Source: Caldilineaceae bacterium SB0661_bin_34 (GTDB lineage: Bacteria; Chloroflexota; Anaerolineae; Caldilineales; Caldilineaceae). Taken from it: a stretch of 34,259 nt of DNA. Positions 1 through 34,259 of this stretch are shown here, piece after piece. The stretch spans positions 1-34,259 of the forward strand of contig VXMJ01000056.1 of assembly GCA_009841145.1 (NCBI GenBank), in the 5' to 3' direction. The notes below the pieces were generated by a model. That model had not been told where the DNA came from, made no database searches, and saw only the letters and a program-made list of their open reading frames with translations. The translations under genes and the position numbers were made by a program. How positions within the stretch are numbered: the first letter of the stretch is position 1; each line of letters begins with the position of its first letter.

Positions 1-444
1 CTAACCAAGCTGCCTGCCGACACTCAAGTAATCCAGGCATGATGGATTGGTATAAGTGGCAGGGAATGAACACTGAAGCGGCTACCCTGTCGGGTCCGTT
101 GTTGGTTCTTCCAGACGGGGTCCGGTAGAACTGAGCGCAGACCGGAAGGCAAGCTCAGCGTGGAATGCCACTCTGGATCACTACGAAAATCCATCTCTGT
201 GTCCACAACTTAGCTCTGTCCCTGCTCTGCCAAGTGGAACTACTGGCCGTGTGCAGGTAACAGAACAGGCACAATGGCGACAGATTGCAAGCGCACCTGC
301 TCTGAATCTGAAGGACCTGTATCGCTACAATCCTGACTGCCAATCCCAATCCGGCTGCTTCAAGCCGCGAATCATGGAAACACAAGCTAAGTTCGTCCCT
401 GTTCCATGACCGATTGAGGCATGCTTCAGGCCGATCCAACAGTG
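1..444. other. gene-free left edge
   Basis: I see no convincing coding region, RNA gene or repeat here. The open frames on the minus strand have compositions unlike proteins (Cys-, Ser- and Trp-rich, no recognisable motif). The stretch lies downstream of the minus-strand MNT-HEPN gene. It could be decayed sequence. Confidence 0.5.
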
Positions 445-1161
445 TCATTGAGGCTCTACACGTGATCGAAAATGCACTACGTCATGCCTAACGCACTGCA
501 CCATGTATTCCACGTCTTCGTTCAGGTCCGGGGACTCATGGGCGGTGCCGCCGGCAAAGACAGACAGCATCTCCAGGTTGGAGATTGGAGCTAAGTCGGG
601 CACGCTAACCTGTGCGGCTTCCATCAGTTCCGGAAGCTTGTGGGTGTGTTCGTACTTGTGACCATGGATCGCAATTACGGCCTTGAGCGCGTGTTCCAGT
701 GCCCCTTGGGCATCCCGCCCCAGGAAACGATCCCAGTTGAAGGGGATCCCCGGCTGGGACATGCCTCTTTGAATGGTTTCTTCCCAAAAGAGTAGGTTGT
801 CGCGGGCATAGGCGGCCCGTTCCATGGCTTCGCGGCGAAGCGATTCGGGGAGATGGTCGGGCGACGGCTTGGGAGGCTTGTAGCGATCGCCCATGGGCGT
901 TACTCCTTCTCGAACCGCGTGGGCAGCCACATGGTTGAGGCCGTACTGCATAAAGTCGAAATGGGCCGTGTCCAAGATCGTCACATCAACCGCAGGCGGA
1001 TCGGTGTAGACATTCCGCGCGACCTGGACTGCGGCCCGGCGGCAGGCATCGGCCACCGCGGGCGTGCGGTCGCCAACAACGAGCAGGTCGATATCGGAGC
1101 CGGGGCCGTGGTCGTCGCGGGCACGGGATCCAAAGAGCAGTACGCGGGCCACCCCGGGCAC
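445..1161 (-). CDS. fused MNT nucleotidyltransferase-HEPN protein
   Basis: A 238-residue protein with an N-terminal minimal nucleotidyltransferase domain and a C-terminal HEPN domain. The MNT signature GSRARDDHGPGSDIDLLV is at residues 11-28 (Gly-Ser, then Asp23-x-Asp25), with a likely third metal ligand at Asp59. The HEPN part (about 105-235) carries the typical helix ALEHALKAVIAIHG followed by HKLPELMEAA, and near its end Arg225 and His230 form an RX4H motif like that of HEPN RNases. Separate MNT and HEPN proteins form antitoxin-toxin pairs in which MNT (AMP/nucleotidyl transfer) neutralises the HEPN RNase; fused versions are also known, often of unknown function. The start is GTG at 1161, only seven codons after an in-frame TAG, so the usual first helix before the GSR motif is missing. 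The gene may be N-terminally truncated or frameshifted. Confidence 0.8.
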   Translation of the reverse strand: MPGVARVLLFGSRARDDHGPGSDIDLLVVGDRTPAVADACRRAAVQVARNVYTDPPAVDVTILDTAHFDFMQYGLNHVAAHAVREGVTPMGDRYKPPKPSPDHLPESLRREAMERAAYARDNLLFWEETIQRGMSQPGIPFNWDRFLGRDAQGALEHALKAVIAIHGHKYEHTHKLPELMEAAQVSVPDLAPISNLEMLSVFAGGTAHESPDLNEDVEYMVQCVRHDVVHFRSRVEPQ

Positions 1162-1970
1162 CTGTGCTGTGGCAGCCGCAACCTACCGGGCACGCGGATC
1201 ATGGCGCACATCACGGCCAGGTTTGGACTCAACGGTCCGAGTGGCTGAAAACAACGCCATCGGGGAGTGCTTATCGCCGGGAGGCGGGCGCAGTTTCACG
1301 GACATGCATTCACATGCGGAGCGAGACATCGGCACAAGACCGGTGCCGGGAAGGGCCGTAGCGCGGATTGTACAACCCCCGCCAACCGGATTCTGAGGGG
1401 CCGGGCAAGAGACGGTGCATGGCGTTGCGCAGCGTGTGGCGGGATATGGCGGGGGCTCAGTGAAAGAACAACGTAGCCGCGAGGATAATCCGCAGGTTCA
1501 ACGGCTACTTGCTTCCTCATGTCCATACCCCTTACCCACACGACATGACAACTGAACCTGCTCAATGGGTCATGCCAAGGGGTGGGAACTGTGCCAATTG
1601 ACAAACCCGAACCGGATTGTTGTGGAGCTGCCCCCACCATGTTCAGGGCGATCCGGCACCGCATGGCCGGCACCGCGGCCCTGGCGCATGCGGCCATTGC
1701 CCTTCCGGAACTGCATATCCGGGAGCAGTACAAGCGATTGCCGCACCCGGAGACTCCCGCCAGTGTCCACTCAAACAGAGTCACTATCCAACATCCGTGA
1801 GGCGAGAATGTCACAGGCGGTCTCTTGCTCGCTCCCGGTATAGCCTGTCACCAATGCCCTCAACTTAGGATTTAAGCGCCGTGGCCATGCCCCATGCAGT
1901 CACAAGCCTGCGTGAAAGGGCCTGCTAGAATTCGCGGCCCGCTTGACGGCATACGGAAGATCGGCAGTCG
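1162..1970. other. gene-free stretch between divergent genes
   Basis: About 0.8 kb separating the minus-strand MNT-HEPN gene from the plus-strand AAA/PDDEXK gene. Open frames on both strands are low-quality (Arg-, Cys- and Pro-rich) and show no known motif. Promoters for both flanking genes should lie here, but I cannot point to convincing -35/-10 pairs. It may contain eroded gene remnants that I cannot identify. Confidence 0.4.
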
Positions 1971-3776
1971 ATGAACCATCTCCCCGCCCTGCATGCCAGC
2001 GAAGCGTCCTTTGTCGCCATTCGCTGGGTCGGGGGCCTCTACGTCGACAAGACCGGCTTCTTCCGGCACCTGCTGGCCACGATGCCATCCCGTTTCGACA
2101 CGGGCGCCCCACCCCTGCTGGCCCACCGCCACCAGTTTCTGGCGCGTCCGCGCCGCTTCGGCAAGACGCTGCTGGTCAACATGCTCGAAGCGTGGTTCCA
2201 AGGGTTGCCGCCGGACCACGACACCAACCTCGAGGGCCCGACCGCGGACCTGGACCGCATGCCCGCAGGCTGGACCAGTCCACCCTGGCTGTGGGAGGGT
2301 TTGGAAGCGGAAGATCTGCATGGCAGCCATGGCTGGCACCCCGTAATCCGGCTGGACCTGTCCCGGGCCTCGGCCCCCACGCCTGCCGACACCCGCAGTG
2401 CCCTGCAGGCCTATTTGTGGCAGGTGGTGGGTCTTTGGAATCGACGCGGTCTGATCTGGGACGCGGACGCGCCGGGAACGCCGGGGGCGCATGCCCCCCC
2501 GGCCGCTATGCTGACCGCCCTGATCCAAGGGCTGGCTAACGCCTACGGCCGCCGCCCCGTGGTCTTGGTGGACGAGTACGACGCGCCTATTGTCAACCAC
2601 ATTGGGACCGACCGTCCCTTGGAGGCTGCGGTCGAGGAACTACGCGACTTTTTCCGCGTACTGAAGGATGACGAAGGGTGGCTCTACGGAGCCTTCGTGA
2701 CCGGCATCACACGCTTTGCACGCTCCCACCTGTTCTCGGCGGCCAACAATTTCCTCGACATTTCCGATCTGCCCCGGTATGGTGCGCTCTGCGGGTTCAC
2801 GGAGGACGAGGTGGCTCTGCACTTGGCACCCCACCGGGATGAACTGGAACGCCTGGAGCCGCGGTTCCGAGGACAGAACATGCTGGATGCGTGGCGGGAA
2901 CAGTACAACGGCTACTGCTTCGCGCCCCATCCCGGCACACCCCGCGTCTACAACCCGTTCACCCTGATCCGCGGCCTGGAATACACACTCGAAAACGAGG
3001 CCCTGCGCGCCCTGGCCGCGGTGGGCCGCTGGCCTGCCGCCTGGAGCGAGTCGGGGCATCCCGGCCTCATCGCACGGCTGGCCACGGACACGCACCAGAC
3101 CCTGTCCGCGACGGACGGGCGGGAACCGCGGCCTTCTCCGGGTCTGGCGGATCTGAACCGACCCGATCCGATCCTCCTCATGCTGGAGACTGGCTACTAC
3201 ACTTGGCACGGTGGTACGGACAGCGAATCGGCATACCTCGACTTCCCCAACCGCGAAGTTGCCGAATCATGGACCTACGACATTCTGGGGTTGGGAGAAC
3301 TTGCCCCCGAACGGGACGGCCGCGTGCTCGCCGAACTGCGAACGCACCTGAAGCGGGGTGACGTTCCGAGCTTCGCCGCGCGCCTGGAAACCTTTGTATT
3401 CGGCTTCGCCCACGAAAACCTGCAGGGCGAGGCCAGCTTCCGCGTGCTGATGCAGGCCCTGTTCCGACTAATGGAACTGCCGGCACAGGCGGAGCCCTCC
3501 AACTGGGGCGGACGCGCCGACCACTTGGTGCGTGTCGGAGATCGCGTTTACATTTTCGAGGTGAAATTCAACCGCTCCGTCCATGAGGCCCTTCGCCAAA
3601 TTCGGGATCGGGGCTACGGACGTGAACACCAAGACACGGACCGGGAGGTGATCGCGGTCGGACTCGCCTTCCACCGCACGCCGGGAAGCCCTCCCCGCCT
3701 GGAATGCCGGACCAGCAACTTGGCAACCTTGAACGCAGGGGAGAGGAACCCGGAAACCGCGCCGCTGCGGGAATAG
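1971..3776 (+). CDS. AAA-ATPase-like / PD-(D/E)XK nuclease family protein
   Basis: A 601-residue protein of the AAA-ATPase-like (PF09820) plus PDDEXK_9 (PF08011) family. The N-terminus has the hallmark YVDKTGF (24-30), a Walker A-like RPRRFGKT (59-66) and a Walker B-like VVLVDEYDAP (197-206), followed by GAFVTGITRFARS (240-252). The C-terminus has a PD-(D/E)XK nuclease core: Asp517 in GGRADHLV, then IFEVKF with Glu530 and Lys532, and a following helix ALRQIRDRGYG. Length is normal for the family. These proteins occur in many copies in some bacteria and are suspected of roles in mobile-element or defence biology, but the function is not established. It stands alone, with no obvious operon partner. 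No strong Shine-Dalgarno precedes the ATG, though the N-terminus reads plausibly from it. Confidence 0.88.
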   Translation: MNHLPALHASEASFVAIRWVGGLYVDKTGFFRHLLATMPSRFDTGAPPLLAHRHQFLARPRRFGKTLLVNMLEAWFQGLPPDHDTNLEGPTADLDRMPAGWTSPPWLWEGLEAEDLHGSHGWHPVIRLDLSRASAPTPADTRSALQAYLWQVVGLWNRRGLIWDADAPGTPGAHAPPAAMLTALIQGLANAYGRRPVVLVDEYDAPIVNHIGTDRPLEAAVEELRDFFRVLKDDEGWLYGAFVTGITRFARSHLFSAANNFLDISDLPRYGALCGFTEDEVALHLAPHRDELERLEPRFRGQNMLDAWREQYNGYCFAPHPGTPRVYNPFTLIRGLEYTLENEALRALAAVGRWPAAWSESGHPGLIARLATDTHQTLSATDGREPRPSPGLADLNRPDPILLMLETGYYTWHGGTDSESAYLDFPNREVAESWTYDILGLGELAPERDGRVLAELRTHLKRGDVPSFAARLETFVFGFAHENLQGEASFRVLMQALFRLMELPAQAEPSNWGGRADHLVRVGDRVYIFEVKFNRSVHEALRQIRDRGYGREHQDTDREVIAVGLAFHRTPGSPPRLECRTSNLATLNAGERNPETAPLRE

Positions 3777-3904
3777 TGCCGCTCGTCCGCTACGGTGCCG
3801 GGTAACGGCAACGAACCTTCAAGAGGCTTCCCGCGGGCGGCGCGTTCCGCGGCAATGTGGCCCCGGGCCGGTTGTTCCAGGAAGCACTGCACGTCTGCGG
3901 TACA

Positions 3905-4930
3905 TCAAAGTATGAAATCCGCCATCCGCAGCGAATACCCGCGTATCTGCCCCTTCGGTGCATCATCGAGGACGTAGTTGGCAATATAAATCTCACCATC
4001 GTCAAACTGCACCCAGCCTGAGTACCCGGTATCGCTCTCAGCAGAGCGATCAAAGTCGATGGGAAGGATGCGGGTCTGTGCATCGTCGCGGGTAGGTGCC
4101 AACGCCGACTCCGCGTCGGTCAAGGCAGCGAAGAAGTTCTGATGCCCGCCGAAGAAGCCGCGCCTGCCGCCTTGAATGAAGCGGTGCGTGATCATGATTT
4201 GTCCGTTCTGCAGCCAGCCGGCAACGGGACGATGACAGGCCGGCAAGGGAAATTTGATTAACTCACCCCAAGTTTCGCCGTTATCGCGGGAGATGGCCTT
4301 GAAGCAGTCCCAGCCCTGGAAGGAGTTCTCGCGCATGAAGGCAACCAACACCTGATCGTCACAGGGCAGAATTGACACCTCGCATAGGTTCAGTCCTTCC
4401 TGTCGTCCGACAACCACCGGCTCGGACCAGGTTGTCCCCTGATCGTCCGAGTACCACAGCCGCTGCACCAGGTACCCAAAACTGGCCTCCCTGTCGTGGC
4501 AGGACAGGATCCAGCGGCCCGAATCAAGTTCAAGCAGTTTGTCCGGCACGATGCCGTGGGCGGGAGTTTCGACGGGCTCACTCCAGGTCTGGCCTTCATC
4601 CCCGCTGAAGTACAGCAGTACGCGGCCCCCGCTTTCGCCGCGGTCGTATATCTTGTCAACGATGATCACATAGCGGCCGTCGCTCAAACGCATGATGCGA
4701 CCACAGTTGTAGTAGGGCAACCCTTGCGTACCGTCGGTCAGAGGGCGTTTGGGGGTCCAGGTTCGACCTCGATCATCGGACTCGGTCAGCATGATGCGCG
4801 TGTAGGACCGATCATGATGATGCGTACACTCCGCGAAGACACAGAGCAGTCTGCCCGAAGGGGTCAGGACCACATCGGGCCAGGCTTCATAGATGGCATC
4901 GTCCCGACTAATGGTGAACTGCTGGATCAT
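3905..4930 (-). CDS. sialidase-fold (BNR/Asp-box) exo-glycosidase-like protein
   Basis: A 341-residue six-bladed beta-propeller protein of the sialidase/neuraminidase superfamily. Four Asp-box motifs of the form S-x-D-x-G-x-T-W are visible at about residues 51-58 (SDDRGRTW), 109-116 (SGDEGQTW), 161-168 (SDDQGTTW) and 214-221 (SRDNGETW). There is no signal peptide, so a cytoplasmic location is likely. I chose the ATG at 4930 because GGAG lies 7 bases upstream; the open frame continues to 4996 without a better start. The exact substrate is unclear: Asp-boxes define the fold, not sialic acid specificity. The nearby sugar importers and AGE-family epimerase make a role in glycan or amino-sugar breakdown plausible, but that is inference. 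Confidence 0.82.
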   Translation of the reverse strand: MIQQFTISRDDAIYEAWPDVVLTPSGRLLCVFAECTHHHDRSYTRIMLTESDDRGRTWTPKRPLTDGTQGLPYYNCGRIMRLSDGRYVIIVDKIYDRGESGGRVLLYFSGDEGQTWSEPVETPAHGIVPDKLLELDSGRWILSCHDREASFGYLVQRLWYSDDQGTTWSEPVVVGRQEGLNLCEVSILPCDDQVLVAFMRENSFQGWDCFKAISRDNGETWGELIKFPLPACHRPVAGWLQNGQIMITHRFIQGGRRGFFGGHQNFFAALTDAESALAPTRDDAQTRILPIDFDRSAESDTGYSGWVQFDDGEIYIANYVLDDAPKGQIRGYSLRMADFIL

Positions 4931-5060
4931 GGTTGAGCTCCGTAAGCTGATGTGTCCATGGATATTCCCGGTCAACCGACAGGCCTGACGCGGCATCCAA
5001 ACTTGGTTGCCGTCCGAGCTGCGAACATCAGAGCATGACTTTCAACACAGCTGTAGACAG

Positions 5061-5350
5061 TTACAAGCCAGGCTGTGGCTCGTAGCGGTCGACCTCGATT
5101 TCCTGCTCCCGCGCCTGAGCCTGAGCGACATCATAGGCCGCCTGCAGATGTATCCAGGATTCCGTTGTTGAGCCGCAGGCCTTGGCCAGACGAATCGCCA
5201 TGTCGCCGGAAATCCGCGCACGGCCGTTGACCAAGTTCGAGAGGGCCTGACGGCTCACGCCCAAAACCCGTGCGCCTTCGGTGACACTGAGCCAAGCGGT
5301 TCCAGGCAGGACACCCGAACCACCTTTCCGGGGTGCAGCGGGTTGTTCAT
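5061..5350 (-). pseudogene. higA: higA-type antitoxin broken by a 1-base deletion
   Basis: HigA-family XRE helix-turn-helix antitoxin read in two frames. From the ATG at 5350 the frame gives MNNPLHPGKVV...CLEPLG, the classic HigA N-terminus. It then loses register, and the neighbouring frame continues with LSVTEGARVLGVSRQALSNL, NGRARISGDMAIRLAKACG and WIHLQAAYD down to 5061. Restoring one base in the GAGCC run at about 5291 (GAGGCC expected) would give the canonical join EPLG-LSVTEGARVLG. The helix-turn-helix and C-terminal half are otherwise well preserved. Either the gene is recently inactivated or this is a sequencing indel. The adjacent toxin region also looks degraded, which favours real decay. 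Confidence 0.75.
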
Positions 5351-5560
5351 CGGCGGTGCAGTCGAAGGTGGACCGCCTGCGGGCGGACCGAATCCAGAAG
5401 GTGTTGCAGAGGACGCCCACCCCTCCATCGGGCGGCACAACCCGTCCGAGGCCGGAAAGTCCAGTGGGGCTGTTTCCACCAGATCACCGAGAGGATTCTG
5501 CCGGACAGGTCGGCGGGCTCAGGGTTCTCACGCGGACGGCGGAGAAGGAAGAAGCAGATG
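5351..5560 (-). pseudogene. possible decayed higB toxin remnant
   Basis: Immediately upstream of the broken higA, where higB normally lies, the minus strand gives fragments that loosely resemble HigB/RelE-like toxin segments in different frames: PADLSGRILSVI (compare the family's arginine-rich RILSVL region) and LDFPASDGLCRPMEGW (compare the DFPG...LHPLKG region). No frame is open across the whole segment. The match is weak and by eye only. It could also be coincidental non-coding sequence. Confidence 0.3.
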
Positions 5561-5575
5561 AGGGTGGAACTACCG

Positions 5576-5947
5576 CTACTCCCTGGCCTGGATGACGACG
5601 CGCCCACCGACCTCGACCTCGACGTACAAGCTGTGACTGTCCAGCAGTCGCATACCCATGAGGGGTGTGACATCGGACACATGAGCATAGACGCGCCTCG
5701 GTTGGCCGTCCCAGAGAACCGTGGCGTCGTGGAGGCTGAACGTCGCTAGGCTACCGTCAGCCAGCATCGCCGATTCGTTGGTTAGAAACGGCAGCCCTAG
5801 TTCCGTCACCAATGCCGGTGGCAGCGACAAAAACCCAGTGAAACCGGTGTCTATCACGGCCTCGATCTGACTAGTCAGACCAGACGGGCCTTGCACGGTG
5901 AGGGATATGACGGCTTCATAGGATGCATTGACCGCCCCCAGAATCAC
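5576..5947 (-). CDS. retropepsin-like clan AA aspartic protease
   Basis: A 123-residue single-domain aspartic protease-like protein. The catalytic signature is AVIDTGFTGFLSLP, with Asp-Thr-Gly at residues 33-35 of the chosen start. Near the C-terminus, LMGMRLLDSH supplies the hydrophobic-hydrophobic-Gly element of the retropepsin fold. Like retroviral protease, such proteins are expected to act as dimers. The GTG start at 5947 is favoured over the longer frame from 6034 because it overlaps the stop of the upstream gene as GTGA, with a GGGGAA Shine-Dalgarno-like stretch before it, indicating translational coupling. Physiological substrates of these small bacterial proteins are unknown. Its fixed partner is the small protein just upstream. 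Confidence 0.82.
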   Translation of the reverse strand: MILGAVNASYEAVISLTVQGPSGLTSQIEAVIDTGFTGFLSLPPALVTELGLPFLTNESAMLADGSLATFSLHDATVLWDGQPRRVYAHVSDVTPLMGMRLLDSHSLYVEVEVGGRVVIQARE

Positions 5948-6258
5948 CGGGCGTTCCCCAAAGACCCGCTGCCGAATTTGTGCACCGCCCGGCAGCCAAC
6001 CCGCAGGGACCAGACATCGATTGCCTCGGGACACTGCGCCCGCAGACGATCCACCGCATCGAGAATATCATCTCCGACAGCCCAAGTGCCGCTATCTACG
6101 TCAATGGAGACGATCTCCCCGTGGTGATCCGCTTCGACTCGCGCCCGGATGTCCCGTTCATATATCTCGTCACCCAAGCGGGCGATCTCATCCGACGGAC
6201 GGGTTGGCGCGACGGGCCTGGACATTGGCGTGGACGCCGGAGTGTCTACATCTCTCAT
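5944..6258 (-). CDS. small partner protein of the aspartic protease
   Basis: A 104-residue protein whose stop overlaps the protease start by four bases (GTGA). It has a disordered Pro/Ser/Thr-rich N-terminus, then a compact conserved-looking part: SDEIARLGDEIYERDIR, EADHHGEIVSIDV, WAVGDDILDAVDRL and a C-terminal segment VWSLRVGCRAVHKFG. From memory, similar small proteins often sit directly upstream of clan AA aspartic proteases; no biochemical function is known to me. The ATG at 6258 is chosen because GAAGGGGG lies a few bases upstream; an in-frame ATG at 6285 is an alternative. It could be a chaperone, inhibitor or substrate of the protease, or an antitoxin-like partner. None of these can be shown here. 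Confidence 0.75.
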   Translation of the reverse strand: MRDVDTPASTPMSRPVAPTRPSDEIARLGDEIYERDIRARVEADHHGEIVSIDVDSGTWAVGDDILDAVDRLRAQCPEAIDVWSLRVGCRAVHKFGSGSLGNAR

Positions 6259-6277
6259 GCATCCCCCTTCTATGGAC

Positions 6278-6336
6278 GTACTCATTTTACTGCTTCAAGA
6301 CAGTCTCCGACTGAGCGATTGCATCCAAATGAGTAC
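6278..6336. repeat. 10-bp inverted repeat upstream of the protease pair
   Basis: GTACTCATTT at 6278-6287 is repeated in inverse orientation as AAATGAGTAC at 6327-6336, with 39 bases between the arms. It lies just upstream of the small-protein start at 6258 on the minus strand, in the gap before the permease stop at 6434. It could be an operator or a fold in the leader RNA; nothing identifies a regulator. Confidence 0.45.
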
Positions 6337-6433
6337 TGTTTCAATGATTGTTGGCAGGTATGTATTCCGAACGATCCGCCAAACCGTGCCAACGAGGTTC
6401 GTATTGGTTCGGCGTCCATCTGCCCAGAGGACC

Positions 6434-7312
6434 TCACCCCTTCAGCCCCGTCAACGCCACCCCGGCGATGATGTAGCGCTGAAACACGAGGAAGACACAG
6501 AGCAGGGGTACGCTGGCCAAGCTGGCAGCCGTCATGATCTTCTCCCACTCGGTGGTCGACTCGCCCCGGAAGAAGGACAACCCCACGGGCAGCGTGTAGT
6601 ACGCCCGTTCGCTGGCCACAATCAGGGGCCAGAGGTAGGCGTTCCAGTTGCCGATGAAGTTGAAGATGGCCAGAGCCGCCATGGCGGCCAGGGTCAGCGG
6701 CACGCCAATCTTGGCCCAGATGCCGATCTCGCTCATGCCGTCCATGCGGGCGGCGTCCAGCAGGTCGTTGGGCACGCCGTTGAAGAACTGGCGCATCAGG
6801 AACACGCCGGCGGCCGTGATGACCCCGGGAAAGGCGATGCCCCAGTACTGGGCCAGCCCCGTGTTCCAGCTCCAGCGCACGCTCATGTCGAACCACGGGA
6901 TGATCAGCATCTCGGTGGGCACCATCAGCGTGGCCAGCATGCCGAGGAAGATCAGGTTCTTGCCGGGGAACTCGAACTTGCACAGTGTGTAGCCGACCAG
7001 CGAGTCGAAGAGCACCACGCAGGTTGTGGAGAACAGGGCCACCACAATGCTGTTGAAGTACCAGCGCGTGAAGTTCGAGGTGGTCAGCACACGCTCGTAG
7101 TTGGCCAAGGTGGGCGATTTGGGCAACCACGCAAACTCCACCAGTTCCGGGGCCGGCTTGAAGCTGGTAATCAGCATCCATAGGAAGGGCGTGACCATCA
7201 TCAGGGCGCCCACCGACAGAAGGGCGTAGGTTGCCCCCTGGATGCCCCAACGACCCAACCGTCCGGAACCCGAAGCGGCCAGGGTGCCGCCCGACGAAGC
7301 CAGCGTTGACAT
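6434..7312 (-). CDS. sugar ABC transporter permease, MalG type
   Basis: A 292-residue inner-membrane subunit of a CUT1-type carbohydrate importer. About six hydrophobic helices are visible, starting near residue 25 (YALLSVGALMMVTPFLWMLI). The EAA loop that docks the ATPase is present as LLDAARMDGMSEIGIWAKIG followed by VPL. The C-terminus VALTGLKG is typical of MalG-like permeases. It is the last gene of the operon amidohydrolase - binding protein - permease - permease, separated from the preceding permease by a 139-base gap. It should pair with the 7452-8357 permease to form the channel. The substrate is unknown. Confidence 0.9.
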   Translation of the reverse strand: MSTLASSGGTLAASGSGRLGRWGIQGATYALLSVGALMMVTPFLWMLITSFKPAPELVEFAWLPKSPTLANYERVLTTSNFTRWYFNSIVVALFSTTCVVLFDSLVGYTLCKFEFPGKNLIFLGMLATLMVPTEMLIIPWFDMSVRWSWNTGLAQYWGIAFPGVITAAGVFLMRQFFNGVPNDLLDAARMDGMSEIGIWAKIGVPLTLAAMAALAIFNFIGNWNAYLWPLIVASERAYYTLPVGLSFFRGESTTEWEKIMTAASLASVPLLCVFLVFQRYIIAGVALTGLKG

Positions 7313-7451
7313 GTCGCTACGTCACCCAACCACCCGGCAGACGGTGTACACCCGAAGATTCATCGGCAACCGCCTCGGGCAACATCCCTGCCCATCGGCC
7401 TTGGCCGGCATCGCCCCGGGAATACATGTAGGCCACGGCACATCCCCGTCT

Positions 7452-8357
7452 TCAGTACTCGAACCGCCGCGTAAGGAACCGCAGCTGTACCACCGTGATC
7501 AACAGGATCACGAAGAACAGCACGACGGTCAGGGCTGCCGCATAACCCATGTCATAACTGGAGAATCCCTTCCGGTATACCTCCAATACGACGGTGGTCG
7601 TGCTCTTCAGCGGTCCCCCTGTGCCCTGGGGGCTCATGTTCTGCACCAGGGCAAAGAGCCGCAGGAATGAGATGGTGGAGAGGACCGTGAGATAGACGAT
7701 GACGGGGTTGAGCAGGGGCAGCGTAATGTGCCGGAACAGCCGCGCGCCGGCGGCACCGTCGATGCGCGCCGCCTCGTAGTACGTGGCGGGGATCTGCTTG
7801 ATGCCGGCCAGATAGATGATCACCGAGTAGCCCAGAGTCTGCCAGACCGCCACCGCGACAATCGAAGCCAGCGCCTGGTCGGGGCTCTTGGTGAAGGGCT
7901 GCTCCGGAATGCGCAGGATGTCGAACACCTGCGCCAGCAGGCCGGTCTGGGGCAGGTACAGCCAGTTCCAGACGAAGGCCACTGCCACAGCCGATGTTAC
8001 GTAGGGAGCGAAGTAGGCGACCCGGAACAGGGTGGAGAGCACCCGGATGCGATCCAGCAGCAGGGCCACGGCCAGGGCCAGTACCATCTGGGCCGGCACC
8101 CCGTAGAGGACATAGCCAAGCGTATTGGTGAACGCAGCCCGAACGTCGCTGCGGGGTTTCCACATATCATCCCAGATGGCCGCGTAATTCTCCAGGCCCA
8201 CCCAGGGACCGGAACCCTTAAAGGTGTTCCAGTCGCGCATGGCAATGTTGAAGGACAGCAATGCCGGATACCAGCGAATGATGACGAAGAACACCAAGGC
8301 AACGCTGAGGAACGCGTAGGCCCACAGTACCTGCCGCTGTCGCAGCGTCAGTCTCAT
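7452..8357 (-). CDS. sugar ABC transporter permease, MalF type
   Basis: A 301-residue membrane protein of the binding-protein-dependent CUT1 permease family. The first helix is at about 10-30 (WAYAFLSVALVFFVIIRW), and the EAA loop reads YYEAARIDGAAGARLFRHIT followed by LPLLNP. The segment NTLGYVLYGVPAQMVLALAV marks the typical permease domain entry. It lies 78 bases downstream of its cognate binding-protein gene, with a strong hairpin between them, and 139 bases upstream of the second permease. Together with that subunit it forms the transmembrane channel; an ATPase must come from elsewhere. Confidence 0.9.
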   Translation of the reverse strand: MRLTLRQRQVLWAYAFLSVALVFFVIIRWYPALLSFNIAMRDWNTFKGSGPWVGLENYAAIWDDMWKPRSDVRAAFTNTLGYVLYGVPAQMVLALAVALLLDRIRVLSTLFRVAYFAPYVTSAVAVAFVWNWLYLPQTGLLAQVFDILRIPEQPFTKSPDQALASIVAVAVWQTLGYSVIIYLAGIKQIPATYYEAARIDGAAGARLFRHITLPLLNPVIVYLTVLSTISFLRLFALVQNMSPQGTGGPLKSTTTVVLEVYRKGFSSYDMGYAAALTVVLFFVILLITVVQLRFLTRRFEY

Positions 8358-8379
8358 GGTTCCTCGTTTCCAGTCGGGG

Positions 8380-8410
8380 AGGGACGGGACACAGGTTGCG
8401 TCCCGTCCCT
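8380..8410 (-). promoter_or_regulatory. intercistronic hairpin, binding protein to permease
   Basis: A perfect 11-bp inverted repeat (AGGGACGGGAC at 8380-8390, GTCCCGTCCCT at 8400-8410) with a 9-base loop lies in the 78-base gap between the binding-protein stop and the first permease. No T-run follows, so it is less likely to be a full terminator. As in malE-malF, such a structure could stabilise the upstream mRNA and lower permease expression relative to the binding protein. Confidence 0.65.
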
Positions 8411-8435
8411 GTACCTCCCAAAGGGATCGATTCCG

Positions 8436-9755
8436 CTACTGACTGTAATGGGCGTCCAGGATGTCTTGGACAGTTTCCGCCGCGATATCAAGCGCCGCGT
8501 TCTGATCCTCCCCGCCCAGCACGACCATGTCGTAGGCGTCAATCAGTGCCTGGCGCTGATCCGACTCGTTCACGAAGAAGGTGGCTTGGGCGTAGGCCAG
8601 ACCCGCCGCAAAGGCACCGAGCTTCGGATCCGCCAGCAGGTCGGGATCGGATCCGGCGTTGAGACGCGCGGGCAGTTCGCCCACCATGTCCACCCAGATC
8701 GAGCCGGCTTCGTCCGACGTGACGAACTGAAGGAACTTGACGGCGGCGTCCAGACGCGCGGGGTCGCTGGCACCCTTCTGGGTGATGCCGTGAGTCCAGT
8801 AGCTGCCGAACGTGCTCTGCACTCCGTTGTGGGAGGGCAGTTCGACCACACCGAAGTTCAGGTCGGGAGCATTGTTCGCAATCGTGCCCAGCCGGAACGA
8901 CCCGTCGATGTGGAAGCAGGCCCGGCCCGCCAAGAAGGCCTGGGTGCTGCCGTCGAACAGATCGCGGTCACCCGTCTCCAGCTCCGTCTTGAACTTCAGC
9001 AGGTAGTCCCAGGCCTGCTGTCCGGCCTCGGAATTCCAGGTTACGGACTGGCCGTCCGCGGAGAAGGGCTCGCCGCCGAACTGACGCACAAGCACTTCTC
9101 GGAACCAGTGGTGGTCCTGGGCCGCCAAATCCACGACGAACCCCTGCACCTCGTAGTCCCCGTTGTCCGCCCGCACCGTGCAGGCCGCCGCCTGGGAGGC
9201 CAGTTCATCCAGGGTCGTGGGTGGCGATTCGGGATCCAGACCCGCGTTGGCCATCAGGTCCTTGTTGTAGAACATGGCCAGCGCGCGCACGGCGGTCGGG
9301 ATCGTGTACAGAGTCCCGTCCACGAAACTGGCCTGCACCAGCGGACTGAACTCGTCGTCAATCATGGCCGTGGGGAAGGCGTCCTCGGGCAGAGGCACCA
9401 GGTAGTCCGCGTCCAGCCAAACCGTCTGCCAACCGTAGAACAGGGTGGCCACGTCGGGTCCCACGCCGGCAGGCACGCTGGCGGCGATCTTGTCCCGGTA
9501 CTCGGCGTAGGGAACGTCGGAGTTATGCACCACCTTGATGTTGGGGTTCTCCGCCTCGAACATCTCAATGAGACGGTCCATTGCCAGGACCCGGGCCTCG
9601 AAGTTGTACTGCCAGTACTCGATTTCCACCATCTCGGGCTCTGCCTCGGCCATAGGTTCCGCAGCGTCCGGCGTCGTCGGCGCGACACAGGCCACCAACC
9701 CCGACAGGGCAACCAACAGGCATCCCAAGATCCACAACAGACGTGGTGTCTTCAT
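8436..9755 (-). CDS. sugar-binding lipoprotein of an ABC importer (Sec type)
   Basis: A 439-residue extracellular solute-binding protein (SBP_bac_1-like). The ATG at 9755 is set by an excellent Shine-Dalgarno, AAAGGAGGAA, with GGAGG 7 bases upstream. The N-terminus is a Sec lipoprotein signal (KTPRLLWILGCLLVALSG) with lipobox LVAC, unlike the Tat signals of the other three binding proteins in this window. The mature part begins with an acidic linker and EIEYWQYNFE. Further family-like segments are PYAEYRDKIAA, LYTIPTAVRALAMFYNKDLM and SDPARLDAAVKFLQFVTSDE. It captures the sugar and delivers it to the two downstream permeases. The amidohydrolase gene precedes it by 63 bases, suggesting cotranscription. 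Confidence 0.9.
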   Translation of the reverse strand: MKTPRLLWILGCLLVALSGLVACVAPTTPDAAEPMAEAEPEMVEIEYWQYNFEARVLAMDRLIEMFEAENPNIKVVHNSDVPYAEYRDKIAASVPAGVGPDVATLFYGWQTVWLDADYLVPLPEDAFPTAMIDDEFSPLVQASFVDGTLYTIPTAVRALAMFYNKDLMANAGLDPESPPTTLDELASQAAACTVRADNGDYEVQGFVVDLAAQDHHWFREVLVRQFGGEPFSADGQSVTWNSEAGQQAWDYLLKFKTELETGDRDLFDGSTQAFLAGRACFHIDGSFRLGTIANNAPDLNFGVVELPSHNGVQSTFGSYWTHGITQKGASDPARLDAAVKFLQFVTSDEAGSIWVDMVGELPARLNAGSDPDLLADPKLGAFAAGLAYAQATFFVNESDQRQALIDAYDMVVLGGEDQNAALDIAAETVQDILDAHYSQ

Positions 9756-9818
9756 AACCGTTCCTCCTTTTGTTGACACAGAATCCAACGGGAGGCAATC
9801 AGTCCGCCCCCGCGATGT

Positions 9819-10793
9819 TCACTCTTCATGTTCCGCACACGGCAACGGAATGCGCAGCAACCTCGCTGCGTTGGCACCGAAGATTAGCTGCAGGTGCTCG
9901 TCGGGCATGCCCAGATCGACGCAATCGCGGAACTGGTCCTGCAGGTAGCGCCGGGCAAAGCCGCGCGGGAACCAGCTGGAGTCGGATCCAAACAGGATGC
10001 GCGCTGGCCCCACGGTCTCGTAGAACTTGCGGAACAGGTACTTGATGGTGACCTCGCCGGGCACCCACCGGATCCACTGCAGGCTGCCGCTTGTATCCAC
10101 GCACACATTGGGGCAGGCCCAGCACAGCTGCAGGGTCTCGCGCTCCCAGGCACAGCCGAAGTGCGGAATCACAAACGTCACCTCGGGAAAGTTGCGGGCG
10201 ATGTCGTGCAACTTGAAGGGGTTGATGTTCTCGTGGTAGGCGATCCCTCCGGGACCGCCCTGAATCCCGAAATGGATCAGCACCGGAATCCCCAGATCGC
10301 GGCACGCCTCCCACACGGGGTAGATCGTCTTGTCCTCAATGGGCTGATCGATGCTGGGCGCCAACAGCTTGTAGCCCCGCAGTCCCAGTTCCTCAACCGC
10401 GCGCCGCAACTCGGCTGCCGCATCGGGCCGGAAGGGATTGTGGTGGGCAAAGCCAACGAATCGGCCCGGATGCAGGGCACAGATCCGGGCCAGGTTGTCG
10501 TTGCCGCCGCCGGTAACGAAACCCACCGCGCGGATGCCGTGGGTCTCCAATTCCTCCAGCCAGCGGTCCGCCTGGACCTCGTCCCCGGGATGGTCCGCGG
10601 TGGGTTCCGGAGTTGGGAAATCCCACATGCGCCGCCATTGTGCACTGTAGGGGCGCGACATCTCCTGAACCATCCGTCGCTTGGCCAGATCCGCGTCCGA
10701 AGGTGGCTCGGTGGATCCGTCCATATCGCCGAACCAAGGCAGTTGCGACGGAAAATGGACGTGGAAGTCAATAACTTCTATGCCGTGGTACAT
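9819..10793 (-). CDS. amidohydrolase family metal-dependent hydrolase
   Basis: A 324-residue TIM-barrel hydrolase of the amidohydrolase-2 family (PF04909; related to ACMS decarboxylase and lactonases). Metal-site elements are His11-x-His13 in VIDFHVHF, His174 in VLIHFG, His211 in VIPHFG and Asp271 in ILFGSDSSW. It is the first gene of the minus-strand importer operon, so it may process the imported compound, for instance opening a lactone. That is inference from position. The ATG at 10793 is the first usable start: upstream the frame stays open for about 23 codons and even reads protein-like, but holds no ATG, GTG or TTG before a TAG. The Shine-Dalgarno is weak. Confidence 0.85.
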   Translation of the reverse strand: MYHGIEVIDFHVHFPSQLPWFGDMDGSTEPPSDADLAKRRMVQEMSRPYSAQWRRMWDFPTPEPTADHPGDEVQADRWLEELETHGIRAVGFVTGGGNDNLARICALHPGRFVGFAHHNPFRPDAAAELRRAVEELGLRGYKLLAPSIDQPIEDKTIYPVWEACRDLGIPVLIHFGIQGGPGGIAYHENINPFKLHDIARNFPEVTFVIPHFGCAWERETLQLCWACPNVCVDTSGSLQWIRWVPGEVTIKYLFRKFYETVGPARILFGSDSSWFPRGFARRYLQDQFRDCVDLGMPDEHLQLIFGANAARLLRIPLPCAEHEE

Positions 10794-11012
10794 GAGGTAC
10801 TGCTTCGAGAAGACTTCCTCGCGCGGGGCGAATAGCCAAATGTTGGACGGCTGTGGTCCTCCCGTATGCTACTAAAACTGGTTGAGGCGATTCACACGGG
10901 GTTGGTGGCCAAGGCCGCGCCCCTTCCTGCCGGGACTCCGATCCCGTTGCGGGCGGTCCAGAATTCCGTGTCCGCAGGCACAAACACGGGCGCGGAAGCC
11001 GAGAGGCGAACC

Positions 11013-11369
11013 TCAAAGCTGTCTGGCGGCATCACTGCGAGAGACGGGAAAGAGTCCGTAGCGGCCGAAATCGATGCGGCCCTGTTCGTTGAAACGGACT
11101 CCCTCCTCCAGCAGGCGCTGCCGCTGATGCTCCGCACCCATGCCGACCCGCGGACTGATTTCACCCTTGGCATTGATGACCCGGTGCCAAGGCACATCGG
11201 TATCGGCTTCAAGGCCGGCCATGGCATAGCCCACCATCCGGGCCGTGCACTGCCCCGTCAATCGGGCCACCTGTCCGTACGTGGCCACCCGGCCGTGGGG
11301 AATCTTGCGGACCGTTGCATAAATCCGTTCCCAGGTGGCCTTACGAGGTGCCCGCATGTGAGATCTCAT
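11013..11369 (-). CDS. atl: alkyltransferase-like (ATL) DNA repair protein
   Basis: A 118-residue protein with the DNA-binding domain of O6-alkylguanine-DNA alkyltransferase (MGMT). It contains IPHGRVATYGQVARLTG, then ARMVGYAMAGLEADTDVPWHRVIN and GEISPR. The active-site motif PCHRV of true MGMT is PWHRV here: the acceptor Cys is replaced by Trp, the signature of ATL proteins. ATLs cannot transfer the alkyl group; they bind O6-alkylguanine, flip the base and recruit nucleotide excision repair (UvrA in bacteria). The ATGs at 11369 and 11357 are both possible (118 or 114 residues), and neither has a strong Shine-Dalgarno. Length is normal for ATL. It is a single gene flanked by non-coding gaps. 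Confidence 0.88.
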   Translation of the reverse strand: MRSHMRAPRKATWERIYATVRKIPHGRVATYGQVARLTGQCTARMVGYAMAGLEADTDVPWHRVINAKGEISPRVGMGAEHQRQRLLEEGVRFNEQGRIDFGRYGLFPVSRSDAARQL

Positions 11370-11610
11370 GGGTACTGCTCTGTATCCGGTATGGCGGTAG
11401 GTCTGTTGGCGAAGTTTCAGGCAGGACCGTGCGCAATCCACACGTTTATGCCAAAAGGAGTACGATTCTGCAGGGACAGGGCAGCCGAGCCTTCCTGCCG
11501 GTCACGTTTCGGCCTGCCGCGCATGGATGCGACCATGCGGTGATCCCTACAATGAACGATGTATCGTCAATCCCACACCTACTGAAAGTTTGCCACCAAG
11601 GAGCATTGCC

Positions 11611-12747
11611 GTGAGCCAGCTCGAGTCGTCGATTTTCACTGATCTGGGCGTGGCGCCCGTAATCAACGCCGCCGGACCCCGCACGGTCATGGGCGGATCC
11701 CGCCTGTCTCCGGCCGTGGCGGAGGCCTACCAGGCTGCCAACCGCCATTTTGTGGTGATGAAGGACCTCCAGGCACGGAGCGGAGAGCATCTCGCGCAGA
11801 TGCTGGGTTCCGAGATGGCGCTGGTCACCTCCGGGTGCGCGGCCGCCCTTTCGCTGGCGGTGGCCGGCATCATGAGCGGTACGGACCGCGAGCGCATCGC
11901 CCAGCTGCCGGACACCACCGGCATGAAGGACGAGATCGTAATCCAGGCCTGCCAGCGGTATTCCTACGACCGCGCTCTTACCCTGTGCGGTGCGCGCCTG
12001 GTCGAAGCCGGCAGCCCGGAAGGCGTCACGGAGGCGGAACTGGAAGCCGCCATCACGGACCGGACGGCTGCTGTCCACTACCTGGGAGTGGACTTCTGGG
12101 GTGTTCAGGAACACTCCCTGTCGTTCGAAACCCTACGGGATGTCGCCCACGCTCACGACCTGCCCTTGATCGTGGACGCGGCCAGCGTGGTCTTTCCCCT
12201 GGAGCGGATGACTTGGTTCTCCGAAAACGGCGCCGACATCGTCTGCTTCGGGGCCAAGTACTTCGGCGCCTTCAACGGCAGCGGCATCCTGACTGGCAAG
12301 CGCAGGTACATGGAAGCCGCCATCGAGCACTCGTTTGTCAACTTCGAAACCGAACAGAACCGGGCGTTCGGGCGTCCGTTCAAACTGGACCGTCAGGAGA
12401 TCGTGGGGGTGGTGGCCGCCCTGACCGAGTGGTTCGAGATGGATCACGAGGAGCGGATGGCCCAGAACGAGGCAAAGGGCAGGGTCCTGCGGCGTACGGT
12501 GGCCAACTGTCCCGGGGTCACCAGCCACTGGGAAACGCGCCTGACCTCCATCATGGACACGGTTCGGCTGGAACTGGATGAAGGGGCCGCCATGTCCGCC
12601 CAGGAACTGAGCGAGGCACTGGCCAGCGGCAATCCCTCGATTGTCACGCTGGCCGACGGCAACAGCCTGGACGTGGTGGTCAACCAGCTGTACGAGGGCG
12701 AAACGGAGATTGTGGCTGAGAGGCTGCAGGAATTGTTGGGAGGCTGA
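11611..12747 (+). CDS. SelA-related PLP-dependent enzyme
   Basis: A 378-residue fold-type I PLP enzyme of the SelA-related group (the family around D-glucosaminate-6-phosphate ammonia lyase, TIGR01437-like). The start is GTG at 11611, with AAGGAG 7 bases upstream; a longer open frame from 11527 lacks this support. The N-terminal VINAAGPRTVMGGSRLSP is typical of the group. TSGCAAAL (73-80) is the cofactor phosphate region, Asp189 in LIVDAAS contacts the pyridine nitrogen, and Lys216 in FGAKYFGAFNGSG is the predicted Schiff-base lysine. Likely chemistry is dehydration/deamination of an amino or hydroxy acid from sugar catabolism, consistent with the surrounding importers. It is shorter than genuine selenocysteine synthase, and I do not assign it that role. 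Confidence 0.82.
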   Translation: MSQLESSIFTDLGVAPVINAAGPRTVMGGSRLSPAVAEAYQAANRHFVVMKDLQARSGEHLAQMLGSEMALVTSGCAAALSLAVAGIMSGTDRERIAQLPDTTGMKDEIVIQACQRYSYDRALTLCGARLVEAGSPEGVTEAELEAAITDRTAAVHYLGVDFWGVQEHSLSFETLRDVAHAHDLPLIVDAASVVFPLERMTWFSENGADIVCFGAKYFGAFNGSGILTGKRRYMEAAIEHSFVNFETEQNRAFGRPFKLDRQEIVGVVAALTEWFEMDHEERMAQNEAKGRVLRRTVANCPGVTSHWETRLTSIMDTVRLELDEGAAMSAQELSEALASGNPSIVTLADGNSLDVVVNQLYEGETEIVAERLQELLGG

Positions 12748-12988
12748 TGTCATCGACCCAGCGGCAGGTGGGACGGGCCGCCTCGACGCTGTCCCGACTC
12801 GACATCGCGGCCGACGGACCGTCTCACACCGGGCACGGGTACCTGAACGGCTGCAGTCCGGTTGGGACAGCATTGTGTTGCCCCTTGTCCGGCAGTTCGG
12901 AATCTGTTTCTTCCGCACGGTAACGCCGACTGCCCACGGATGCTGGAAACCAGTGAACTGAGTTCTCATCCTTGCCAAGGAAGGTCCA

Positions 12989-13396
12989 GTGCGTATGTGG
13001 AGAAAGGGGTTGTCGTTGCTGTGTGGCTTGACGGCTTTGTTGGTCGCGGGCAACTGGCTTTTCTTCGCCGTCAACCAGGAAGCCAGCCAGGTTATCTGGG
13101 ACTATGTCGCGGACCCGGCAGTATTGGTTCTGCTTGGACTGACAGTCCTGGTGAACCTGAGGGATTCTTTGCAGGTTCGCAACAACCCGGGAACTCATTT
13201 GACCCAGTTGCCGCGGGACATAATCACGGCGTTGGAGGCCATGGTCGGTTTCCGCTATCTTCTGCAGTATGTCGCGAAGATGGCGGCCGCCCTAGAACCG
13301 GTTGACGGCCTGTGGGAATACCTCGACTCGATTGTCGTCATCATATTGGTTGCCGAGGCCATCGCGCTTTGGCGATCCGCCAACCAGTCGGACTAG
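12989..13396 (+). CDS. small membrane protein, function unknown
   Basis: A 135-residue protein with hydrophobic segments at about 7-27, 42-58 and 111-128, and an amphipathic stretch at about 79-101. The N-terminal MRMWRKGLSLLCG fits an inner-membrane insertion signal with positive residues inside. AAGGAAGG lies just upstream; either the GTG at 12989 (spacing 4) or the ATG at 12995 (spacing 10) may be used. I do not recognise the family. It sits alone between the PLP enzyme and convergent genes, with about 240 bases on the left and 216 on the right that show no gene. Confidence 0.7.
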   Translation: MRMWRKGLSLLCGLTALLVAGNWLFFAVNQEASQVIWDYVADPAVLVLLGLTVLVNLRDSLQVRNNPGTHLTQLPRDIITALEAMVGFRYLLQYVAKMAAALEPVDGLWEYLDSIVVIILVAEAIALWRSANQSD

Positions 13397-13612
13397 CCGT
13401 CTTCAGTTGGCGAGAGCATGCGGCTGCCACAGCCACGCCGCGGGCAAGCCCACCACCTGCCGGCATGATGCCAAGGCAGCAGGCGAACTACACGATCTCA
13501 GGGACGCTCCAGCGGCCCCAGCCTGCGTTTCGCCCGAATTACTGAAACTGGGCTGCGGCCCGGCCCGCTTCTGTCAGCCTGCCCGTTGCAGCCACCCGAA
13601 GCCGGAACCGAA

Positions 13613-14491
13613 TCAAACTACGGCCCGGGCAAACCCCATGATTTCCGGGTAGGGAATGGATGGATGTTGATGCATGTAATGGGGAGCGATTTGGCTCGGC
13701 AGCATGTTGTCCACCGACGAAAAACCACAGCCTTGCAGGAAGGCTGGCACCTCTGCGGGATCGTAGTCCGTCACCCAGGGTTCGCCGCGCTTGGCCACGA
13801 AGGCGGCACAACCGGCCCGCAGCTCCCGCCAGTTCTCCGGGGTGTGCTCCTCACCGGCCATGTAGTCCAGACACAGCACCGTACCCGCGGCCATGTGGTC
13901 TGAGATCGAGGCGAGCGTCGTCTTGATCGCATCTTCTGTTAGGTAATAGGTCACTCCGAGCCAGACGAAAATGGCCGGCCGGTCCAGGTCCACACCGGCC
14001 GACTTCAACACCTCGTCGAGGGGATCCACTTCAAAATTGGCCTTCACATAATGGGCGTTGGCATGCCGTTCCAGGCCGTGCTTGTCCATGCGGCGGAACT
14101 TCTCGCGCTGGGTGGCCGCCTGATCAATTTCCCAAAGCTGGATACGCGCCATCAAATCGTGACGGCGCAAGGCGAACGAGTCATAGCCGGCACCCAGAAT
14201 CACAACCTGATCGACGCCTTGTTCCACCGCCGATTCCACATTGTCCTCGGCCCAACGGGCCCGTACATAGATCTCGGGCATGATCGGATTCAGCTTGCCC
14301 AGGATCCCGTACACCACGATGCGGGTCAGCAGCCGGTTGCGGATGACGGTCTTCCAGAACGACGAGCACAACGTGAATGCCAGGTTGTCGTCGAACACCG
14401 GAGGCGAATACTGGCGGACATGCAGGGCGCGGACAGCCGCGACCAGGTCGGCCGTAGTACTCGGTTTGTTGGAGGTCTTGTTGTCAGGCAT
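13613..14491 (-). CDS. SAM-dependent methyltransferase, Ppm1/LCMT-like family
   Basis: A 292-residue class I methyltransferase of the leucine carboxyl methyltransferase-like family (PF04072, TIGR00027-like). Family features are the N-terminal TADLVAAVRALH, YVRARWAEDNVESAV (75-89), motif I VVILGAGYDSFALR (96-109), the acidic ribose-binding strand WEIDQAATQREK, and FVWLGVTYYLTEDAI. Bacterial members of this group probably methylate small molecules, and substrates are mostly unknown. Its ATG lies 11 bases after the stop of the upstream MOSC gene, so the two form a transcription unit. Confidence 0.87.
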   Translation of the reverse strand: MPDNKTSNKPSTTADLVAAVRALHVRQYSPPVFDDNLAFTLCSSFWKTVIRNRLLTRIVVYGILGKLNPIMPEIYVRARWAEDNVESAVEQGVDQVVILGAGYDSFALRRHDLMARIQLWEIDQAATQREKFRRMDKHGLERHANAHYVKANFEVDPLDEVLKSAGVDLDRPAIFVWLGVTYYLTEDAIKTTLASISDHMAAGTVLCLDYMAGEEHTPENWRELRAGCAAFVAKRGEPWVTDYDPAEVPAFLQGCGFSSVDNMLPSQIAPHYMHQHPSIPYPEIMGFARAVV

Positions 14492-14502
14492 CGGCTTCCT
14501 GT

Positions 14503-15165
14503 TCAGGCCATCCGGGTGAAACGGTTTTCTGCATTGTCCAGCATCTTGGCCACATTCGGGTCAAGCGACTCCAACTTCCGGAGCTGTCGTGCCAAGCCCT
14601 CGTCGTATTCGTGGTACCAGCACCGATTCACCGCGGTGACGGTGGCATCGGGCAGTGGCCGTTCCACAAGGTGCCACTCGTCGCCGGCCCTGACCTGACC
14701 CGGCGACAACACCTCGAGGTAGAAACCGGTGCGCAATGCCTTGATGACGTGATCGATCCAATCCGGGCGCCCGACTCGCCAACTCTGCTTCTGGCAGGGC
14801 GCGCGGGGCTTGGACACCTGCACGCGCGCGCCGCCCACGTCGTAAATGTCCATCAAGCAGATTTCGGTTTCGCGCGCGTTTTCCAGCGTCCAGTTCTCGC
14901 CGACCCATCCAGGCGGCAAATCCAGCTGGAGCGTTCGCTTCCAATACCGATAGTCGTCCAACGTATGGCAGCAAACGGCCATGTTGGGCCATCCGTGAGC
15001 CTCTCGGTTGCCGACCGCATCGCCCTCCAGGCCGCGCAGGTTGAGCTGCACGGGACCCGAAACCCGCGTCCGGCAAATGGATGTGGTCATCTCTCCTTGC
15101 AGGCCGTCGACCACCCGCGGCTGTCCCACATGAATGGAGTCGATCCGGATGGCGGAGCCGGGCAT
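14503..15165 (-). CDS. MOSC domain protein, YiiM-like
   Basis: A 220-residue MOSC-domain protein. Visible features are the entry motif LEGDAVGNREAHGWPN (46-61), VGENWT (88-93), and VSKPRAPCQK (117-126) with the conserved cysteine Cys124 expected to coordinate molybdenum cofactor sulfur or metal. The C-terminal 70 residues (VNRCWYHEYDEGLARQLRKL) correspond to the 3-alpha domain of YiiM-type proteins, which reduce N-hydroxylated compounds in E. coli. It is the first gene of a two-gene unit with the methyltransferase and is divergent from the lipoprotein gene at 15354; the shared 188-base gap should hold both promoters. Confidence 0.87.
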   Translation of the reverse strand: MPGSAIRIDSIHVGQPRVVDGLQGEMTTSICRTRVSGPVQLNLRGLEGDAVGNREAHGWPNMAVCCHTLDDYRYWKRTLQLDLPPGWVGENWTLENARETEICLMDIYDVGGARVQVSKPRAPCQKQSWRVGRPDWIDHVIKALRTGFYLEVLSPGQVRAGDEWHLVERPLPDATVTAVNRCWYHEYDEGLARQLRKLESLDPNVAKMLDNAENRFTRMA

Positions 15166-15353
15166 TGGGGGATTGTGGATTCGGAAAGTTTCGACGGTCT
15201 TCGAATCTTATCGCAAAGCCCCGTGGCAACAGCAGAAACGATCCCTGCACGATCCGGGTTCCGTGCGATTGCAATAACTATCCCTACAATGGATTATTCG
15301 CCGTGCCTGGAACCGGGCACGGTGCGCACTTCAATGCTGGAACCACCTGCCCG

Positions 15354-16985
15354 ATGGGACATCAACTCCTGAACCTCAAGGGGGCTGCCGTTGCAGCCGC
15401 CCTGGCCTGCCTATTGTCCGCCTGCACGATGCTGCCGGACACGCTTCAACCCCCCACCTTCCAAATTCCTCCCAGGGATCCAGTGGTGATGGCCGCGCTT
15501 CCGGAACCGGTGCCGGTGGAGGAGTTGCTGCCGGGCAGCACGGACGAGGACAGGTGCGAACACAGGTTTGCCGTAATCCAGCGAAATGTCGTCAACCTGC
15601 GGGAACGGGGCACCACCGAATCCGCCATTCTCGACAAGGCCAGCCGGAACACCCGCCTCCTCGTCACCGGGCACGAGCGCAATTGGATTAGGGTCAAGCT
15701 GTTGGACGGCCGCGCGGAGGCGTGGGTCCGGGAGGACTTGGTCGGCCTCGAGTGCATCGTGGATCTCAGTCAGACGGTCGCTGCGGACCGTCTCGATCTT
15801 TTCTGGCGCAGCGGTGCCATCTTCAACGGAATTGGAACCGTCAACCAGGCCGTCAACCTGTATCCACAGCCGTCCGCCGAGGAACCGGCGGTGGGGCAGG
15901 TTGATGCCGGACAACTGCTGGTGATCGAAACCGTGATCGAGGACGACCAAGAAGTTCTCTGGGCCCGGGTGCAGGCTCGGCAGCCGGATGAGCTTCCAGC
16001 CTGGATCAGGGCGGACGAGGTCCGGGTATGGCCCGGTTATCTGACCGACTTCCATGGTGCGAACTCCTATGAACTGGGCAGCCAAGTGCAAATTGCCGCC
16101 TTGCGGTTGGCCTTGGACCAACTGATCGGGGTTCCCGCCTCGGACGGCGGCCGCACTTACGATCGAGGCCTTTGGATTCCCCGGGACACATCGGCTCCGG
16201 CAACGCAGGATCCACCCTGTGATCTCACTTGCCGATTGTTGGAGGCGGGTCGTCTGCCGGACGGGTCCTGGTACCTGCCCTGGGAGGATCGAACCGAGAC
16301 CGACCCATCCCAGCTGGTGGCGGAACCGGTGGTTCCGCTCTACGAAGCCCACCTGTCCGAAGGCTGGCGCTGGTCACCCTATGATCGGCACACCTATGCC
16401 GGCCCAGCTGACAGCCGTCGGGTTCACGTGCTCATGAGCATCGAGCAGCGGCATCGGCGGGGCGCCGCCGATCCGGCGCTGTGGCAGCCCGAGACCCGCG
16501 TGGGCCAATGCCGCTACGCCGCCGATTGGATCCGGGTCAAGCACGGGTGGGGCATGACCGTGGACGACGCGGAACGCGCCGCGCTCCGGAACATTCTGGT
16601 CCTGTGCGACGACCTGTCCCTGGTGCCTTCCCCCTCACTGGGCACCGGCTCAATCCAGGCCTCCGGCTTCGCCGGGGGCACGGACGGCCTGCGCGTGGCC
16701 TGCGATGCCCGTTCCGAGCTGATTACCATCACCAACCCATCGACGGAGGTGTACAACCTGGCCGGCTGGCACCTGCACGACCACGGGAACCTGAACCGCT
16801 TCACCTTGCCGGAGTGGCTGCTGGTGGCCGGTGCCAAGGTGACCCTGGGCTCGGGGGACGCGGAGGCGGACATCCGTCTGACCGACCAACTGATCTGGAA
16901 CAACGATGCGGACACCGCCTACCTCTACGATCGGAACTACAGGCTGATCACGGCCCGGGAGTGTTCCGATGGATCGGAACCGTAG
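15354..16985 (+). CDS. SH3b/lamin-tail domain lipoprotein
   Basis: A 543-residue predicted lipoprotein. A Sec signal (GAAVAAALACLLSAC) ends at lipobox Cys24. Residues about 70-135 form a bacterial SH3 domain (VIQRNVVNLRERGTTES, then LLVTGHERNWIRVKLLDGRA and AWVREDLV). A second, more divergent SH3-like unit lies at about 165-226 (QAVNLYPQPSAEEP to LPAWIRADEV). The C-terminal 90 residues are a lamin-tail domain (ITITNPSTEVYNLAGWHLHD, LPEWLLVAGAKVTLGSG). The middle region is unassigned. SH3b domains usually bind cell-wall or polymer ligands, and lamin-tail domains occur in secreted bacterial proteins, so a surface-anchored binding role is likely. The open frame extends upstream to 15081, but the signal peptide fixes the start at 15354; no clear Shine-Dalgarno. 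Confidence 0.8.
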   Translation: MGHQLLNLKGAAVAAALACLLSACTMLPDTLQPPTFQIPPRDPVVMAALPEPVPVEELLPGSTDEDRCEHRFAVIQRNVVNLRERGTTESAILDKASRNTRLLVTGHERNWIRVKLLDGRAEAWVREDLVGLECIVDLSQTVAADRLDLFWRSGAIFNGIGTVNQAVNLYPQPSAEEPAVGQVDAGQLLVIETVIEDDQEVLWARVQARQPDELPAWIRADEVRVWPGYLTDFHGANSYELGSQVQIAALRLALDQLIGVPASDGGRTYDRGLWIPRDTSAPATQDPPCDLTCRLLEAGRLPDGSWYLPWEDRTETDPSQLVAEPVVPLYEAHLSEGWRWSPYDRHTYAGPADSRRVHVLMSIEQRHRRGAADPALWQPETRVGQCRYAADWIRVKHGWGMTVDDAERAALRNILVLCDDLSLVPSPSLGTGSIQASGFAGGTDGLRVACDARSELITITNPSTEVYNLAGWHLHDHGNLNRFTLPEWLLVAGAKVTLGSGDAEADIRLTDQLIWNNDADTAYLYDRNYRLITARECSDGSEP

Positions 16986-17184
16986 GCTGGAGATGAAGGT
17001 TTGGCACTGTTCCGTTGGCGTAGGTGGATGCCTGTCACGACCGTCACAGGTTCCTATAACCGTCTGAGGATGTGGAGTACCTGCCGCCTTTCGCAAGACC
17101 AAACCAATACCAACGAAACGGAATAGTACAGACCCCCCTGCATCGTTGTAGCCACAATGGGCCTGTAGCTATCGGAGGTCCGCG

Positions 17185-17442
17185 ATGAGTACCGATACAG
17201 TTGTGCGCGCCCGGATCGACAGCGACACCAAAGCCCGCGCTACCGAGGCACTGCAAGCCATGGGCTTGACCATGTCCGATGCAATCCGTCTGCTGCTGAT
17301 ACGCGTGGCGGACGAACAACGACTTCCCTTCGCCGGCCAAGTTCCCAATTTGGAAACGGTCAATGCCATGAAGGAAGTGGAGGAAGGCAAAGGCCAGCAT
17401 TTCGACAGCGTTGAGGCACTGATCGAGGATCTCGATATTTGA
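17185..17442 (+). CDS. dinJ: RelB/DinJ family antitoxin, no toxin partner
   Basis: An 85-residue antitoxin of the RelB/DinJ family. A ribbon-helix-helix DNA-binding part comprises VVRARIDSDTKARATEALQA and MGLTMSDAIRLLLIRVADE, followed by PNLETVNAMKEVEEG and a C-terminal acidic tail (VEALIEDLDI) that would wrap a YafQ/RelE toxin. GGAGG lies 6 bases before the ATG. Such genes normally overlap a downstream toxin gene. Here only a 14-codon frame (TTG at 17439) follows before a stop, with no toxin recognisable. The toxin has been lost, or the antitoxin acts alone or with a toxin elsewhere. Confidence 0.85.
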   Translation: MSTDTVVRARIDSDTKARATEALQAMGLTMSDAIRLLLIRVADEQRLPFAGQVPNLETVNAMKEVEEGKGQHFDSVEALIEDLDI

Positions 17443-17612
17443 AGGTTGACTGCTGCACACCGGACCCACTCCTGATCTAGCCAAGAAGTAGCGCGCGCAT
17501 AGTTGCCCGTTGCCCTTGACCAAACAACATTGGGCCGCAACCGTTCAGTCGGTCGCCCAGACTCGCATCCAAGGCAACGCAAAGCCATGTTGCCCTGAAC
17601 CGCGGGATGTTG

Positions 17613-19343
17613 TCAGCCTGTTCGCACAATGGTGTACAGGTGGTTCGGGTCCAATCCCTGTATCGTCTGGCTTTCCCCGTCGGGCCAAAGGATCTCCAAC
17701 TGCCGTAATTCCGCCTGCTCCGGGAAACCAAAGTGGACTACGGGAGGCAAACCGGACAGATACCCGCCCGTGACCTCCAGCAGCCTCAACTGGGAGCCCT
17801 GGTCCGTGTGCAGCACCAGTTGGGCACCAACGCCGTGCGTATTGTGGGCATAACGATCCCGCAGCCGGATCTGGATTGAGGATCCCTGACACAACTGGTT
17901 CTCCAGCAGGACGGCCGGAGACAACAGGTTGCTGATCACGACATCCAGATCGCCGTCGAAGTCCACGTCCCCGACAGTCATGCCCCGGCCCCCCTCGCGC
18001 AATCCCATGTTCCATTCCGGAGCGGGCACGAAACCCCGGCCCTGATCATTGCGGAAGGCCCAGTTGGTCTCCACCAGTTCGTTGTCCGGCAGGTGGCTGA
18101 ACAGTTCGACCGCATTCATGCCGTTGACCACGTACAGGTCCAGGAAGCCGTCCTGATCGAAATCCGCCAACTGTGAGGACCAGGTCCAGCCGGTCGCCGC
18201 GATACCCGCAACCGGCGCCGCATTCGCGAACCCTCCTTCTTGGTCCTGTACCTGTAGGACGTTTTCCGTGATTTGTCGGTCGGTCGGATCCTCCAGCACC
18301 TTCGCCATCACCGGGGCCCAGGCCGCCTGGACCGCCGGATCATCGGTCCGCGGCTTCATGTCGGCCGCGAACAAATCCAGGTGCCCGTCGTTGTTGACGT
18401 CGCCCACGCTGTAGCTCATGGTGTTCTGGGTCGTGTGTTCGAAGGGCACACTGTCTTGCCAGCCTTCGCTGCGCCACTTCCAGGCTCCATCTTCCAGCAG
18501 GAAGTCGTTGCCCGCCACGACCACCGCGCCCTCCCGCGCGGGCAGGGCGGCGAGAGCCAGGGCCTGGGAGCGACGCGCCAACATTCGGCTGTGGAATCGG
18601 CCGTCGCGATATTCGTGCCAATAGACCCCCGAGTCTGTTTGACCCTCAAAACCTTCCCCCAGCAACGCCTGGAGCTCCAGATCGTAGGAACCGGTCAGCA
18701 CGTCCAGATCACCGTCCGCATCCGTATCGGTCCATGCCATGCTGTAGGCGATCTTCGCGATGCCCGGCACAACCGTCCTTGAAAACGCCGAGGTCTGTGT
18801 CGCAAGCGCGTTGGCCTGACTCAGATACGCGATCGGCGGCTCCAGACGGCGGGTGAAGACAATGTCCAGCAACCCGTCGCCGTCGATGTCCACCGTGGCC
18901 GCGCCCCGGGAGTCCGTGTCGGACAGTTCCGTGCGCCGGAACTGCAAACCGCCTTGATTCCACAGGATCACATTGGGTTCCGAGAGGTTCGCCAAGATGA
19001 TTTCCGGCAGGAGGTCCCGGTCCAGATCACCCAGGGCCACCCCCGAACCGTTGCTGTCGAACATGTACACGCCCTTCTCCCCGGGGATCAGGCTCACGCT
19101 GTCCAGGGTATGGCGTACAAAGGTGCCGGCACAACCGGAGCGGTCCGCAAACGGAATCCGGGTCACGACCGTCGCGGGCTGCACGCCATGCACCGCCTCT
19201 CCACCGTGCATGGGAGCAATCCCGGGCGCGGCACAGGACGCAAGGGAGAACAGGACACAGATCGTGCACAGCAGGGCCGGGAATCGGGACCGCGAGGGCA
19301 ACCTGAAATCGGAGCCGGCAGGCATCGAGGCGTGGGATTTCAT
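17613..19343 (-). CDS. FG-GAP/VCBS and ASPIC/UnbV lipoprotein (CRTAC1 family)
   Basis: A 576-residue beta-propeller protein. The N-terminus is a lipoprotein signal (LLCTICVLFSLASC). The body carries repeated Ca-binding-like FG-GAP/VCBS motifs: DLDRDLLPEI, DIDGDGLLDIVF, DTDADGDLDVLT, DVNNDGHLDLFA, DFDQDGFLDLYV and DVDFDGDLDVVI. The C-terminus is an ASPIC/UnbV domain (IQIRLRDRYAHNTHGVGAQL, VTGGYLSGLPPVVHFG). The family is extracellular and probably binds carbohydrate or protein. The ATG at 19343 is 8 bases after the stop of the upstream permease, with CAGGAG before it. The same frame stays open to 20234, but that part is the permease gene read out of frame. As the last gene of an importer operon, it may present the substrate at the cell surface (inference). 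Confidence 0.87.
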   Translation of the reverse strand: MKSHASMPAGSDFRLPSRSRFPALLCTICVLFSLASCAAPGIAPMHGGEAVHGVQPATVVTRIPFADRSGCAGTFVRHTLDSVSLIPGEKGVYMFDSNGSGVALGDLDRDLLPEIILANLSEPNVILWNQGGLQFRRTELSDTDSRGAATVDIDGDGLLDIVFTRRLEPPIAYLSQANALATQTSAFSRTVVPGIAKIAYSMAWTDTDADGDLDVLTGSYDLELQALLGEGFEGQTDSGVYWHEYRDGRFHSRMLARRSQALALAALPAREGAVVVAGNDFLLEDGAWKWRSEGWQDSVPFEHTTQNTMSYSVGDVNNDGHLDLFAADMKPRTDDPAVQAAWAPVMAKVLEDPTDRQITENVLQVQDQEGGFANAAPVAGIAATGWTWSSQLADFDQDGFLDLYVVNGMNAVELFSHLPDNELVETNWAFRNDQGRGFVPAPEWNMGLREGGRGMTVGDVDFDGDLDVVISNLLSPAVLLENQLCQGSSIQIRLRDRYAHNTHGVGAQLVLHTDQGSQLRLLEVTGGYLSGLPPVVHFGFPEQAELRQLEILWPDGESQTIQGLDPNHLYTIVRTG

Positions 19344-19351
19344 CTTCGCAG

Positions 19352-20284
19352 TTACTCCTGGTAGACCCACCGCCGGCGAATGGTCCAGTTGAATGCCGTC
19401 ACCATGAAGGTCAGCAGAAACAGGATCCAGGCCACCGCGGAGGCATACCCCATCTTGAAGAAACGAAAGCCCTGCTGGTACAGGAACATGGAAATGCTGA
19501 TGGTGCTGTCGCGGGGACCGCCCCGGGTCATGATGTACATCTGCTCGAACACGGCCAGGCTGGAGGAGATGGAAATGATCAGCACAAAGAACAGCGCCGG
19601 GGACAGCAGGGGAATGGTCACGCGCAGGAACAGCTGGCGGCCGTTGGCACCGTCGATGGTCGCGGCCTCCTTCAGTTCGCTGGGAATGCCCTGCAGGCCA
19701 GCCAGCAGGATGATGGCGTAGTAACCCACCCAGCGCCAGACGGACATCACCACGAGAGCGATCATGGCCCAGCGCACATCCCCCAGCCAGGCTTGGGCGG
19801 GCAGGTTCAGGAGTTCCAGAGCCCAGTTCAGAACGCCGAACCGGAAGTGGTAGATCCAGGACCAGATAAAGGCCACGGAGATGAAGTCGGTGACGATGGG
19901 CAGGAAGCACAGCAACCTCACCACCGGCACGCCCCAGACCCGTTGATTGAACAGCAGGGCAAAAAGCAGGGCCGCCACGATCACGAGCGGCGTGAATTCC
20001 ACCGTATAGACAAGGGTGTTGCGCAACGCCGTGAGAAACACCTTGTCCGCCATCAATTCGATGTAGTTCTCGGCCCCCACCCAGCGTGCCCGGCTGATGC
20101 CGGACCAGTTGGTAAAGCCCATGATCAGGGAGAAGACGCCGGGCCCCAGGGTCAACACCAGAAACCCAATCAGGTTGGGGGCCAGGAAAAGCAGGGCGGC
20201 CAACGCCTCCTTGTTCCGGGGTCTGCGGAACCATGGGCGACGAACCGCACCGGGTGCCGTTGGCGTGTGGGTGCCGACAGCCAT
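19352..20284 (-). CDS. sugar ABC transporter permease, MalF type
   Basis: A 310-residue CUT1 permease. The N-terminus is cytoplasmic and basic (VRRPWFRRPRNKEA), then the first helix LAALLFLAPNLIGFLVLTLG. The EAA loop reads LKEAATIDGANGRQLFLRVT followed by IPLLSP. Unusually for this window, it lies second among the permeases of its operon: binding protein - MalG type - MalF type - FG-GAP lipoprotein. Its start is three bases beyond the stop of the MalG-type gene, implying tight translational coupling. Confidence 0.9.
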   Translation of the reverse strand: MAVGTHTPTAPGAVRRPWFRRPRNKEALAALLFLAPNLIGFLVLTLGPGVFSLIMGFTNWSGISRARWVGAENYIELMADKVFLTALRNTLVYTVEFTPLVIVAALLFALLFNQRVWGVPVVRLLCFLPIVTDFISVAFIWSWIYHFRFGVLNWALELLNLPAQAWLGDVRWAMIALVVMSVWRWVGYYAIILLAGLQGIPSELKEAATIDGANGRQLFLRVTIPLLSPALFFVLIISISSSLAVFEQMYIMTRGGPRDSTISISMFLYQQGFRFFKMGYASAVAWILFLLTFMVTAFNWTIRRRWVYQE

Positions 20285-20287
20285 GGA

Positions 20288-21178
20288 TCAGCCCTTGAGT
20301 CCGGACATGGCGACACCCTCGATGTAGTACCGCTGCAGCACCAGAAAGACCGCGATCACGGGCACAATCGCCATCACGGAACCCGCCATCAACTGGGGGA
20401 TGTCCGTATGCCCCTGTTCCTGTTGGATGGCGGCGAGGCCAATGGGCACCGTGCGCAGTTCCCGCGTCCGAATGATGATCAGCGGCCAGAGGAAGCTCCG
20501 CCAGGTGCCTATGAAGATGAAAATGGCCGCCGTCGCCAAGGCCGGCTGCGACAGGGGCATGACGATCTGGGCGTAGCGCCGGACGTAACCGGCACCGTCA
20601 ATCTTGGCGGCATCCTCCAGTTCGAAGGGAATGGTCAGGAAGAACTGGCGCAGGAGGAAGGTCGTGAAGACACTGAAGAGGCCCGGCACGATCAGGCCGG
20701 CCAGACTGTCGACCATCTGAAAGCGACTCACCAGGACAAAGGTCGGCACGATCGTGACTTCGGCCGGAATCAGCATGGTGGCCAGATACAGGAGGAAGAG
20801 CTTGTCCCGGCCGGGAAACTGCAGCCGGGCAAACGCGTAGGCGCCCAGACTGGCCGTCACCAACTGGGACACCATCACGGTGACGGCGACAAAGGCGCTG
20901 TTCAGGATGTAGCGTCCGAAGGGCTGGACCGTGAACACACCCATATACCCGTCCAGCTCCAGGTACGTGGGCAGCCAGACGGGCGGGAAGACGGCGGCGT
21001 CCGTTTCCGTGAGCAGGGAAGTACGCAGCATCCAGAAAAAGGGAAAGGCCATCAAGACGCCCAAAATCATGAGCAGGCCCGTGGCCAGTCCCAGGCGGTA
21101 GCGGGAGGCCGCCCCGCCCTGCCACAAAATCTGTCGTTGTTGTTGCATGTTCGCTGAATGCATCGACAGAGGACGCAA
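20288..21178 (-). CDS. sugar ABC transporter permease, MalG type
   Basis: A 296-residue CUT1 permease. Helices start at about residue 28 (LGLATGLLMILGVLMAFPFF). The EAA loop is LEDAAKIDGAGYVRRYAQIV followed by MPLSQPAL, and the C-terminus is the MalG-like VAMSGLKG. It follows the binding-protein gene after a 78-base gap containing a hairpin and precedes the MalF-type gene by 3 bases. ATGs at 21178 and at the internal MQQQRQ are both possible starts; which is used is not decided by the sequence. Confidence 0.9.
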   Translation of the reverse strand: MRPLSMHSANMQQQRQILWQGGAASRYRLGLATGLLMILGVLMAFPFFWMLRTSLLTETDAAVFPPVWLPTYLELDGYMGVFTVQPFGRYILNSAFVAVTVMVSQLVTASLGAYAFARLQFPGRDKLFLLYLATMLIPAEVTIVPTFVLVSRFQMVDSLAGLIVPGLFSVFTTFLLRQFFLTIPFELEDAAKIDGAGYVRRYAQIVMPLSQPALATAAIFIFIGTWRSFLWPLIIIRTRELRTVPIGLAAIQQEQGHTDIPQLMAGSVMAIVPVIAVFLVLQRYYIEGVAMSGLKG

Positions 21179-21188
21179 ACAGGATGTC

Positions 21189-21232
21189 GGACAAGCGGGG
21201 CAGCAAGTTCCGGACCTGCCCCCCGCTTGTCC
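21189..21232 (-). promoter_or_regulatory. intercistronic hairpin, binding protein to permease
   Basis: GGACAAGCGGGGCAG (21189-21203) pairs with CTGCCCCCCGCTTGTCC (21216-21232), a long GC-rich stem with a two-base bulge and a 12-base loop. It occupies the gap between the binding-protein stop and the first permease, like the structures at 8380 and 32030. There is no T-run, so partial attenuation or mRNA protection is more likely than full termination. Confidence 0.65.
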
Positions 21233-21256
21233 CTGGTATCAAATCAACGCCAACTG

Positions 21257-22612
21257 TCAGACTTCAATGGTCACGGCCGCCCACTTCTCGGCCAGTGCCT
21301 CGTTGGTTTCCTCCTGGATGAGCTCCAGCGCGGCCGCGATGTCGCCTTCGCCGGTGTCGTAGATGGCCCCGTAGTGGCGGGACCAGGAATCGTTGAACTG
21401 CGGACTCGCCAGCGTGGAGCGATCATTGAATGCCCAGCTCAACTGCTCGATAAAGGCTCCGGGATGTTCCGCCTTGCCGCCCGCTTCCAGGTAGGCCGGC
21501 GTGGCACTCCAACGGGCCGGGATGCCCCGGCCGGGACGCCCCACCATCTCCGCCAGCGTGTCACTGCTGGTGTAGCTGGCCAGGAACTCCCAGGCTGCGT
21601 CGGGATACTCCGAGTCGTTGCTGCAGCAGAACCCGGAGCCGCCGGTGACGGTGCTCTGAATGGCACCGATGGGCAGGAAGCCAATGTCGAAATCAAATTC
21701 GACCTCCGCATTCTTGGACTGCAGGGACCACTGGCCGTTCATTTCCATGGCGACCAAGCCGGACGCGAAATAGTTGATTCCGCCACTGCCGGCCAATTCG
21801 GCGGCCGTGGGCGCCACCTTGTGCTTGTACACGAGATCGACCATCCACTGGAGCGCCGAAGCGGATTCGGGGGAGGATATCAGGCATTCGCGGCCGTCGT
21901 CGTCGTAGTTGCGGCCGCCAGCGGAATAAATGAAGGCTGAATTAAGGTACTGGCCGCCGTTGATCTGAGTTCCCCACTGTTCGCCATCCGGCTTGGTGAG
22001 GGCAGCGGCAGCCTCCACAAATTCATCCAGCGACCATTGGGTCTGGCCCTCGGTCGGCGGGTAGGGGATGCCCGCTTCGTCGAACATGCCCTTGTTGTAG
22101 TAGATGCCCCAGGTGGACTGGTCGTACGGGAAGCCCCACCAGCGTCCCCAGAAGTTGAACCCGCGGGACACGCCCGCGGCGAAGTCGTCGACATCGATTT
22201 CGGGCATGGCGTCAATGTACGGATTCAGGTCCAGGACCAAGCCGACGGAGGCGACCGGCGGCACATGTTCGTCGCTGGCCATGAACACGTCGGGCAGATC
22301 CCCGGCCGCGGCCCCGGCCAGAATCGTGCTGGTGGTGTCGCCCCAGCCCGCGTATTCGAGCTTCATGTCAACATCGGGCCGCTCGGACTTGAACTGATCC
22401 AGGCCAATCTGCCAGGTATGCATGTCGCTTTCGTTGAACCAGTTCTGGAAACGCAGTTCAATCATTTCCATGGCCGGTTCCTCCTGCATGCCATCCGTCG
22501 GCGCCGGCGCGACACACGCGGCCAAGGCAATGCCCATCCCGGTCAGGGACGACAATTGCAAGAAACGACGGCGACTGACATCGGGAGATATCCAACGTGA
22601 CGAACCGTTCAT
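21257..22612 (-). CDS. sugar-binding lipoprotein of an ABC importer (Tat type)
   Basis: A 451-residue solute-binding protein (CUT1). The ATG at 22612 is preceded by AAGGAGA at 9 bases; the open frame reaches 22678 without support. The signal is a twin-arginine lipoprotein signal: SRRRFLQLSSLTGMGIALAAC, where SRRRFLQ is the Tat motif and LAAC the lipobox. The mature part opens with an acidic linker, then IELRFQNWFNESDMHTWQIG. Further family features are FPYDQSTWGIYYNKGMFDEA and GIPYPPTEGQTQWSLDEF. A nearly perfect inverted repeat in the leader (22626-22648) lies directly upstream of the Shine-Dalgarno. It heads the operon with two permeases and the FG-GAP lipoprotein. Confidence 0.9.
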   Translation of the reverse strand: MNGSSRWISPDVSRRRFLQLSSLTGMGIALAACVAPAPTDGMQEEPAMEMIELRFQNWFNESDMHTWQIGLDQFKSERPDVDMKLEYAGWGDTTSTILAGAAAGDLPDVFMASDEHVPPVASVGLVLDLNPYIDAMPEIDVDDFAAGVSRGFNFWGRWWGFPYDQSTWGIYYNKGMFDEAGIPYPPTEGQTQWSLDEFVEAAAALTKPDGEQWGTQINGGQYLNSAFIYSAGGRNYDDDGRECLISSPESASALQWMVDLVYKHKVAPTAAELAGSGGINYFASGLVAMEMNGQWSLQSKNAEVEFDFDIGFLPIGAIQSTVTGGSGFCCSNDSEYPDAAWEFLASYTSSDTLAEMVGRPGRGIPARWSATPAYLEAGGKAEHPGAFIEQLSWAFNDRSTLASPQFNDSWSRHYGAIYDTGEGDIAAALELIQEETNEALAEKWAAVTIEV

Positions 22613-23094
22613 GTTTCTTTCTCCTTGTCCCGTAAATTGTCCGGGACATGGCACAGGTTGGGAACTTTCACAAGGCAAAGATCAAGAGGCGGCACCCACG
22701 CCGTCTCCTGGCACTTTAACCGTTTTTCATGACCTCCCTGGATGTGGCTCCTGATCTCCTACAGACTAGAGTAGGGTAACACTCGCGGATTCCCGCCCAA
22801 CATGGCTTTAAGAACCCCTTGGCCGAGGCGAATCGCGACTGCTCGGGATCACTGTCGGCGACTCTCAGCCTCAGGCCGCGGACATCAGCGGGAACCGTCA
22901 GCATCCAATGCCGGGACAGGGCTGCCTAAGCGCTGTCGCCAGGATGTCCCGCGGCTTCATCAAGCGTAGGGCCTGCTCGGCCGGGTCGGTGGCGACACAC
23001 ACGGCCGCGGCCGCCAAGCAACATAGGCCGTCGTGCCGGAGCTGGGTCGCGGTGCCTGCGGGAAGTGCGGCCGGTCAAGGTACCGGCACCAATC
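22613..23094. other. intergenic region with leader hairpin
   Basis: About 480 bases between the end of one minus-strand importer operon and the start of the next; no convincing gene. TGTCCCG (22626-22632) and CGGGACA (22642-22648) form a 7-bp inverted repeat with a 9-base AT-rich loop immediately upstream of the Shine-Dalgarno of the binding-protein gene. It could be an operator or could mask translation. A promoter for that operon must lie here, but I cannot single out a convincing -35/-10 pair. Confidence 0.5.
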
Positions 23095-23964
23095 TCACTC
23101 CTTCACGGCCCCCATGGTCAGGCCGCGCACCAGATACCTTTCGGCAATGAACACGAACACCACCGTGGGAATGAACATCAGCACTCCTGCCGCCGTCAGC
23201 GGTCCCCAAGCCACACCGTACTCGAGTACGAACTTGGTCAGCCCCAGCGCCACCATCTCGGTCTTGATGGTGTTCGACAACACCAGGGTCACCAGCAAAT
23301 CGTTCCAGGTGGCCAGGAAGGCCAGGACCGCCGTGGCCGCCAGGCCGGGCTTGATCAGGGGAATCACGATGCGCACGATGACACCCAGCGGGGACGCCCC
23401 GTCCACCCGCGCCGAGTCGTCCAGTTCCCGTGGCAGATCGGCGATGAAAGCCCGCAGCAGCCAGATGGTGACCGGCAGCTTGAAGGCCGTGTGGGCGATG
23501 ATCAGGGCGGCATAGGAGTTGAGCAACCGCAGCGTGCTGAAGATGATGAACAGGGGCAGGATGACGGCCACCAGCGGGATCATGCGCATGAACACAAGGC
23601 CGAACAAGACCGCCTTCTCGCCTCGGAAACTGTAGCGCGACATGGCATAGGCGGCCGGTGGTCCAATCACCATGTTGGTGGCGATCACGCCGCCGCACAC
23701 AAGCAGGGTGTTCTGAAGATAGGCCGCCATCTCGTAGTCCCGGAACACCGCCAGGTAGTTGTCCAGCACCAGGCGGCGCGGTATCAGGATGAGACGGGTG
23801 GAGGCGATTTCCACCAGGGGTCGGATGGAGGTCAGGATGAGCCACAGGATGGGCGTCATCATGATCAGGAGCACCACCGAGAGCACTACATAGGTGGCGG
23901 TGTCCTCCGCCAGCCGCCGTCTGGAGAACCGGAAGCCGCGGGATGTCTGAGCCTGTGAGGTCAT
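23095..23964 (-). CDS. sugar ABC transporter permease, MalG type
   Basis: A 289-residue CUT1 permease. Its ATG at 23964 overlaps the stop of the preceding permease by four bases (ATGA), which settles the start; the frame stays open further upstream only inside that gene. The first helix is TYVVLSVVLLIMMTPILWLI, and the EAA loop is LDDSARVDGASPLGVIVRIV followed by IPLIKPGL. It is the last gene of the cassette AGE epimerase - binding protein - permease - permease. It should form the channel with the 23961-24920 product. Confidence 0.9.
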   Translation of the reverse strand: MTSQAQTSRGFRFSRRRLAEDTATYVVLSVVLLIMMTPILWLILTSIRPLVEIASTRLILIPRRLVLDNYLAVFRDYEMAAYLQNTLLVCGGVIATNMVIGPPAAYAMSRYSFRGEKAVLFGLVFMRMIPLVAVILPLFIIFSTLRLLNSYAALIIAHTAFKLPVTIWLLRAFIADLPRELDDSARVDGASPLGVIVRIVIPLIKPGLAATAVLAFLATWNDLLVTLVLSNTIKTEMVALGLTKFVLEYGVAWGPLTAAGVLMFIPTVVFVFIAERYLVRGLTMGAVKE

Positions 23965-24920
23965 GCGTTGAGCTTCTCGCTTTCCGCGCCGGACCGTTCG
24001 TTGAGGAACAGGGGAATCAGCAGCACGATCGTGATGAAGACGGTGATCCAGGAGAGGGCCGAGGCCAGTCCGAACTGCGACTGGCTGAAGGCGGCCCGGT
24101 AGATGTAGAACGGCAGCAGCTCGGTGGCGTGGCCCGGTCCGCCGAGGGTCATGATGTAGATGACATCGAACACCCGGAACAGATCGATAATGCGCAAGGC
24201 CAAGGCCACTGCAATGACCGGCCGCATCAACGGCAGGGTCAACAGGCGCAGGCGTTGCCAAGCCGTGGCACCGTCCACAATCGCGGCCTCGAATGGGGGT
24301 TGCGGCAAAGCCTGGAGGCCCGCCAACATCAGGATCATGACGAAGGGGATGCCCTGCCAAACCGTGGCGATGACGATGGACAGCCGTGCCAGATTGGGTT
24401 CCACCAGCCACGCCTGCGGCGCCAGGCCCACTCCGATGAAGATCTGGTTCATGAGACCGAAGCGGTCATTGAAGATCCAGCGCCAGTTGAAGCCCGCCAA
24501 CACCGGGGCGGTCAGCATGGGAAGCAGGAAGAACACCCGATAGATGGCCCGCCCGCGAAATTGGCGGTTGAGCAGGAGGGCGGTACTCATGGCCACGGTG
24601 AACTCCACCAGGATGCACACCACGGCAAAAATGATGTTCTGTGCCAGGACGGTCCCGAAGGAGGCACTGGTCATCGCTTCAATGTAGTTGCCCAGCCCTA
24701 CGAACGGACGGGCGCTGCGGGCCAGCTTGTAGTCGAGGAAGCTGATGTACAGGGCGTGCACCAGCGGATAGAGCAGCACCGCCCCGATGATGCCCAGGGC
24801 GGGCAGGAGCAACCAATAGGGGGCGTAGCGCGTTTGCCACGCGTCCAGACGGGAACGCAGGGTGACGCGTTCCCGCCCGGATTCGATTCCGATGAGGCGG
24901 TTTTCCGCCGGTCCCGCCAT
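23961..24920 (-). CDS. sugar ABC transporter permease, MalF type
   Basis: A 319-residue CUT1 permease. A long basic N-terminus precedes the first helix WLLLPALGIIGAVLLYPLVH. The EAA loop is PFEAAIVDGATAWQRLRLLT followed by LPLMRPVI, and IYIMTLGGPGHATELLPF is typical of MalF-like subunits. It starts 21 bases after the binding-protein stop, the only cassette here without an intercistronic hairpin, and is coupled to the next permease by ATGA. Expression of binding protein and permeases may therefore be less uneven in this operon. Confidence 0.9.
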   Translation of the reverse strand: MAGPAENRLIGIESGRERVTLRSRLDAWQTRYAPYWLLLPALGIIGAVLLYPLVHALYISFLDYKLARSARPFVGLGNYIEAMTSASFGTVLAQNIIFAVVCILVEFTVAMSTALLLNRQFRGRAIYRVFFLLPMLTAPVLAGFNWRWIFNDRFGLMNQIFIGVGLAPQAWLVEPNLARLSIVIATVWQGIPFVMILMLAGLQALPQPPFEAAIVDGATAWQRLRLLTLPLMRPVIAVALALRIIDLFRVFDVIYIMTLGGPGHATELLPFYIYRAAFSQSQFGLASALSWITVFITIVLLIPLFLNERSGAESEKLNA

Positions 24921-24941
24921 GGAGACAGCGTTCGGCGCGGC

Positions 24942-26255
24942 CTAGATCAGGCCGGCGTTCGCCAGAATCTTCTCGGCTTCCTGGGCGGCGAAGTCCAGTC
25001 CTTCCTGCGGCGACTTCTGATCGGACAGCACCTTCTCGATTTCACCCCACAGGATGGGCTGGATTTCGGAGAATTCGGGGAACAGGGGCCAGGTGTAGCC
25101 GTTGGCCGCTCCGGCCAGCGAGGCCTGCAGATTCAGGGCGACAATGCCCTCCGCGGTCTCAATGGCCTCGTTGAGTGCTCCCAGATGCGCGGGCCGGGAG
25201 CCCACGCTGGCGTGCAGATCCACCATCGCGGGTTGCCCGGTGATGTAGTGGATCCACTGCCAGGCGGCGTCCGGCTGGGCCGAATGCAGATTGATGGCCC
25301 GGCCATGACAGACCGCGGTTGTGATGTTGGTCTTGTTGCCGACAAGGGGCGCGATGCTGAAATTGTCCACGATCACGGACTGGTCCGGATCCATGGAGCC
25401 GCCGGGACCCCACTGCTTGCTCATGGCGGCTTGGCCCGCGGTCCACAGCTGGCCGTTCTCCTCCCATCCGTAGCTGGGTGTGCCGGCCGGCACCACCTCG
25501 TGGGTGTGGATGAGGTCGTACCACCACTGCAGGGCCTCCACCCCTTCGGGCTGGTTCCAGGCCGGCGGCGAGGGCTCGAGGCCGTTCTCCAGGAAGTCGC
25601 CCCCGTTCTCCCAAAGCAGATCGCTGTATTCGCGCAACGCGGGGTCGCCCTTGCCCACGATCAGATAGCCGTAGAGGTCCGGCGGATCGTTCAGGGCCTG
25701 GGCGGTGGCGACCAGTTCGTCCCAGGTGGTGGGGGGCGCCTCGATGCCGGCGGCCTCGAAGAGATCGGTGCGATAGTACAGGGCCCGCAGATCGAAGGTG
25801 TAGGGAATGGCCAGCAGATTGCCGTTGCCCGTGAACGCGTCGAACGAGCCTTCCACATAGTCGGCACTCTCCACGCCGTCGCCGGCCGCGAAGTCGTTCA
25901 GCGGGAACAGGGCTTCGATGAAACGTCCGATCTGGGCGTAATGGGTGCCGAAAACGTCGACATCGGCACTGCCCGCGGCCACCAGGGTCAACTGCTTGTC
26001 CATGAGCTGCACGAAGGGCAGCGTGCTGTACTGGTGCTCGATCCCGGTCTGGGCGTTGAAATCTTCCGAGATCTTGTCCAGGTATTCGCCCCAGAGCGGA
26101 CCACCGCTGGGATACAGGGCGTTCAGGACAATGGCCTCCGCCTCTTCGCCGGCTCCCGGTGCCGCGGGTGCCACGCAACTCGACAAGGCCAGACCGGCGG
26201 TGCCCAAGGCCAACGTCGACAGAAATCCGCGTCGGGATAAAGCAAGCGTACGCAT
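24942..26255 (-). CDS. sugar-binding lipoprotein of an ABC importer (Tat type)
   Basis: A 437-residue solute-binding protein. The signal is twin-arginine with lipobox: SRRGFLSTLALGTAGLALSS then Cys. The mature part has YPSGGPLWGEYLDKISEDFN and IPYTFDLRALYYRTDLFEAA, then PTTWDELVATAQAL, all standard for SBP_bac_1 proteins. AGGACGG lies upstream of the ATG at 26255. On the minus strand, a TACAAT box near 26296 could be a -10 element, but no good -35 is visible. It lies 197 bases downstream of the AGE-family gene and 21 bases before the first permease. Confidence 0.9.
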   Translation of the reverse strand: MRTLALSRRGFLSTLALGTAGLALSSCVAPAAPGAGEEAEAIVLNALYPSGGPLWGEYLDKISEDFNAQTGIEHQYSTLPFVQLMDKQLTLVAAGSADVDVFGTHYAQIGRFIEALFPLNDFAAGDGVESADYVEGSFDAFTGNGNLLAIPYTFDLRALYYRTDLFEAAGIEAPPTTWDELVATAQALNDPPDLYGYLIVGKGDPALREYSDLLWENGGDFLENGLEPSPPAWNQPEGVEALQWWYDLIHTHEVVPAGTPSYGWEENGQLWTAGQAAMSKQWGPGGSMDPDQSVIVDNFSIAPLVGNKTNITTAVCHGRAINLHSAQPDAAWQWIHYITGQPAMVDLHASVGSRPAHLGALNEAIETAEGIVALNLQASLAGAANGYTWPLFPEFSEIQPILWGEIEKVLSDQKSPQEGLDFAAQEAEKILANAGLI

Positions 26256-26452
26256 GAGTGCCGTCCTATGTTAAATGGTCAAGTGACCGTCCATTGTATC
26301 CACCGGGCGAAACCGCTTCAGTTTGGCTGATTTGGCTCGGAGGCCGGTCGAAACGTGCCTCCGCTACGAGAGCAGGGCGGACGGAACTACAGCTCGTGCG
26401 GCAAGTTGGAAGGACTCGGCCTGAAACACCGACAGGATCCGCGTGCGCTGGC

Positions 26453-27634
26453 TCAATCCCCCTGGGCAGCCTCCGCCACCCGGATCGCCTCCATGCACAT
26501 ACCCACGACATGGTAGTCCAGCTTGGTTTCGTGGCCCTTGGCCTGCCCAACCGGTGAGGTTCCCGGCTCCCGGAAACTGTGCCACCCCCCATGCCGTGCG
26601 TCCACGAACTGGTCCCGGACGTACGACACGGTCTGGTACAGAGGCTCGTTCAAGTCCGGACGCGCGTGCCGATCGACGAACCGCAACAGGGCTCGGATCG
26701 TCTCGCACTGTTCCCACCATCCCTTGCGACGGTGGAGAAGGCTGCCGTCCGGTGCCACCGGGGAGAAGATGCCCCCTTCCTCCCGGTCATAGCCCAACTG
26801 CATGCCGTACGCCAGAAAGCGGGCGGCCTCGGCGGCGTAGGTATCGGACAGACCGCGCGCCGAGGCTTCCGACATCAGGAAGGCCCATTCGAACGCGTGC
26901 CCAACGTCGATTCGGCCCTCCTGCGCGGCCGGCAGCGGATTCCAGTCGGCGTCATACACTTCGGGCAGGACAAAGTCCTCCGGTCGCCGCAGCCGATTCA
27001 GAACAAAGTCCGCCAGTGTGACGGCCTCCCTGTGCAGTTCGCCCATGCCAGGCAAATCTCCCGCCGCCAGCAGGGCCTCGAAGAGATGCATCAAGGGATT
27101 CTGGGAACGCTGCGGATCCACGTCCCGGAAATCCCGGCTCATGAAGTACCGGTAGCCGCCCTGCCCGTCCCGGAAGCGGTCGGTCATGACCGTCCAGGTT
27201 TCCTGTAACGCCTCCCGACAGCGCGGCGAACCGGTCGTGGCACTGGCATGGGCCAAACCGAACAGGACGAAGGCATGGCCGTAGCAGTCCTTGACGTCGT
27301 CGACGATCTCGCCCGTGGGAGCGCAGGCCCGGACCCAGCCACCGAACTTTGCATCCCAGAAATGGTCCATCAGGAACCGGGAACCGGATTCCACGGCGTC
27401 CCGATATACCGACTCCCCGGTCAGCGCGTAGCCTTGGGCAAAGTTGTACAGCAACCGGGTCTGCGACACGAGGGTGCCGAAACCCTTGGCCTGGGGGGTC
27501 CAGTCATGATCGAAATGACAGGCGAACAACCCCTCCGCCGTGATGGCGGCGCGCCAAGCGGGAAGGATTTCGTCCAGAAGGTGATGCCTGAACCAGGCTA
27601 TATCGACTTGATGGCGTTCATCGGAGGTCGGCAT
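26453..27634 (-). CDS. AGE-family sugar epimerase/isomerase
   Basis: A 393-residue (alpha/alpha)6-barrel protein of the N-acylglucosamine 2-epimerase family, which includes GlcNAc/ManNAc 2-epimerase, cellobiose epimerase and mannose isomerase. Family-like segments are KGFGTLVSQTRLLYNFAQGY, DDVKDCYGHAFVLFGLAHA, QNPLMHLFEALLAAGD, IDVGHAFEWAFLM and RHGGWHSF. The ATG at 27634 is chosen because AAAGGTGAG precedes it at about 8 bases; the frame extends to 27724. Length is right for the family. It probably heads the importer operon below it and isomerises the imported sugar. Which sugar is not decided by the sequence; a sialidase-fold gene elsewhere in the window makes amino sugars attractive but unproven. 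Confidence 0.85.
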   Translation of the reverse strand: MPTSDERHQVDIAWFRHHLLDEILPAWRAAITAEGLFACHFDHDWTPQAKGFGTLVSQTRLLYNFAQGYALTGESVYRDAVESGSRFLMDHFWDAKFGGWVRACAPTGEIVDDVKDCYGHAFVLFGLAHASATTGSPRCREALQETWTVMTDRFRDGQGGYRYFMSRDFRDVDPQRSQNPLMHLFEALLAAGDLPGMGELHREAVTLADFVLNRLRRPEDFVLPEVYDADWNPLPAAQEGRIDVGHAFEWAFLMSEASARGLSDTYAAEAARFLAYGMQLGYDREEGGIFSPVAPDGSLLHRRKGWWEQCETIRALLRFVDRHARPDLNEPLYQTVSYVRDQFVDARHGGWHSFREPGTSPVGQAKGHETKLDYHVVGMCMEAIRVAEAAQGD

Positions 27635-27990
27635 GCGCTTCTCACCTTTGAGTTGCTGATGGGTCCAACTCTCCCCACTGGTCATCTGCAGTCTGGCGAG
27701 GGACGGGACCATATTGCGTTTCAACAGTTCCTGGTTGGCGGGAATGGGGTACTCCTCCCCAAGTCTTCACGACCGGCAGGACACGACCAGCATAATCGCA
27801 TTCCACAAACGCCATTCCCGATTGCCCGCGGTACAGGGCCCTGCACGAGGACCTGTCGCAGAAAGTCAGGCTCCCAACTGGTTTGGCACCAGAGACAACG
27901 CTCTGGGACCTGAACGGTGGCGTGTGCACCCCTCTGCCCAAACCAGGTAGCGTCGGCGACACTCCCCTGATTTGCAGGCCCGGGCTGCCG
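27635..27990. other. gene-free leader of the AGE operon
   Basis: About 356 bases between the minus-strand small membrane protein stop and the AGE-family start. I see no coding region or RNA gene. A TATGCT hexamer at about 27789-27796 on the minus strand could be a -10 box, but it has no good -35 partner. The promoter of the AGE-led operon is expected here. Confidence 0.4.
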
Positions 27991-28377
27991 TTACCCGGAA
28001 ACGACGGCTTCCGCTTCCGGCGTGCGGGCTGTCAACAGGTAGGCCAGACCGGCAACCGGAACGATGGCCAGTACCAGACTCAGGAACCAGTCCCCCTTCG
28101 ACAACCCCGTCAGAATGGCTACGGATATGCCAACGGCTCCGGCGATATACACACCCAGGACACCAATGGCCGTCCGCGACAGTCGGGATGAGCCGCGGTG
28201 TCCGACCAGCAATACCGCCAACAGAAGCGCCACCGCCAGCGGGTGCAGGACGGAGAGGAAGCCCCGTTCCCACCAAGTGCCGCCATCGGCGAAATTCGCA
28301 ACGCCGACAAGGAACAGGGCCAACACCATCTGGATGGATACCAGGACGGTGAGAACTCTTCCGGCCATTTTGTTCAT
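27991..28377 (-). CDS. four-helix membrane protein, function unknown
   Basis: A 128-residue protein with four predicted membrane helices at about 7-28, 40-59, 68-90 and 97-116, and a short polar tail. The ATG at 28377 has GAGGTTGGAG upstream; the open frame continues to 28449 but overlaps the upstream gene. I do not recognise the family. It begins 47 bases downstream of the AhpD-like selenoprotein gene on the same strand, so it may be cotranscribed. If so, a link to thiol or peroxide chemistry in the membrane is conceivable, but nothing in the sequence shows it. Confidence 0.72.
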   Translation of the reverse strand: MNKMAGRVLTVLVSIQMVLALFLVGVANFADGGTWWERGFLSVLHPLAVALLLAVLLVGHRGSSRLSRTAIGVLGVYIAGAVGISVAILTGLSKGDWFLSLVLAIVPVAGLAYLLTARTPEAEAVVSG

Positions 28378-28424
28378 GACTCCAACCTCAAAAATTGGCT
28401 CCGCCTTGGAAACAGAATCCGAAT

Positions 28425-29051
28425 TCAACCGGCCGACCGACTGCCCCACTCCGTTTCCAGAAACGTCTCCGGCTCGAGGCCCAGCGCATCGGCCACGCGC
28501 GTAATGTAGTTGAAGAAGGCAATGATCTGGACCGCGTCCATGACGGCCTCCTCGCTGAAGCCGAGACTGCGCAAGGTCTCCAGATCACCCGCCGTCATGT
28601 CATGCTGGGTGTGGGTCAGCTTGGCTGCGAACGCGCACAGACCCCGGTCTGCCTCGGACAGATCGGCGGTCCGCCAATCGTGGACAAGCCCGTGCAGGAA
28701 ACCGTCGGCATCCGCCGGTGAACCCTGCAGTGTTTCGGCGATCTCTTCACGGAGATCGTGGGCATGGGCCTGCGTTCAGTAGGGACAGGCCAGTTCAGCC
28801 GACACCACCGTGGCCAGCATCTCCCGCTGCACACGCGTAAGGTCCGAGGGTCCGTGCATCGCCTCCTGGTAGAACTGCATGGCAGCCTGCAGCGTGCGGG
28901 GCCGCAGACTGCCAACCTTGACAATCTTCCAGATGCGGCCCGCCCGGCCCAGAGCCTCGTCGTAGATCCGCCGCAGCAGACCCGTGGATTCCTCGTAGGA
29001 GATCTGTCTTATCCAGGCCAACTTCCATCTTTCCCAAACACGAATGGACAC
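28425..29051 (-). CDS. AhpD-like peroxidase-related selenoprotein (TGA = Sec)
   Basis: A 208-residue member of the AhpD/carboxymuconolactone decarboxylase family (peroxidase-related, TIGR01926-like), provided the in-frame TGA at 28776-28778 is read as selenocysteine. Before it the frame gives WIRQISYEESTGLLRRIYDE, GSLRPRTLQAAMQFYQEAM and LATVVSAELACPY. After it come TQAHAHDLREEI, ADLSEADRGLCAFAAKLTH, LRSLGFSEEAVMDAVQIIAF and FNYITRVADALGLEPE, ending at a TGA at 28425. The TGA sits exactly at the second redox Cys of C-x-x-C-x-x-x-H: Cys89-Pro-Tyr-Sec92-Thr-Gln-Ala-His96. A SECIS-like hairpin follows. Such proteins use the Cys/Sec pair for peroxide or thiol redox chemistry. The start is uncertain: GTG at 29051, or TTG at 29021, which gives the family-like LAWIRQI start. 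The rival explanation is a Cys-to-stop nonsense mutation. Confidence 0.82.
28739..28758 (-). promoter_or_regulatory. putative bacterial SECIS element
   Basis: On the coding (minus) strand, 17 bases after the TGA, CGATCTC (28758-28752) and GAGATCG (28745-28739) form a perfect 7-bp stem closed by the six-base loop CGTGAA. The loop starts 24 bases after the TGA and has G at its second position. This fits the bacterial SECIS pattern as I remember it: a hairpin just 3' of the UGA inside the coding region, apical loop about 16-37 nt away, G among the first two loop bases. SelB would bind it to insert Sec. Confidence 0.7.
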
Positions 29052-29156
29052 GGCCCGAATGCCGTATGCCCATCGTACCGCACGCGGCCATGCCGCTGTC
29101 TCCGGTTCGCCCGGCCGCTGACTGACCGCGGTCGGCAGAAGCGCGATACCATCCCA

Positions 29157-29672
29157 CTATGAGTGGGACTGGCCCTTCAGCACCCAGTTAACCCTGACTT
29201 CATCCAGCAGGATGTCGGCGGCAAGGGTCCGGGTCCGCGCCAGAGCCTCGTCGGCGGACAGCCCGGCTTCAATGAGCAGCCGTGCGGCCACCATGCCGTT
29301 GCGCTCGTATCCGGACCGGCTGTGGATGGTCACTTTCTTGCCCTTGGCCAGCATCCCGCACAACACCGTGCTGTAGGGCGGCCAGAGGTTCTCGAACCAT
29401 TCCCCAGGCACCGTGTGGTCCGCGATTGGGAGATGGATCCAGGTCATGCCCACAGCCATGGCCGTGCTGCCCAGATCCTGCACATTCAGGATTTCGAACT
29501 CCACGTCCTCCAACAGGGTCACCAACGCGGTCGTACCCCAGTCCAGCAGATTCTGCAGATCCGCCACCAGGCGGTCCGCCGGCGACCGGGTATCGCCGGG
29601 CGTGGCCAGGATCCCGGGACAGGTTGTGACACCGATGGTGCCGTTGCCGGCGGCCAGTTCCTTAATAACCAT
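29157..29672 (-). CDS. tyrosine/dual-specificity phosphatase-like protein, catalytic Cys replaced by Ser
   Basis: A 171-residue protein of the CDKN3/dual-specificity phosphatase-like group. It shows DLQNLLDWGTTALVTLLEDV and ILNVQDLGSTAMAVGM, then WIHLPIADHTVPGEWFEN and the P-loop region TIHSRSGYERNGMVAARLLI. The CX5R signature should read HCxxxxxR; here it is HSRSGYER, with Ser (codon AGC) in place of the nucleophilic Cys and the Arg kept. Cys-to-Ser is the classic substrate-trapping change, so the protein probably binds a phosphorylated ligand without hydrolysing it, or is decaying. The ATG at 29672 is chosen from where similarity begins; the frame stays open to 30314 through the IS110 relic. 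The next gene on the strand, the selenoprotein, begins 105 bases downstream. Confidence 0.75.
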   Translation of the reverse strand: MVIKELAAGNGTIGVTTCPGILATPGDTRSPADRLVADLQNLLDWGTTALVTLLEDVEFEILNVQDLGSTAMAVGMTWIHLPIADHTVPGEWFENLWPPYSTVLCGMLAKGKKVTIHSRSGYERNGMVAARLLIEAGLSADEALARTRTLAADILLDEVRVNWVLKGQSHS

Positions 29673-29804
29673 GCGGGACAGACAATCAGTTGAAACAGAA
29701 CAAACCGACACGACGGGTGGCCAAGCCATCCGTGCCTGCGCGCAGCCACGCCGTTGTTTCATGGTACCTGTCCGACGGGCAACCACGGAAATCGCCGTAC
29801 GGAC

Positions 29805-30442
29805 CGGAATTACGGCAGGATGGCGAGCCGGCATACCGGATCCCGTCTGTGCGGCCCCTGCCGGATGCCGACCTGCGGGCCTCCACGTGCGCTCCACGTG
29901 CGCTCGTGGTGTAACGACACCAGCTGACCGCCATGTGCGTACAGGCGGAAACTCGTCCGGACAGCGCATCCGCTGCCACACAGCCCCGCATTCGGACCCA
30001 TCTGGGACTGGCTGCAACCCAAACCGGAACACTTGAACCGGGAACCCAAGGCCCGGCTGTGCAACCTTCCAACCTGACATGTCCAGATCGGGTTGAAGCG
30101 CCGCATGCCCGGGGATGGCACCGTGGTGGCTTCCGTGCTCGCCGCCGAACTGCCGGAGCCGGGGCATCTCAACGGCCAAATGGCGACCGCTTTGGTCGAT
30201 GTGGTGCCCCTGAACCAGAACAGCGGTCAACAACAAGAGCTTCACCGTGTCCGGGGCGACCACGCTGCCATAAGCACAATCCTCTCCATGGCAACCGTGA
30301 CCGTCTTCCGCCACAACCCCCTATCGATGCCTTCCACAACTTCTTGCACCGACATGGCGAACCTGGAAGAGTGGCGCTCGCAGCCGCCATGCGCAAGCTG
30401 CTCCCCATCCTGAACGCGGTGATCCGAGACCGGGTTCCCTGA
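29805..30442 (+). pseudogene. IS110-family transposase relic
   Basis: A decayed DEDD transposase of the IS110 family, readable only by switching frames. IPSVRPLPDADLR (ending the N-terminal RuvC-like domain) is followed by RALVV, a TAA stop and RHQLTAMCVQAETR. A second frame gives WLQPKPEHLNREPKARLCN, a TGA stop, then LKRRMPGDGTVVASVLAAEL and PEPGHLNGQMATALVDVVPL, followed by NQNSGQQQ...MATVTVFRHNP (Transposase_20 domain). After another shift near 30320, AFHNFLHRHGEPGRVALAAA and MRKLLPILNAVIRDRVP end at TGA 30440. At least two stops and two frameshifts make it inactive. The catalytic N-terminal part before about 29805 is not recognisable, and the element ends and any bridge-RNA region cannot be defined. 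Confidence 0.78.
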
Positions 30443-30476
30443 CAGCCAAACCGCGTATCCCACGGCTCCGGCAGGA

Positions 30477-30506
30477 TTGACACGCAGCACAGCCACCTGC
30501 TATGCT
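30477..30506 (+). promoter_or_regulatory. sigma70-like promoter of the plus-strand importer operon
   Basis: A consensus -35 TTGACA (30477-30482) is followed after 18 bases by TATGCT (30501-30506), a good -10. It lies just after the IS110 relic and about 130 bases upstream of the binding-protein ATG, with the same orientation. This leaves an untranslated leader of about 125 bases that holds the repeats described next. The promoter might originally belong to the insertion element's edge. Confidence 0.6.
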
Positions 30507-30524
30507 GCGCTGCATGACAACCGA

Positions 30525-30623
30525 ATACAACTGAAGTCAGGTCACGAGATCTGAAAGTAATGTTGTATGTTGCTTTGGAGCAACATCATCGGTTGGCAAT
30601 TCAGGGTAGCCTGTCATACAACA
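30525..30623. repeat. three ATACAAC motifs and a perfect hairpin in the leader
   Basis: ATACAAC occurs at 30525-30531 and 30616-30622 and, inverted, as GTTGTAT at 30562-30568. The outer pair extends to a perfect 9-bp inverted repeat (TGTTGTATG 30561-30569, CATACAACA 30615-30623). Nested inside is ATGTTGCT-TTGG-AGCAACAT (30567-30586), a perfect 8-bp hairpin. The last copy sits directly before the Shine-Dalgarno. This looks like repeated operator sites or an RNA switch controlling the importer; no regulator gene is adjacent. Confidence 0.55.
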
Positions 30624-30639
30624 CTTGGAGCTGACCGCG

Positions 30640-31989
30640 ATGACACCCAAACTAACGCGCAGAGGATTCCTCAACCTAGCGGGGGCGACAGCTGGACTAA
30701 CCGCACTTGCCGCCTGCGTCCCTGCTCCCTCGGGAGAGGCTGCAGCCGCGGAAGAGGGAGTGACGGTCCAATTCTGGATCTTCTGGACCCAGCCTGGCCG
30801 TATCCACGATCAGATCATGGCCGATCCAAGTCTGCCGGACTTCATGGGTGACAACACGCTGGAGTTCCGTACAGGGGTGGCGAATGAAGCGCGTCTGGCT
30901 GCTGTTGCTGGCGGCACGCCCCCGGATATTGGTGCGCTCGGTTATTACCTGGACTTCATGGCCCGTGATGTGGTTGTCGAAGTGACGGATTACGTTGCAG
31001 CCAGTTCGGTGATCAATGAAGAAGACTTCCTTGAAATCAACTGGGGACAAACCCATTATCAAGGCGTCCAAAAGGGAGTTCCTGCCATCGAAGGTTTCGT
31101 GCGACGCGGCTTTTTCTACAACGCTCGCATGGTGGCCGATGCAGGATTGGACCCTGACGTGCCTCCGGTGACTTGGGACGAGGCTTGGATATGGCACGAG
31201 GCTTTGACCCAGTTCGATGAGAACAACAACCTGCTGCAAATAGGGCTTGATCCCTATGACGCGGAAGGGGGTGTCGGGCCAGGCAACGATGGTTGGGGTA
31301 TGGCGGACTCATTTGGATTCCATTATTTTGACGAAGACACAAAGGAATTCAACCTGGACAACGAAGAGTTCGCAGAAGGTCTGGAAGTATGGGGAGATTA
31401 CATTCGGCTCATCGGTCCAGACAATCTCGTAGGTATGCGTGCCGTCGAAGGTCAAGGCACTTGGGGAGGATCCTTCAATGCGGAGGTGCAGGCCTGCATC
31501 ATCGAAGGCTATTGGCATTGTGGCGAAACCTTCAACGAAGTTCCGGAAGTGGCCGAACAGATTAGGGCATCCTGGACCCCGGTTCCCGAAAGGCGACGAG
31601 GCACAAAGCTTCAGCAGGGCGGTGGACACATGGTCCAGTTGTTCAAGGATGGAAACTACAAGGATGAAGCTTGGCCCGTTGCGGAATGGCTTCAGGGCAG
31701 TTACTTCTGCGACCAGATTTTCCACAACATCGGCTGGCTTCCTTCATACAAACCCTATTACGATGTAGCGGACCAAAATTTGTTCCCAGGTCTGGCGTTC
31801 GTCTTTCAGTCTGTGCAGGAAGCCAACTATTGGGGTCCACAGATCAATTGCGAAATCGAAGACTTTGTGCGTGTGAAATACGGTGAATTCCGCGAAAAGG
31901 TATACCGGGATGAAATCAGCGGCGCTGATGCGGTTGCCCAAATGCAGGATCTTTGCACGAAAGAGTACAAGGCAGCAGGATTCGCCTAA
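30640..31989 (+). CDS. sugar-binding lipoprotein of an ABC importer (Tat type)
   Basis: A 449-residue solute-binding protein. The ATG at 30640 is preceded by TTGGAG at 9 bases. The signal is twin-arginine with lipobox: LTRRGFLNLAGATAGLTALA then Ala-Cys. The mature part reads VTVQFWIFWTQPGRIHDQIM, then AAVAGGTPPDIGALGYYLDF and FFYNARMVADAGLD. Base composition is lower in GC than in the other cassettes; the single line 31021-31080 has 27 G/C of 60 by hand count, against 42 of 60 for 25081-25140. It is the first gene of a plus-strand cassette lying beside the IS110 relic. A strong hairpin follows its stop. The substrate is unknown. Confidence 0.9.
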   Translation: MTPKLTRRGFLNLAGATAGLTALAACVPAPSGEAAAAEEGVTVQFWIFWTQPGRIHDQIMADPSLPDFMGDNTLEFRTGVANEARLAAVAGGTPPDIGALGYYLDFMARDVVVEVTDYVAASSVINEEDFLEINWGQTHYQGVQKGVPAIEGFVRRGFFYNARMVADAGLDPDVPPVTWDEAWIWHEALTQFDENNNLLQIGLDPYDAEGGVGPGNDGWGMADSFGFHYFDEDTKEFNLDNEEFAEGLEVWGDYIRLIGPDNLVGMRAVEGQGTWGGSFNAEVQACIIEGYWHCGETFNEVPEVAEQIRASWTPVPERRRGTKLQQGGGHMVQLFKDGNYKDEAWPVAEWLQGSYFCDQIFHNIGWLPSYKPYYDVADQNLFPGLAFVFQSVQEANYWGPQINCEIEDFVRVKYGEFREKVYRDEISGADAVAQMQDLCTKEYKAAGFA

Positions 31990-32029
31990 ATCTGCTGATA
32001 TACCGCGAATCAACAAAGCCGGTTACAGC

Positions 32030-32060
32030 GCGGCCCCTAGCCTGGCAGGCTAGGGGCCGC
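32030..32060 (+). promoter_or_regulatory. intercistronic hairpin, binding protein to permease
   Basis: A perfect 14-bp inverted repeat: GCGGCCCCTAGCCT (32030-32043), loop GGC, AGGCTAGGGGCCGC (32047-32060). It lies 40 bases after the binding-protein stop and 32 bases before the permease start, and is followed only by a loose T-rich stretch (GGTTTGCTGTTTG). A partial terminator or a 3'-end-protecting structure is likely, giving more binding protein than permease. Confidence 0.7.
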
Positions 32061-32092
32061 CTGGCCGGTTTGCTGTTTGAGAGTAGACGATT

Positions 32093-33007
32093 GTGATTGC
32101 ACTGCGACGGTCGTTTCCAGCCACTTCCCGCGAGTGGCGCAACTTTCTGTTGGGTGTGGCTTTTGCCTCACCTTGGATCATCGGATTCTTGGGTTTTACA
32201 CTCTATCCGGTCGGATCGGCGCTTTATTATTCCTTCACACGCTACGACCTGGTCCGCGATCCCGTTTGGATAGGTGTGCAGAACTACGTAGCTTTTGCAG
32301 ACGATCCCGATTTCAAGTTGGTTGCAGGCAACACCTTGTGGTGGGTGCTGATCAGCTCTCCACTCGGTGTATTGTCTGCGTTTCTGATGGCGCTGCTGTT
32401 GAATTCACGAATCATTTTGCGTTCATTTTTTAGATCCATATTCTTTTTCCCCGCGATTGTGCCTGTGGTTGTGACCGCTTTCGTATGGATTTTCCTGCTG
32501 AACATTCAATACGGCGCCATAAACTCCACTCTGCAGTCAATGGGGTTCAAGACAATCCCTTTTATTTCCAGTCCCGATCTGATGAAATGGTCGCTTGTGG
32601 TCATTCACATGTGGAGCCAGGGGGCTGCCATGGTGATTTTCCTGGCGACCTTGCAGGATGTTCCCAAGTCCCTCTATGAAGCGGCCACCGTGGATGGTGC
32701 CAACGCTTTACGCCGCATGTGGAACATCACCGTGCCCATGGTCAGCCCGATAATTCTCTTTAACTTGGTCATTAGTTTTATCAGCGGGTTCCAGTATTTC
32801 ACCCTGCCTTGGATCATGACCCAGGGCGGCCCCAGCCGGTCCGCGGAGTTTTACGCCATCTATCTCTACCGGAACGCGTTCCAATGGTTCCGCATGGGCA
32901 AGGCGTCCGCCCTGGCCTGGGTCCTCTTCGTCCTCATTCTCTTGTTCACCTATTTGATCTTCCGCACTTCCGGCCGCTTCGTGTACTACGCAGGCGCGGC
33001 ACGCTAA
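32093..33007 (+). CDS. sugar ABC transporter permease, MalF type
   Basis: A 304-residue CUT1 permease starting at GTG 32093. The first helix is FLLGVAFASPWIIGFLGFTL. NTLWWVLISSPLGVLSAFLM opens the permease domain, and the EAA loop is LYEAATVDGANALRRMWNIT followed by VPMVSP. TLPWIMTQGGPSRSAEFYAI is typical of MalF-like subunits. Shine-Dalgarno is poor, in keeping with reduced permease expression after the hairpin. The next permease starts 13 bases after its stop. Confidence 0.9.
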   Translation: MIALRRSFPATSREWRNFLLGVAFASPWIIGFLGFTLYPVGSALYYSFTRYDLVRDPVWIGVQNYVAFADDPDFKLVAGNTLWWVLISSPLGVLSAFLMALLLNSRIILRSFFRSIFFFPAIVPVVVTAFVWIFLLNIQYGAINSTLQSMGFKTIPFISSPDLMKWSLVVIHMWSQGAAMVIFLATLQDVPKSLYEAATVDGANALRRMWNITVPMVSPIILFNLVISFISGFQYFTLPWIMTQGGPSRSAEFYAIYLYRNAFQWFRMGKASALAWVLFVLILLFTYLIFRTSGRFVYYAGAAR

Positions 33008-33020
33008 CCGGTTCAAGACC

Positions 33021-33917
33021 ATGGCAACACAGTTGGCCGTAACCCATTATTCCCAGCCTTGGCACCAGCGGGTTCTGGAACTGTTGGGACACATTCTCAA
33101 ATACTTCGTGTTGATTGTCCTGGCCGTCTCATTCCTGTTGCCTTTCTATTGGATGGTGTCATCGGCCGTCAAGGATGATGCGCAGGTGTATGTCGTGCCG
33201 CCGATCTGGTTCCCCAACCCCCAGTTTTGGGAGAACTTCTGGAATGCCTGGAACAGCGAAACGTTCAATCTGTGGACGTTCAACACCGTGGTGCGCTACG
33301 CCATTCCAGCTACGGTCGGGGTCGTGTTGTCGTCGTCGCTGGTTGCCTATTCCTTTTCCCGCATTGAGTGGAAAGGCCGCAATGCGCTGTTCGCCGTCGT
33401 GCTGGCCACGATGATGATTCCGGACTGGGTACGCCTCGTGCCCCTGTTCGTGATTTTCAGAAAACTGGGTTGGATCAACACCTTCAATCCCCTGGTCGTA
33501 CCGCAGTTCTTCGGCAGCGCATTCTTCATTTTCCTGTTGCGCCAGTTTTTCATGGCTCTCCCGCTGGAACTGTCCGATGCCGCCAGGATTGACGGTGCCA
33601 GCGAATTGCGCATTTTTCTGCGCGTCATTCTGCCCTTGTCCAAGGCAGCCTTGGCGGTGGTGGGCCTGTTCACCTTCATGAACGCCTGGAACGACTATCT
33701 GGGTCCTTTGATTTACATCAATCAGGAACACAAATGGGTGCTTACGCTCGGTGTCGGCCGCTTGCGTGGGGCGGTATATGAGATTGGCAACACCAAACTG
33801 GCCTATCCCTGGTTGATGGCCGTGTCTTCCTTGATCACGTTGCCTGTATTCCTGGCCTTCTTCTTTGCCCAGCGCAGTTTCATCGAAGGCATTTCCCTCA
33901 CTGGTCTCAAGGGGTAA
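33021..33917 (+). CDS. sugar ABC transporter permease, MalG type
   Basis: A 298-residue CUT1 permease. The first helix is YFVLIVLAVSFLLPFYWMVS, and the EAA loop is LSDAARIDGASELRIFLRVI followed by LPLSKAAL. The C-terminus ISLTGLKG is shared with the other MalG-type permeases here. It completes the plus-strand cassette. No ATPase gene or clear terminator follows before the window ends. Confidence 0.9.
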   Translation: MATQLAVTHYSQPWHQRVLELLGHILKYFVLIVLAVSFLLPFYWMVSSAVKDDAQVYVVPPIWFPNPQFWENFWNAWNSETFNLWTFNTVVRYAIPATVGVVLSSSLVAYSFSRIEWKGRNALFAVVLATMMIPDWVRLVPLFVIFRKLGWINTFNPLVVPQFFGSAFFIFLLRQFFMALPLELSDAARIDGASELRIFLRVILPLSKAALAVVGLFTFMNAWNDYLGPLIYINQEHKWVLTLGVGRLRGAVYEIGNTKLAYPWLMAVSSLITLPVFLAFFFAQRSFIEGISLTGLKG

Positions 33918-33967
33918 TTCCAGCCTACGGTCTGCCTGTACCCAAACCGACAGAATGTTCTGGTGCC

Positions 33968-34150
33968 TTAGGGTGCCCTTCCAGGCGACTGCATCTTCGC
34001 GGGTGTGGGCTCGAGGCCAGCCAGCCGGCGCAGATTGTCCCAATTCCAAGCCGCCGCCAGCCGCTTGTTGGCGATACCCTCCTTGAAAGCGGTCCTGCCG
34101 CAACAGGTTGTGGGGAATGCGCTGGAGATCGCCATGTAATGGGCATCGAA
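33968..34150 (-). CDS. possible 3' end of a gene cut by the window edge
   Basis: On the minus strand a frame enters from the corrupted right end and reads FDAHYMAISSAFPTTCCGRT, then AFKEGIANKRLAAAWNWDNL and RRLAG before a stop at 33968. The composition is protein-like, and the gene would be convergent with the importer operon. I do not recognise it. It could be a chance open frame. Confidence 0.3.
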   Translation of the reverse strand, partial: FDAHYMAISSAFPTTCCGRTAFKEGIANKRLAAAWNWDNLRRLAGLEPTPAKMQSPGRAP

Positions 34151-34153
34151 GGG

Positions 34154-34259
34154 CCCCCCCCCCCCCCCGGCGGCGGGGGCCGCCCCCCCCCCGGGCGGGG
34201 ACGGTGAGAGCCCCCCCCCCCCGGTCCCCAAACCCACCCAACACCCCGCACCCCCCCCC
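34154..34259. repeat. C/G homopolymer runs, probable sequencing artefact
   Basis: From 34154 (a run of 15 C) to the end, the sequence is almost entirely C and G homopolymers with a few A and T. Nothing else in the window resembles it. It looks like low-quality read ends at a contig terminus, so reading frames here should not be trusted. Confidence 0.8.

Follow-up and report, generated by a model that had tools for sequence, protein, structure and literature searches.

Gene structure at the locus

The window, a stretch of 34,259 nucleotides (contig VXMJ01000056.1 of Caldilineaceae bacterium SB0661_bin_34), carries on its minus strand a reading frame (29051..28425) with a single internal stop, the TGA at 28778-28776, and no TAA or TAG. 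The initial annotation had described this frame as AhpD-like on both sides of the TGA, with the TGA in place of the second Cys of a C-x-x-C-x-x-x-H motif and with 116 open, family-like codons downstream. All of this was borne out by our analysis. The motif C-P-Y-(TGA)-T-Q-A-H was found, on the minus strand, and gives the residues C-P-Y-U-T-Q-A-H when the TGA is read as selenocysteine (Sec, U). A recheck of the frame recovered the 116 open codons between TGA 28778-28776 and the final TGA stop at 28427-28425, a run whose chance of staying open at the local GC content was ~3%, and the family scores and the selection on both halves of the gene agree with family-like coding sequence on either side of the TGA. 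The features of the gene are listed in Table 1.

Table 1. Features of the AhpD-like selenoprotein gene in the window
Feature	Position	Strand	Details
AhpD-like selenoprotein CDS	28425..29021	-	198 aa, predicted Sec as residue 82; preferred start TTG 29021-29019; stop TGA 28427-28425
In-frame TGA, predicted Sec codon (U82)	28776..28778	-	Takes the second position in CPYU, a redox motif of CxxC type
C79, first Cys of CPYU, likely partner of U82	28785..28787	-	Invariant in the homologue alignment
His86, proton relay E67-C79-Y81-U82-H86	28764..28766	-	Invariant in the homologue alignment
bSECIS hairpin	28739..28758	-	Stem of 7 bp (CGATCTC/GAGATCG); apical loop CGUGAA at 24 nt from the UGA
Leader with RBS (more likely) or N-terminal extension from GTG 29051	29022..29051	-	GGGAAAG 7 nt before the TTG

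The start of the gene differs from that given in the initial annotation, which had placed it at GTG 29051. Homologues begin with M-[PA]-W-I and do not contain the ten codons between GTG 29051 and TTG 29021, and each of the four genus genomes keeps a purine-rich segment, GGGAAAG or a near variant of it, 7 nt 5' of the TTG. Based on these homologue N-termini and the conserved purine-rich leader, translation probably starts at TTG 29021, with GTG 29051 as the alternative. Within the genus, changes in the ten codons were mainly nonsynonymous (few sites).

The neighbours of the gene, encoding a GlcNAc 2-epimerase, sugar ABC transporters, and a DSP-phosphatase-like protein, were conserved only within the genus, and an operon-based assignment of function was therefore dropped. 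Frequent "conserved ORFs" near the gene were rejected as shadow frames or pieces of the selenoprotein gene itself. The frame just upstream (29157-30314, minus strand, 385 aa) was likewise conserved only in the genus; at its C-terminus, the product weakly matched a DSP-type phosphatase domain (Tc-R-P), with a score below the cut-off. Between 21257 and 34244, the selenoprotein gene is flanked by the GlcNAc 2-epimerase gene and by several sets of carbohydrate-type ABC transporters, made up of solute-binding proteins and permeases. At 17613-20234 (minus strand), the window encodes a protein of 873 aa that combines FG-GAP repeats with an ASPIC/UnbV domain.

Conservation and distribution of the in-frame TGA

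The nearest named records were Caldilineales/Caldilineaceae MAGs (Chloroflexota), which were 95% identical. In a GTDB-wide scan with patterns that left out the region of the TGA column, all 80 best relatives (80/80) had TGA at the U82 column. When homologues were aligned, as the initial annotation had proposed, 103 of the 110 had TGA at this column and the other seven, which were more distant, had Cys (TGC/TGT). The Cys of the non-Sec homologues thus aligns with the TGA, a pattern used as a criterion for selenoproteins. All four genus genomes share this TGA, and independently assembled genomes had TGA, not TGC/TGT, at the U82 codon.

The first 42 nt 3' of the TGA were identical across the four genus genomes, compared to a dS of ~0.15-0.3 in the rest of the gene. 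Within the genus, dN/dS was 0.02-0.11 upstream of the TGA and 0.08-0.24 downstream of it, compared to ~0.8-1.1 in the 60 codons before the start. Judged from these substitution patterns, purifying selection acts on the gene both before and after the TGA, and close homologues keep the downstream half, the absence of which had been named as an argument against recoding. It is this conservation that makes it certain that the interrupted frame is more than chance; the folding energy of the hairpin and the openness of the 116 codons would not convince on their own.

Of 396 genomes from the same class, 90 had a match at E <= 1e-15, mostly with TGA. In the tree, Sec occupied the U82 column in 107 of 113 rows, and the core clade that includes the window gene (102 rows; Chloroflexota, Gemmatimonadota, Actinomycetota, Latescibacterota, Planctomycetota, Myxococcota, and others) was entirely Sec. 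No Cys form within the core clade was found among the best hits, a sample that could hide closer Cys forms. Four Cys rows grouped together, nested among more distant Sec rows (support 99/97), which suggests either a Sec-to-Cys change or several gains; because the branches are long and the Cys rows few, this reading is tentative.

The motif CxYU[ML]xHH, also with TGA, was found in a TIGR01926-like group at a greater distance (L038, L040, L042, L047, and L048). The hairpin of this group was in a different register, with zero to three of the seven core pairs, possibly representing an independent SECIS. The core and the CxYU[ML]xHH types were found together in some genomes (G064 and G091).

Probable recoding signal and Sec machinery

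A perfect 7-bp hairpin with loop CGTGAA, noted earlier as SECIS-like, is present 17 nt after the TGA as CGATCTC-CGTGAA-GAGATCG. We applied the published bSECIS consensus (PMC13188914), which asks for a loop of 3-9 nt, a stem of 4-16 bp, a distance of 16-37 nt from the UGA, and a G within the first two loop positions, usually with G or U next to it on the 3' side; an MFE <= -7.5 was applied as well. The hairpin fits this model, with a 6-nt loop CGUGAA, 7 bp, and a distance of 24 nt from the UGA, and the 42 nt following the UGA had an MFE of -12.4 kcal/mol. Compared to dinucleotide shuffles, the folding energy had z-scores from -0.5 to -2.3 depending on the stretch, and the family mean against synonymous-codon shuffles was only -0.5; these z-scores were weak and were dropped as evidence for a SECIS.

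Codon usage and base pairing were more informative. The stem Leu codon was CTC in 98/98 core sequences, compared to a CTC share of 27% among the other Leu codons of these genes. The loop Arg codon was CGT or CGG in 98/98 (42% elsewhere in the same genes), and CGC, the commonest Arg codon elsewhere, was found at the loop position in none of the 98; these counts include kin, and the trials are not independent. The restriction of the loop Arg codon to CGT/CGG corresponds to the loop C-G-[U/G] that the bSECIS model describes. Standard pairs filled 97.6% of pair cells across 24 distinct sequences, whereas slid controls reached 26-43%. None of 500 shuffles attained the covariation score of 0.218. 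The clearest compensatory pair was 24-37, where C-G changed to U-A with both sides changed in seven sequences, and the compensatory support in these sequences comes mainly from this one pair. A scan of the window at Rfam gathering scores gave no match, which we do not hold against a SECIS because bSECIS elements vary. The hairpin thus both obeys the published model and covaries.

The genome (4.34 Mb, 102 contigs, 98% complete) contained all four of selA, selB, selC, and selD, the genes that the initial annotation had suggested searching for: SelA (478 bits), SelB (297 bits, over the cut-off), SelD (314 bits, its gene also interrupted by an in-frame UGA), and, as selC, a tRNA-Sec with anticodon TCA (UCA tRNA-Sec; 67.5 bits, over the gathering score). 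Co-occurrence with the Sec machinery discriminates little, since selA was over the cut-off in 88 of 100 relatives. The UGA of SelD lies in the context SCAGU-ASK (locus L017, G000:C40:42966-43913). A second likely Sec gene, thioredoxin/TlpA-like, was found on another contig (L154, G000:C94:32929-33255, minus strand; WTFGUINCKR), with a perfect stem and a G-first GTT loop ~26 nt downstream of its UGA. A PLP enzyme with weak SelA/class-V aminotransferase similarity is encoded in the window (11527-12747, plus strand); it is distinct from the SelA of the genome, which is on a different contig.

Two explanations without recoding were considered. In-frame stops in MAG contigs frequently reflect errors or decay, and the codon could truly be TGC/TGT or mark a recent nonsense-mutated pseudogene. 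However, the same TGA recurs across the genus (four genomes) and in the 80 best relatives from several phyla, and dN/dS after it is well below 1, which leaves this explanation exceedingly improbable. UGA has been reassigned in other bacteria, and it could stand for another amino acid (e.g., Trp or Gly) throughout the genome, without Sec-specific recoding at this codon. Against this, TGA terminates at least eight reading frames in the window, including the AhpD-like gene, and so TGA is still an ordinary stop in this genome; moreover, non-UGA homologues have Cys at the U82 column, and the genome has tRNA-Sec(UCA), SelA, SelB, and SelD. We consider reassignment hardly credible.

The interpretation as a selenoprotein therefore stands as originally proposed, with the machinery present, the TGA column conserved, the downstream half under purifying selection, and the hairpin fitting the bSECIS model. 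Together with the gene structure and the fold family, these sequence features indicate that the locus is almost certainly a genuine selenoprotein gene, in which UGA is read as Sec to give a 198-aa AhpD-like redox protein.

Fold, predicted activity, and relation to known selenoproteins

The read-through protein exceeded the cut-offs of both TIGR01926 (peroxidase-related enzyme; 118.6 bits, cut-off 81.8) and Pfam CMD (PF02627; 43.8 bits, cut-off 23). AlphaFold2 with a 12-row alignment gave an AhpD-like fold (pLDDT 91.6, pTM 0.88). The best fold matches in the PDB were 6k40, 2pfx, 2prr, 2oyo, and 3c1l, all AhpD-like or peroxidase-related (TM 0.77-0.83), and the same five structures were obtained from a sequence profile search. 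By profile score and predicted model, the fold family is AhpD-like, in the "peroxidase-related" branch TIGR01926. Two alignments placed CxYC of these structures where the selenoprotein has CxYU, with Cys for Sec at ~25-30% identity. A related domain with a CxYUT motif is found in NF041238 (AhpD_rel_CFYUT); the protein matched 130 positions of this model with 64.8 bits, and the genome search gave 55.2 bits. Assignment to this family was rejected since the score was below the cut-off of 175, and the selenoprotein matches just the C-terminal part of the 357-position model.

E67, C79, Y81, U82, and H86 were invariant in the homologue alignment. Proton relays have been described for M. tuberculosis AhpD (E118, C130, H132, C133, and H137) and PA0269 (E36, C48, Y50, C51, and H55) (PMC3141380), and the spacing of E67-C79-Y81-U82-H86 is identical to both. 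Therefore, the Sec at U82 would replace Cys133 of M. tuberculosis AhpD. The fold and the proton-relay residues point to a predicted peroxidase role.

From these features, we infer both Sec insertion at U82 and enzyme activity. Ribosomes would initiate at ~29021 on the minus strand, and at UGA 28778-28776 the bSECIS hairpin 17 nt downstream would recruit SelB with Sec-tRNA-Sec(UCA), so that Sec is inserted in place of termination and an all-helical 198-aa product results. C79-x-x-U82 would form a thiol/selenol redox couple, with E67, Y81, and H86 in the proton relay. The U82 selenolate may attack a peroxide or another oxidised substrate, a selenenyl-sulfide would then form between U82 and C79, and U82 could be re-reduced by a cellular thiol (dithiol) system.

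The protein could instead be a real selenoprotein with a different activity, such as a Sec-dependent reductase (e.g., in reductive dehalogenation, cf. the debrominase Bmp8) or a thiol-disulfide adaptor. The AhpD-like debrominase Bmp8 (6ohi) was among the structural matches, TIGR01926 members are merely "peroxidase-related", the core clade is entirely Sec, and the neighbourhood comparison found no conserved neighbour gene pointing to a substrate. However, the Bmp8 match was much weaker than those to the peroxidase-related and AhpD folds, which were the closest, and the AhpD proton relay is kept at identical spacing; a non-peroxidase activity is thus rather unlikely. A narrower reading, in which the enzyme is Sec-obligate, perhaps a reductase of hard substrates rather than a peroxidase, and the nested Cys group arose by Sec-to-Cys change, is doubtful.

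An annotation ending at the UGA would lose 59% of the AhpD-like selenoprotein, and automatic annotation would cut the gene in two because the UGA looks like a stop. The gene is hidden in this sense, as initially claimed, but its family is already catalogued (AhpD-like, TIGR01926, CxxU). The selenoprotein could be called correctly from raw sequence, and the locus provides a documented genomic case, with machinery, SECIS, and selection, for a family known mostly from metagenomes. The multi-phylum core clade, in which every sampled member is Sec, is mildly notable and makes "why Sec, never Cys" a testable question (U82 versus U82C enzymes).

Literature listings since 2005 agree with the earlier statement that AhpD-like proteins are among the bacterial Sec families. 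AhpD-like CxxU selenoproteins were described in 2005 from the Sargasso Sea (27 sequences; PMC1088965), and in 2008 the GOS data yielded "AhpD-like 1" (COG2128, CxxU, 299 sequences; PMC2398784). The AhpD-like selenoprotein also appears as COG2128 in PMC9312934, and Table 1 of a 2026 review has the entry "AhpD-like protein, TIGR01926, CxxU" with the representative MCB9421940.1 (PMC13188914). Given these reports, the present selenoprotein is not new in kind: the call is sound, and the family is already known, without a new mechanism. The Sargasso Sea and GOS proteins share with it Sec in place of the second Cys and a SECIS guanosine in a small apical loop, but they are metagenome sequences, whereas the present case is a complete gene in a genome with Sec machinery. 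The catalogued TIGR01926 CxxU family has the same NCBIfam model, Sec position, and post-UGA bacterial SECIS. Compared by description with this family, the present copy differs in nothing categorical, having the motif CPYU and residing in a Caldilineales-type genome.
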